Assembly (NCBI GenBank): GCA_022496205.1
Contig: WTXD01000029.1
Coordinates: 295,587 to 359,586, forward strand
DNA from: Gloeopeniophorella convolvens
Taxonomy: Eukaryota; Basidiomycota; Agaricomycetes; Russulales
Direction of reading: 5' to 3'
DNA length: 64,000 bases
Shown here: one piece after another, positions 1-64,000 of the stretch
Layout of the letters: each line of letters starts with the position of its first letter
Position numbering within the stretch: the first letter of the stretch is position 1
Notes under the pieces: generated by a model
The model's database searches: none
Seen by the model: the letters and a program-made list of their open reading frames with translations, nothing else
What the model was told of the DNA's origin: nothing
Translations under genes and position numbers: made by a program

Positions 1-552
1 TACCACGAAGCGCTCCGCGCGCTCGGCACGGAGAGTCAGGACGAGAACAACCTAGAGCACCCCGAGGATGAGTGGGAGGCCGAGTCCGAGTACTCGCATG
101 CCTCCACCGAGATCGCGAGCGATGTTGACGACGCTGCTGTGGGCAGCGCGTGGCAGCTGCAACAGCATCATCAGGCGGGCACTGATGCCAGGGAGAGGTC
201 CCTCACACCGCGAGCCCGCACCGCTGGTCAGTTGCCTGCAAACGCCCGCGCGTCCCCCGCACCGCCCCCCATCGCTGGCCCCTCGCGTAGCGGCCCGCAG
301 ATGATGGAGCGACACCAGCAGAGCCGTGCCCTGCGCCGCCAGCACGCGCAACAGATCCCAATTCTAGATCGCCGCCGAGGCCGTAACTACGTCGTGGTCA
401 AGCGTGGGGTGCCGCTCCTGGGCCCCTCCGGCACGGAGGTCTGGGACGAGGAGACCAACGAGCCGGTCATCACGAGCGAGAGCCTCTTGCTGCCCGCCAG
501 CGCTGTCATGACGGTCTTAGAGACGGAGGATGGTATGATGGTGGAGGTTTAG
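1..552 (+). CDS. 3' end of an unrecognised protein gene (left part off-window)
   Basis: Frame 1 is open from the first base to the TAG at 550-552, so this is the last coding exon of a gene starting left of the window. The visible 183 residues begin with an acidic stretch, pass through a low-complexity Gln/Pro/Arg-rich segment (about residues 55-115), and end in a more ordered tail that contains VVVKRGVPLLGPSGTEVWDE and many Val, Leu and Glu residues. A GTG at 139 falls inside this frame but is not a start. I recognise no domain. The acidic, disordered composition would fit a nuclear or scaffold protein, but that is only inference. Confidence 0.6.
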   Translation, partial: YHEALRALGTESQDENNLEHPEDEWEAESEYSHASTEIASDVDDAAVGSAWQLQQHHQAGTDARERSLTPRARTAGQLPANARASPAPPPIAGPSRSGPQMMERHQQSRALRRQHAQQIPILDRRRGRNYVVVKRGVPLLGPSGTEVWDEETNEPVITSESLLLPASAVMTVLETEDGMMVEV

Positions 553-1093
553 ACGAGGGAAGGGAAGGGGGCTGACTCGCCCAAGCTGAGCTCCGAGTAT
601 GCTTGTTATCTTTTCCGCCGATTCCTATGAGTCATTATTTTGCTATGCCCCGCCGCTCCTTGCCTCCTGTACTTACTTATTTATGTTTGATGATCGGTGC
701 AATCGCCAGTATGTGAAGCCATGTCTGTAACGTGAAGATGCGACGATTCGGACTCGGAGTTGGACGAGGAGGGGCACCTCGGTCGCCGTTGCGCTTCAAG
801 AAAAATCAAATGGCATTGGCCTCATCAACCGACCGGCCTTTTCTCACCCCGACCCTCCTTGGCCTATCACCATTTCCTCCCCGCTCCCCTCTCCTCCTCC
901 CCATTCTCCCTCTCCTACCCTTCCTCCTCTTCTCACTAAAAAGCGATAAAATATCCTAGCCGGTTCGTAGCCTCTGTCCGCATTCAGCCGCAATGGGTTA
1001 ATCCTAGGATCTTGACAGCCGGCTCCCGGAACCCGTATCGGAGCATCCACTCGCTCACACGATCGCATCCCTTCTCTGTCTCTGATTCGAACA
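553..1093. other. Intergenic: 3' flank and PEX13 promoter/5' UTR
   Basis: No coding exon is supported here. The right half is pyrimidine-rich (CTCC-type runs at about 855-935) followed by an AT-rich patch near 938-957 (ataaaatatcc), a plausible core promoter and leader for the gene starting at 1094. Confidence 0.4.
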
Positions 1094-2290
1094 ATGGGTT
1101 CCCCTCCAAAGCCATGGGAGCGCAACGGCTCGCTCGTCGCAGCGGCTGCAGCACCCTCTGTCCCAACAGCGAGCACTTCCTCTCCTGCAGTGACTGCCAC
1201 GACCTCCACCCCAGCGCCGACAGCTACCTCCACCGCCACCCCTCCCTCCGTCCCTGCCCGTCCTGCATCCTTCGCAACCCCCGCAGCCTCAACATCAGCC
1301 GCATTTAACTCGCCTTTCTCTAACCCTTACAATCGCCTCGGCAACACCGGCTACTCACCCTACGGCTCGTCGCTATACGGCGGCGGCATGGGGTCACTCG
1401 GTGGATACGGTGGATACGGGTACGGCGGTGCCGGCGGCTACGGCATGAACGGGATGTACGGCGGGACTTACGGCGGCATGGGTATGGGCATGGGCATGGG
1501 CGGCATGGGAATGTACGGCCAGCCCGGCATGCCGCTCGACCCCAACAACCCGAGCGTGACCCAGGCGCTCGAGTCGACGACCCAGACGACCTTCGCGCTG
1601 CTCCACTCGGTCGTGCAAACCTTCGCAGGCCTCGCGCAGATGCTCGAGTCGACCTTCATGGCGACCCACTCGTCCTTCTTCGCGCTCGCGGGCGTCGTCG
1701 ACCAGTTCGCGCAGCTGCGCAACGCGCTCGGCGGCGTGCTCGGGCTCTTCGGGCTCGTGCGTTGGCTGCGCGACCTCCTCACCGGGCGGCGCGCCGCGCG
1801 GGGCGAGATGCGCGGCGAGTTCCACGAGTTCCTCAATGGCCGGCCGGTGCAGGGCCCCGCGCCGGCGCCGCCCAGGGCGAGCAAGAAGCCGCTCCTCTTT
1901 TTCTTCCTTGCGTTCCTGGGCATCCCGTATGCGATGCACAAGCTCGTCAAGCTACTCGCGGAGCGCGCGGCACAGCAACAGCAGCAGCAGGGCGTGGTAA
2001 TGCCCAACGGACAGGCGCTACCGCCGCTGGACCCGTCGCAGCTCTCGTTTGCGCGGGCGGTGTACCCGTTCCAGGCGTCGACGCCGTCGGAGCTCGGGCT
2101 GCAGGAGAACGAGATTGTGGCGATCATGGGCAAGCTCGATCCGAACACGGGAATGGAGGTGGACCCGCGGATGGAGGTGGAGACCGAGTGGTGGAAGGGC
2201 CGGACGCGCGAAGGCCGGGAGGGATGGTTCCCCCGCAAGTTTGTGGAGATTCTGGAGCGGAAGGCACAGGAGGCTAAGAAGATAGACTGA
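1094..2290 (+). CDS. PEX13: Peroxin-13, peroxisomal import docking protein with SH3 domain
   Basis: Intronless, 398 aa, ATG at 1094 to TGA at 2288-2290. The family is a peroxisomal membrane protein that docks the import receptors Pex5/Pex7 together with Pex14. Order of parts: a Ser/Thr/Pro/Ala-rich N-terminus (to ~70); FNSPFSNPYNRLG and a Gly/Tyr/Met-rich stretch (70-146) typical of Pex13; a conserved helical Pex13 region (150-232, including TTFALLHSVVQTFAGLAQM); a hydrophobic segment (266-282); a polyGln run (293-298); and a C-terminal SH3 domain (about 318-388) with ARAVYPF, the ENEIVAI turn, the Trp pair in ETEWWKGR and the closing GWFPRKFVEIL. Length and order match fungal Pex13. Identification rests on motif recall, but the combination is diagnostic. 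Confidence 0.93.
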   Translation: MGSPPKPWERNGSLVAAAAAPSVPTASTSSPAVTATTSTPAPTATSTATPPSVPARPASFATPAASTSAAFNSPFSNPYNRLGNTGYSPYGSSLYGGGMGSLGGYGGYGYGGAGGYGMNGMYGGTYGGMGMGMGMGGMGMYGQPGMPLDPNNPSVTQALESTTQTTFALLHSVVQTFAGLAQMLESTFMATHSSFFALAGVVDQFAQLRNALGGVLGLFGLVRWLRDLLTGRRAARGEMRGEFHEFLNGRPVQGPAPAPPRASKKPLLFFFLAFLGIPYAMHKLVKLLAERAAQQQQQQGVVMPNGQALPPLDPSQLSFARAVYPFQASTPSELGLQENEIVAIMGKLDPNTGMEVDPRMEVETEWWKGRTREGREGWFPRKFVEILERKAQEAKKID

Positions 2291-2772
2291 GCGTCTTGAG
2301 CGGTGGGTATATGTTCTCTTTGACCGTGTGCGCAGCGTGGTTTTTTTTCTCTCGTCCCTGTTGATGTGTGTGGTTCCTGCCCTTGCGTGCGACGATATTG
2401 AATTTTTCGTGTATCCTACTTTGATAACTTTGATTGCTGCGTATTCATCATCATGTCCAGTGTTGTATCACTCTTTGCATACATAAATTGCGTACAAGGC
2501 GTGCTCGGTCCCGAAGGCTGATCGCAGTCTATTATCGCAGTCCGCAGCACCGACTCGCAACGTCACGCCGGGGCTTCTCTACACACGCCATCAGTCGCGC
2601 GTCTCTCCGGCACGGTCAGGTCCACTCAGCGCGCCTCCGCAGCGGCGCAGCCGCAGCCACGGGCCTCGCTCATTCTGGCATCGAAGGCGCATGCCACATA
2701 CTCTTTCTATGGACGCTTTAAAATGCTGGGAATTGTCGCCGGTCTCCTTACCTGCTTTCTTCCCAAGTCAAC
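2291..2772. other. Intergenic between PEX13 and the adhesin-like cluster
   Basis: No gene seen. It holds the PEX13 3' UTR, starting with a T-rich run at 2340-2348, and the upstream region of the gene starting at 2773. Confidence 0.4.
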
Positions 2773-4430
2773 ATGACCTTCGGTCACCCTACCCAGCAGC
2801 CCTTTACCGACGAGAAGGAGCCCGCCTCTGCAGCGGGGCAGCCATTGCTGCCCAACTACCAGGCGGTTCCGTCTCAAGTGCTCTATCACCCTCCCGTGGT
2901 CGATGTTGATGAGCACGACTATCGTCGTCGTCGTCGCCGCCGCCGGGCAGGCCACTTCTTCTTTGTGACTCTACTTCTCTGGCTCGTCGTGCGCCACCTC
3001 GTGCGCGATAGTGTTTTGTTGAAGGGACTTCTCGGTCACCGCCACGGCGACTCTCGCGTGGTACGCGCACCTCTGTTTCTGCTAAACGCATAATTGACGT
3101 GTCGGTAGGACTACGAGGACGACTTCGGTCTCGACCTCCTCCCTACTCACCCTGGAGAAGACGTTCATGAGTGCGTTGACGCCACCGGCTGGACCGAGAT
3201 TGACCCTCCGGACCACCAACGCCACTATGATTTGGACGTGTGGCAGCGCGTACAGCTCTCGCTCCCAGCCGACGCGGATGACCTGTTCTTCTTCGCGCGC
3301 GGCAGCTACGCTTGGGGCACTCTTCGCGTCATCGAAGCGGCAGACCTTGATGAGGTCGGCGTCGAGGTAATCGTTGCCTACCGTGAGCAAGAGAACGTGT
3401 TTGGCGACTCGAACGTGTGCGCCGTCCACCGTGGCTCCAACGGACACGGCATTGGAATCTTCGTATGTGGCTCCGGGGCAGCTGGTCTGAGCGCGAGCTC
3501 ACACATGACACTATAGACCCCGAGGTTCAGGCACCCTCGCTCCGAGAGGAGCAGGCTGTTCGTCAACATCACTGTCTCGCTTCCGGAGGGCAAGGATGTG
3601 GTTACCGTGCCGTCCTTCAGGACGACGCTCCCCTTGTTCAGCCAAGCTGTTTCTAAGCTTCCTAACCATGCCTTTGATAAGATTGTGCTCGCATCCACCA
3701 ACTCTCCCATCCATGTTGAGGTATGTTGCGCTTTCGCTGTCCGGCTGGTACATCTGGACTCATCCCTCTGCTTCTAGGATCTTGTCGGCAAGGTGGTTGT
3801 GGCTCACTCGACGAATGGCCCTATCGAAGGAACGTTCAACACTTCGACTTCGCTCGAGATCCACACGACCAATAGCCCCGTCAAGGTTGACATCAATGCT
3901 TTCAACCAGAACCACAGTACTCCCACCGATGTCAGCGTTGTAACCACCAACAAGTACGCTATACTCTCTGCTTCTTTGTACAGCGGCTTACTGTATCCTT
4001 CAATAGTGTGATTGTCGCGGATCTTGCCCTGTGGTCCACCTTCGAGAACAAAACAAGCGGCGCCTTTGCCACCAGTGTCCGCACCAGCAACTCCCCGCTC
4101 GACGTGACCTTCTCCGAGCACGCGCCCGACGCCCTCCTCAACTTCCGCGCGCACACGACCAACTCGCCCGCAAAGGTCCGCCTGCACCCGGCGTTCGAGG
4201 GCGCGTTCGAAGCGAGGACGACGCGTCTCGGCGTGAGTGTCACGGCGGACAAGAAGGCGGAGGACCCCGCCGGCCGCGGCAGGACGCGCGAAGTCCATGT
4301 CAACTCGATCGGGCACGGGCTGCGCATCGTGCGTGGCAGTGCGCAATGGACGCCGCAGGACGACGAGCTCGCTCCCGCCGGCAGGGCCGACGTGTCCACG
4401 ACCAATGGGCCCGTGCAGCTCTGGCTCTGA
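2773..4430 (+). CDS. Adhesin-like (DUF4097-type) type II membrane protein, copy A
   Basis: Predicted join 2773-3060, 3109-3462, 3517-3720, 3778-3953, 4007-4430: 481 aa, all junctions GT-AG and in phase, introns 48-57 nt. A short cytosolic N-terminus ends in eight consecutive Arg (CGT/CGC repeat 2923-2946), followed by one hydrophobic segment (FFFVTLLLWLVV, ~67-78). The rest is a beta-rich ectodomain with recurring TTNSP/STNSP-type strands, such as ASTNSPIHVE and RTSNSPLDVTF, resembling the repeating strands of DUF4097/putative adhesin proteins. The last two exons (176 and 424 nt) have exactly the lengths seen in copies B and C downstream. The shared AEDPAGRGRTREV stretch and RIVRGSAQW near the C-terminus tie the three together. 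Cell-surface role is inferred from topology; biochemical function unknown. Confidence 0.75.
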
Positions 4431-5031
4431 GTGGGACACGGCCGTGTCGCCAATCACCAGCACCTCGCAAAGCCCTCTTTCTCCCGTCGCTCATTATGCT
4501 CACACTTTGTACCACCACGTTTTGTAAAAAGAACAATGTATAGCAGACACCAACGGAGTGCACATTTCCTTGTGTGCTGCTGTATGTATAAGTCAGTATG
4601 TTCGCATCTTGCGCCATGTGCACATGTGACAGAAGCAGCCCCAGGCGCTGGGTTGGCGCTGGGCGCTGGAGTGGTGTATGATATGTTCGCGGGAAGCTGC
4701 TGCGGAGCACATCGTGTTCATCACTGTGGGACCGATTGAAAGATCGTTACATATCGGTCATTCATGATAGCCAGGGTGCGCCGGTGTGTGCAACGTGCGA
4801 GATTCGGTGATTCAACCCGTCCATTGAATGGACCGCTGCGAAGCGTGTGAACCTCGGGCCTCCCCGCGAAGGTACCGCGGGATCGGCCGATACCAATCAA
4901 AGCCTGCACCACGGCCCGGCGCTCACGCGCACGCGTCATCCCAACAACCCCCAAGACCCATCACAATCCAGCCCTTTTAGATGCATAACAATGAGGTGTC
5001 GTTGTGTTTTCCTCACCACTCCCGCGCCGCC
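4431..5031. other. Intergenic between copies A and B
   Basis: No coding exon supported. The pyrimidine-rich start context just before 5032 belongs to copy B. An upstream in-frame ATG at 4981 exists, but the ATG at 5032 sits in a much better context (gccgccATGG). Confidence 0.35.
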
Positions 5032-6652
5032 ATGGAGCTCCCGGCAAAGTTGGAGCCAGTGGCCCTAGCTTCGGGCGAGGACGCACAAGCGCGAGTATCT
5101 GGCAAGTATCTGGCGCCGCCGGGGGCCATCAAGCTCACCCGCTCAGAGACGCCGGTGGGCTCTCGTTCTGCAAAACTGGGCTTTGGCACTCTTCCTGGGC
5201 TATATCCTTATCTCTAGCTTACTCCGCCTTGTCAAGCGTTTCGGAGAGTTGTATGAGAGTCACTGGGTAGGCCCTTGTTTGAATTCGCTGTTGACGATTC
5301 ATGACCTCAATTTCTAGCCTCAACTACCAGCGATCCAAGCCGAACCCGATGCCATCAACAACACGTTCGTATGTGTCGACCAAGCTCGATGGAGGCCTAT
5401 CACCCCTACCGAACAAGCCCTCCCACAAAATGTGGCTTTCAGGGCGCAGGCGCAATTCACCTTCCCGACCGTCGCCCTTGGAGGGCTCTTTCTGCAGTCC
5501 TGGGACAATTACACCTTCGGCAGTGTGCATTTTGCAGAGTCTGCGAGTGTGACCGGCGTCGAGGTGCACATGGATGCGTTCTTTGACAGCCGAGACGCGC
5601 TGAACCAGAGGACCATCTGCTCGTTGCGCCGGACGCAGACCGAGTACGGTGTTGGCATCTTTACAAAAGTACGTCGTCCATCTTGCCACATTGGCCGCTG
5701 CGTGCAGTATGTAGCTCATCTACTTTTACAGGAGCCCAGCGGGAGACCCAGTCCTCGAGTTCAGATTGACATCAAGATCACAGTCCTTTTCCCCCAGCGC
5801 CGCCCTGGGCTTGGTCCCATCTTCGTTCCGTACCTTTAATCGTATCTTATGGGGTTTAACCATGTGTTCGAAGATCTCTCTGCGCACACTTTTGGTGCGG
5901 TTACCCTATTCTCTCAGGATGGACATGTCAAGATAGGCCGGGTGCGTCTGTGCGCTGGAGGTCTTCATGAGGCGTGCTGACGACATGCGAGTGCAGGCGC
6001 CCACATCCGAGAGGATGGCTGTTTTCACTCGGCACGGCCATGTCTGGGGGAAGTTCAACGTGTCCTCATCGCTAAAGGTAGCTTCTACGGATGCTCCCAT
6101 CTTTGCCCAAGTCGCTGCGTACAACGACGGTGGCAGTCGTCCCACAAGCGTCACCATTTCTACCACGAATTCGTGCGCAGTGTCTTTTCCCACCGATCCA
6201 CTTTCATCTGATGTGGTTCGCTTTTCAGCAGCATCGTCGGGAGCATCTCCTTGCTCTCTACGCGCGCAAACTATACAGGCGGCGCCTTCCGCGTCTCAGC
6301 GCGGACAGAGCAGAGCCCGCTCGAGCTCGAGGTCACGGAGCAGCCGCCCGACTCTGACCTCATACTCGACGTGCGCTCAAGTGGCGCGATCTCGGACGTG
6401 TACCTTCGTCCCGCGTACGAGGGCGCGCTGGAGCTCCTGTCCGCCCCCCTTCCGCCGCTCCTGGATGTGGACCCTCGCGCGCAGGACCCGGCGGGGCGCG
6501 GCCGTACGCGGGAGGTGCTCTTGCGCACGATCGCGCGGGATGCGCGGCTGCTGCGCGGGAGTGTCGCTTGGGTGCCACGCGACGAGGGAAGGGCGCCTGG
6601 TGGACTAATTAGCATCGTTTCCATGCGTGGCGGCGTTCGTCTGTTCCTATAG
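5032..6652 (+). pseudogene. Adhesin-like type II membrane protein, copy B, with in-frame stop
   Basis: Predicted join 5032-5094, 5147-5266, 5318-5668, 5732-5941, 5997-6172, 6229-6652. Start in strong context (gccgccATGG). It encodes a short N-terminus, RRRW then a membrane segment (LALFLGYILISSLL), and an ectodomain colinear with copy C (FFDSRDALNQRTICSLRR versus FFDAKGALDQRTVCSLRR). Exon 4 carries TAA at 5837-5839 exactly where copy C has a Glu codon (VPYL-stop-SYLMGFNHVFEDLS against VPRLETYLPQFYHTFGDLS); homology resumes in the same frame right after it. No GT-AG choice I tried removes the stop and keeps the frame. The last exons are again 176 and 424 nt. So the gene would give a ~212-residue truncated product, or is a young pseudogene, or the base is miscalled. 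Confidence 0.7.
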
Positions 6653-7152
6653 TTGGCACGCTTCCGGGACTTCTAGATGTGCTGTTGGTGCGGCTTGTCG
6701 GAGGGCAAAGTACCGGAGAACTGTGGTTAGTGACGCCCACACGTCGGGACTCGGCCGCAATATCAAACAGATGGCCTGAACAAATGACTGCAGCGCCTAC
6801 CAGGCTAGTGCTTCATTGTGCCTAAGTGTTGTGCAAAAGTGGCGTCGTGGGCGCGTATTTATGTGGGCTTGACGCCGTGACGGCATATCTTTCTGCGGGG
6901 TTGTGTGTTCGTCCCACGGCGCCCGTTGAGAAGATGGTCCGTGCCCATGAGCTTAGCAAGGTGTGATTGGCTCGGAGTCTCCGGCCCAGAACGTGGGCGG
7001 TTCCGAAAGCCCGGCCTTGAGTGTGCCACAGCTTCTTATCCTTATACGCTTCCATGGGACCTCTCAGGACCCATCACGCGCAGCGCGGTCTCCTACTATA
7101 AACCCTAGGTCAAGGCTGTTCCTATGTCCGTCGCAACGGTTCCCGCTCTACT
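6653..7152. other. Intergenic between copies B and C
   Basis: No gene seen. It ends in the promoter of copy C, including the TATA-like box listed separately. Confidence 0.4.
7097..7102 (+). promoter_or_regulatory. TATA-like box upstream of copy C
   Basis: TATAAA within tcctactataaaccc, 50 bases before the ATG at 7153. Spacing is consistent with a core promoter and a short leader; no experimental support. Confidence 0.4.
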
Positions 7153-8749
7153 ATGGGATTGCCAGAACACGAACCGACGAGCCTCGTCCACAAGGAGGCA
7201 CCAGCGCCCGACGCCAACGACCCACCCCAAGCTTCTCAGACCCTGGAAGCATCCCCAGCACGCAAATGGGCACGGAAATTCTTTCATGCCTATGTATCCA
7301 TCTTAGGGCTTTACCTCACGTTCCGGGTGTGCTACCTCACGGTCTGGCATTGGGACAAGGTGTATGAGTGGTACAGGGTAATGAATTCCTACGCCCACTG
7401 CCATCCCCATTTCTCAGACACGAGATCTTCTAGGGTCAACCACCGACAGCCCCCCTGGGTTTAAACTCTACGGGAAATATTGCTGTGTGCACCGAATATG
7501 CAAAATGGACACCTATCACCCGCCTTTTGCCCTCCCTGGGACACACCGGCACTTTCGGGATGCGGACGCGCTTCATCCTCCCAGCCGACCGCCTCGATGG
7601 GCTCTTCCTGCAGTCCTTGGACGACTACTCTTACGGCCGCGTATACTTCGCCGAGTCCCCAACCGTGACCAACGTGGAGGTGCGGGTGGAAGCCTTCTTC
7701 GACGCAAAAGGCGCGCTGGATCAGAGAACAGTCTGTTCGCTGCGACGGGAGCGGGGCGACTATGGTACGGGCATCTTCGTGAGTTTGGGACTACTTTCCC
7801 GACTGTGTGCTCGGCTCACATGAGTTCAGCTCAACGGACGACCTGGCCCTCGCGACAAACTCGATCTCAGGATCACAGTCCTCTTACCAAAGTCTCACCT
7901 TGAGGCTGATCCTGTCTTGGTTCCGCGTCTCGAGACGTACCTTCCACAGTTCTACCACACGTTCGGCGATCTTTCCACGCATACATTCGGAGAGATCTCC
8001 TTACTGTCCCAGGATGCGCCAATCGAGATGAGCACGGTGTGTTCGTGTCGCGGGGCCCTGATGAAGCGTGCTGACAGCCTTATTTGCCACGGCTTGCTAG
8101 GCGCTCACCGCGGAAAGAGCAAGGATCACCGCTCGACATGGTTACATCAAGGCAAGGCTCAATGTATTCACCTCACTGGAAGCAAAATCTGTGGACTCCC
8201 CCATCTTCGTTGCGGTCAGCGCGTTCAACGATGGCGATGGCAACCCAACAGACGTCCACATTTCCACCACCAACTCGTGCGTAGTACCTGCTGTCACTGA
8301 CCAATCCGCTGACGTCGTTGCTTAGCCATATAATCGGACAGTTCGCCCTGCTCTCTACGCGCGCAGATCGCGCGGGCGGTGGCTTCAATATCACGGCCCT
8401 CACATCCCAAAGTCCGCTTGAGCTCAGGTTCACGGAGCAGGCGCTCAACTCGGACCTCACACTCAACGTGCACTCGAGCGGCGCAATCTCGGATGTGTAC
8501 CTGCACCCCGCGTACGAAGGCACGTTCGAGCTACTTTCTGGTGGCGGGCCGGCGCACTTGGACGTGGATCCAAAGGTGAGAGATCCGGCGGGGCGTGGTC
8601 GTACGCGTCAGGTGGCTTCGCGCACGGTTGGGCGTGGCGCGCGGTTGATCCGAGGAGACGTTGCTTGGGTGCCACGGTATGAGGAAACTCTGCCCAATGG
8701 ATCGGTCCGACTCGTTTCCGCACCGGGTGGTGTTCGTCTGTTCCTGTAG
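7153..8749 (+). CDS. Adhesin-like (DUF4097-type) type II membrane protein, copy C
   Basis: Predicted join 7153-7377, 7434-7778, 7830-8036, 8101-8276, 8326-8749: 458 aa, uninterrupted. The N-terminal ~45 residues are charged and Pro/Ala-rich; a single hydrophobic segment follows (AYVSILGLYLTFRVCYLTVW). The ectodomain carries a conserved block around ICSL/VCSLRR-type Cys, then strand repeats HISTTNS and SQSPLELRFTEQ, and a conserved terminal block (DPAGRGRTRQV, LIRGDVAWVPR, GGVRLFL). It is the best reference copy of the trio because every exon is open. Exons 4 and 5 (176 and 424 nt) have the same lengths and phases as in A and B, showing duplication of a complete gene. The surface-protein role is inference. 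Confidence 0.78.
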
Positions 8750-8913
8750 TTCTTGACACCAAGAAGTCTACTTTCGCCATTGGAAATTGGTAGATACCGC
8801 GAAAACAATTGATGAATTCGTCGAAGTTGGGAGCGGTGGGATGTACAAATTAGGATATACGTCATACAAAGTGCAAACTCAAGTTCGTGCTGTTGTCCAT
8901 GACGCAATCTGTG

Positions 8914-9343
8914 TTACATGGCTCCCTCGCTCTTGGATATGATCCACCTGGATATCGTGAGAACCATTGACTTTGGGATCCAAGTGAGAACAGTACCAAG
9001 CATGAAGAACGCCGGGGATCCAACCAAGGATCCAGAGTAGGATGTTGATCCACAGGTCTGTTCAGAGAGCAGGTCAATGATGACTGCTCTGCCCGAGTAT
9101 GGATCATGAGACGTCACCTGCTCTGCACCCGCGTTCTGAAGATGGTTTGTTATTTCATGCGGATAGTAATATAAACTTGTCTGCAGCACGTACTGAGGAA
9201 TACCGGGATGGGCGGTATCAAGCTGCCAAGCAGGCATCGTGTCAGTGGCCAAGAGCTATCACCGAGAAGAGCAGGGGCGTTAAGACTCACAGCGCTACAA
9301 AATAGAGGATAACGTCGTGAGTGGGTGATACTTGAGAGGTCAT
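8914..9343 (-). CDS. PMP3: PMP3/UPF0057 small plasma-membrane proteolipid
   Basis: Reverse strand, predicted join of 9343-9291, 9222-9194, 9135-9118, 9057-8997 and 8947-8914 (64 aa). Five exons, two of them only 29 and 18 nt, so no single reading frame shows the gene. Spliced, it gives the family layout: first hydrophobic helix (DVILYFVALLIPPIPVFLKR), a short loop with one Cys (GCRADLW), and second helix (INILLWILGWIPGVLHAWW), then IISKSEGAM and TAA at 8916-8914. The PP pair after helix 1, the GC loop and the WIPGVLHAW closing are hallmarks of PMP3 proteins, which affect membrane potential and salt tolerance in fungi and plants. All four introns are GT-AG and every junction keeps the frame. 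Confidence 0.88.
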
Positions 9344-9454
9344 GTCGTCAGGCTTCGTGTGTGCGCGGTGAGGGTAGAGGGAGAAAAGCAACTGTAGTCA
9401 CTCAGGCATATTTGAATCGTTGCCAGAAGGGCCGTCCGGGGAGCTCATACGTCA

Positions 9455-9460
9455 TATAAG
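9455..9460 (+). promoter_or_regulatory. TATA-like box upstream of the first coiled-coil gene
   Basis: TATAAG in gtcatataagtagg, about 150 bases before the ATG at 9607. Candidate core promoter only. Confidence 0.3.
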
Positions 9461-9606
9461 TAGGATCCCTCGGCTATCTCCGATCGGTGTCCGGTTGCAC
9501 AAGCAACTCTCCGGATGTGCAATGGCAATGTGACTCGTAGAGGCACAACCACATTTCCACAGTTGCAGTCCTCTTCCATTTGATTATTACTGCCGATAAG
9601 TACCAA

Positions 9607-11709
9607 ATGATGTCGGCACTACCACCTCTATCCGTTCGAACAGATGCCTGTCCCGAGACTGAGCCCGATGAACAATTGAAGGTTGACCTGGGCGAGCGCA
9701 CCGAGCACGGCCCTTACGACATGGTCGAGAGCGTTCAGCCTGTACGCGACACGATCCTCAGTGCGCAAGCATTAGAGGAGTGCCGCGAACAAGCTCTGCG
9801 CGGCTACGAGAGCGGCATGAACAATGTCCGTATGCTGACGCAAGATGACTTCAACCGGCAGCTACGGACGGAGATGTCGGAGCGCAAGCGGGCTCTTGGC
9901 ATGGCTAACACGAACTGGCTGGACATTGCTCGACAGCAGCAAACAGACGAATCGGAGGAGAGCGATGAGGTAGAGGAAAAAGGAGACCAAGAGGGGGATG
10001 GAGATGAAGACCTGAAGCGCCACCAGCTGCGACCATCATCACTTCCACTGGTTCTCACATCCACCAGCCTCCCTTCTACTCCTGTGTCTCGACCAAACAC
10101 TCCATCACGCCAGCGGCTACCCTCTAGCAACTATCCCTTAGAGGATAGCGATGAGGACGATGCGAACGAGGCGCATCCACCTCCGAGTCGTCGGCTCGGG
10201 AACCAGCCACACATCACGGGTGCTACTCCTCAGCATCGTCCCAGCTCCGGCTACCCACTCCTCCTCTCGCTTCTCCCGCAAAGCCGAGAGCCTTCGGACA
10301 TTCCCCGTACACTTGCGCATGAAAACAGAATGGAGTACACTACAGGCCCCGCCCTGCCTCCACTGCGCAGGAATGTCAATAGTTTCGGTTCGAATAGCAG
10401 CAGCACGGGCCTCCATAACACCAATTCCACACAGTCTGAGAGCCACCGCGGCAGTGGCGTCGCACCACTCGCGCAAGACCACGAGGATACTGTGACTAAC
10501 AGTACGACTCTATCAGGTCCTGGCTGCACGGTTCTTGATCCATCGCTCTCTCCCAAGGACAACTGGCAGCGAACGCCATCAGCCATTCGTCAACTGACAG
10601 CCGATGCCATACTATCGACCATTGATGGTGGTCCCTTATTTTCTATCAACCACGATACCCCCCGCGAGGCCGAGGCGATGAAGGAGAACCGGGGGGAGGC
10701 GCACACAATCGAGGAGGAGGTGCGCCGGTCCGGGGAGGGGGCTGGGCATCTTCAGAACGAGGCGCACCAGGCTGTGGTGGCCGCCAAGCGGTGCGAAGCG
10801 CAGAAGGAGGAAGAGGTTGAGCGCAGGGTGGCGGAGGCCAAGAAACGCGAAGCCGAGGCACAGCGCAAGGAAGAGGAGGTGCAGCTAAGAGAACACGAAG
10901 TACGTCGGAAGGAGGAGGAGGTTCAACGCAGAGAGGAGGAGGCTCGCAAACGGGAGGAGGTGATCCGACAAAAGGAGAGCGTTGCCAACATGCAAGCGCA
11001 TGCTGCGCTGCGAAGAGGAGAGGACGCCCGCCGACGGGAACTTCTGGCAGTACAAAAAGAGGAAGGTGCACGACGATTTGAAGAAAACGTGAGGAAGAAG
11101 GCAGAAGAGGTGAGGCGGAAGGAGGAAGAGATGACGTCCAGGATGGAGGAGCTCGATTACATCAAGGCAGACTACGAACAAAAGTTGACGGAGTTCTTCA
11201 GAAGAGCCCAGCGGTGGGACAGCGAACAAGTCCGTCGACCAAGACCATCTGGGGTGGCTGGCTCAGGGCCGCGAGTCACGGCTGGGAACATGACCAAGGT
11301 TAGCTCAAGGGTGTCGGATCTTGACTCCCTTTTCAGGGGGATGTCTGAGGCGGCTGGGGCAATTTCGGACCACCTATATGATAGGCCTCCGGAAGGGCCC
11401 TTGTCCGCGCCCAGTCACGGCACCATTCCCGCGTCGATCTGGCCCGGGTTCCCAGCTCGCGGCTGGCCAGCCACGAACGGCCCTTCACTGTTGGAGCGGA
11501 TCGGCACAAATTACAGGCCAGAGCCTGTGGCTGAGTTGGCTACAGAGTCTGAGTCTGAGTCGTCGGACTTCAGTGGCAGCGCCGCGTCTTCGATGCTTTC
11601 GGGCCATTACACAGTCAAATCGGTGGTATCACAGAAAGAGCGCATTAACCGAGGGTACATTCTGAAAGGTAAAGTGTTGAGTAGGCAAGCATGTTCAATC
11701 GGGGCTTGA
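9607..11709 (+). CDS. Coiled-coil protein, truncated paralogue of the gene at 21439
   Basis: Start taken at the ATG pair 9607/9610; about 700 aa in one exon. Residues ~10-110 form the helical module shared with the genes at 13246 and 21439 (MVESVQPVRDTILSAQALEE, then NRQLRTEMSERKRALGM). Next is an acidic, Ser/Pro-rich linker almost colinear with the 21439 product (TPSRQRLPSSNYPLE against TPSRQRQPSSNYPLE) but lacking ~60 residues of it. Then comes a long Glu/Arg/Lys coiled coil (KKREAEAQRKEEEV-type heptads, ~375-540). It ends without the J-like HPD region of the longer paralogue; its tail (SDFSGSAASSMLSG, then VKSVVSQKER) instead faintly resembles that of the gene at 17858. The real 3' end may be spliced (a GT at ~11669). 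Function unknown. Confidence 0.7.
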   Translation: MMSALPPLSVRTDACPETEPDEQLKVDLGERTEHGPYDMVESVQPVRDTILSAQALEECREQALRGYESGMNNVRMLTQDDFNRQLRTEMSERKRALGMANTNWLDIARQQQTDESEESDEVEEKGDQEGDGDEDLKRHQLRPSSLPLVLTSTSLPSTPVSRPNTPSRQRLPSSNYPLEDSDEDDANEAHPPPSRRLGNQPHITGATPQHRPSSGYPLLLSLLPQSREPSDIPRTLAHENRMEYTTGPALPPLRRNVNSFGSNSSSTGLHNTNSTQSESHRGSGVAPLAQDHEDTVTNSTTLSGPGCTVLDPSLSPKDNWQRTPSAIRQLTADAILSTIDGGPLFSINHDTPREAEAMKENRGEAHTIEEEVRRSGEGAGHLQNEAHQAVVAAKRCEAQKEEEVERRVAEAKKREAEAQRKEEEVQLREHEVRRKEEEVQRREEEARKREEVIRQKESVANMQAHAALRRGEDARRRELLAVQKEEGARRFEENVRKKAEEVRRKEEEMTSRMEELDYIKADYEQKLTEFFRRAQRWDSEQVRRPRPSGVAGSGPRVTAGNMTKVSSRVSDLDSLFRGMSEAAGAISDHLYDRPPEGPLSAPSHGTIPASIWPGFPARGWPATNGPSLLERIGTNYRPEPVAELATESESESSDFSGSAASSMLSGHYTVKSVVSQKERINRGYILKGKVLSRQACSIGA

Positions 11710-13245
11710 AATCCATAATGTACGCAGCATCTAGCTACCGCATTTGATCAGGAACACATATATCAATACCTCACCTCACTGTTGCGTGCTAGCCTGCTCT
11801 GTCGGACCTTCATGGATGCGCGTTTCTGACCGAGTCGAGTTTTCTACCTCCCCTCACGACAATTAACACACCCAGCCATATCAAAATTCCTACATACATA
11901 CGTGGCAAGCGCGACAGAGAAAGGATTCTTGAAGAGAGCCGTAGGCGGAAAGGCCGACGAGGGGCGGGAGTGGACACGGGAACCCCATACTCAGCGTATC
12001 AACGGCGCGCGCGCTCACGCTGGCGCATTCCAAGTTAGCGGCAACGCTAACTCCGAAGGCGGGGATGTGGATATGGATGAGCATCGTGGTGGAGGAGTAG
12101 GCTCGGCCGGAGGCTGAGTCATACAGCTTACGTATCCGGCTGTCCGCAGGACTCCGCTGTTTCGACACCTCGAAGGACCTCTTTTTATGATCCTCAGGCT
12201 GTACCAGCAAGCTCGCGACATGCGGCTGCCACCAATCGAAGGCTACTTCTCAAACAACTTGGACGGCTTCTTCCCTTGATCAGTTGCTTGGAAGACGCAG
12301 GCAGATGACCGGTGACCCGGCGGGGCAGAGCAGTACTTTTTTTTCTTCTCATAGGAGCAGTCATGCGCAGCGCACATCTCTCATAGACGGCAACGAGTGG
12401 TGGTCACCTGTCATTTCGGTCACTATTTTTTACCGCTGCTTTATTCTTTCGTGACGCACTACGTCGGATGGCACAAAGCTGCGATCCTAGTGCTGGCATT
12501 CAACCCTTCTGCTGTGCGGCGCCAGACGGTCAACGCCTACCAAGGGGTCCCTCAAGCTACCTTGTCTTTATTGCTGTGCCGATACGAAGTAGGCGGTACC
12601 CCGAAGAACCATCGGGGAATCTCTCGTCATCCAATAGAGACCAGCCTTGCTAGTTCTGTTTTCTCTGGCGTCATCATACAACCAATTTTGGGTTGACACA
12701 CAGGAGCCGTTCCCCGCTTGATTTCCGTCCACCCATATCGCGGACGGCGCAGTTGCTTACTGGTCCTTAGTCACTGCCCGCCCTGGACTAGAGCCACAGC
12801 CTTAGGTTCCTCCGATACCGCCATTGTAGACTGCGTTCAGCTACACCCTCTTGCGGCGTTACTTCTTGACCCTCATACACGTATCCTAGGGTCACATCCA
12901 GGAGCTGTGCCCTTCCTGTCTGGGGGAGAGCAGATCGGTTAAAAGGCCCCAGGGTTGGGAGGAAGTCTTCTGAGCCCGGGCGCGCTTCGCACTGTTGTGT
13001 GATCCTCAAAACCCTACGATTCGTAGCAGCACGTCAGCTTCCCTAGCCATCCTCCAAAGCTCCAGACACCAACCACAGCAAATCTTGCCTACTGTGGCAG
13101 GTATGGACACCTCCAACTGCGTATTCGTAAAAGTGATTGATCAGTCAGTCAGTAATACACCGATTCCATTCGAGTGGTCGCAATCAATATCATCCACCAC
13201 CACTACTGTGATCCCATTACCCCCGCACTCGACCTTTTTCTTGTA
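11710..13245. other. Intergenic, no gene supported
   Basis: About 1.5 kb with only short, compositionally poor frames on both strands. No splice-linked exons or family motifs were found. It should contain the 3' end of the preceding gene and the promoter of the next. Confidence 0.35.
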
Positions 13246-14760
13246 ATGTCGTTACCGAAGGCACGGTCCGCACCCCCCTCGCCCATTCTAGGCGGCGGAC
13301 GCCGGATCGAAGAGGACCCGCGATGGGTGGAAAGCACGAAAGCAGAAATCAAACGTAGCTTCCACGATGCAGTTGACAGCGCCATCTCGTTGCGTGACAT
13401 CATCTTCGAAGCTCTGCCACCGGACGGCATCCGCAGACGTACGGAGAAACACTTCCAGAGGATCATGAGCAAGCTCACAGCGCTAGCGAGGGAGGAACTT
13501 GATCGTCGAGCAGATCGGGTCAACCTGAAGCGGCGCATAGCTACCGGCATGGGCACTTCCGGGCCAGGTGACTCTCGGCATGGGCAGCCCATCGCTCCCC
13601 GCATCTACGATGCCGAGAGAGAATACTGGCAAGAGCCAGCCCCCGGCAGGCATCCCTACGGCTATAAGGGTGGAGAATGGGTCGAATCATCGCCTCCCCT
13701 CGCTCCTGCAGGTACAACGCCGTACGCGACTCCTGGGAGTAGCCCTCAAAGCCCCAGCCTCCTGAGCCCCTTCTGGACCGCCCAACAGGCGAACCTCGGA
13801 CGGAAGCCCGAACCCGGACCCGCAGCAACCTCGCATCACCAGCGCTCGAAGAGTGCAGACAACCCCAAGGCCGACGCCGACGCGGCTCTTCACCCTACCA
13901 GGCCCCCAGCGCGCACCCCTGGCGGTAGCGATCCCGACTGGGTAAACATCACCGCTCGTGGGCGTTTGCCAGCCTCCGCAGACCCGCCAAGCTACCCTCC
14001 TGTCGCGCCGCGCCTTGCGACGTCCCTAAGTCCCAACCGTGCCGTCCCCAGCGCGCAGCGTTCGCCAAAGGACGTCCCGCAGGAGATACGGGCGGCTCAG
14101 CGAGCTCCGGCCAATTATGGAGCGCGAGGATACCAGACGAACCGGACGAACTGGCCGGCCGAGTCCAATGCCAACTGGGCCCGCTATGACGAAGATACCC
14201 CGGCGCGTCTATCACCAATCCACTTCGACCTCTTCGACGACCTGGACGACGTCTATGGCGAGCCACGTGACGGGCGGAGCCCCTACAGCACACCTCGTAC
14301 GCGCGGGGCGAATCTCGAGCGGTCTCCCGTTGACCGCGAATCCGAAAGACGTCGCGACGAGGCGGAGCGCAGGGAAGAGGAGGCAATCAAGAAGGAGGCT
14401 GAACTCCGCCGACTCGAGGAGCAGGTACACCAAATCTTGGAAGAAGCTATCCGCATGCAGGAAGAATCCAAACGCAAGCAAGAAGAGATCGAGAGGAAGG
14501 AGGCTGAACTCATGGAAATGGCGGCCAACCTCGATACAGAGCAACGACTCGGAGCGCGGGAGGTCCGTCGTGCTGGTCTCAAGGCGGAAGAGGCTGCCCG
14601 CGAAACTCTTGCGGCGGCTGGGAAACTGGCCACACCATACAGCCGTACCGTGCCCTTGCCACTCACGCGGCAGCAGCCGGTGTCTGGAGAACGAGGCCAA
14701 CGACAGGATCAACGAGCCGGAGGTGTATACTGGTACCCCGCGGGGGATCAAGTGCGCTGA
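13246..14760 (+). CDS. Coiled-coil protein sharing the N-terminal helical module
   Basis: ATG at 13246, stop TGA at 14758-14760, 504 aa in one exon. Residues ~20-100 (VESTKAEIKRSFHDAVDSAI ... LTALAREELDRRADRVNLKRR) align in spacing and pattern with the modules of the 9607 and 21439 genes, indicating a diverged third family member. The centre is Pro/Ser-rich and probably disordered. A shorter coiled coil follows (~365-465, ESERRRDEAERREEEAIKKE and later repeats). No HPD-containing region is present. An open frame just downstream (14943-15209) might be a 3' exon, but I could not link it. Function unknown; scaffold or structural role would be inference. Confidence 0.62.
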   Translation: MSLPKARSAPPSPILGGGRRIEEDPRWVESTKAEIKRSFHDAVDSAISLRDIIFEALPPDGIRRRTEKHFQRIMSKLTALAREELDRRADRVNLKRRIATGMGTSGPGDSRHGQPIAPRIYDAEREYWQEPAPGRHPYGYKGGEWVESSPPLAPAGTTPYATPGSSPQSPSLLSPFWTAQQANLGRKPEPGPAATSHHQRSKSADNPKADADAALHPTRPPARTPGGSDPDWVNITARGRLPASADPPSYPPVAPRLATSLSPNRAVPSAQRSPKDVPQEIRAAQRAPANYGARGYQTNRTNWPAESNANWARYDEDTPARLSPIHFDLFDDLDDVYGEPRDGRSPYSTPRTRGANLERSPVDRESERRRDEAERREEEAIKKEAELRRLEEQVHQILEEAIRMQEESKRKQEEIERKEAELMEMAANLDTEQRLGAREVRRAGLKAEEAARETLAAAGKLATPYSRTVPLPLTRQQPVSGERGQRQDQRAGGVYWYPAGDQVR

Positions 14761-15776
14761 TACACTGACGGGGCCATGCACAGCGGTGACGCCCTATAGC
14801 GTCGGGAATGGGGACGATTTCATTGGCAGAGGGACATGACCACTCGGGATAGCAAAGGCAGTGCGGACTGTTTAAGGGCGTCATTCGACGGCTCCAAGAG
14901 CAAGGGATTGTAAGATTGTGGATACGGTGATATGGTTCGTGGATGCCTAACGATCCTATGTATTATAACGCAGCGTTGTTCTATGGCAGTGGCGAAGGCG
15001 TGCTACCCTTCGGGAAACGAACTGTGCCTCGAACAAAGACAATGCTAACGCGCTTGGACCGGGAGGCCGACTGGCTCCAGCAACGTCGACGAGACCCGTC
15101 TATCATCGGCACTATAGTGAGGAATTCCAACAGAGGGAAGGTTGATAGCCTCAGGCCGAGATCGAGAACTCAAGTTCAAGGACTCGGCGATGGCTATGGC
15201 GTATATTGACTAAGACGAGTCACTTCGATGATCCATACCAGCACGCCTACCCTGTCCACAAAGCTGCGCTGTCACTTGTCAACACCGCGGCATTGCGATT
15301 AACATTATTCCGATACAGCTTCGTATATTAGAGTACGTGACCAGGATTGATCGATTACATGGCTCGAAGGTGAGAGGAGAAAGCAAGGCGCAGGTGAAGC
15401 CTGCAAGCGGCAAAACGAGGAGCCGGCCCGAGCGTGACAGAGTTGAAATGCTGTTGAAATGGCTCGCTGCGTGCCTTGATCCCGTCGATTCTCCAGCGGC
15501 GCCAGCTGAACGTGTCCGCGGCTCGTTCTCCATGCTGCCACCACGACCCCACCACCTTTCACCGCCTGGCTTTTCTGGAATATCTGCTACCCCGCGCTGT
15601 CAACACTAGTGGTCCGTAGTGATGTATATCCTCCCTTCACCAGCGGCCATCGCCTCGAGGTTGAACACGCCCATATCGCATACAAAAGGCCAACACAGCA
15701 CGGAACATGCGACCTTTCTCTAGGTCCCCTCATCTTACCATATTACTTCGCCCAGCTCCCGCTGTATCTTCCATCA
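14761..15776. other. Intergenic with one unlinked open frame
   Basis: The only frame of note is 14943-15209 (+), 88 codons (MPNDPMYYNAALFYGSGEGV...), with no recognised motif. It could be an exon of the preceding gene, but no donor/acceptor pair joins them convincingly. Confidence 0.3.
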
Positions 15777-16983
15777 ATGGTCGTTTTTTCTATGGTCAAC
15801 ACATGGGGCAATGGTGGCTATTTCATATCATCCGGAATCTCTACGGGATGGTGTGTCTACATCGATAGTCTGGATAGCGCACAGAACTTAAGTCAAACCA
15901 AGGCGGAACCTTCCTTTTGACTTGGAGAAGGTGGTGGAGGATGCGCTCGACAAAGGCGAAGAAATTCAGGCCATATCTTTAGGGCCTGACGGCGACTGGT
16001 TCCTGCGGACCAACATGCGAGTTGCGCACTGGTATGGTACGCTTCTTTTCTTCCTTCATCTCATCATTCCCTATTGCTGACTCCAGAGCAATGATACAGC
16101 GCAAATCAAGGCCGGTGGTCAAGCAGGCCAGATCTCTAACGTCAGGATCTTTCAACGGCTTGCGCGGTCCGATGGGCTCGACCTGACGGGATTCGTCATG
16201 CAATTTTTCACATTCGTGCCGGACCATACTGGCTATGTTACTGTGCTACACGATACGAAAAACCTACTCACGCGATGCGCTTGGCGCAACGTCCCGCCCG
16301 CGCTCGACAGCTTCCTCGAGCGCGAAGGTCATCAGGGCGTTCACCACGTAGCTGTCGGTGTCAGGGGGTCGTACGTGGTTATACTGAACAGTGGGAAGGT
16401 GTGCTGGCACGGTGTCCCTGAACCTTTGAATCGGCTCTTGAACAACGCGGACCAATCGAGACGCGGCGTAGTGGTGAGCATTGTCATCTTCCCATCTTGT
16501 TAGGTTTTTTTCTGAGATGCTATCCGTCGCCAGACGGTGTCGCTGTCACTGGTGGAAGCGAGCTGGTACTTTGTGGAGTTTTCCGATGGCGTCGTGGAAT
16601 ACTCTGCTCGTCCAGAGTGGCATCAACCCCTCATCAATCATTGTCACATGAGCTACACCAACACCCAACGCAAGATGGGTAGCCCATATAACGCCCCACC
16701 TTCACCGCCACCCTATTCTCCACCTCCACAGTACTCAAACTTCAATCCGTCTACATTTGGCTACGGACATTCCTCGCCACCGACCCCGTACCTCTCGCCG
16801 ATGCCCACAGGATCTCCGCAGCCCATATATAACATCATTAACCTGCAAAATAACAACGCTCTCCCTTACGGGCCGGAGAAGCCGAGTAATAACAACTTCG
16901 AGCTCCTCGGCGGTGCTCTGAAGGTCGCGGCAGCTATCTTACCTCTGTTTATGGGCGGTGTTGGATTTGGACTTGGAAACTGA
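15777..16983 (+). CDS. Trp-repeat (beta-propeller-like) protein with Pro-rich, hydrophobic tail
   Basis: Predicted join 15777-15850, 15903-16031, 16089-16473, 16534-16983; the third acceptor is the least certain. The N-terminal ~220 residues contain repeated units of the form hydrophobic-x-Gly-x-x-Gly-x-(W/Y)-aromatic...Gly-x-x-x-W: GYFISSG...GW, ISLGPDGDWFLR...W, VAVGVRGSYVVILNSGKVCW, and SLSLVEASWYFVEFSDGVVEY. Each unit carries a following amphipathic helix (DLEKVVEDAL, ALDSFLE, LNRLLNN). Such Trp-closed repeats recur in Agaricomycete proteins of unknown role and suggest a small propeller or lectin-like fold. The C-terminus is Pro/Tyr-rich (PSPPPYSPPPQYSN) and ends in GGALKVAAAILPLFMGGVGF, a possible membrane-inserting segment. 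Function unknown. Confidence 0.6.
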
Positions 16984-17857
16984 TATTCTTGATATGTTTA
17001 TGTATGTTGTACAAGTCAAAGCTCTGATCTATGCCAGGGAATTTGCAAAACTGGACTCACTGACTCCCCGCGGGTTGTGCTGGTGAGGATGTGTGACCAG
17101 GTCTTTTCCACTAATAGAGGACAAGCACGCCCGAAATAACGGTTCAACGAGTGCGATTTACGAACGATCGACCTTGGCGAGCATACAAGGCCCGAACTGC
17201 TGAGTAGAATTCGAAGACGTGAGGGAAGGATGGAGACGAGTTGAATATGAAGGTAATCAGCGGCGAACAGCGAAGTCACATGTTGCAATCATTCTGGCGA
17301 CAGAGGTCACGTCTCCGTCACTTCACACTGGCCGTGTGAAGAGAGCCGGCCTCACCAGTCCCCAGCACTGGTCACGTACGGAACAAGGGGCTGCGACCGG
17401 CCCCCCCGCGCGCATGCAGCCTGGTTCGCCATGAGCCATGAGCCAATCGTCGTGAGCCACCCTACTTTTGCGATGCCTTCTGTTATGCTGAGCTAGTATT
17501 CGAAGCAGACCGTGTCAATATATGGATTGTCACTTACCCTCACTTTGGCGTCGACCATCGCCCAGCCCTTCCGTAAATCGGAGTCTGGTATTAATAAGTA
17601 GAAGTTAATCAACCTTTCCGCCCGAGTTCCATGCACAGATATGAGCACTCGGCGTCCCATTCCGCGGGCAAATTGCGGCCACGGCAGGTCCCATTTGGCA
17701 GCTGTGTCACGATGATGCAGGTCTCTGCTATATGCAGCCGCTCATACACCGCATCCACCTTCCAACCTCTCGACATCGCTGTTGAACGAGTTGACGGCAG
17801 CAACGGTCCCGGCTCAGGATTGCTCACGGGCCCAGAACCTGCGATTAGCTGTGGAAC
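16984..17857. other. Intergenic, no gene supported
   Basis: Only shadow frames. An upstream exon of the gene at 17858 could lie here, since that protein starts abruptly inside its first repeat. Confidence 0.3.
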
Positions 17858-19363
17858 ATGGAAGATGTACACATCACCGCTCTCCAAGGGCAGCGCCGCA
17901 GGGCCATCAAACACGCCTGGAGACTCGAGGAGATACTTCTCAGGCAGAAATCGGAGCCAGAGACTACCCAAGGAAGGCTCTGGTCTCTCAAAAGACGTCA
18001 ATCAAAAGTTGTAGAACTCGACCGGCGATTCGTGGAGTACGTCCGTGAGCACTGGCGGCGGGTCGCGGAGGAGGAGCTGCTTTCCCTAACGGTTCGGAGG
18101 CGGAAGGTTGCCGAACTTGGCCTCCAAATTAGGAACCAGCTGTCTGCCCAGAAACGATGGGCCGGGGACGTCGCGCAGGCACTCGCCGCGAAAAAGATGC
18201 AGCTGCGTGGACTTGAAGATCAGCGGCGGAGGGTCGTTAACCATCGGAAGCGCCTCAAGAAGCGGCGTAGACAGAATGCTAATGAGGAGGCATTGAAGCC
18301 TCTCGAAGATCTACGGCGCAAACTCGCCAAGCTCACTTTGTGCATAGATGGGTCGCTCCGTGAGGAGAGAGTACGAGTCCTGGAGCTGGAGAAACTCTCG
18401 ACCCGTGGCGAGATGCTGCTTGGGGCGGTCCGGGACCAGCGGCGCAGGGCTGCCACTCATGCCCAAAGACTCGAGGAGAGACTCCGGCAGGAGACGGAGA
18501 AGCGGGATGATGTCCTGAAGATGCAGGCTGAAGAAGACGAGCAAATTTGCATCAGTCCAGCAGGGCTCAGTTGCATGACGGACCCATGGGTAGGGGAGGA
18601 CGAGCCGTGGTCGCCGGAGCCCGAGGAGCAGCCACGCGAGGACGTTGCGTTGTACGCGCGGGATATCAACTGGGTGGAACGCCAGCCTCGACAAGATATT
18701 GAGCAAGCTTCCTGGAGGGAGTCCCTGAGCACGGGGGTGGACGCACGGGAGCGGGAAGAAAGGGCTGTGACGAGGGAAGAGGTGACGCGGCAGCCAGTTG
18801 GAGAGCACGCGCTCGAAATTGACGAGGATTCAAAGCCCACCAAAGGTACGGAGTCGCGGGGCGTGGAGCAACAAGTTCAGCAGAGTCTTGAGGACGCTCG
18901 TCACATACGAGAGGATATCACTGGGACTCAGGGCGAACCGGACATCATGAAAGGAAAAGGCGGGAAGCGTCTCAAAAAGAGGAAGGTTGAGCTTGAGGAG
19001 GTAGAGGACGAATGCGAACAAACAAAGCCGCGAGGACGAAGGCAAGACGAGCATTATCAAATAATACTAGAAGAAATTCACGACGACGTTGAGCGGACTC
19101 CGTCGCGCAGCACGTCGCCGGGGGTCTACGCGAGGACACCCCCATCGTCAACTACGCTGCCTTCAACCGATTTAGACGATTTTGGCGATGGGCCCACGGA
19201 GTTCCCAGACGACTTGGATTCGTTTTCTGACGTGTCCTCTATCTTTTCAGATAAGACCGTCAGGTCGGTTTCGTCTTGGAAAGAGCGTACCATGCAATCG
19301 AGCTTCATCTCGAAGGAAATTCGCGAGAGACGAACCCAGAAGGAAGGGTATCGTCGCACTTAG
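17858..19363 (+). CDS. Coiled-coil protein with three internal QRRR-H-RLE repeats
   Basis: ATG at 17858, TAG at 19361-19363, 501 aa, one exon as drawn. The first ~210 residues hold three copies of a ~100-residue helical repeat, each recognisable by LxxQRRRxxxHxxRLxx: ALQGQRRRAIKHAWRLEE, GLEDQRRRVVNHRKRLKK and AVRDQRRRAATHAQRLEE. A long charged region follows, with a basic cluster GGKRLKKRKVELEE (possible nuclear signal) at ~367-380. The acidic Ser-rich tail ends in FSDVSSIFSDKTVRSVSSWK. The repeats suggest internal duplication and a rod-like fold. It sits between two members of the module-sharing family, and its tail is weakly similar to the end of the 9607 product, but it lacks the N-terminal module. 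Function unknown. Confidence 0.6.
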   Translation: MEDVHITALQGQRRRAIKHAWRLEEILLRQKSEPETTQGRLWSLKRRQSKVVELDRRFVEYVREHWRRVAEEELLSLTVRRRKVAELGLQIRNQLSAQKRWAGDVAQALAAKKMQLRGLEDQRRRVVNHRKRLKKRRRQNANEEALKPLEDLRRKLAKLTLCIDGSLREERVRVLELEKLSTRGEMLLGAVRDQRRRAATHAQRLEERLRQETEKRDDVLKMQAEEDEQICISPAGLSCMTDPWVGEDEPWSPEPEEQPREDVALYARDINWVERQPRQDIEQASWRESLSTGVDAREREERAVTREEVTRQPVGEHALEIDEDSKPTKGTESRGVEQQVQQSLEDARHIREDITGTQGEPDIMKGKGGKRLKKRKVELEEVEDECEQTKPRGRRQDEHYQIILEEIHDDVERTPSRSTSPGVYARTPPSSTTLPSTDLDDFGDGPTEFPDDLDSFSDVSSIFSDKTVRSVSSWKERTMQSSFISKEIRERRTQKEGYRRT

Positions 19364-21438
19364 ACACCAGAATAATTCCTGTACATACCGCCAATTCGCT
19401 ACTACCATACAGCAGGATCAGAAGTCGCATTCCTGTCCACAATTGACTCGGAACAGACTCTGTGGACGGACGCGGACGATCGCCTTCTGCTAAGGTGAAT
19501 ATGCCGTTTTATGCGCGGCGTAGTCTCCGTCTCGGTCCGATTTCGTACTGTGGCGAACGTTGCATTGATTCAGAGAACGACCCGGTACGATGAACATATA
19601 ATATTGTAAAGCAGCACCAGCCCCGAGCGCCGCCTGCAATTGATGAAATCAGGGCCGAGAGGATTGTCTAGTTAGATGTCGGCAGCTCACCGAGACTCAG
19701 ATCTCAGAGGTTGGACTTGATGACGATTGATGGAAGGATAACGCCTGATAACACACAATGATCTGCTGACGAGCCAACCATTGCCAGCGCAGACGAGAAG
19801 TCTTGCAGAGTAAGTTCCGAGGTCCGAAGCCGTGCGGTACGAACTCTGGTTTGAGACCAGTCGGATCTATCAATGGATAGGAACTGGAGCTTGATAGGCT
19901 GGGCTGTGCAACACATCGGGTAATTAGAATATACCCTGCTGCTGGTTCGAAAGCACAACCACTAAACCCCATCACAGTGATGGTGAATTGGAACCGAGAA
20001 TTCGTTTCATCAGACCGATAAAAACGTCGTCCTTCCATCGATCGACGATCAGATAATCCTATCATTGCTCACCTGAGGTCCAGCGGAGTGCAACACAGGA
20101 AGCGTTCAGACCGAGCCACGGTATAGGACCAGACGTCGAGATATGCGCGGCCGTACCGCGGCAGTTTTACACAGGATGCCTTGCACATGGGGTCATGTTC
20201 GCCGATCGGCAGCCTTCGGCAACTCCCAAGACTGCTGGGTGTTCACTGGTATCAGCCTGATGCGACGTATCTGCAAGGGGGAAGGAATGTTCGATGGACC
20301 ATCGCCGGCGGGCGCCTACGCCACGTGGTGGTCCAGACCATTCCTAAACACCCCGCAACCGCAATTAATTTCACCCAAACAGCGGGGTCAATTGAGTCGG
20401 AGAACGAGGCAGCAGCTGCTCTCGCAGGATAGTCGGGGGAGGTAGGAACGAGGGCTGAGCGCTGACGTGTGACGAGCGGATATTGCTTGTTCACCCAGCA
20501 ATTGGAGGTGCCACCAGGCGACACGGAGTCCGGGGAACGAAGGGGAGTGTGCGTTTGAGAAACCTGCGCTGCTGTGCGCACGGCGTAAACGTAGCTGCGA
20601 GGCCGTTCACGGGACCAGACTGCGATGTGAACTGGTGTTTTAAGGCTCCATCGCTGGGCTAGGGACGAAGAATGAGGCCGCGAATGGCCACATCTAGGAT
20701 CTCTGTGGCGAGATGAATGACGAATGAGAAGGGTGGATTGAGAGTTGATGAGGGTTGAGAGGAAGACGTTTGCGTCATGCAATTGACCGAGTTCTGGGTC
20801 GGGACTGCCCTATTCCGGGACCTCCGGTGCCCGCGACGTGTGTTCTGCGCCTTGACGGCCCTGGCCCATCCTCGCCACAACGTAGACGCGACTGCAAGAG
20901 GCCACAGATTGAGAGTATGTGCGTACGCGTGTAGACCGGGGGCCAAGACCAAGCCCAAAGGGTAATGCTAAATGAAAAGAGTGATAGAGCCGTGGGAACG
21001 CGTGCCGTGAGGGCAAGCAGGCTCAGGTGGTATATATGTCAGGGCCTCTCTCCTCCTGCTGTAACCCTCACCAACAGTCCGCGCAACGATCTGGACGCGA
21101 TTGCCGCGTCTACGCGATTCCCAACGACACCATCGCAGGCGTAAGTGTTACGGCTTCGCGTTCCCCACAGGTCTGGCCCGTCTCGCTTCTGGCCGCGTGG
21201 GCTCACCATGAGGCTGATCACCCACAACAGTTCCTGTAGGGCCCTTCACAGCGTCCACCCGCCCCCACCCCTCCATACGGCGCTCTCGTTCCTCCTCAGA
21301 GCACCCATTACGCCTCCCTCAGACGTGAGCGTCCCTTGCCTTCCCATCTCCATCTCCTTGACTGACCCATGCCTATCTTCGCCCCCTCTCAGATTGTTAT
21401 CTGTTCCCTCTCCAGCGCTTCCTCTTGGCGCACTCTAA
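19364..21438. other. Gene-poor 2.1 kb between coiled-coil genes
   Basis: No frame on either strand shows a family motif or linked splice sites. A tatata patch at ~21032 may be part of the promoter of the gene at 21439. Confidence 0.35.
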
Positions 21439-24400
21439 ATGCTATCAGTGCCAGCACCGACACCGCCACCACATCCACCACCCGTTCGAACAGATGCTCG
21501 TACCGAGATTGAGCCCGATGATCAATGGAAGGCCGACCTGCGCAAGAGCATCGAACGCAACCTCCACGACATGGTCGAGAGCGCCCAGTCAGTGCGCGAT
21601 ACGATTCTTAGCGCGCAGCCGTCGGAGGAGAGCCGCGAGCGTGCTCTGCGGGAATACGAGAACAGCATGAACAATATCCGTACGCTGGCGCAGGACGAGT
21701 TCAATCGGCGGCTACGAACGGAGATGTCGGAGCGCAAATGGGCTCTCGACATGGTCGACTCCAACTCGCCGGACGTTGTTCGACAGCAGCAGTGGATCCT
21801 GGATAACATCCACAAGACCGATGAGCAACGTCCACCCTTCGTCGCTGACGACGCCTCTCGTAGTGGTGCTCAGCCGCTTTCCACCAGCCCGGAAGGGAGG
21901 GCAGACAGCGATCATGCCTCCGACGGCAGCTACGAGGACGAGTCCGAGGAAGGATCTGGGAGTGGTGAGGACGATCAGGACGAAGAAGGGTCGGAGGAGC
22001 TGCGGGAGAGCGATGAAGTTGAGGAAGAAGAAGGGGCTGGAGATGAGGATCCCAAATCTCGTCAACCGCGACCACCATCACGTCCATTGGTCCCTACATC
22101 CGCTCCGCTCCCTTCCTCTTCTCCCGTGTCTCGACGGAATACCCCATCGCGCCAGCGTCAGCCCTCTAGCAACTACCCTTTAGAGGAGAACGACGAGGAC
22201 GACGCGAACGAGCCGCATCCACCTCCGAATCGCCGGCGCGGGAGTCAGCCATACATCACGGGTGCTACTCCTCAGCGCCGTCCTAGCTCCGGCTCCCAAA
22301 GCCCTTTCTGGCGTCTCCCACAGGGCCGAGAGCCCTCGGGCATCTCCCGTACCCTCGCACATGCCAATGGACAGGTGTACACTACAGGCCCCGTCCAGTT
22401 CCCGCGGCGCGGGAGTGTCAATAGCACTGGCTCGAATAGCAGCGGCGCTGGCCTCCACCGTGCCGGATCGCTGAACTCTGAGCACTACCGCAGCAGCAGC
22501 GCCGTGCCACTCGTGCAGAACCGCGAACGCACTGTTACGGGCAATGCTGCGCCGCGCGAGCGCCAGCCCTCCGCCTCCGCGAGCCCGCACGACCGGCCCA
22601 GCCCCCCTATCTACCCCTCCGTCGCGCCGCGCGCTATCCCGGGCGCGCGCGCGCCACCCCTTGACGACACCGTACGCTTCCCGACGTCAGCAAGTCCCGG
22701 TCGCGCGATATTCGGGCCACAGCGCTCGCCCGAGGATCTGCGGCAGGGCATCGCGATCCCCCGCGGGCGACGACGCCCGACGAAGGCCCGCGCGGCGCAT
22801 CGTGGGGGAGCCTGCACTCGCGGCGCTCGTTCGGCGATTTCAACGCGCACCGGCGGCACAATAGCAAGGGCGACCCGCGGCTACCCCCGCTTGACGGCGG
22901 CGACTTCTCGGACGCGTCGGACGACGTTGTCGGCCAGCTGGATGACCGGCAGAGCATGTATAGCACGCGCAGCGTCCGGAGCGTGCGCAGCATGCGCAGT
23001 ATGGAGCTAGAGCAGCTTGCCATACGCCGCGAGGCCGAGGCGCGCCGCAAAGAGGAGGAAGCGGCGCGCAAGGAAGAGGAGGCGACCAAGAAGGAGGAGG
23101 AAGCGCGTAAACTCGAGGAGGAGGTGCGCCGGTCCATGGAGGAGGCCGAGCGACTCCAGAATGAGGCGCGCCAGGCTGAGGCGGCCGCCAAGCGGCGCGA
23201 GGCGGCGGCGCAGCAGAAGGAGGCGGAGGCCAAGCGTAAGGAGGCGGAGGCCAAGAAGCGCGAAGCCGAGGCCCAGAAGCGCGAGGCCGAAGCTCAGCGC
23301 AAGGAAGAAGAGGCGCGGCTGAGGGAACGCGAAGCGCGGAAGAAGGAGGAAGAGGCACATCGGAAGGAAGCAGAAGCCCAGCGCAAGGAAGAGGAGGCTC
23401 GCAAGCGGGAGGAGGAGGTCCAGCGAAAGGAGGAGGACGCCCGCAAGCGAGAGGACGATGCGCGACGCAGAGAGGAGGATGCCCGCCAGCGCGAGCTGCT
23501 GGCCCGGCAGAAGGAGGAGGATGCGCGGCGGTTCGAGGAGGAGGCGAGGAAGAAGGAGGAAGAGGCGAGGCGGAAGGAGGAGGATGCACGACGGAAGGAA
23601 GAGGATGCACGGCGAACCGAGGAGGAGGCGAGGGTGAGGCAGGAGGAGGCGAGGCGCAGCGAGGAGGACTACGAGCGGAAGCGGAAGGAGATGGATAAGA
23701 GGGAGGCCGAGCTGAAGAAACGGGAGACCGAACTTGCGCGCAAGGAGCTGGCTGCCCGCCGAGCGCAGGAGGCAGCCCGCCAGGCCGAGGAGAACGCTCG
23801 GCTCAAGGGCGAAGAGGCCACTCGTCAAGTCGAGGAGGCTGCTAGAGCTCAGGAGGCAGCCAGGTCTGCCGAGGAAGCTTCCAGGGCGGAAGAGGCTGCC
23901 CGCGTTGCTGTCGAAGAGGCTGCTCGTGCTGAGGAGGCTGCTCGCGTGGAGGCCGCCCATGCCCAGGAAGCTGCTCGCATCGCCGAGGAGGCCGAGGCTG
24001 CTTCACGCGAACAAGACAAGCAGATCAAGGCCCAAGCTCGAAAGGCGTCCAAGGCGCAGGCGAAGCGGCAGAAGGCCCTCGAGGAGCAGCGTCAGAAGGA
24101 GCAAGAAGAGCAACGGCAGCGCGAGGTGGAGCAGCAGCGCCTCGAGGAGCAGCGACGCCTCGAGGAGAAGCAGCGCGAGGAAGATAGGCTCAAGCGAGAA
24201 CGCGAGGAGCAGATCCGCCTCGACGAGGAGCTGAGCCGACAGGAACAGGAGCGCCTCAACCGCGAAGCCCTTCTCGAGCAGGACCGTCTCCAGGACATCA
24301 TGCGCGAGGCTCAGGAGAACGAGATCAAGCGCGCTCGCGAGGAGCGGTTGCGGGCCGTGGAGGAGGATAAACTGAAGGCTCTCGAGGACCAGCGGCGCAA

Positions 24401-25295
24401 GGCTGCTGAACAGCACCGGCAACGTGAGGAGCAATTCCGCCATCAGCAGGAGGAGCTCCAGAGGCAGCGCGTCAAGGAAGAGCAGCAGAAGGAGTTCGAG
24501 CGACGCGAGGCTCAGTACTACCAGCGCACCCTCGAGCGAGGACGCCAGAACAGCTTCGGGGCGACGCACGAGGCCTGGCCGAATCACCGCCCAAGTTCGA
24601 CAGCTGGTTCCGCTAGCGACCGCAGCAGTGCATCCTCTCTCTTTGGATCTCCTTCCGCTTACTCGAGCCGTCCCACCTCCATGGCTAGCTCAAATACTGG
24701 CACTCAGTCTACCCCACCTCATCCACCGGCCTCCGTTCCCCACTCCACCACGCCAAAGCCTCCACCCACAGGCACCAGACCGGGTGCCCCCGGGACGTCT
24801 CCGCACGCGGCCAAGTTCGACGAAGCTGAGTGGGCTCGCCGCGCGGAAGAACGTGCCAAGCAGCAGCAGGAGCAGTTCAAGCGGGAGCAGGAGCGCCTGG
24901 AGAACGAGCGCCAAGCGAAGAGCGTGAAGCAACTCTCCCGAGAAGAACTTATCCGGTTGTACGAGAACCACGAGAACAAGTGGCGGCAGCTGAAGGGCAG
25001 CGACAATCTTGGGTGGAACAGCTTTGCGTGGCCCGTGTTCAAGCGTCCTTCGGACCCCGAGGAGATGAACACCATGTCGATTAGCGCATACGTGCTGTCC
25101 AAGTACGCTCCTGACGCGAACACAAAGACCCCCAAAGATCGGATCAAGGAGCACCTAAAGCGCTGGCACCCCGACAAGTTCGAGACCCGTATTCTCCCTA
25201 GGGTCGTCGAAGAAGAGCGCGAGAGGGTGAAGGCGGGGGCGGGAGCCGTTGTACGGGGTTTGAACGAACTCTTGAACAGGAACTACGACGACTAA
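21439..25295 (+). CDS. Large coiled-coil protein with C-terminal J-like HPD region; one apparent frameshift
   Basis: ATG at 21439, TAA at 25293-25295, about 1285 residues if the frame break is bridged. Order: Pro-rich start; helical module (~20-105, MVESAQSVRDTILSAQ ... RRLRTEMSERKWALDM); acidic/Ser-Pro linker; from ~515 to ~1030 a very long Glu/Arg/Ala coiled coil (ARRKEEEAARKEEEATKKEE-type heptads); a second disordered stretch; and a conserved C-terminus (LIRLYENHENKWRQLKG, WPVFKRPSDPEEM, then HLKRWHPDKFE). The HPD tripeptide after a basic helix resembles the Hsp40 J-domain loop, but helix I and IV are not obvious. The frame changes near 22758-22762, a C5 run; one extra C would join the two parts. 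The 9607 gene is a shortened relative. Interaction with Hsp70 is inference from HPD only. Confidence 0.72.
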
Positions 25296-28200
25296 TTGAA
25301 GTGAGTTCTTCCTTCACATCGGCGGAACGCGAGGGCTAACCCATCCTGCAGTCTAACACAATCTTTCAGCAAACAACTAAGTGTACTATGATACCCACCC
25401 ATCATGCATCTGTACGACTACTCTCATCCCCTGTTAACAATATCACATGTGTTGTTTTGTGGAGGCTTCTATGCGCGTTGCGCGCCATCATCGGCTGACT
25501 TTGGGACTGGGCGGAACTTTTTAACATGTTACCAACATACTAACACACTGTACGATGATCAATAGGAGAATGTAGAAGAATTTACGCTTGTCTTCACGGG
25601 TTGGGGTGGCTGTATGCGGTGATGCTAGCCCAGACGACGGGACAGGTGAAACAGGCTTGCGGACGGACAAAAGCTATGACATTAGTCTGGCGCTAGATCG
25701 TGGCGCGCACAGTGTGGGTAGCAGAGTGTTTGATCTGCCGCCTCCTGCGAGTGTCCTGTTAACGGTGCTCGGAGGTCGAAGGCAAGAAGGCCAGGAGAAA
25801 ATCGTCGAGTCAACGGAAGATGCCGCATGCAAATTCATGCTCAGCGAATACAGCCAACTGAACCCTCGCCCAACGCACCACTCCCCTCCTTCACCAGCCC
25901 GCCCAAGAAAGACCAATCTGTTCGGTGCTTGCAAAGATCATGCCCTACGAACCGGAAGTGGTCGTCTCTGCGTCATCGTCTCCGGCTTCCCATGCTTCTT
26001 TCACGTGCTTTAGATGCGAAGGCTAGTCAAAGAGCTATTGAAACGTGTGCTGGATGCCTCAATGGACCGATGACGACGATTGCTGATGGCTCATCCTTTC
26101 ATGATACCAACCTGCGTTGATTTAGTAGAGGGACTGCGAGGAGGACCACGGGCGCTGCTTTCATGATTCTGGACCCTCGTCGCGCTGATGGTCGTCATCC
26201 TCGTCTTGCGTCAGGTGCACGAATATGTTCAAGTCGCTGATCATTCATGAAACCTAGTCAGTTAACCCCCAAAGAGTTGCTGTTTGCCCACGCCCATCAA
26301 TAAAGACGATTTAGCCAGTCCACGAGGCGTCATGTGTACTTCTCATCTCGCGTCCGCTATCAGCCCACGACGCCCGAGGCTTCCGTGCAATCTCAACAGG
26401 CGCTCTCGCACGCCCCCACACTCATTAAACATCAAGCCACCTATCGATGGGGGTGATGCGACCTTCGCGCATCCCAAGAGCAACGAACCAACTGTGGAGC
26501 GCCACATCGGACTGAGAACACCCGCAGCACAACTCTCTCTTGTTCCGATCGCCTCTTGTCGTAAGCAAACAAAACCGCCTTTCCAGACTGCGCGGCGATC
26601 TACCATGAGCGGCGAATAAAGACAGCTTCGTGACACCCAAAAGTCAAGTTCTCTCCAGAACGTTTCTGGGCGAATGGCGCGCATCCCGGGGTCTAGTGGC
26701 CGGTCCACCATAGCCTGAAGCTTCGTCATCACCCTTGCTTCGAGGCGCGCTCCGCCTTGTCACGTTCATCTCGTGCCCGCGCTCGTCGACGAGAATATTC
26801 CATATTTTCCTCCCGACATTACATGCACTTAGTCACAGCGCCTCGCGCTCGCTCTCGGCAGCGCAACAAAGTTCGAGGAACGACGCTGACGTGCCTGGCA
26901 CAGGTGCACGCAGCACTGCAAGTACATACATTGGACCTTTTTCGACAAACAGCAACGTCGATCGAGCGCATGAAGTATGTAAAATCCTCGGGGCCGCCCA
27001 GGACGCCTGCCATGGCTTGACACGAGACGACAGACCGTGGGCTCTGCGGATCCCCGCACGAGCCCACAGCGCGCACGCTAGCGCCCCTGGTGCGAAAAAA
27101 ATGGGGCCGCTTCTGACCGTGGGGACTTGAATCGGTGCCGGCCCTGCGCGCGCGGGGCACCCAACTTGGCCTGAGCGCGCGGCGGCATTATTACGCCATC
27201 GCACTGCGTCGTATAAACCCGGGCGCGCTCGCACGTGTCGCGCGAACATTCATGCGTGCCCGTGCGCGCCCCGTCACGGACGCGCGCAGCGGCGCCGCCC
27301 GGGGCCAGGCTTGGCGGCCACGTACTCGACTGCTCTCCGTCCGCCCGCTGGGCCCGCCCTGTGCACACTTAGCACCGCGCAGCCCCGCTGGGCGGGCGCC
27401 AGCCGCGCCACGAGGCGTGCGCTGTCGTCACTCCGTCCCCGGGAGCGCAGCCGCGCAGGTCCCCCGCGGCGCGGTCCGAGGACCCGTGCCGCGCAGTGCC
27501 GCACGCCGTAAGTGCCATATACAAGCATATACACCCATCCGGCCCTGCCGTGCGCCCCGCGCCGCGCTGGACCAGCGGGGCGCGGTCCCGCGCAGCCTTC
27601 GCCGGGCCCCGCGCGCTTCTGCTCGCTTCTGCTGAGAGCGAGGCAAAAAGTGTAAATACGACCTCGCGTACCCACGCGCGGTGGTTCTGGTCGGTCGCTG
27701 CGGAGGGGATTCGCGTCCGCCCCCGCGCAAGGGCTGGCGGGGCGAGAGGGCCCCCCGCGCGCGGGTACCGTGCGAGGTATACGAAAGGACAGCGTCCGCG
27801 CGGGCCGTGGAGATAGGTGGGGTTGTTTTCAGGGAAGCACATGGCGCGACGCCGAGACGCCCTGGGTATCTCCGGGTGTTATAGCTTATTTCTGCGCGTA
27901 CGGCTGCTCGTCCAGGGGGTAAAGCCTGTAAGATTTGCTGAGAGTCTTATTGGGCGTCGTTGTGGCCCGGGGGTCGAGTGCCCGGGGTAAATTGTAGCTT
28001 GTTGGAAGGTGAGAAGCTTCAGGCTCGAGGGCGATGAAACGCCGTCGAGTGACTGCACTGAGACCACTGGTCCATTGGATGGCGCTTGCCTGCGTTCCGC
28101 GAGTGTAGACACGATGCGTCTATACTGGCATACTGTGTCAGTCATCCATGGAATGTTTGTCAGAATCTCAGACCTTCGTTCGCTCGCAGAGGACAGGAAA

Positions 28201-31120
28201 CGAAAAGGTATTGCTGCATTTCGAGGAGATTCAAAAGCTGCGAACATAAAGCGGTCCGCGATGACGAGAGCGCACCCGGAACGGCAAGGTACAGGTCAAG
28301 GCGATACACAAGCAAGTTATCATGCAGACCCGCTCCTGCGGGGATTCCCCTAGGCGGCCGCCGGGTACCTGCCATTGAAGGTGGTTTTTTTTTTTGACTG
28401 ACCTGAGCAGGTCAATGCCACGGCTGCCAGCTGCAGGATGGCGGCACCAGGCAACTTGAGCGGGCTCAACCCCACGGTCCCGGTGCCTTAATTATACCAA
28501 GCTCAACTCCGTTGCCACCTACGTCTCTCCTTGTACGTGGTTGGCTGCGGCGGTCTTCTGTCGTCGAATAGTCTCGTCGAACAGTCGAGGCGTTGCTACT
28601 TCGCGGCGTGGCACGCTGCATTTCGCGCGGCTAACTCGCAGGTGCAAGAATAGCCACGCGTGCCGACACTATGCCGGGAAGACCGCTGCTCTTCGAGAAC
28701 CCGCAAGATGCACCAAGTGCGGCGAGGTATTGGAGCACGGTATCGGTACAAGCTCGCATGCATACAGGGACACGGATGCAAGTCTATCACCCCCTTGCTC
28801 GGGTCTTTGCTTGATGCCGAAGCACGCCCGTGGGAGCTGTCCGCGCGGGTGCAGAGGGGATGGGCGATTCTCGGCCGCCCTCGAGACTGTTCCATGCCGT
28901 GCGGGACACTGCCAAACTGCCAGACCTGACAGGACGATCCGTGCAATCTGCACTGATCACTGGCCGGGGCGCGGGAATTGGATTGACGGAGAAGGGGCAT
29001 TGGCACGGATCCGCCTACGCCGGCGGCTGACGCTTAGCGCACGTGAAAAGAGACGCATACAATCCAAAGGATATGAGGATGCTGCAAAAGGCGGGCTGTT
29101 GGACGACTGCAGCAGGAATCCATCCGAGCAGAGCAGTATGGAATTCTGGAGCTCAAGGGGTCCGGCGTTGGCGCGATGCGGGCCCCGATGAGCGTATGAT
29201 CGTCTTCAAGGGATGCTTTGTCGCCGTGCGCTGTTCGAAGTAGTGTAGGTCGCAACTGATGGTAGTCCGCGAGACCGTCTTGGTCTGTCACGTTGTTCGT
29301 TAAGTCAGTCGAACCGCGTGACTGATGGGGTAGTCCAAAGGGCCACGGGACGTCTTGCGTGGACGATCAACCCCACTTTGACGACCACGCGGTCTATGCA
29401 GGTCGGGGCTCCGATCTTCGCCGGCGGTGGCTTTCCAAGTAGAAAGCGGGAAGAAAGCGCAAGCTTCACGGACGCCGGCACACAGACATCAGACATCGAT
29501 GCCCGATTCTTTCCCGTGAAGAGCAGTAGGTACCCCCTGAATGGTCCTTGGATGATCTCGAGGAGGTGACCGCCCTAGCGAAGGCGTCCTGATGCGACTC
29601 AGGAACCGGCTTGCAATGTCGAGATGATGGCCATTTTGAGTATTCTTGAACGCGGACAGGTATCAGTGCACCCGTACGCGAGCGCATACAGTCGTGCATA
29701 TGGCCAGGGCTGACGCCGCCTTAACATCGAAGGAGGTCCCGCAGAGCTTAAGTCTCCGAAGCACGTGAGATCTTCTCCACTCTTCTGCCTCGGAAAGCTC
29801 ACACGGTTGCCTTGGTACGAGGGTTGGGCAAGCCAGCTTCCAAAAACAGGACAAGCGCACACACCCAACTGCAGAGCCAGAACGGAACAGGTGCGTGACG
29901 TCAGCACTCGAACGGGGTCCGCGCCTGATGGACATCGGCGGAGAGTATGTGCAGGGTCGCTGTGCAGTTGTACGTAGCTGGGCGGGCAGCTGTCTTCGAT
30001 GTGCGCCGCACCGACTGTCGCGTCGGGTGGAGATGATGCCAGCCTCGGAGACGGAGCGGGAGGAAGTGTGAAAGGGCGGGAGAAGTAGACGCAACGTGTA
30101 ACCAATCTCTCTCAAGAAGCTTTCATTTGTGGGGAGTGCATGCCGGTATAGGGGAAAGCGTGCTTTGCAATGGCGGGGGAAGAGTAAGTGGGCAGTGCAA
30201 GGGCAGTGTTTGAGATATAGTAACTCCATAAGTGGATGCGGCGATAACTCAGTGCAAGCCGAGTACGATAGGTCGTGGAGGATATCGGAATGGGCGCGAA
30301 TCTGAAATACTGGGGTGAAAACTTTACTGTCCGCTGTTGCAGCGGGAAGCTCTAGGCGTCTGGCTCCCTTGCGGCCGTTGTGGTACAGAGCAATCCCCGA
30401 TCGGTTTGTGGGGTAGAGGGTACGAGGGCCGAAAAGAAGCGGGTACGGTCGCTTTGCTGTGAAAGCTTGGCGGGTTGCGGGAACGACAGTGCTCGGAAGC
30501 GGTGCGGATATTGCACAAGAAGCTGGGGAACTCGAGAGGTTCCGAGTCGGTGTGCAGGGCCATCGAGCTGCGGGAACGACGGCACGCAGCGATCTTCAAG
30601 AGTACATTCATGCGACATGATGGGGGAGGGTATGATTGATGGTGCAGAGGTTGAAAAACCGGCGGCAGAGGCTGAATGGGAGAGGCCGGGACCGTAGACC
30701 GAGACCGGGGAAATCGAGATGGGACCGGTCCCAGATGAAGGACTCAGATGGGGCGGGAGTATGCGCGCCATGCTCCTGGGGCAGGAACGTTCCGCGGGCG
30801 GAAAACGAGGCATGCAAGCATTCGAGAAAGCAGGTCGCGGAGCGACAATGCAGGGCCGGGGCTGGCGGGGATTGAGACGTAGGTTTTGCAGAGATAGGCT
30901 GAACGATTTGTTTTTTTGGCGACGGCGTCGCGGATGAAGGACACGATGCAGCGCCGGGGAAACGGCGGCTGCGGAGATTGGATGGAAGAAGGGTGGCGCT
31001 TACGTGTGAGAAGGGCAAACAGAATTCGCAAATAAGAAATTGTTCACTCGTGTTTATAAACGACGCGCTCGGTCGATGCTCCTCGCTCTCACCCTCCCTT
31101 TCTCTTGAATCGCCGCCGCT
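25296..31120. other. Gene-poor 5.8 kb with a GC-rich island
   Basis: I find no supportable gene. 25296-26900 is ordinary-looking spacer. About 27050-27850 is a strongly GC- and CpG-rich island (runs of gcgcgc, cccgcg) that creates long overlapping frames in several phases with Arg/Ala/Pro-biased products, a composition effect. A T11 run lies at 28385-28395. 28400-31050 has only short frames without motifs. It ends in the promoter of the gene at 31121. Confidence 0.4.
31055..31060 (+). promoter_or_regulatory. TATA-like box upstream of the gene at 31121
   Basis: TATAAA in tgtttataaacg, 61 bases before the ATG, followed by a CT-rich leader (cctcgctctcaccctcccttt). A typical fungal core promoter arrangement. 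Confidence 0.45.
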
Positions 31121-32762
31121 ATGGCCTCCTTGACCCCCTTGTCCCTCATGGACGCGTCACGGGACTCTCGCATACACGACTGGATCGCAGAGCAGTACTC
31201 CTTTGCTCTCTCCGAGTTCGACGACAACCTTGCGTGGCGTGACGACCCGCCTTCTCTGCGCGAGTCTAAGCTACTTCCGGATGACTTTGACCCTAGCCTC
31301 CGCCAATCGGTCACGCGACAGCCCAGTCCTCTCTCTGACCGCCCTCCGCATTACTACGACGCTCCTTTGCTTTCCGATAAGCACGCTGTCGACGGGCAGT
31401 CGCACGAACTCGTACACGTCCAAGACCAGTCCGACCAAGAAGATGCACTCGACGCGCTTCTTCGCGAAATGAACACCTGGCGCGTACCGCCGGCTGACAT
31501 GTCAGCAAGCTCATTCGCAAATTCCGACCGCAACAAGGTACATACCTTTTCTCTGACGCGTCTCACTTCCCTAGCTGTAGCTGACGCGCACGTGACAGGC
31601 GCTTCCTGCAACACCCTCCCCGCCTTCGACCCCCACACTGGAGGACTTTCCTTCACCTCCGCCAACCACCCCGTCATCCCCGTCCTCCTCTACCTTCCCT
31701 TTGACACCCACTTCATCATTCCGGCCCTCACATCGGCGCTCTAAGCCTCTCCAGTCTTTCTCTTCCGCCGCGGATTCGGACTCAGAGCCCGTTCTTACTA
31801 CCTCTGCGTCCTACGCGTCGTTGCGCTCTCGCACCAACCGTTACCCCTCAATTTCCACAACCCTCTCCACAGCCGAGTCCTCTTTCAATTCATCCGTCCG
31901 GCACGCGATATATGTCTCGGCTCCCCAGAAGACGCCCCCCTCCTCACCTACGACTCCCACTCCCACTGAGCGCCTTCCGCCTCTTCACGGTGCATCTGCG
32001 ATTCCCTCGGCGGACCCTGTTCCGTTTGCCGCATCAACGGATGGGCTTCTCAGAGTCTATCCTTCCGGTCTGGCGGCTGGCGAGCAGTCGCGCTGGAGTG
32101 TCGCATCAAGTTCGACACCATCACCCCCCTCCCGCCGCTCGTCCACTCCGACGCCGAACTCCATGCCCGCCCTTCCTACTTTCATCCGCTCTCCGCCGAA
32201 ACAGAAGCGCGAGCTGCCGTCGATCAGGACTCGACTTCTCAGCACTTTGGGACTTCGCCCGCGTAGTTCTGCCCCTACTTCTCCTGACACAGAAGTGCCT
32301 TACCCATCTGCTTCGCGCCGTAATTCCCATCGATCCTCTTGGAACAGCGCGACAACGCGCCGTCGCCGCGCCGACAGCGCCATCCATCTGAGCTCCACCA
32401 AGGGCGAGAAGCGACTTGTCGTGAGCGGACTCGAAAATGGCAATCTTGACGCAGAGCTCGCTGTCAAGCGATGGTGTGAGGTGAGAAGCCGTTGTTATCG
32501 CTGTCTGCGAGAACAGCACTAACTTGCAATGCAAATAGTCATTTGGCGAGCTCCGCCGTATCTCACGCAAAGACGGCGCTCTGCACGTATCATGGAAGAA
32601 AGCATCTGTGGCAGATACCGTAAGTGCCTAATACTATCAAATTCCATTCAAATTCCTGGTGTTGACAAGCGGACTTAGGTATGCCGCCTTGAGGCGCGCG
32701 TATTCATCAACGGTGTCGGAAGCGTGGCGCTCTCATCAGTCACCGAACCCAGGCTTTTCTAA
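31121..32762 (+). CDS. Unrecognised Ser/Pro-rich protein, four exons
   Basis: Predicted join 31121-31537, 31599-32480, 32539-32619, 32679-32762: 487 aa; introns 58-61 nt, all GT-AG and in phase. The first exon encodes a moderately ordered acidic region (DASRDSRIHDWIAEQYSFAL..., then EDALDALLREMNTW). The second is dominated by Ser/Thr/Pro low complexity (PSPPSTPTLEDFPSPPPTTP) with many possible SP/TP phosphorylation sites. A short ordered C-terminus follows (RRISRKDGALHVSWKKAS, CRLEARVFINGVGSVAL). The small terminal exons read through only in this phase, which supports the model. I recognise no domain. Disorder plus SP sites suggests a signalling or regulatory adaptor, but that is inference. 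Confidence 0.6.
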
Positions 32763-35346
32763 AGTGGAAGCCGAGGCGTTCTATGGTCCTAAAACAGCGC
32801 GATAGCCCCGCCAGTTCGAAGCCGACGCCATTCCAGCGAGCTGCTTTCATCTTCATATCCTGGGTCGACGCCCGGACCGCTCGGACCGACTCATTCTCAT
32901 TCCATTAATCATTCTTGCTGTCACATCACATCGAACCGAACCACACCAAGCGCACATTGTGTACCACCCTCAAACCACTCTGTACAACCGCTGCTGTATC
33001 GTGTACAAGTTCAACGTCAACTCTTGGCCCCCTGGAACCCTGTACACATCTCGTGTCACAATCACCTGTATCGATCCACTGTCTTGCACCGCATCTCACC
33101 ACCTGTACAACGTGCACACCTGTCTGCACACGCTCACACTCTTTTGGTCCCTCTCGCTTTGTGTTTCCACCAACATGAAGCTTCACAGTCATTACTTGCT
33201 ATCCTCACTGGATTTCACGCTCGTTCTGTCTGGACAGTCAGCCTGCATCTAGCATTCGTCGTTCCTTCATGCCCCCATCGATACAACACGCATACAGCCA
33301 CCCTACGCAATCCGCTTGGTCACCAGGCCGCCTCAGCTCTCTTGGCTCGGCCTTCGTCACTCCTTTGGTTCTGTTCCGCCGCATCATCGCAAATCACGCC
33401 GCATCGTACATAATCTCCCCCACCTGCATCCCATCCACAGTAAATACATATCATCACACTATAGACTTGCACTCCAAAAGCGCCCCGGGCTACCGTGAGG
33501 CGCACATCACTACACTTTGGCTCTAGATCTTGGCCCCATCTTGCTACTTGCTTCGCATTCGCTTTGTCGTTGTCCTCTTGTTCATTGGGCTTTTGGCGTC
33601 GGCGACGGGTCGGACTCGAGTCGCACGTGTTTATTATTGTAGTTATTGTATATTTACAGTACCAAAGTAGAAGCGAAGAGAAATGGAGAAGAGAAGCTGC
33701 TCTTGTGGAATACACCTCACATTAGTGTGCTATCCAGAAACAGCAAGAGAGTCAGTTTCGCACAATGGTTCTCGCAAGTCGGCAACCTTCGCGCTTGTTC
33801 GTGCCGTGAGCTGTGAGACACGCGCTGCACCGCTCGGGGCACGCAGGCTCGCACCTGTACTACTTGCTCGCCACCGGTGCGCGCGCACAGTGATGTGCGA
33901 GTCTATCAGCACCGCGGCAGGAGTATTAATTCACAGAGCCCGATCGCGCCAACGGCCCACAGCCCATCGCCCATCGCGCGCGCGCTTAGCCACTGAGACT
34001 TGGCGCGGGTCCGGGGGCAGACACAGAACCCTGCACCAAGTGGCACTGACGAGAGGCGGCAGGCTGCAGGACGCGTGCAGGTCAGCTGCTCACCCACTGG
34101 CGTCTACACACCACCACAGAAGGCCGCGCAGATCACCACACCCGGCTCGCTCCGCCGGGCACATCGGAGCCTGGTGTGCATCGACACGTGCACGCATCGA
34201 ATCCCCTGCAGCCTGCCGGCGCGGCCGCCGCGGTCCCACACGACGTCAGCTCCCCGCGCGGGGCCCAGACTCCCGGTCGCCCCCTCTCGCAGCGACTGCG
34301 GGGAAGCGCAGCGGGGCGCAACGCGATTCGTGCAGGAATTCGGCTGAGGACCGTGGTTGGCGCCATATCGGGACGGCGAGCCACGTGTCGGCCCGAAGAG
34401 CGCAGCAGGCGTCCTGCGTGCGGGCCCGGTGCGGCGGCGAGCAGACCATGAGCGGAGGGGGTTGTAAGCCGCTGCGAATGCAGATGCAAGCGGGTATATT
34501 AAGAGGTGTAGGGGCTGCGCCGCACTGCTGGCACACAGGCTTAAGGCTGGGGCACTGCCGGTGCTGCTGCTGCTGAGGGCGAAGCACTCGAGTCGTGGGT
34601 AGATAGTGCGATCCGCCTGCGGGCGGTGCTCGGTTCCCCTCCATCTGTCTTGCGTCTTCTGGGGAGCACGATGGCAGTGTGCGGCCAGTACTGGAATCAG
34701 CGCAATGTGCGAATGTAGGTGCAGCGCCTCCGACGCCACCACCGTGTGTTTGCGAGACACGTCCGGAGCCGGTAGCTGCGCAAGAGTGGAGTGCGATTAG
34801 AGGTGAAGACAAGCGGAGCAGATATACTAAAGTGGGCGTCTGCAGACTCCGACATCCTGTAGCACCAGTCCCGTGCGTCGCCACTGCAACAAGGGGACGT
34901 CCGTGCGGGGTGAGGCGTCCCAACGAGGCACCGGGACGAGGACTGCAGCGAGCGGACCGAGTGTGAGTCACGGCCATCTCATGTGCGATCGCAGACGGCA
35001 GGCGTCGTGCGCCCGATGTGGCGCTCCCACCGTGCGGGTGCCCCAGTGATGCCATCGTCGCCGCGCGGGCCAGATTGGGACGCCTCGAGGACGAGCGATG
35101 CCGTCCGCGTCGTGCGTCTCTCGGGCCCTCGCACGGATTTACCGTCCGCGCATCCCCAGCGTACTTCGGATTGGCGCCGGGGACCCAGGGCCTGCTCGTG
35201 GCACAAGAGATCCCCAAAGTGACGCGGGGGGCGTGGTAGCCTCGACGCCCCGCAGATCCAGCTGTTAAATACGCGTCAGGGCCCGCGCTGCACCACACTT
35301 GCTCACCCTCTTGTACACCCTCCCTACCCCACTCTGACCCCCGATA
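32763..35346. other. Gene-poor 2.6 kb, right half GC-rich
   Basis: 32763-33720 is CT/CA-rich spacer (many cacc, tgtac words) that may include the 3' UTR of the preceding gene. About 33900-35300 is GC-rich and opens long frames in several phases on both strands (including a 390-codon minus frame at 34246-35418); these look like composition effects. ttaaatac at ~35265 may serve the gene at 35347. Confidence 0.35.
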
Positions 35347-36227
35347 ATGCTCGCCATGATCGCCCTCCCGCACCCGTCTACCCCCGGAACGTCCAGCGAC
35401 GCAGCGCCGCCGTGGCACAGGGTCCGCGCGTGGATCTCACGCGAGCGCGGCCGCGCCGGAAAGATGTTGCAGGTGGCGCTTTGTGGGGCGAAAGCCGGAT
35501 CGTCCGCCACCGGCGCAGCGCTCCCGAGACCGCGCCGGACCGCGGTCGATGATGTCGTCTGGGACAATCGTCCGTCGGTGGAATCGCGGCTGCGCGACAC
35601 GCAAATGACGATGTTCGACTGGGTCAACGTCCGCGGGGCTGGGGAGTACCGGGTGGGCGACGGCGTGCTGCCGGCTGCACCGCCGCAGGCGGAGACTGCA
35701 GGCAGGATACACTTCGTCAAGGTGCGTACCTAGACTTTGAGCCGGGTCAGCAGACGCGCCGCTGACGCTGTGCACGTAGAGAAAACCCGTGCCATCACTG
35801 GACCTCTTACACGATGAGGGTCTGCACGAGTCCGGCATTCTCGTAAAAGCTGGTGAGTTGGTCATCGGTTCGGCGAAAAATATCGACGAAAGGTACTAAC
35901 CTGGTCCGCCTAGCTGGCCCGGACACAGAGAAGCGACATGAAACACCCTACACGTGGCCGGTGTCTTTCCCGGCCTCGCCACACGACCTCCGAGACAGTA
36001 TGAGCGACCAGGAAGACAGCGATCAGGACTCGTTCGCGGACGATATGGATTATGTGCGAGGCGACAGTATCGACAGTGAGGACGAAATGTGGGATCGAGG
36101 GTTGGTCGTAGCCGAGATGTGCAACAGATGGGGCTGGACCCTGGAGGACGCCCTGGAGGCGCTTGAACAGCCCGGCCAAGAAGGAAGACGTAAATGCTCG
36201 CGAGAGAAGGGCGTCCGACGCGCCTAG
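35347..36227 (+). CDS. Unrecognised small acidic protein, three exons
   Basis: Predicted join 35347-35721, 35780-35852, 35914-36227: 253 aa; introns 58 and 61 nt with good donors (GTGCGT, GTGAGT), and the second intron has a textbook branch site (gtactaac). The N-terminal half is basic and Pro-rich (WHRVRAWISRERGRAGKML). The C-terminal half is acidic (SDQEDSDQDSFADDMDYVRG) and ends in a predicted helix MCNRWGWTLEDALEALEQ, reminiscent in pattern of a UBA/CUE-type helix but not assignable. No family recognised. Splicing signals and frame continuity are the main support. Confidence 0.55.
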
Positions 36228-36870
36228 TAGCCTCGTGGCTCGGATATGGCGGACGTCGACGGAGATACTGCTCGCGAGTCGCCATGCCGGACATGGCGGA
36301 AAGCGACTCACTGCTATGATTAGTGCACGATAACTTATTGCACTCAGGACCGGATCACATACCCAACTCACACTCACCCATGTACTCCCCACACGCTTTC
36401 AAGTCTACCGTCCATGATCTCTTCGGATAACTGTATCTGCATGGCTCTTTGTAAAAAAGACATATGTTCAATTTGACCCGTCATCTCGTGTTAGACCGCC
36501 TGTTTCGGAAATTGAGCTTTTCACGCACCATGTGTTCCGATTTCTGATGCCAGCAACCGATTGCATCGTCGTTCTCGCCGCTGCCGCGCAACTTAGTCAA
36601 GGATACAAGGCCCAGGCTGGCGCGGCAGCCTTTGCGGCTTTCCCGGCCGCATTCCGAGGCACAAACACGCGGCGATAAACTTTTAGAAGAGGGGCGGCAT
36701 ACGCACTCGTGAATAGGAAAGCTGCACGCTCATTGGCTTTGGTCTGACAGGTCTAACCGTCTGGCAGACGGATGCAGCTTCTGGCGCCGATTAGCGAGGG
36801 CCTGCAAAATGTGCGACTGCGTGTTGTCTTGCCATGCTCAAGCCGTCAACGAGAGGTACCCCTGCAGCAT
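36228..36870. other. Intergenic between two convergent genes
   Basis: AT-richer spacer holding the 3' ends of the gene at 35347 (+) and the remnant on the minus strand. No frame of note. Confidence 0.35.
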
Positions 36871-37860
36871 TTATAACCAGCATTTGATCGGGGTCTTCTC
36901 CACGAGTTTACCGAAAGTATTCGTGGTAATTTGACAGCTAATCGTACAAGGATCAGAAAAGTACTTCGTATAGCCAGGGCAGGATTTTGTGGGATCCAAA
37001 GCGCAGCAACACCGGCTCCTGTGCGTAGAGGGATGAGGTGACTGGCTCGAGCATTAGCAAAGCCCAACTCACTGCGCGTTCTTTGCGTGCTGCTTTGGCT
37101 CTTCAACATGTTCTTCATGGAATCCAGAGGCAAGGCCATTCGCACTCAACTTGTAGACCCCAAGTCTGCGCAGACAAGATAGCGGCTCCTGGCGGCGCAT
37201 CATCTTTACAAACGTTACAAGCTCTTCGCCTGAGATGCTGTGCCCCAGTCGCCCGTAACTGACGGGTCCGTGCACGATGTTGAGCGGGAGGATGTGGGTC
37301 GATGTAATGCAAAGCGTGCGTAGCAAGGGTAGCAAAGTGATCGTGCTGTCGACATCAAAATGAGCGTGTGCGTTCGAGCTCTGCCTGCAGGTTGGGATAT
37401 GGAGCGTCAATTCCGTCAAAATGGCAGCCCACCTAATGGTAAGGGCGGCTCCGAGACCTTCATTGCTGAAGTGCGTGCAGTCTCCGGAAAGGTGGATCAC
37501 GGAGAGTGATGGAGCGAGACGCGCCAGTGCGTCGATATACCGGATGTCCCGATCTTCAGCAGACGCGAAGAGAAAGCAAGCGAGATGGGGGCAGGCGCCC
37601 TCTGACGCAATTTCTGGTCAAAAAACGGAGTCGCTGTGCACGGTCTCCCCTGCGGTCCTTGGATAGACGTTGATATTGCGTAGTTCACTTGGTTCCTATG
37701 AGCCTGAAGAATCGAGCGTGTCTGTCTATAGTATTGCACCATCGTCCTGCTGCGCTGTAGGCGCTGACCTCGAGAGTTCGTAAACTCGAGCGCGAATTGA
37801 ACGCATCCGTCAGATGTGCAGTTGAGAGCCGTTGACAATCGAAGACATGGACGTGAATTA
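36871..37860 (-). pseudogene. F-box/LRR-like protein remnant or unresolved multi-exon gene
   Basis: Minus strand. Exon 37073 and upstream reads PEIASEGACPHLACFLFASA ... ALARLAPSLSVIHLSGDC ... LLRTLCITSTHILPLN, a Leu-rich pattern like the repeats of basidiomycete F-box/LRR proteins. Downstream, a clean GT-AG intron (37072-37019) leads to a last exon 37018-36871 ending in TAA. Upstream, a further piece (IHVHVFDCQRLSTAHLTDAF, SLRTLE) sits at ~37860-37770 and is followed by a plausible intron. Between them the frame is cut by TGA at 37620-37618, which no GT-AG choice I tried removes. I could not find a convincing F-box or a start. Either a decayed gene or one with an unusual intron. Confidence 0.4.
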
Positions 37861-38050
37861 GTTGCAGCAGAAGATGCCTTCCGCCAGTCTGAATGTTTCT
37901 TCGGAATCAATAGTATCTGCGCCCTCGTAGAAGATGCATTAGATGAGGCTGTGTGAAAAAAATGATCATGTGACAGTCCACGCAGACGTATCCACGTTAT
38001 CCAAAGCATTACCACGACCTCTTCGGGCACAGCAAGCCAGCTTGAGGTAG

Positions 38051-38948
38051 AATTTTACTGAGCACCAAAGTAAGGCAATTATCGCTAGGAGGTGTTTGAC
38101 CCTGGATAGCGCGCACAGTTCATCAGGGTGCGCCGCTACTCCGAGAATGAAAGCAATACCTCAGTCGGGATGTTTGCCATACTCGCGCCCCGCTGATCTA
38201 CTTGGAAGGCGAAGTCCACCCACGGTCACAATGAGTTGCGACTGCGGGAACGTATGCCTGAGGCGTGTTCACTTTGAGCACCCCTAGGACCTGTCACATC
38301 GATAGCGTCCAATTTGCAGCCTGAACTGAATGAAGCGGTGTTACCCCGACTTGTGGCGCAGATGCGTGCAGGTAAAACGCACCGAGGCTCAATAACGCCA
38401 AATCGGACTACAACTGCATCACCCCTATGCTCTCCTCGAGAGGGTAGTAGTAGAGTACAGACTGTTAACGTTATGAGCGTCAAGACGTTGGCATATTGAA
38501 AGGTGCCCCTAACATCCTCTGATCTGGTCGAAGGGCACTCACACGAACCTTACCGGCAGTTCCCGAAGTCACAACTCTTTGACCTCCGACTTACTGACTC
38601 CGTGACACTTTACTGACCAAGTACCCCAAGTCCTCAACTTGTTACAGCGACACAACACTCTTCCAGACTCAAGACTCAAGAGCTAATACTGGGTCCTGTG
38701 GGAAGACCTTGTGTTTGTATGGTGTTCTCTTTCGGCACACATCCGCTAGCCCCGCTCTTCGGAGAAGCAGAGAAGCGTGTGTCCGAGGGTGCGTCGAATG
38801 TTGGTGTGTTTAAGTACAATGAGTAGAGTTACAACGCCATCTTCTGGGAACGGACCCGAAGCATCTTTTCGAGACAAAAAAGCATAAATCCGTGCATAGT
38901 GAAAGAAGCTATGTTACAAGTCGTGCGAGAAGGTCTTCCTCGGGAACT
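38051..38948. other. Intergenic, no gene supported
   Basis: No motif-bearing frame on either strand; holds the 3' flank of the minus-strand glutathione transferase. Confidence 0.35.
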
Positions 38949-40049
38949 TTATGGAAGCCCGCGGCCAGAATTGACTGCGTTCGCCACCTGACTTGTGTTC
39001 GGTCGGTTGAAGGCGTACCTGTCAATGCGGTCAGTCTGTTTGCTATTGAAGATATGCACCGGCTGAACTCTATACCTCTCGTAGCTGTCCAAGTATAATT
39101 CTTCCGTACTGCAAGTCGCCTTGAATGACGGATGTGCGAAAAGCCGATCCAGCCATGCGCTAAACTTTGGCCCACCGGGGAGCGCGAAGGCGCGATAGTG
39201 CTTCAGAACATTGCTTGCGCGGAACAACCCTTTTTGCAAAGATATATGAGTGATAAGGTTCAACAGAAGGGTAGGACATACATGGACCCGCTAGGACATC
39301 GGTAAAGTTCAGCTCCCCATCTTCACGCCAAAGGCCAGAGCCGGGACCCTTGACCGCCGTTTCGCGTTCTCCACGCTCCAGAAGTGCGGTAAGCTGCTCC
39401 AACGCGAAATAGAAGTCTTTGCTCCCAGCAATCTGGGCCTCCGGATCTTGCGCCTGAAGGAAACGATAGAAGGCAGGGACAAGTGCGCGGGAGACATGGT
39501 CGGCTTGCAGGCGTACAAGCGCACGTGCGTAGGAGTCTTCCCGGGACGGAAGAAGCGACCTTCCAGTGGCCACCCCGGCGAGGCTGATGTGGATGATAAG
39601 AGGCGGTCAGCGCAGGTATGGCAGCAACCCACTCTTCAAGGTACTCTAGGATGACTGTACTTTCGTTGAGGGCCAGCGGTGGGTTGAAGGAGTGTAGCTT
39701 GAGTCCGGGGACGAGACCTTTCGGAGAGACCTCGAGTAGTTCTTGGGGTTTCTTATACGGATCGACCTCATCTAAGGGCGAGTGAGCGCGCTTGGTATTA
39801 GCGATCAGATGAATGAGCTCCACAATACTAGCGATTGTCAGGAACTGCGAAGACAGTAGAAGTTTCGCGACGCACTCTGTAGGGAATGCCCAGATACTCA
39901 AATGCAACCCATACTCTCTGGACAAATGGGCAGAAGCAGCTGCCGAAAAGGGTGATGTCCGCGTTGTCAACATGCGCATTGGCTGTGTCGAGCGCAGCGC
40001 CGGTGCATTCGAGATGGTAGTGCTTTCCGGAGTCTGTCGCAGGCGACAT
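38949..40049 (-). CDS. Omega-class-like glutathione transferase, six exons with a 4-nt microexon
   Basis: Reverse strand, join 40049-39876, 39827-39824, 39771-39633, 39583-39282, 39229-39076, 39018-38949: 280 aa. The thioredoxin-like N-domain has ITLFGSCFCPFVQRVWVAFE, whose CPFVQR is the omega-class active-site motif (Cys nucleophile), then the glutathione-site strand GLVPGLKL and NESTVILEYLED. The helical C-domain includes YARALVRLQADHV, ELNFTDVLAGPWLFRASNVL and LDRLFAHPSFKAT. The family performs thiol transfer/reduction with glutathione. Exon 2 is only TATT between introns of 48 and 52 nt; it gives IPYRYYEVDPYKKP, the residues expected at this conserved spot. All junctions are GT-AG, and the CCA-T/GG-TTG junction rebuilds the conserved Trp. 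Very likely intact. Confidence 0.87.
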
Positions 40050-40785
40050 GATTCGATATGATGACCGTGCGTGTGTGACGAGCAAGCGCTGCGGCCGAGA
40101 GCATGGGAGGAGAACGGTCGCCTGCGTGTGACGATTCACATGACGTCATCGCACTTTTGTGCAACCTCCGCAGTGTGGATGAGTGTCGGTTGAGGTCACG
40201 GAGAGTTGTGAATGTAGGCGACGTGTTGGGACGCTTTGTATCGGACGTTGTGAATTCTTGCTCAAGGTAGCAATGAACCTGTGCAGCGTCGCCGACACAG
40301 GATCGCCAGTCACCGGTCGCCGGTCATAGCGAAGGGCCTAGCGATAGTTTGAGAGGCATCGTTCGGAGAGTGCTTGATGTGGCTCCTCGCTTTACTTGTG
40401 TGAACCTTGCTCAGAGCTGTGGTGGTTTGGGCGGAAATGGTATTACGTCTCGCAATTCCGCTCATGTAGCGCACGCCGTGTCTGCTCTTGACCACCACAA
40501 CACCGAACATCGACAAGTCTTCATTGGCCAAGAAATTTTCGACATTGCAACGCTCGCCGCGCCTGATTGAGTACTGCGGGTTTCAAAGGCTGTGGAGTAT
40601 GGCTGTGCTGGCTACAGAAGAAAATCAGGGCGACGTAGCTTTGTTGGGGGTGGTGCGCAGTCGACGTTGTCAGCGTCTCGGACTCGGAAGTGGTCGCGCG
40701 GCTCCGGCGGGACCAGATCCCTCCGCGCTCATAACCCTCAACCCGCAACCCCTACCTTTCCTTCAAACCCCATTCCCTCTCCACC
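40050..40785. other. Divergent promoter region between the transferase and fimbrin genes
   Basis: The two genes are transcribed away from each other, so this ~740 bp holds both promoters. A CT-rich leader (cctacctttccttcaaacccc) precedes the fimbrin ATG. No coding exon seen. Confidence 0.4.
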
Positions 40786-43126
40786 ATGCAAGCCATTCGG
40801 TTGCAGAAGAAATATCCAGAGTTCTCGCGGGATGAGATGTTCGATCTCATCAACCGCTTCAAGTGCGTCCATCTCTCTGCGTATCGGGTACAGTAAATGA
40901 ATGACGTTTGCGGCGCTTCAGCTCCCTTAGCACAGACGTTCCCGGGCGTGTAGACAAGGCCACGGTCCTGCAAGCGCTTCAAACTCGTGGCGAATCTTAT
41001 GATCGCGCACGCGAGACGCTCAAGCACGTCTCGGTTGATGCCAGTGGCAAGGTTGAAGTGGAGGACTGGGTGGAGGTGCGCCTCCTGAACCCATCCATCA
41101 TTCCGCGGTATTCACCCTATCTTTTGTATAGCTCAATGCCAAGCTTCGCTCCGAGGCATCCTCTGTCACCACAAAAGCCGGGAAGGTCACAGTGCAAGGC
41201 TCTAACGCGAATGTCAGCCATACGATCAACGAGGATGAAAGGCGGGAGTTCACAAATCACATTAACGGAGTACGTGTTGCGATCGGCCAGTAGGATGTTT
41301 GCTCATCCCCGTTCCCTGGAGGATAGATCCTAGAAGGTGATGCGGACGTTGGCTCGCGCATCCCTATTCCAACGGAAACCATGCAACTCTTCGATGAAGC
41401 TCGCGACGGCCTGATTCTGTGCAAGCTGATCAACGACTCCGTTCCCGATACAATCGATATGCGTGTGCTGAACAAGCCAACCGCGCGCAAGCCTCTGAAC
41501 GCGTTCCAGATTACGGAGAACAACAACATCGTCATTACCTCCGCGAAGGCCATTGGCTGTTCCGTCGTCAACATCGGCTCGTCGGACCTTGCTGATGGTA
41601 CCGAGCATCTCATTCTTGGCTTGATTTGGCAAATCATCCGTCGCGGCCTGCTCGCGCAGGTCGACATCAAGCTTCATCCCGAGCTATATCGCCTCTGCGA
41701 AGAAGGGGAGACAATTGACGACCTCTTGCGGTTAACGCCGGATCAGATTCTCCTGAGGTGGTTCAACTACCACTTGAAGCAGGCAGGCTGGCACCGGAAG
41801 TATGTATTAGTGGCAAGTCAGCGTGTACAAGGTCACTCACCTCTGCGTACATAGGGTCAACAACTTCAGCAAGGACGTTTCGGACGGCGAGAATTACACG
41901 ATCCTGTTGAACCAGCTCAAGCCCGACGAATGCTCGCGTGCGCCTCTTCAGACTCGCGATCTCCGCCAGCGTGCGGAGCAGGTGCTGCAGAATGCCGCGA
42001 ACATCGGATGCCGCAAGTACTTGACGCCCGCGTCTCTTGTTGCTGGCAACCCTCGCCTGAACCTTGCGTTCGTCGCCAACTTGTTCAATACACACCCTGG
42101 CTTGGAACCCCTCGACGAGCAGGAGGCCAAGGACTACGGCGCTGTCGAGGACTTTGACGCTGAGGGCGAGCGTGAGGCACGTGTTTTCACTCTATGGCTC
42201 AACTCTCTCGGCGTCGAACCTGCCGTCTTCAACCTGTTTGAGAACCTGCGCGACGGCCTTATCCTCCTCCAGGCTTTCGACAAGATCTATCCGGGCGTGG
42301 TTGTATGGCGTCGCGTCTCGAAGCCCAGAGGGGGCCCTACTTCTCCGAGTCGGGCCACATTCAACGAGAATGGCGAGGAGGAAGAGGTTGACATTGGTGT
42401 CACGCCGAACCAGAGCACGCTTTCGCGCTTCAAACAGGTCGAGAACACAAACTACTGTATTGAGCTGGGCAAGCAGAACGGGATGTCGCTCGTCGGTATC
42501 CAGGGCTCTGATGTCGTGGACGGAAGCAAGACGCTGGTGTTGGGTTACGTGTGGCAGTTGATGAGGTATGCACCTGATATCTTCGCTTCACGGCACGGCC
42601 CTAAGCATCTTGACAGGATGAGCATCACCAAAACGCTCAGCTCGTTGTCGAAGACTGGTCAAGGCCGCCCCATCAGCGATACTGAGATGCTCAAGTGGGC
42701 GAACGCCACTGCTCAGAAGGGCAAGCCCGGTTCGAAGCAGATCCGCTCGTTCAGGGACCCAAGCATCACGACTGGGCTGTTCTTCCTTGACGTCCTCGAG
42801 GGAATTAAGCCCGGAATTGTCGACCCGACGCTCGTCTATAACGTCAGCGATCATGGTGATTACGAGGAGCGGCGGCAGAACGGTACGACGCCTCTCGCTC
42901 CACTTTTTCCTGACGTCTTTCTGATATGTGTCATCCTTCTCCTAGCGAAACTTGCCATCTCCATTGCTAGGAAGATGAATGCCCTTATCTTCCTCGTCCC
43001 GAGGATATTGTCGATGTCCGCCCGCGCCTGGTACGTTTTCATTGGGCTCTGACGTCACGACCTCTATTGACACGCCCAAAACAGATCTTGACCTTCGTGG
43101 GCAGCTTGATGAACATCGCACTCTGA
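40786..43126 (+). CDS. SAC6: Fimbrin/plastin, actin-bundling protein; one apparent frameshift in exon 7
   Basis: Predicted join 40786-40862, 40922-41075, 41132-41269, 41327-41799, 41855-42565, 42617-42882, 42946-43030, 43085-43126: about 648 aa, the usual fimbrin length. Fimbrins cross-link actin filaments in patches and the hyphal tip collar. The N-terminal EF-hand-like part (KYPEFSRDEMFDLINRF ... VDASGKVEVEDW) is followed by four calponin-homology domains in two tandem pairs (HINGILEGDADVGSRIPIP, DGLILCKLINDSVPDTID, GENYTILLNQLKP, DGLILLQAFDKIYPG, and ARKMNALIFLVP near the end). Exon 7 loses one base: FLVP is followed by EDIVDVRPRL only if one C is added to the CCC at 42999-43001, and the terminal exon (ILTFVGSLMNIAL) then reads in frame. 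That points to a sequence error in an otherwise intact gene. Confidence 0.9.
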
Positions 43127-43360
43127 AGGGGTACGTTATTAGTAAGCGCTGAAGAAGAACTGTATCTGTAACGAATGGCAAAGCGAAGGCGTAGTCACGG
43201 GGAGTTGTATGGATATTCTAAAGTAGCACTTACTAGTAGCTGTGGAGGAATATGTTTGCGGTTGTTAGGATCCCAAGCTGTCGGCAGACATGACCAAACA
43301 ACCACATGGGCGCTTTTCATCTCCCACCGGTGCCCGGCGTGAGATTCGACTGAGATCGTC

Positions 43361-45510
43361 ATGTCATTCGCGGATTTGCATACCCAGCGACAAGCTAAGC
43401 AGGCAAAGTCTTTCGTCGCCCCTACGAACAAGACTGCTTCTCCTCAGCCCCAAAATTCTGGCCGTGCGTTGATCGAGGCTCCCGCCGAATCATTGTATCA
43501 AAATCTACCTTCTTCGGTCGACATCCGGAGCAGCTCAGAGCGGGGCCGCGGTTTGTACGCCAAGGAGCGTTTGAAGAAAGGTAAATCCGGTCTCTAGTCG
43601 TGCGCATGCATCCCTAAATGTATCCTATCATAGGCAGAGTTGTTCTTAACACGAAACCTCACATATACGTGCTCTCTACCAAAAATCTGCAACACTTCTG
43701 CTCGTCGTGTGTCGCACCCGCGCCTGAAGCCGGTCTCAAGCGCTGTACTCAGTGTAAAAATTTATGGTACTGCAATGCGGTACGTGCAAGGCTGTCGCCT
43801 CGGTTCAGTGATAAGCATCCCTGATAGAGCGCAGACGTGTCAAAACAGCGACTGGGCGCTCCACAAAAAGGAATGCGCAGCCATGCAGAGATGGGCAGCG
43901 GGGGCACCGTCCCCGGATGTTGCCATCCCTGCTGAGCCAATACGATGCCTTGGCCGTGTTCTTTGGTGGAAGCAGAAGAAGGGGTTAGATAGCGTCTGGG
44001 TGCGTCCCAGGTCAACTCACCTACCAAGGGCATTTACTCACGTCCCGCTAGACACGTGAGATTGATGCAATGCAGTCTCGTATGTGTTGCTTTTTGAAGT
44101 CAGGAAACCTTGTGACCCTGACGCGCAGATAGAACGTCTCTCCCTCCTGAAGCCGCCGAGTCCCACACCCACCTTGCACATGCAGTAATTCGATATCTCG
44201 GGCTGACCGCACCAGAAGAATTGGTCCCGTTCGGAATCGACAGCGCAGCTGGCATCGTGGACTTGATCTCCCGGGTAGGCTCACGCCTCACCGCGGACTG
44301 AGTGCCTCACATACACTGCTTTCACAGTTCGCGACGAACTCTATCACGTTGACATCGCCATCCCTGACGCCGTTAGGCGTTTGCGTGTCTCCACCGATCG
44401 CGCTGATCAATCACTCATGCGAGCCGAACGCTGTGGTCGTGTTCCCGCGTTCCGCGAAGAATCCTGCAAAACAAGAGCCAGACGCGCAGGTCATCGCGCT
44501 TCGCGACATCGCTCCAGACGAAGAGGTAGGAGCACGCAACTCGGTTTCTGAACCAAACTTAATGGCATCCCAGATTTTCACGTCATACATCGATACCACT
44601 CTTCCCAAGGCGCAGCGGCAGGCAGTGCTATCTGTCACATACAACTTTAGCTGCGAGTGCACGCTCTGCTCGCAGCCGCCTGGGCCCGATCCCAGGGAAG
44701 CTCTATTGTGTCCGAAAAACTGTGGCGGCACCTGTCCTTTCCCATCGGAAGGTAGTTGGTGGCACTATTAGACTTGGGCGAAGTTTAACCCCTATCACAG
44801 AGGATCCTCTTACACGTTGCTCGAAATGCAAGTCGGCGGTGGCAGCCACTGATGCTGTGCTTGATGCACTCCGGATAGGACAGGAAGCTCTGCAAAAGGC
44901 TACGTCTCTGCAGTTCTCAGGTGCGCCCCTTGTGCAGTCTGCTCGCAACTTGCCTAACATAATTCGCCCAGACCTATCGAAGGCACAACGCCTCACGACC
45001 AACATTCTTCCTATTCTCACTTCGGCAAAAGCTCTTCCGTCTTCGCATCCTCTCCTCGCTCTTACGCGCCTCCACCAATCACTTCTTCTCGCTGCCTTCC
45101 CACCAAACCTTACGCAGGACGCGCTGGACGGGCTCATCCGTGCAAGCTCTGCATCCACAACTGGACTGAGCGCAGTGCTCCCGCCGGGCCACCCCGTGCG
45201 CGCCCTTGCATTCGCGGAACTCGGCAAGCTTCTCGCAGTCGACGAGCCCGCGCCGCGCCCCGAATCGCCAAGCACCCCTGCTACGTTCCCACCGTCGGGT
45301 GCAGCCCGTCTCCGCCTTGCCGGAGAGACACTCGTTCGCGCGCGTGATGAGCTGATGATTGGTTTTGGGGAGCACAATGACGGAGGCGAAGTTGGCCGTG
45401 AAGTGCGTGAGATGGCGGTGCGCGTAGAGCGCGAACTCGCCGCGTGGGGACAGGGCATACGAAATGCCATTGAAGACACGCCGAAGCTGAAGAAGTCTGG
45501 GAGACGGTGA
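43361..45510 (+). CDS. SET/MYND (SMYD-type) lysine methyltransferase
   Basis: Predicted join 43361-43580, 43634-43779, 43835-43999, 44052-44079, 44129-44274, 44328-44525, 44574-44751, 44801-45510: 596 aa, eight exons, no frame breaks. The split SET start (SSERGRGLYAKERLKKG) is interrupted by a MYND zinc finger with the expected spacing (HFCSSCVAPAPEAGLKRCTQ, then NLWYCNATCQNSDWALHKKE and Cys). The SET core has SPPIALINHSCEPNAVVVF (NHSC is the catalytic/AdoMet signature) and VTYNFSCECTLC for the post-SET Cys. The long last exon is helical with TPR-like repeats, as in SMYD proteins. It would methylate lysines of histones or other proteins; substrate not predictable. Exon 4 is only 28 nt. Confidence 0.9.
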
Positions 45511-45766
45511 GAAAGAAAGAGGTCAAGGTGTTCAGATGACAGGATTCGCCCAGTCTGTCGGGTGGGTTCGTTGAATGGGACATGGGACGTGTCACGTTCA
45601 TTTGTATAGTGTGTCGTCACCGGGACCAGTACTGAGTTGCATGGGCGTAACCGGGGCGCAGCACGAACTTTACTACAACTTCAATACAGCCCCTCTCACC
45701 TTTTACTTCGTCTATCTGATCCGGACCCCCACGGACGATCCATCTCTGTCGAGCTGAAACCACGTT

Positions 45767-47656
45767 ATGTTGGACGTTCTGCCTACGGAGCTTTCACTTT
45801 CCATCTTTTCTTACCTCAACATACCATGCCTTCTGTCCTTGCGCCTCGTCTCGCGTCAGTGGGACACACTGATCTCCGAAAACGAACCGGCGATCTTCCA
45901 CTGCGCTGCATATGTCCATCAATTCATCAAAAGTGAGGCGTTGTCGTTGGAGGATGAGCTGTCCGCCGGCCATCCGGGCACCCCTTGGCAGGGATCGACG
46001 GACTGGAAGGACTTTTGTGAGTGACCCTCGGGTTTGCTTGGTGATGCGGCGAGCGCTTGTTGTCTATATCCATGTGCTCCCATCGCGCGCCTCGAACCCA
46101 ATTCTGAAATCGTCATCACAAAGGCCGTCGGTCCATTCAACTCCGCAGGAACTGGGAAGGCAAAGGGCGCGTTGCCGGGAGGCTCCTCGTACCGCCAGGC
46201 CGCGATGTGCATCGCATCAAGGTGGACGAAAGGGCTGAGCTATGCATCACAACCCACATGTATGGGGGCATCACTGTGAACCATCTGTTCTCGGGCAAGC
46301 TATTGTGGAGTCTTCCCCTGGTACGCTTCAATACGTCTACACCCATGGCCGTGTGCGTGCTGAGCGGCCACGCATCGTAGAATTATCTCCGTCCGCAGGC
46401 ACATTGCGAGTATGAAAACGGGTATCTCGTCCTCGACAACTTCGACGGGGACAAGGAGGTTTGGCGCCTGGCCACCGACGTCCCCCATGGCGAGGTGTGC
46501 GAGAAGGCGCCGCCGTCCGAGGCCCAGCACGGTATGTCCGAGGTCGTTGCGGAACGGCATCAATCCCACGCACCGCGGGGCCACTTCCGCCCATGGGCAT
46601 TACTGTCACTTCCCGTACCCACGCTTGCGTACCGGCTCGCTTTCCCAACCCTCCTCATTTCTGGCGAGGGTCGTGCCTTTGTGTATGACGTATGCACCGG
46701 CGCGCTTCTGCAGACGATCAACATCGGCTCTCAGGACGTTAACTACGTCGACGTGAATGAGCAATACGTGTTTGTGTGCAGCCCGCGGGTCCTGCGCATA
46801 TTCGCACGAAAGGGCGGTAATCTGGTGTTACAAATCCCCAGCGACGCCTCTATTTCGCGTGTCTTTACGGTGAAAGACCCCAGTATCATCCCCGGTGACC
46901 CGTTCGTTGCCCCTCTCCCACTGATAAAAGTCTCAACAAAGGGTGAATACATTGGGTTCCGTGCAGGTGCGCAGATAGTTACGCATATTTACCTGGATAC
47001 ATCATTATCATTTCCCACTGCATAGCCCACGTTTCCAGGGATGGGCGCGACATCGTGATCATGGACATCAAACACCGCATCGTCCTTATTCGCGACTTCG
47101 AGCGCATCTATCGTGGAGGGACCAAGCTCCAGGATGCAGGGGTCTGGCTGCGCCTGTCACGCAAGGAAATTTGTTCTTACTTAGCTTTTGAGCATGGGCG
47201 AGTCTGCGTCTCCACGGTTCGTGTATGCGCTATCCATGTTCGCCCTGATTTAAGCGCCCTTCACAGGTAAACGGGCTTTACATCTTTACCGTTAATCCGG
47301 ATCCAAATGCCTCCCCCCCAGTCAAGGCCACGTCTGTGCGGCCGTACGTGCAAGAGGTGATGGATATACACGAAGTCAAGTGCATGCAAATGACAGACCG
47401 CCGAGTCTATTTCACGTGGGAGGATTCAAGGCGCCGGAACATCCCTCTGATTGAAGATGACCCTACTCACTTGTCACCCGAACTGCCCCCGCCGACAAAC
47501 CACAGCCCACCGTTTGACCCCATATTATGGCCTGGGGATAGGGGTGAGCGTCTATACAGCTGCGCACGAGGCTGCGCTAATCCTTTCTGGCAACCAGTCC
47601 CTCCCGGTCTCAAAATGGTAGTCTGCTGTATCGACTTCAGCCTGATGCCAGAGTGA
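45767..47656 (+). CDS. F-box protein with a beta-repeat (WD-like) C-terminal domain
   Basis: Predicted join 45767-46020, 46149-46320, 46399-46966, 47026-47216, 47267-47656: about 524 aa. The F-box is right at the start (VLPTELSLSIFSYLNIPCLL, LRLVSRQWDTLI), the adaptor motif for Skp1 in SCF ubiquitin ligases. The rest reads as repeated beta units (ITVNHLFSGKLLWSLPL, YLVLDNFDGDKEVWRLAT, RAFVYDVCTGALLQTINI, RDIVIMDIKHRIVLIRDF, NGLYIFTVNPDP), a propeller-like substrate-binding domain. Intron 1 as drawn is 128 nt, twice the local norm, and uses a donor (GTGACC) four bases downstream of the nicer GTGAGT, because the latter creates a stop; a small exon may be hidden there. The target is unknown. Confidence 0.78.
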
Positions 47657-48187
47657 TATAAGATATATCCATTAAGAAACAAAAACACTTGCAGTACTCG
47701 TAGGTGGGTGGCTACCTTACTGTCGCAGGTTAGCACTTGAGCTCAGACGTCAACATCTGACATGACAAGCTCTGTCGAATGTAAAATTTTGGGATGAAAT
47801 GGGAACGGGTGTTCAGGCGACCAGTTTCCCGGTTGGCCAAACGAGAGGTCGACCGTTGACATCGCAGCTGCGCTCTTAGCAGTACGTAAGGCACCGGGAG
47901 ACCAGGGGATCGGGTCGTCTTAGGTTTCCAACTACGAGCTTCAAGCTTCTATTTGGGGCAATGTACTGCCGCAAGTGCATGCCACCGATCATGGCGCAAC
48001 GCCATTTACGCCCGTTCTTGCGCCTTTCCTTGGATGCACCGCAGTTTTTGATGCTCCTCCACTGATTGATAAGGTGCACACGAACCAGAGTGGTGTCGTG
48101 CAAGCCTTGTGTATCTCAGCGCACTCCTGGATTCGAGCGAGCTTGAGGCCCGCTGAAACCTGCCATTTGCTCGTCGTTCCCTTCGCC
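47657..48187. other. Intergenic before the DUF6533 genes
   Basis: No gene seen; holds the 3' flank of the F-box gene and the promoter of DUF6533 copy 1. Confidence 0.35.
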
Positions 48188-50167
48188 ATGATCGCTGTGC
48201 GCGATATCAATTCTGACTTGGCTACTGGCCTGTGAGTACGCGGATACGGTCGCCGTTATCTTCGGCGCGATGCTGACTTACTTTCGTTAGACTCGTCGGC
48301 TACATCCTCGCTCTGGTTCCTCTCGGTTAGTTTGGATTTCTGTTCAACGCATATAGTGTTAACCACAAGACCCTGTGATAGCCATTCTATATTATGACTA
48401 CCTGATCAGCCTATCCGACGAAGTGAAATACTTCTGGCTTTGGAGAACAAACGAACCCAACCGTGATGTTTCTATCCGGCCTCTACCAGGCTCACTTCAT
48501 AAGCAGAGGCGGCTCCCGTGGCAACGGCCGGACTGGATATCCTGCCTTTGTCTCGTAAATCGCTACGTCTCAACCATTGGGCATATCCCGATTATGAAGT
48601 CATACCTTGTGATGGGAGATCTTGCAGTAAGTTCTCTTCCTGATGCTTTGTCAACCAATTGATTTGCCTTTATGGATCAGTAGTAAGACGTTTCTCTTTT
48701 CAAAGTACATCTGATGCCCAACAAACAGTTGCCACCGACTATATGGCTATCATCAGTTCTTCGAGATGATCCTCCAAATTCTAGTTGCGGGTATGCACTC
48801 AGGGTTTTCTTGAGGTTATGCGCTGGCTCACGCAATGCCAGTCCTGTGCATCGTGCGCACGTACTCCTTGTATGGCGAGGAGCACCACATGTCTATGGGT
48901 TTGGCGAAGAAGCCCTGGAATGAGAGGACGCGCCATATCTTCAATTTCAGAAGACCGGTGTCTGGAAGACGCATTGTTCTCGTTCTCTTATGCTCGATTG
49001 TCTTCATCAGCGTCCTGAGTGGCTCCGTTCGTGCCTTTGCTTTGACTCACACGTCTGCATCGGGCCCAGCGTCAGCTTACCCGAGCTGTGTAGGTCCTGA
49101 TGATAATCGGAAGGGGCATACAAAGGGTCCAGGTGGCATCTCCGATCTATCCGGGATGCAGCGACCTGCTTTCCCTTCGCGAGGGTGCGTGTCATGCATG
49201 TGTTATTTTGGAGCTGTACCATTCACGTATTCTGCGCATCAGGGCCCGTCGTAAGTTGTACATAGACAACATGCCCGTGTGGACTGAGGCCGAGCATTGG
49301 TGCAGGCATAGTGCTCGCATGGGGCGGTGCGCTGGTGCTGGACACCGCTGTCTTCTTCTTAACAGTCCTCCGCGCGATTCAGTCGCGCAGAGACGCAGGC
49401 CCTGGTGCGTCCATCCGAGAAATGGCGTTTCTCCAGGTGATGGTACGCAATGGTCAGTCAGTATACTCCCTAGATGAGGAGATACCTAACGCGACCCCTA
49501 GGGACTCTGTACTTTGCGTACGCTCTATTTTGCGTGCCTTACTATGGGCTTGCTCAGAAGTGATAGTACCTTGTTCCTAGTAAACTTGGCGAACATCCTC
49601 ATGCTGTTGGTCAGTCCTTGTTTACATCGGCGCTTGCACAGAGGTTCATCTCCCTGTCTCGCCGCAGTTCGCGCCAGTGCGTGGCTCATCATAGCCACGA
49701 TAGTGCACCATGGTGCTGACCTTGTGACCCCGTGCTCAGCCATTACTGAAGGACTCTGTAACGACCATGACGAACGTGTTCGTCTGCATGATTTTCTGTG
49801 CGAATTCTTCTGTGTGCAGAACTCTCATTCCAGGCTTTCCACGACACTCATCTCACGCGTCATGCTCCACACGCGCGCCAAACATGCCAAGACCTGTAAA
49901 GAACGCAGGAGGAAAATGGTCATGCTCGCGAGCCCCGAGCTGGCGGATTGGGACAATGTCCGCGACGACCGGCAGCAGCGCAGCCAGGAAGACGCTTTCG
50001 GTCAGTACTTCAATCCTCGCCTTCACCCCGTAGGCTACTACCCGACCCGCTCACGCCCTGCGACCGCCAGGCATAGAATACATAGACCTGCAGCCGATAC
50101 CCCGCCAGAACTAGAGAGCCTGTTCAAGAGACCCCGTTTCTTTTTCTTCGGATCCAGGATCCATTAG
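48188..50167 (+). CDS. DUF6533-type multi-pass membrane protein, copy 1 (possibly frame-damaged)
   Basis: Confident exons: 48188-48231, 48291-48325, 48382-48626, microexon 48681-48682, 48729-48790, then from 48842. The N-terminus reads VGYILALVPLAILYYDYLIS, then LVNRYVSTIGHIPIMKSYLV, YHQFFEMILQILVA, VLCIVRTYSLYGEEHH, ALVLDTAVFFLTVLRA and VNLANILMLL, and the tail has TTLISRVMLHTRAKHAKTC. This is the DUF6533 layout (ILYYDYL motif, about seven membrane segments, receptor-like topology) common in Agaricomycetes; ligand and role unknown. Near 49180 it carries two extra bases relative to copies 2 and 3 just before the 8-nt microexon, which shifts the frame, so it may be non-functional. Some 3' junctions remain unresolved. 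Confidence 0.68.
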
Positions 50168-50708
50168 CGCGCGCTTCGGCGTACGGGACCCCAGTAGCAG
50201 TGCACGTACAAGAGACCCAATGTAGTACCTTCTAGGCTTGCCTCAGATGATGCAGTGAATCACTCGGTCGTATGATAGAATGCCAACGTGTCATTGAACA
50301 ATAATTGAACGATCTCGACCCCAACTGATCGACAAGTCCGACCGACTCCGAACGGCAGATGCCAGACGCAGTGCCAACCGTGAGGCACGGCCTTGACGAC
50401 GTGTTGTGGCTGAGATTGCTCCAGCGCCTACACCAGCAACCTGCCAGTTGTTCTCTGTTGTTCTACGCGGAACTATTGTCACTATGATGCGGGTTTGCTC
50501 CGGCCGCACAGGCTCCCTGCAGGCGGAACAGTCAACTCCACCGCCCGTTTTGGCAGCGCGCCAACTTCGTACTCTCGGTTGGCTCGTGTTGGCTCCCACA
50601 GTTACCTACATTTACACGCACAACCCACCTTTGTCTTAAAGGGACCCGGAACCATGAAGCTCCTTGCCTCAACCTTTGCCTATCATTGTCGCAGCGACCT
50701 CGCGCGCC
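50168..50708. other. Intergenic before the MuiA-like gene
   Basis: No gene seen; includes the promoter of the gene at 50709. Confidence 0.35.
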
Positions 50709-52745
50709 ATGGTGTCCGTGATCACCCTCCGCGCTGACAAGCATCCCATCAAGTCGGTGACTGTATTCAAGTCTGGCAAAGCGGAAATTGTCCACACCTT
50801 CAACATATCACTCCAGGTTAATGTTGTACCTCTATGTTTCCGGCCACCGTCACTGACAGAGAGTGCGCTCCACAGCCCAGTCAGAGCAAGGTGCAGATAC
50901 GCAGACTGCCAAGTTCAATTGAGACCGAGTCTACCCGTGTCACCGGTCTTGGAGATGCTCAGTTGTTCGACCTCGTCTGCTCTGTTGGCCGTGGAATAGA
51001 GGAAGTGGACCCCGAGAGCCCGGTCGAAGTCGTTCGCAAGCTGAATGCAAAGAAGGATGTCCTCCTGAAAGATCTTGATTCCCTGGATGCCATCTGCAAT
51101 ATCATGGAGAAGTATTCGAGGTCCCTGATCGGAGACGCTGTTTCTCCTAGGGAAACGGATGCTCTTTTTGAAAGGCTCCTGGCAAAATCGCGCGAAATAT
51201 CATCGACTCGGGCAGCTTTGAAAGAGGTCCTTCAGTTGTCGCGCCAGATCGACGTTCTGGCCTCCGCAGAGGTGAACAAGCAAGGCGAGGCGGATGGCGA
51301 AGTCGCCGTCGTGATTCTGGCCACACAAGCTATCACTGTTGAGCTGAAGTTGACCTATAGTGAGTACTATGGGGTCTCCTACCACTCTGGCTGCTGATGG
51401 TGCGTAGTTGTTCGTAATGCGACGTGGTCCCCAGCGTACGAACTCCACGCCACGACCGACGCAGGGACCCCAGTGCCGTTAGTCTCTCTTAACTACCGTG
51501 CACGCATCACACAGAGCATGGGTGAAGACTGGACAGACTCGCTCTTACGCTCGGCACTGGCGACATGAACATGATGAATCGGAGTATACCTACCCTCACC
51601 CCGACGAAGATCAGCCATCCTATGCCAGCGCCCTATCCTGATTTCTCGCGTCACAGCTCGGTGCCGATACCTGTTCAATTTGGACGACTCAGGGGACCAA
51701 AGCCAGCTCTGCACCACGGCGCCGCGTACGGGGCGTTCGGACAGCAATACAGTGAACTACAGCCTCCTTTCAACAATAAATATCGCACCATCACTCCTCA
51801 GCCTGGTACAGCCGCGTCACCCGGGGCCTTTGGCGGTCTACTTGGGGCGAGTGGGGATCGGTCCAGCACAGCGTCACCAGAACTCCCTGCAATGGGCTAC
51901 GCGCCACCAATACCACCACCGCATGCAGTCATGCGAAGACAGATATCATCACTTCCCAGCGACGAGTCCGACGTCAGGGTTGTCCCGGAGGAGGCGGTAC
52001 CATTTGCGGAGCCGGCGTCCGTCGTGCGTGAGAGCTCGCTCGCGGCGACGGTCGAAGGCGCGTCCGGTATCCCAAGCGACGACGCCCCGCACAAGGTCTC
52101 CGTCGCGGTGCTGCCATTCAACGCGACGATAGCGCACGTCGCGGTGCCCAAGGCGCAGCCCGCAGCGTACCGCGAGGCGCGCGTGACGAACACGAGCGAC
52201 TACCGCTTCCTCCCGGGCCCCGTGCGCGCGTTCGTCGACGACTCGTTCGTATCCGAGACCGCGCTGGAGGACGTCGCGCCTGGCGAGGCGTTCCGCTGCG
52301 CGCTCGGCGTCGGCCCCGCTGCGCAGGTGCGCTACGCGCGCACGGCGGCGCGCGCCGCCCGGGCGCTCCCGAGCCCGTTCGGCAAGCAGTGGGCGACGAC
52401 GTTGTGTGCTAGCCGCACGACTGTGGCGAACCGGCGTCCGTTCGCGCTGCACGCGTTCGTGCTGCGGGACTGCGTGCCGACCCCGGAGGACGAGGAGCGC
52501 GTCAGCATCGTCCTGCGCAGGCCACCCGGGTTTGCGGACTTGGAGCAGGGGAAGGACCTGGAGGTCGACGTGGATGGCAAGAAGAGGACGGTACGGTGGA
52601 GCAAGCTGGTGGAAGGGAAGGGCGGGAAGACGGCTTATTCGATTGGGCGTTCGAAGTTGGCGCAGGAGAGGAGGTCACGATCGAGGCTGGGTGGGACGTC
52701 TGCGTCAAAGCGCTCGCCTCGTTCCTGTGGGCTGAACACGAGTAG
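50709..52745 (+). CDS. MuiA-like protein (DUF4140/DUF4139); two apparent frameshifts
   Basis: Predicted join 50709-50816, 50876-51359, 51408-52745; introns 59 and 48 nt. The N-terminal part matches the DUF4140 pattern (IKSVTVFKSGKAEIVHTFNI, then QIRRLPSSIETESTRVTGLG with a helical hairpin). The C-terminal part matches DUF4139 (VRNATWSPAYELHATTDAGT, NYRARITQSMGEDWTD, then KVSVAVLPFNATIAHVAVPK, ARVTNTSDYRFLPGPVRAFV, EVTIEAGWDVCVKALASFLW). These proteins are named after a bacterial mucoidy inhibitor; their fungal role is not known. The reading frame slips by one base near 51538-51541 (GACTC|GCTCTT) and again near 52631 (GGGAAG|ACGGC). In both places one added C or G restores the conserved sequence through to TAG at 52743-52745. 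Otherwise no decay is visible. Confidence 0.82.
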
Positions 52746-53188
52746 CAATGAAAGGCCTCTAATTCCGCCGCGCGAATACGGAAGACAAAACGTGAGACAA
52801 CGTATGATAGGGCGTTACAGTGCATATGGGTCATGGTCCAGAGCAGAGCTATGTGTATCCGGGTCCGCATTCAAAACAATCAAGTTTGTCATGATTGCGC
52901 AAATGCCTCAGGTGCGCGCCACTAAATCGCGCCACACTGATCGACACCCATCAGGCTCGTGCGTCCCACTTTGTATGCACTACAGCTTTGTTATGCATCT
53001 TCGTCGACTGATGAGATGCTCGTGAACCACTTCGGCAGCCACGCCAGCATTCCCCACTTCCCGCGAAGATCCGCAGGAAATTAAGAAATAGACAAACCTT
53101 GCAGCAGAATGCCTCAGGGAGTGCACAAGTCGAGGCTGGAGAGCCTCAGTGTGCAAAGCTGCCGCCGCTAGCTATTTGCAGAATCACC
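52746..53188. other. Intergenic between the MuiA-like gene and the duplicated block
   Basis: No gene seen; the repeat unit listed next begins at about 53189. Confidence 0.35.
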
Positions 53189-53545
53189 GGAAATTTTGCG
53201 TTCCGGCGCTCTCTGCTCCGGACCGACTATATGTAAATCTGTGTACTGTAATGGGAACAACGTAACTGGGCCTAGGGATATGATGGTAATTCGAAGTAGT
53301 TGTAACGTGTCTCGGCGTACAGAACCCCGTGTGGCCGCAAAAGTCGATCTAACCTCCTTCCTCTGTGTACCTTTCTCAGCCCGCGTTTCCTTCTCTCCCT
53401 CGGAACGCTCCCCTAGCCGTGCGCAAAGTCATCGTGGTCCCGCGCTATAACCGCGGTCGGCGGCAGCCGACCGGCCTCGCACTGGGAAGTTCGAATGAGC
53501 TTGAGGCCCACTAACCTCCACCATTCGCCCACCATCAACCCTGCT

Positions 53546-55460
53546 ATGATCGCGGTGGGCAATACTACCATCTCTGACGTGGGTACTGACCTGTGAGCGT
53601 GCGGATACGGTCGCCGTTGCCTCGGAGCGATGCTGACTTGCTTTGTCAGACTTGTCGGCTACATCCTCTCTCTGATTCCTCTCGGTTCGTTCTTCTTTCT
53701 TTCTGTTCTGCGCATAATTAACCACAAGGACCTGGGATAGTCATTCTATATTATGACTACCTGATCAGCCTACCCGACGAAGTGGAATACTTCTGGCTCT
53801 GGAGACAAAACGAGCTCGACCGTGATGGTTCGACACAGCCTCTACCGGGCTCACATCATAAGCAGACCCGGTGGCTAGGCCTGCCGCGGCGGCTGGACTG
53901 GGTATCCTACCTTTGTCTCGTGAATCGCTACGTCTCGATCATTGGGCATATCCCGGTTATGAAGTCATACCTTGTAATGGGAGACCTTGCAGTGAGTTCC
54001 CTTTCTATGCTCTGACAACCGACTGATTTGATTCTATCAGTAGTAAGACATCCCCCTTTGCAAAGTACGTCTGATGCTCAACAAACCCATACGACCAGCT
54101 GCCACCGGCTATGGGGATACCATCAGTTCTTCGAGATCATCCTCCAAATGCTGGTTGCGCGTATGCTGCATACTAAGTTATGTGACGTTGTATGCTGGCT
54201 TACGCATATCCAGTCCTCTGCATCGTGCGCACGTACTCCTTGTATGACGAAGAGCACCACATGTCCGTGGGTCTGGCGAGGACGCCCTGGAACGAGAGGA
54301 TGCGCCACATCATCGATTTCAGAAGGCCGATATCCGGAAGACGCATTGTCCTGATACTCCTATGCCCGATCGTCTTCATCAACTTCTTGGGTAGCGTTGT
54401 TCGTACTTCTGCTTCAGCTTCTCGTCTACGTCATGCCTGGTGTCAACTTATTCGAGCTCTGTAGGTCCTCACGATAGCCGGAAAGGGCCTACAGGGTGTC
54501 CAGATAGCATCTCCAATCTTTCCGGGGTGCGGCGATCTGCTTTCCCGGCAAGGGTGCGTGTCATGTGCCGTTTCCGATCTGTGCTATTTACATGTTCCGT
54601 ACGTCAGAGCTCGTCGTAAGTTGCACACGGGTAACGTGTTTCTGGGGACTGAGGCTGAGAATTGATACAGGCGTAGCGCTCGCATGGAGCGGTGCGCTGG
54701 TGCTGGACACCACTGTCTTCTTCTTGACGGTCTTCCGTGCAATTCAGTCGCGTAGAGACGCAGGCCCTGGTGCATCTATCCGGGAAATGGAGTTTCTCCA
54801 AGTGATGGTACGCAATGGTCAGTGCAACATATCCCTTAAACGAGGAGATACCTAACGGAAGACCCCTAGGGACTTTATACTTTGTGTAAGCTTTCTCTTG
54901 CGTATCTAACTATGGGCTCGCTCAGAAGCAATAGCCCCTTATTCCTAGTGAACCTAGCGAACATCCTCATGTTATTGGTCAGTCCACTCGCTGCATCGAT
55001 ACCCATGCAGAGGTTCATTATTCCTGTCTCGCTGCAGTTAGCGCCCGTGCGTGGCTTGTCATAATCACAGCAGTGCTCCATAGCGTTGACCATTTCTATC
55101 CCGCAACAGCCACTACTGAAGGATTCAGCAACGACTATGACAAACGTGTTCGTCTGCATACTTTCGTGCTAAGAGTCCTATGTCCATGACGGTCATCACA
55201 GGCTATCCACGACGTTGATCTCGCGCATCATGCTCCACACGCGCGCCAAACACGCCAAGGCCTGTGAAGAACGCAGGAGGAAATCGGCCAGGTTCGCAAG
55301 TCCCGAGCTAGAAGGCCGAGACAACGCCTCCGACGAACGACAGCAACGCAGCCAGGAGGACGCCCTCGGTCCGTCGTTAGCCTCGCCCCGCTCGCTACTA
55401 CTTACCCCGCTGACTCTTGGCGACAGATTACGTAGACCGCAGGTTCCCCGCCGGGACTAG
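53546..55460 (+). CDS. DUF6533-type multi-pass membrane protein, copy 2
   Basis: Exons I can support: 53546-53592, 53650-53684, 53741-53991, microexon 54041-54042, 54099-54160, from 54214, an exon ending at 54553, microexon 54608-54615, from 54671, and a last exon ending at 55460. Motifs as in copy 1: LVGYILSLIPLVILYYDYLI, LVNRYVSIIGHIPVMKSYLV, LWGYHQFFEIILQMLVA, CIVRTYSLYDEEHH, ALAWSGALVLDTTVFFLTVF and LISRIMLHTRAKHAKACEER. One base is missing near 54420 compared with copy 3, and a junction between ~54380 and ~54500 is unresolved, so the loop before SPIFPGCGDLLSR is uncertain. Probably a receptor-like or transport-like membrane protein; function unknown. Confidence 0.68.
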
Positions 55461-56526
55461 AGAGTCCGCTGGAGGTTCTGGTGCATGTGCACCCTCGTGA
55501 TCTCTCTTTGCGTCGCTCTTATCTCCTACTTCGTGGTCCACTATTCTACCGCTGAAGAGATCCTATATAATACCTCCTAGACCTTAATAACTCAATAGAT
55601 CCTTCAATCGCATGGCGAGCGGAAGTCACGCGTAGCCGTGAATTCGCGGATGGCTGCCCCATGGCGGGCAGCGCTCAAAACGGGTCATAGGGAAACATAA
55701 ATACATCTGTCTATGCCGCGGCGCGGCGTTCTCCTGTGGCTCCGCCGCGTCGCGCGCGATTTGCTCTGCGACCTCGCGCGCGTCCGCCACACCACCCTCG
55801 TCGTGTGGCCCTACGACCGCCTCAGTCACATCCTCCTCCTGCGCATCCTCCTCGGGCTCGGGGTGTGCACGCGGGGCCTCCTCGGGCGGCGGCAGCCCGA
55901 TGAATCCGAGGCGCCGCACTGCTACAAGCGCGTGCTACCGAATGGCACCACACCCACCGATACCTACCCTCGTGCACGAGCTCAAGGCACGCCGCTGCAT
56001 TGACCCCTGCCATTTGGCCTTGATTTGGCCATCATTTTTTTTTCTTTTAAATAGCCACGCGTCAAACCACCGGAAATTTCGCGTTCCGGCGCTCTCCGCT
56101 CCGGACCGACTGGATCGTAACGGCGTCGTACAGGACCCCGTGTAGCACTCGGAGTCGGTCTAACCCCCTTCATCTGTGTGCCTTTCCCAGCCCGCGTTTC
56201 CTTCTCTCCCACTTACTCCCCTAGACATGCGCGGGGTCATCGCGTTTTCCGGGCTAGTATTGCGTATCGCGGTATGCCGCATCAAGGTTATCGTGAATGA
56301 TTGTAGGTGTTGTACCTACGCCTTCGGGGCGACGTCGGGGTGACCGGATATAGAATGCATGTGTCTGTGATACATGGGGGCGTTATCGTGTCTTCACACT
56401 TCCCTTGCATCGCGGGCCCGCGCTCCGCGGTCGGCGGTGGCCGGACGGCCTCGCGCTGGATTTGAATGAGCTTCAGGCCCACTGGCCAGCACTAATCTTC
56501 ACTATTCGCCCACCTTTACCTTTGCC
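55461..56526. other. Spacer between DUF6533 copies 2 and 3, with the duplication joint
   Basis: Contains the 3' flank of copy 2, the truncated MOB-tail fragment (55713-55912), the joint between the two duplicated units (about 55913-56070, including a T-rich run at 56034-56045) and the promoter of copy 3. No complete gene. Confidence 0.5.
55713..55912 (-). pseudogene. Duplicated 3' fragment of the MOB-like gene tail
   Basis: Minus-strand reading gives LPPPEEAPRAHPEPEEDAQE ... VAEQIARDAAEPQENAAP, nearly identical to the last ~65 residues of the gene at 58715-60471. It lacks everything upstream: at ~55905 the similarity stops abruptly (gcagcccgatgaatcc against gcagctcgatgatggt). The original stop is lost, so the frame would run on. 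A by-product of the segmental duplication, without its own promoter. Confidence 0.8.
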
Positions 56527-58298
56527 ATGATCGCGGTGCGCAATACCATCTCTGGCATGGGTGCCGGCCTGTGAGCGTGCGGATACGGTCGCCGTTGCCC
56601 TTGGCACAATGCTGACTTACTTTTGTTAGATTTATCGACTACATCCTCTGTCTGATTCCCATCGGTCCGTTTTCCTTTCTTTATGTTCTGCACATAGTGT
56701 TAACCACGAGGACCTGTGATAGTCATTCTATATTATGACTACCTGATCAGCCTATCCGACGAAGTAGAATACTTCTGGCTCTGGGGGCGAAACGGTCTCG
56801 ACCATGATGTTTCCACACAGCCTCTAGTACCGGGCTCACATCGTAAGCAGACTCGGCGGCTCCCGCGGCTGCGGCTGGACTGGATATCCTGCCTTTGTCT
56901 CGTAAATCGTTATGTCGCGATCGTTGGGCATATTCCGGTTATGAAGTCATATCTTGTAATGGGAGACCTTGCAGTGAGTTCCCTTTCTGTGCTCTGATAA
57001 CCAACTAATGTAATCTTATCAGTAGTAAGATGTCCCCCTGATCAGGATACGTCTGACGCTCAACAAACCCATACGATCAGCTGCCAGCAGCTATGGGTCT
57101 ACCATCAATTCTTCGAGATCATCCTTCAAATGCTGGTTGGGGGTATGTGCATACTAAGATTATCTGACGTTGTGTGCTGGCTTACGTATCTCCAGTCCTC
57201 TGCATCGTGCGCACGTACTCCTTGTATAACGAGGGGCACCACACCACCGTGGGTCTGGCGAGGAAGCCCTGGAACGAGAGGATGCGCCACATCATCGATT
57301 TCAGAAGGCCGATATCCGGAAGACGCATTGTCCTGATACTCCTATGCCCGATCGCCTTCATCAACTTCTTTGGTAACGTCGTTCGTGCTTCTGCTTTGGC
57401 TTCTACGTCTGCGTCGGACCTAGTATCAACTTACTCGAGCTGTGTAGGTCCTGATGATAGCTGGAAGGCGCATACAGGGTGTCCAGGTGACATCTCCAAT
57501 CTTTCCGGGATGCAGCGATCTGCTTTCTCAGCAAGGGTGCGTGTCATGTGCCGTTTCCGATCTGTGCTATTTACATGTCCCGTGCATCAGAGCTCTCCGT
57601 ACGTTAGACACGGGCAGCGCGTTTATGTGGACTGAGACTGAGCATTGCCACAGGCGTAGCATTCGCATGGAGCGGTGCGCTGGTGTTGGACACCACTGTC
57701 TTCTTCTTGACAGTCTTCCGTGCAATTCAGTCGTGTAGAGACACAGGACCTGGTACATCCATTCGGGAAATGCCAGTCCTCCAAGTGATGGTACGCAATG
57801 GTTAGTTCGATATATTCCCTAAATACTATGGCACCTAACGTGACCCCTAGGGACTTTGTACTTTGTGTGAGCTTTCGCTTGCGTATTCTACTTTGGGCTT
57901 GCTCAGAAGCAATAGTGTCTTGTTCATAGTGAACCTAGCAAACATTCTTATGCTGTTGGTTAGTCCATTCGCTGCATCGGCACTCATCCAGGGGTTCATT
58001 TTTCCTGTCTCGCTGCAGTTAGCGCCCGTGTGTGGCTCATCACAACCACGACAGTGCACCATGGTGCTGACCATTTCTACCCCGCAACCAGCCTATATTG
58101 AAGAACTCAGCAACGACTATGACAAACGTGTTCGTCTACATACTTTCGTGCGCGGGGTCCTATGTGCATAACAGTTATCCCAGGCTATCCGCGACGTTGA
58201 TCTCACGCGTCATGCTCCACACGCGCGCCAAATACGCTAAGACATGTGAAGAACGCAATGAGAAAACACTCAACTTCGTGAGCTCCCTGGCGGGCTAG
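56527..58298 (+). CDS. DUF6533-type multi-pass membrane protein, copy 3
   Basis: Best preserved of the three. Supported exons: 56527-56570, 56630-56664, 56723-56973, microexon 57023-57024, 57081-57142, from 57196, an exon ending at 57536, microexon 57591-57598, from 57654, and a 3' part ending at 58298. Motifs: FIDYILCLIPIVILYYDYLI, NRYVAIVGHIPVMKSYLVMG, LWVYHQFFEIILQMLVG, LCIVRTYSLYNEGHH, SPIFPGCSDLLSQQ, ALRVAFAWSGALVLDTTVFF, LVNLANILMLLV and LISRVMLHTRAKYAKTCEER. Introns flanking both microexons are 49-56 nt. The order (ILYYDYL, a Cys before SxxxR, AW...D in the fifth helix) fits DUF6533 proteins. The exon 5/6 boundary (~57370-57470) is unresolved. Function unknown. Confidence 0.72.
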
Positions 58299-58714
58299 GA
58301 CAATGCCCTCGATGAACGACGGCAATCGGGCCAGGAAGATGCCCTCGGTCCGTGGTTGCCTTCGCCCCGCTCGATACTACCCACCCTGCTGATGCACAGC
58401 GACTGACAGTCATAGAATATTTAGACTGCAGCCGGTGTCCCGCCGGGACTGGAGAGTCCGCTGGAGGTTCTGGTGCATGTGCTCCCTCGTGACGTATGAT
58501 CCCCCCTGGCGTCGCTCTCATCTCCTACTTCGTGATACCCTATTCTACCGCTCAAGAGACCCTATAGCCTATAATACCTCCTAGACCTTGATAACTCAAT
58601 AGATCCTTTAATCGCACGGCGAGCGGAAGTCATGCGTGGCCGTGGATTCGCGGATGGCTGCCCCCTGGCGGGCAGCACTCAGAACGGGTCATAAGGAAAC
58701 ATAAATACATCGGT
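58299..58714. other. Convergent 3' region of DUF6533 copy 3 and the MOB-like gene
   Basis: Nothing coding supported; it repeats the sequence found at 55461-55712 and carries the 3' UTRs of the two convergent genes. Confidence 0.5.
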
Positions 58715-60471
58715 CTATGCTGCGGGCGCGGCGTTCTCCTGTGGCTCCGCCGCATCGGGCGCGATCTGCTCTGCGACCTCGCGTGCGTCCGCCGCGTCGT
58801 CCTCGTCCTGCGGCTCCACGACCGCCTCAGTCACATCCTCCTCTTGGGCGTCCTCCTCGGGCTCGGGGTGCGCACGGGGGGCCTCCTCGGGCGGCGGCAG
58901 CTCGATGATGGTTGTACTGGCGGCCTCGGGCGCAGATGCGCTGGCATCGTGCTCGCCTGCTGCGGAGGGAGCGTGCTCAGCTGCGTCCTCCGGGTCCGCG
59001 CTGTCCGCGTCCTCCGTGACGTCCTGCTCGGGGGCGTGCGGCTCCTCGCTGAGCTCCTCCGCTGCGAACGTGCGGATCTCGGGCAGCGCAGGGGCCACCT
59101 CTTCCTCGGCCACTTCGGGGTGGTAGGGTTCTTCCGGCTCGTCAGTTGGGAGTTCGACAAGCTCCTCCTGCTCGTCTTCCTGCTCGCCGTCGTCCTCCTC
59201 CTCCTCTTCCTCTTCCTCTTCCGCCGGCGGCGGTTTCTTTTCCTCCTCGACCGCGTGGTCACCCGCGTCTATGTGCACATAGTCGCCCTCTTGGTCATGC
59301 GTCTCGGGCGGTGGCGGAGCCGCGTGCTCGACGGGCTCGCGCTCGGGGCTGGGCGAGCCGCCCTTGCTCAATTCCTCGGCCATGATGAGCGCCTCGCTGA
59401 AGACCATCGTGCCGGTGCGAGTGCGGCCTTTGCGCGGGCTGGGGTTGCGGTCGATGCCGCCGAGGATGTCCGCGCCGAGCTCGCGATGCTCGCCACGCCC
59501 GCGCTCGTCGGCGTCATCCTCCGGCCCATGCAGGTGTTGTGGGTCCACCGCCGCGGCCAGCAGGCGTGGCGGCTCGGCATCCTCCGCCGAGGAGTGTGTA
59601 GGGATGATTAGGAATTCCGGCGGAACGAGGTCAAATTTGGAGGTGAGCGCGAGGAAGCGCGCGTAGAGCGAGGACTCGACCTCGGCCTGTTCGAAGATCT
59701 CGCGGTGGTGGAAGTAGGCATGGGCAAAGATGCGTCCGAGGCGCCGGGCGAGGGAGCTGAAGTGGCGGTGTGACGGCTGGGGGATATTGAGTCTGCAGCA
59801 GGGCTTGAGCGTGGTAGGGGCGAGTGCAAGTGTGTGACGCGTACCGTGATGGGAACGCTCGTGGCGAGTTGAGAAGCGCAGTCGCACTGTCGACTGTGTG
59901 CAGGATGTAATCAATGGCACAGCATTGCTGCTGTGATCGTCAGCAGTGTCTATCATGCAGAGAAGGATGCAGAACGTGCCTCCATTGCACCGTCGTTGCC
60001 GTGAGCGACGCATAGATACATCCATTCGCCAGCCTTCATCTCGGGACATGTCGCACGCGTGCATTCCTGCTGCAGCATCGTGATTAGAGGGTGAGAGAGG
60101 TCCTGGGCGAGTCGTCTTGGGAAGCCTGTGAGCTATTACCGGCGTGCAGAATGCGTGAAAGATACGCACCGTAACTGTTCGTAAATCCAACATGCTTCAT
60201 CAACTGCGAATTCGCTCTTCACGTCCTTATCTCCGTCAGAGTCCTCGGCTAGCGTAGCGCCACTTTCGTCAAGGCCGCCCTCAATAGCAGCGCGTGAATA
60301 TGGAATTGAAATAATGGCGGCCACGTCGTGTATGTCGAGACGAATGGTGAGGGAAATGTACTCCTGCAGCTGGAAGGCGCTATCGAGTGTCGAAAGGGCG
60401 GGAAGTGCTTTGACGGGGTAAAAGGTGGATATCCTCGAGCCCTTGAGAGGTCGCTGGACTGCAGTAGCCAT
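58715..60471 (-). CDS. MOB/phocein-family kinase activator with long acidic tail
   Basis: Reverse strand, join 60471-60170, 60115-59980, 59930-59845, 59792-58715: 533 aa. Mob core: VDEACWIYEQLRRLAQDLSH, then ECTRATCPEMKAGEWMYLCV with AHGNDGAMEQ-type Cys/His zinc ligands, CCAIDYILHTVDSATALLN, and IPQPSHRHFSSLARRLGRIF, AHAYFHHREIFEQAE. This is the phocein/Mob4-like version, a STRIPAK-associated adaptor in known systems. The remaining ~300 residues are an acidic, Pro-rich low-complexity tail (EEEEEEEEEDDGEQEDEQEE), far longer than the usual ~220-residue MOB protein. Intron 2 (59979-59931) starts GC (GAG/GCACGT) instead of GT; no GT choice keeps the zinc-site frame. The ATG at 60471 lies in the first exon; a later ATG at 60193 is not the start. 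Confidence 0.88.
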
Positions 60472-60696
60472 TGTGCTGAAAGTTGAGGTGACCGTGGCCA
60501 GGCGAGTGAAGAGCGTTAGCGCGTGTCGAGAGCGAGAGCTCTCCCTTCCAATTTCCAAAAGCGGCAGTCAGTCGCTCCTCTGCTTCTTGCTCACGCTCCC
60601 CAACAAACTCAATGTCGAGTCCGACTGAGAATATTTCGGAATAAGCTGCAGCCTTGCAAATGTCTGACCGCGTGACTTGTTACGTCTTCCCATACC
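60472..60696. promoter_or_regulatory. Divergent promoter region of the MOB-like and amidase genes
   Basis: About 225 bp between two divergently transcribed starts; it should carry both core promoters. No clear TATA box. Confidence 0.35.
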
Positions 60697-62681
60697 ATGG
60701 TCTTCTCCTACTGGCCCACTGGCGAGCTTGGTGAATCCGCCTGTTCGTTGCATCGCGTTATCTTTGTCTTGACATCTACCCCACACCAGTCGCACCAAGC
60801 AGACGGAACGTAAAGATAGGATCAACAGCCTACCGGAACAGTATCAGGCTGCTCTCACCCTCGAGATAGCGACATACTCGATAAGGATGTCGCATCGCTG
60901 GTGGCCGACATCCAGCAACGTCTCGTCGACCCCGAACATGTCCTGCTTGCATATAGCAAGAAAGCTCTCCAGGCCCACAAGGAGACCAATTGCCTGACCG
61001 AGGTGATGATCTCAGAGGCACAGGGATGGGCCAGGGACTGCGACAAATCGGGGCCCCTCGCGGGGTGCCTGTCAGTCTGAAGGACACCGTCGGCGTAGCC
61101 GGCTTTGCCTCGTGCATCGGGTTTTCCAGCCCCTTGTGGATGACCCCATTTCAAACCGATGCCGCTATCGTAAAACTGCTCCGTGACGCGGGGGCCTATC
61201 CGTTCGTCAAGACCAACGTCCCAACCACACTGCTGTCATTCGAATCGTCGTCTGACGTATGGGGAAGGACCACGAATCCCTATTCCAAGAAGCATTCTCC
61301 TGGCGGTTCCACTGGCGGCGAGGCAGCGCTCCTTGCCTTTGGAGGATCAAGGCTCGGTCTTGGGACTGACGTAGCAGGATCTGTCCGAGTTCCCGCTCAT
61401 TATAGCGGGATATACACTATCAAGGCATCCATGCACCGTTTCCTGAAAGCTGGGAACAACACCCCGATGGTGGGACAGGAAGGCGTTCCGCCCGTGTATT
61501 CTCCTATGACAAGGACATTGGAGGATTTGGAGACCTTCTGGCGTGCCGTTATCAGCATGAAGCCATGGGAATACGACCCTCTGTATGTCAAATTGATCAT
61601 GGGAAACTCCACGGAACTTATGATGGCTCTCAGTGCGTCCCGATACCTTGGAGGGCCGTCGAGCTTCCGAAGAAGTTGAAGGTAGGAGTTCTCTGGGACG
61701 ATGGTTCGTAGTTTCAGCTCAGCTCAGGGTAACCCATCTGACCTCCTCCATAGGTGTCGTAGCGCCTTCTCCAGCTTGCAAGCGCGCTCTTGAGGCCGCC
61801 GTAAATGCGCTGTACGCTGACGGGCCGACGTTATTAAGATGTCTGTATCGAGCGTCATCATTGACATGGAGCTCATCAATTCGCCCTGGTTTCGACAGTA
61901 ACCCTCCGAGCCCTTTGAGGCTCTGAAGATCGGCTCCCAGCTCATGACGAACGCACGTGAGCCGCTCAACCCTCTCAGCTCCACCAGCTGCTCAACGGGC
62001 CACCTTAGTGCTGACTGCCACCTCCTTCATCCGCTGGTGCGAGTCCAACGACCCGGGAGTCGCCGCGGGCCTCCTCGGCTTGCGCCTCCCGCGCATCATC
62101 ACGAAACTCCGCGCGTGGTTCTACCGCTACGTCATGCGCGATGCCTTGTACGCCGACCTCGTCGAGGGCTGGCACGCGCAGGACGGGCAGCAATTCTACG
62201 CGCTCATCGGGCAGCGCGAGGCGTACCGCACGCGCTGGTTCGACTTCTGGCAGGCGCACGGGCTCGACTTCGTCCTCGCCGTGCCGAGCGCGCTCCCCGC
62301 GATGCGCCACGCGGGCAGCGCGCGCCAGTGGAAGGCATGCGGGTATACCTTCCTCTTCAACGTCGTCAGTCGTGCCCCCCGCCCCAGTGTCGCTGATGCT
62401 GACACGTTCTCCGGCGCAGTTGGACTACTCCGCCGGCGTGATGCCCGTCACGCGCGTCGACCGCGCGCTCGATGTGCTTTCGCCTGCGTTCCGCCCGCGC
62501 AACAAGGTCGAGGCAGACGCGTACAAGGGCTATGACGCGGACGACATGCATGGGCTGCCCGTCGCGTGCAGATCGTCGGCGGCGCCTCGAGGAAGAGAAG
62601 GTCCTCGAAGGCATGAAGCTCCTCACGCGCCTGCTCAAGGCGCAAGGGATCGCGTATGAGCATTTGTCGATGCACAGCTAG
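60697..62681 (+). CDS. Amidase-signature hydrolase, frame broken at several points
   Basis: Start at 60697 is tentative (MVFSYW...); stop TAG 62679-62681. Conserved parts appear in successive frames: HKETNCLTEVMISEA; GVPVSLKDTVGVAG (catalytic Lys); SPGGSTGGEAALLAFGGSRL (cis-Ser) and GTDVAGSVRVPAHYSGIYTI (nucleophile Ser); LPKKLKVGVLWDDG; EPFEALKIGSQLM; SFIRWCESNDPG; DYSAGVMPVTRVD; EEEKVLEGMKLLTRLLKAQG. This is the fungal FAAH-like amidase layout, hydrolysing amides by a Ser-Ser-Lys triad. Introns at about 61583-61630, 61706-61751 and 62368-62420 are plausible. The frame slips by one base near 60865, 61062-61065, 61639-61641, 61825, 61975, 62003, 62564 and 62584; each is fixed by one added G or C. 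A TAA at 61899-61901 remains unexplained. Assembly errors or a young pseudogene. Confidence 0.72.
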
Positions 62682-62964
62682 TCATACAGGCCCGAGCAGC
62701 AGATGTGATAATGCGTGTGCGTAAGTAAGGGAAGTGCAAATGATGCTGAAGCGGGGACACGACGTGTCCGAATGTACTCGTACAGATATATGCAAGTGTA
62801 GTCTAAACGACAGTCCAAAGTGTCTCATGACTATGTCGATGGAACCTGAGCAGAAGACGAAGGCGGAAATGTCAGTGGTAGCCAGGTAATCGTACAATGA
62901 GTAGCGAGAAAATATGCCTAGGGAAACCGGAACGCGAGCACGAGCGGGGCAACATTGGCACGCA

Positions 62965-64000
62965 TCATCGCATGCGCGGCATCCCGCGCAGCCGCTCGAC
63001 GACCTCCTCCATGCCACGCTCCTCCCACGCATCCATCCCCGTCGCGACGACGACGGGCGGCCGCTGCCGCGCGTCACCGCCCGGCGCACTCTGCGGGCGG
63101 TCGAGTAGCGACTTGCGCGGGAGCGGGCGCGGCCGCGCGGCTCCGCGGGCGGCGGCTCCGCGACCGCGAGCTCGGACGGCGCTTGCCACTGCGTCAGCAG
63201 GCGGTTGAGCCCCATCACGAGCGGCGACGGCGAGCGAGAGGACGCGCTCTGCGCGCTCGAAGGGGCCGCGCCGGCGGCCGACGGGCGGTCGCGCGGCCGC
63301 GCGCTTTTGCGCTCGGGCAGCGCGCGCGGCGGCTCGTTGTTGGCGGGCGTCGATGGCGCGGACTTCGGGCGCGCGTCTGGGCGGTCCACGGCCGCGCGTG
63401 CGCGCGAGCCCGCGCGCATCTGGGAGATGACGAACGGGCTGAGCGGGGGTGCACTTGCGGACGGCGTGCGGCCCTTTGCGCGCGACTTGTCCTTCCCCGA
63501 GGTGCTGGAGGAGGAGCGCCGGTGGACGGGCCATGCGTGGATGTCCTGCGGCGGGCGGAGGAAGGGGTCCTTGCTGGACGCCCTGCCTTTTCTCTTATCG
63601 AGGCCGCTCGAGAGCGTGCGCGCACGCTTATGTCGGGTTGGCGCAGCGTCGCCGCCGGGCGCGGGAGACGGCGTGGCGTCCTTGCTCTTGCCCTTGACGC
63701 TCTTCGCTTTGTCTGAGGAAGTGGACGACGTGCGCGACCGCGGGGTTTCCGAGTTGGCCCGCGAGCGGGAAAACAACGAGCGCGAAGTCGTGACCTCCGA
63801 GAGTGTGTACACTGACCGCGGTTCGAACTCGTTCGCGGAGGAGGGTACGGTGCGCGAGCGGGTCGATATGGGAGAAGATACGGCGGTGCTGTTGGTCCAG
63901 TAAGTTGATGATACTCGCGAAGACGGCGCTGCGCGGCTGGATCTAGAGGACCCCGAGGACGTCGTCATCGAGCTGCCGCGATTGGCGGGCGGGCGAGACT
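62965..64000 (-). CDS. Ser/Arg/Pro-rich disordered protein, 5' end beyond the window; one apparent frameshift
   Basis: Minus strand, open toward the right edge; 63968 is an internal or possible start ATG. The product is low-complexity: Ser/Thr-rich, then Lys/Arg-rich (KAKSVKGKSKDATPSPAPGG, HKRARTLSSGLDKRKGRASS) with several SP sites, and a helix-like GLNRLLTQWQAPSELAVAEP. Toward the 3' end the frame changes near 63125-63127 (a GGG on the plus strand); one added C on the coding strand continues into PLPRKSLLDRPQSAPGG and VVVATGMDAWEERGMEEVVE, ending at 62967-62965. The unshifted frame instead runs to 62682 with Cys/Arg-rich nonsense. The basic clusters suggest a nuclear protein; no domain recognised. 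Confidence 0.55.

Follow-up and report, generated by a model that had tools for sequence, protein, structure and literature searches.

A putative two-nucleotide coding exon recurs in DUF6533 genes of Gloeopeniophorella convolvens

Most DUF6533 genes of Gloeopeniophorella convolvens (Russulales), a wood-decay fungus, very probably contain a coding exon of only two nucleotides; we put the probability at roughly 0.96 that it is a real, ancient and probably constitutive exon of this large family of putative seven-helix membrane proteins. What was observed is the architecture of the site and how it fits the reading frame, its repeated occurrence in paralogues that have diverged, its presence in one public gene model (P0131) and the regular spacing at the site in proteins of relatives. 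Three copies lie in the window, the 64,000-nt stretch of contig C212 that was analyzed (at C212:343964, 349323 and 352305), and all three belong to DUF6533 based on the Pfam model (PF20151 match of 26.8-28 bits vs. a cut-off of 24.1).

Window positions given below are on the + strand. In copy 1, exon 3 (48382..48626) ends with GAT CTT GCA in phase 0 and is followed by intron 3 (48627..48680; 54 nt, GTAAGT..CAG), the dinucleotide TA (48681..48682), which would supply bases 1-2 of a TAT Tyr codon, intron 4 (48683..48728; 46 nt, GTAAGA..CAG) and exon 5 (48729..48790), which begins T TGC CAC CGA and encodes the conserved Cys at the start of TM3. Copies 2 and 3 have the same arrangement: exon 3 (53741..53991 and 56723..56973, respectively, both ending GAC CTT GCA), intron 3 (53992..54040 and 56974..57022; 49 nt, GTGAGT..CAG), TA (54041..54042 and 57023..57024), intron 4 (54043..54098 and 57025..57080; 56 nt, GTAAGA..CAG) and exon 5 (54099..54160, C TGC CAC CGG; 57081..57142, C TGC CAG CAG). 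The first-pass annotation had predicted a 2-nt exon in these three paralogues; its TA positions and intron lengths (54+46, 49+56 and 49+56 nt) match ours exactly, and the phase-0 end of the upstream exon (GAT/GAC CTT GCA) and the single base (T, C, C) before TGC were confirmed. Copy 2 has other small exons, of 16 nt (GGACTTTATACTTTGT, encoding GTLYF; 54870..54885), 9 nt (TTAGCGCCC, LAP; 55038..55046) and 8 nt (AGCTCGTC, phase 2/phase 1; 54608..54615), the last being a second tiny exon kept in the DUF6533 family, with equivalents in the public models P0001, P0002 and P0131, among others. Small indels occur in the window copies (e.g., copy 1 differs by 2 nt close to its intron-7 donor); a suspected frameshift in copy 2 was rejected, as its position falls within an intron.

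Being recent duplicates, the three window copies would count for little by themselves. Two further TA paralogues are located at C124:28698-29111 (introns of 49+56 nt) and C112:610023-610435 (52+48 nt), with near-identical copies on C124 and C289 counted as duplicates. In all five copies (c1-c5) AG|TA|GTAAGA stands between two ordinary introns (hereafter introns 1 and 2), and the element is conserved while the introns differ, as had been proposed: the block ATCAGTAGTAAGA is identical in 5/5, and the interiors of both introns are 73% identical pairwise. Direct joining of donor 1 to acceptor 2 does shift the frame, and read-through does meet stops, with retention of intron 2 after removal of intron 1 giving an immediate TAG TAA in the five TA copies. 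The statement that only inclusion of TA keeps the frame was too strong, since other stop-free in-frame paths exist; what stands is that the TA path is the sole path common to the five copies that has consensus splice sites and yields a protein colinear with relatives. Inclusion is needed for the frame in this sense, the other in-frame paths being found in single copies, apart from one poor-donor path common to c1-c5.

Such paths are the substance of a very unlikely rival explanation, in which one intron is spliced out through a different donor or acceptor, and the AG-NN-GT that it encloses is a decoy. Path enumeration, which covered acceptors up to 15 nt into exon 5, found 2, 5, 16, 5 and 8 in-frame single-intron paths in c1-c5, respectively; the one common to all five copies runs from a GTCATA donor inside exon 3 to the last CAG and deletes ten residues, but GTCATA is a poor donor. 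A different 2-nt path (AC/AT, as in AGTAAG|AC|GTTTCT and the like) was also rejected; c1, c3, c4 and c5 allow it and c2 does not, and its donor is poor.

Public gene models of this species supply further variants of the decoy explanation. Among 11 own-species proteins, 3 were not evaluable at the site; the predicted exon is absent in 7 of the 8 that span it, and 6 of the 8 have a single in-frame intron there, which speaks for a decoy, but the models disagree among themselves. P0001 and P0002 drop ten residues (YCHxLYGYHQ), with GCA joined to GTC/TTC TTC GAG; P0005 (copy 3) has twelve extra residues (DTSDAQQTHTIS); P0051 and P0052 use a donor further downstream, Val replacing Tyr with three extra residues; P0130 uses a different acceptor; and P0036 splices donor 1 onto acceptor 2, which puts it out of frame. 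The P0001/P0002 path (taken from the public models) would need as acceptor a CAA in copy 3 and a TGG in c5, and the conserved Cys would go, while the P0005 path is possible in copy 3 only. The eighth model, P0131 (BC834DRAFT_901295, locus L004), has mapped exon lengths of 35, 170, 57, 2, 62 .., and its 2-nt exon is CT, as predicted by the scan described below. An aligner blind to the exon picked a 2-nt exon in 14/25 query-copy pairs (5/5 with P0011 and 5/5 with P0013). Gene-finding programs appear mostly to miss the 2-nt exon, garbling the predicted proteins.

The scan covered 54 loci of the genome: 49 loci plus c1-c5. There are 58 DUF6533 matches, c1-c4 among them, with c5 coming from a separate paralogue search; L049 and L062 (no clear alignment at the site) and duplicate contig copies of c1, c2 and c3 were excluded, and the near-duplicates L010/L011 and L026/L027 were both retained. 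A frame-aware search for AG|2 nt|GTNNG, which required the two introns and the exon carrying the Cys to fit the frame, recovered the 2-nt exon architecture in 43/54 loci, 31 of them without an extra upstream intron; switching off the stop filter left the count at 43. No other spacer between 0 and 20 nt fitted more than 7 of the 54 loci, and dinucleotide-preserving shuffles (spacers 0-5 and 8) gave a mean of 0.15 loci for 2 nt, with a maximum of 1 in 20 rounds; the rules were drawn up once inspection of these loci by eye had revealed the pattern, and the spacer and shuffle controls use identical rules. The recurring layout is a phase-0 intron, AG|2 nt|GT, a phase-2 intron, one base and the conserved Cys codon. 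With an acceptor-donor gap below 3 nt and both introns of ordinary size, the exon is ultra-small (<3 nt). The two introns are short (about 45-85 nt in most cases), with strict CTRAY branch sites in 20/43 (intron 1) and 21/43 (intron 2); several intron 2 acceptors are AAG, and the first-intron donor chosen by the scan is sometimes not the natural one (e.g., L012, L016, L018, L030). In 10/43 loci a single intron of compatible phase could use a GTNNG donor, at offsets of -97 to +53 (32/43 with any GT), and single-intron variants explain neither the AG-2nt-GT blocks of 43/54 loci nor P0131.

At 50% amino-acid identity the 43 positive loci fall into 24 clusters, and other DUF6533 genes are often <50% identical, so that conservation reaches beyond recent duplicates. 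The conservation first proposed for three paralogues holds for length, phase and position in 43/54 loci, and fails for sequence: the dinucleotides are TA (13), TT (11), CT (7), TC (5), CA (2), AG (2), GT (2) and AC (1). All 13 TA exons continue with C or T across the intron, giving Tyr and never a stop, while all four bases occur at the first position of the next exon behind the remaining 30. Within the limits of DNA evidence, the reading as a 2-nt exon is supported and extends far beyond the three copies. The scan misses 11/54 loci. L041, L042 and L044 are intronless at the site, L043 and L047 have a single phase-2 intron, L054 has a 5-nt exon by eye, L006 (weak donor) and L013 (one extra codon) fit by eye and fail the scan rules, and L010, L024 and L048 are degenerate or unclear. 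In a midpoint-rooted tree of 48 rows (L027, L005, L028 and L056, short or duplicate, left out; L006 and L013 labelled 2-nt by eye) the exon is found on both sides of the midpoint split, and it is therefore probably ancestral.

With TA included, the GHIP-x13-Cys spacing equals that of P0011, P0013, P0017, P0018 and P0024. Annotated proteins of other species are irregular at the site in 65/121 cases, as compared with 13, 11, 7 and 5 of 121 at four control sites in the same proteins, while 27/28 ORFs on short unannotated contigs of other species (probable transcripts) are regular; the range counted as regular was chosen after the alignment had been seen, and 3/124 annotated and 2/30 short-contig proteins were not evaluable. 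Invariance of the Cys behind the exon in 39 proteins is partly by choice, the set having been picked as regular at the site. No transcript-derived protein of G. convolvens was among the matches listed (120 of 194 in one search), and a pattern search of viral contigs gave 18 matches and no relative. The extension to other species is based on proteins, and we lean towards the view that the exon is older than the DUF6533 radiation and is present in thousands of genes of mushroom-forming fungi.

Exons 5+6, behind the 2-nt exon, have dN/dS values of 0.24-0.69 (10 pairs). This argues against gene decay, in which the introns would be relics, the frame lost and nothing downstream translated in frame, as does the retention of splice sites in 43 loci and 24 clusters. 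The small indels of the window copies (copy 1, near the intron-7 donor) and locus L010, whose sequence parts from that of the near-copy L011 immediately upstream of the second acceptor, are what decay would account for, and we consider it extremely improbable.

For the proteins themselves, an AlphaFold model of the relative P0056 (mean pLDDT 80.5) has eight helical segments, which can be read as seven membrane helices, one of them broken once. In a structure comparison the 50 matches listed were GPCR entries, including Ste2, with 0/665 at E <= 0.001 and TM-scores of at most 0.54. SNB1 of Coprinopsis has a DUF6533 domain, and its gene family is described as needed for fruiting-body patterning in the available text of PMC10949477.

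In the mechanism we favor, two introns would split the codon before the conserved Cys at the TM3 start: one of phase 0 precedes this codon and one of phase 2 follows its second base, leaving a 2-base exon between AG and GT. Short introns of this size are recognized by intron definition in fungi. We infer splicing itself, the order of the introns and constitutive inclusion of the exon from the DNA; the introns are most likely removed sequentially, because two bases cannot fit a U2/U2AF-bound acceptor and a U1-bound donor together, and the first ligation would restore a normal context for the second. As skipping shifts the frame and intron 2 retention gives stops in the TA copies, the exon would serve as an all-or-nothing check on the reading frame, with or without any use in regulation. 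Abutting intron pairs in fungi are also the known setting of spliceosomal twin introns (stwintrons), as described in the accessible part of PMC5639578, and TA could instead be a stwintron or zero-length recursive site, absent from the mRNA, with the frame restored otherwise (e.g., by +1 ribosomal frameshifting, direct joining requiring a +1 shift). This we hold to be exceedingly unlikely: the second donor, GTAAGA, is complete and the GCA|TA junction rebuilds no donor, contrary to the stwintron definition given there; without the two bases frameshifting would be needed in each of 43 loci; and the regular protein spacing in relatives requires one residue at the site.

If the exon does predate the radiation and is present in that many genes, no larger natural set of sub-codon exons would be known; the two bases could vary freely, every such gene would depend on stepwise splicing, and the DUF6533 family would be systematically misannotated. 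The frame checkpoint may also tie the output of receptor-like proteins to splicing fidelity. The DUF6533 genes would provide, by the dozen, natural replicates of an exon that cannot accommodate both splice-site complexes at once, free in sequence and fixed in length at two, so that minimal exon size, the order in which introns leave and intron definition could be tested directly. The exon would also offer a reason why public DUF6533 models break just before the conserved Cys, which affects any study of these receptor-like proteins.

In our literature search, 2-nt exons were reported neither for DUF6533 genes nor for any basidiomycete, and we found no published case of a 2-nt exon of free sequence that is conserved in dozens of paralogues; the available parts of two papers on very small exons (PMC13149111, PMC8042270) name no 2-nt exon. 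The ultra-small exon as a kind is already known, from 1-nt exons in plants and Fusarium. According to the parts of the sources at hand, plant APC11 and VPS55 (PMC4674806, PMC8831610) resemble the DUF6533 genes in having ultra-small, deeply conserved and widely misannotated exons with some copies intronless, and differ in being few-copy genes with one base and with RNA and RT-PCR evidence. P450 genes of Phanerochaete chrysosporium (in the portion of PMC1184071 available) are likewise a basidiomycete family with many tiny exons and frequent 45-55 bp introns, but their shortest exon is 6 bp and the tiny exons are spread over families instead of marking one conserved site. Stwintrons, as presented in the accessible part of PMC5639578, share the removal in sequence of two fungal U2 introns by intron definition; there one intron interrupts the other's splice signal, whereas in DUF6533 both introns are complete and two bases would be kept. 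Animal recursive splice sites and RS-exons, going by the source excerpts, also have an acceptor adjoining a donor and stepwise removal, but RS-exons rebuild a donor at the exon 5' end, often in long introns, whereas the DUF6533 introns are short and the two bases would code. Fusarium CYP621A has a 1-nt exon that is the same G in each of the 24 genes of this one P450 subfamily and was confirmed by RNA reads (available text of PMC12940212): it too is fungal, frame-obligatory, tied to a conserved motif, flanked by two ordinary introns, hard to annotate and spotted via a phase mismatch. The DUF6533 exon differs from it in having two bases, a free dinucleotide and dozens of divergent paralogues, and in being known from DNA.

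The TA dinucleotide exon that the first-pass annotation placed in the three DUF6533 (PF20151) paralogues of the window was found on re-reading at exactly the positions and with the intron lengths first reported: 48681-48682 in copy 1 (flanking introns of 54 and 46 nt), 54041-54042 in copy 2 (49 and 56 nt) and 57023-57024 in copy 3 (49 and 56 nt). The predicted exon lies between an acceptor AG and a donor GT, with a phase-0 intron ahead of it and a phase-2 intron behind, just before the conserved Cys of TM3. Searching the assembly at the DNA level recovered two extra paralogues (C124:28698-29111 and C112:610023-610435). The block ATCAGTAGTAAGA is the same in all five distinct copies, whereas identity in the interiors of the two introns is 73%. 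Other contigs carry additional, nearly identical copies of the window genes (C212:343.9k-352.7k, on the contig of the window, vs. C289:11k and C124:7.9k-11.4k), which are probably allelic or duplicated contig ends.

Gene models that contain TA read ..MGDLA-Y-CHRLWGYHQFFEIILQML.. and are open through the subsequent exons, and dN/dS for exons 5 and 6 downstream of TA is 0.24-0.69 (ten pairs), which indicates that the TA frame is in use. This part of the earlier claim stands; that only TA keeps the frame was too strong, as alternative in-frame paths exist, including one single intron with a poor donor that is common to all five copies. An aligner blind to the exon, with proteins of other species as queries, picked DLA-Y-C in 14 of 25 trials and in 10 of 10 with the public proteins P0011 and P0013, in which the GHIP-x13-Cys spacing is identical to that of the TA model; the remaining 11 trials went other ways (queries P0006, P0008 and P0009, with longer loops here).

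The step that we judge decisive was to look beyond the five recent duplicates to the rest of the DUF6533 genes. The DUF6533 model has 58 matches in the genome, and the other genes, when read, have an identical architecture with different dinucleotides. Starting at the Arg-Tyr codon, the scan required two introns, each with a GTNNG donor and an AG acceptor, the first 38-180 nt and the second 38-95 nt long, with k bases between them and with one base and a Cys codon after the second, all in frame and stop-free. At k = 2 a match was obtained in 43 of 54 loci (31 of 54 without permitting an extra upstream intron), against at most 7 at any other k from 0 to 20 (k = 7, 7 loci; k = 13, 6 loci) and a mean of 0.15 (maximum 1; 20 rounds) at k = 2 with shuffled downstream DNA. 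The dinucleotides of the 43 loci are TA (13), TT (11), CT (7), TC (5), CA (2), AG (2), GT (2) and AC (1). The base across the second intron is C or T after all 13 TA exons and A or G after none, and the count is still 43 with the stop filter removed: the three split bases act as one codon over two introns. An in-frame single intron with a GTNNG donor is feasible in just 10 of the 43 loci, at scattered offsets. By eye, one further locus (C124:116439 region) has a 5-nt exon at the equivalent place (AG-AACAT-GTGAGC), with the Cys replaced, and locus L048 (C79:137120 region), possibly a dead gene, has AT in place of AG as acceptor before a would-be TC exon.

Eleven proteins of this species, Gloeopeniophorella convolvens (Russulales), are among the matches listed; eight of them cover the site and were placed on the genomic DNA (P0003, P0004 and P0031 start downstream of it). 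P0131 (BC834DRAFT_901295, locus L004) holds a 2-nt exon, CT, at the exact place predicted by the scan, and a single-intron path from a phase-compatible GTNNG donor is not available at this locus. The exon is absent from the other seven models by differing means: ten residues are lost at the site in P0001 and P0002 and twelve gained in P0005, donor 1 is spliced to acceptor 2 with loss of frame in P0036 (copy 2), the donor is displaced in P0051 and P0052, and a different acceptor is chosen in P0130. Unlike the 2-nt exon, the 8-, 16- and 9-nt exons at conserved places in the family (54608-54615, 54870-54885 and 55038-55046 in copy 2) are included in most of the species' public models that are long enough to cover them. 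P0131, at L004 (on C356, as is L003), also has a 57-nt exon directly ahead of the 2-nt exon; both of its boundaries are in phase 0, so either its inclusion or its omission would leave the frame intact. In copy 1 the donor of intron 7 is preceded by two additional bases (~49160-49190). The frame survives through use of GTGTCA, a donor lying four bases further along, or through skipping of the 8-nt exon; in P0002, by contrast, it is intron 6 that is moved, and exon 7 is read in a different frame.

An alignment of 165 public proteins, including the 11 of this species, extended the comparison. Among 121 evaluable annotated proteins from other species, 65 are irregular at the site, and the corresponding figures for four control sites, of which two span the 16-nt and 9-nt exons, are 13, 11, 7 and 5 of 121, whereas 27 of 28 ORFs of short contigs (1.2-4.3 kb; sources lgn/jgi) are regular; these ORFs lack interruptions and are therefore taken as assembled transcripts. 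Because the species are not the same in the two sets and the regular range was fixed after the data were viewed, this contrast is supporting, not decisive. In a mostly Lactarius group (P0007, P0065, P0067, P0071, P0072, P0077, P0078, P0079, P0081, P0082, P0087 and P0101) the Cys lies several residues earlier (..SCEPQNAW.. and the like), a position that looks genuine because the short-contig protein P0072 has it too.

The 43 loci form 24 single-linkage clusters at 50% amino-acid identity and 30 at 60%, and the exon occurs on either side of the midpoint split of a quick tree (48 rows). Three intronless loci (L041, L042 and L044, on C350), which read ..ESDC or ..EADC uninterrupted, form one clade (support 99) that groups with the single-intron L047 (support 81), and L043 groups with L046 and L048. 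The simplest reading is that the 2-nt exon is ancestral, with two or three losses since; by eye, L043 seems to have undergone an exact loss of the first intron, so that the two bases now belong to the upstream exon.

An exon of two bases would place AG and GT so close together that complexes bound at the acceptor and at the donor would overlap, and intron definition with stepwise removal would be the likely route, each intron being short; this draws on established knowledge of splicing. Pairing of splice sites by intron definition is described for Pezizomycotina (PMC5639578). A stwintron is rejected, both introns being complete and the two bases predicted to be retained. In the five TA copies a second intron left in place leads immediately to TAG TAA, and skipping of both sites causes a frameshift (seen in P0036), so that a full-length protein would come from exact splicing only.

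In a model of the relative P0056 (me557d040c941; mean pLDDT 80.5) there are eight helical segments, read as seven membrane helices, and the residue encoded over the 2-nt exon is at the start of the third, adjoining the Cys. This Cys and a second one, in the loop that joins helices 4 and 5, are both present in 39 of 39 relatives, which were selected for regular spacing. The 50 fold matches listed are all GPCRs, and weak; with the helices read as seven, the placement of the two Cys and these matches, the DUF6533 proteins look like possible G-protein-coupled receptors. SNB1 of Coprinopsis likewise has the domain, and seven helices are predicted for it (PMC10949477, section 8).

A size of 2 nt is not a record, since one-base exons are reported from plants (PMC4674806, PMC8831610) and, with RNA support, from CYP621A of Fusarium (reported in 2026; PMC12940212), the latter source also citing exons of 2-5 bp in Arabidopsis, Drosophila and human. 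Searches of open-licence literature yielded no 2-nt exon whose length and place are fixed while its sequence varies among dozens of divergent paralogues, and it is this combination that, as far as those searches show, is new in the DUF6533 exon.
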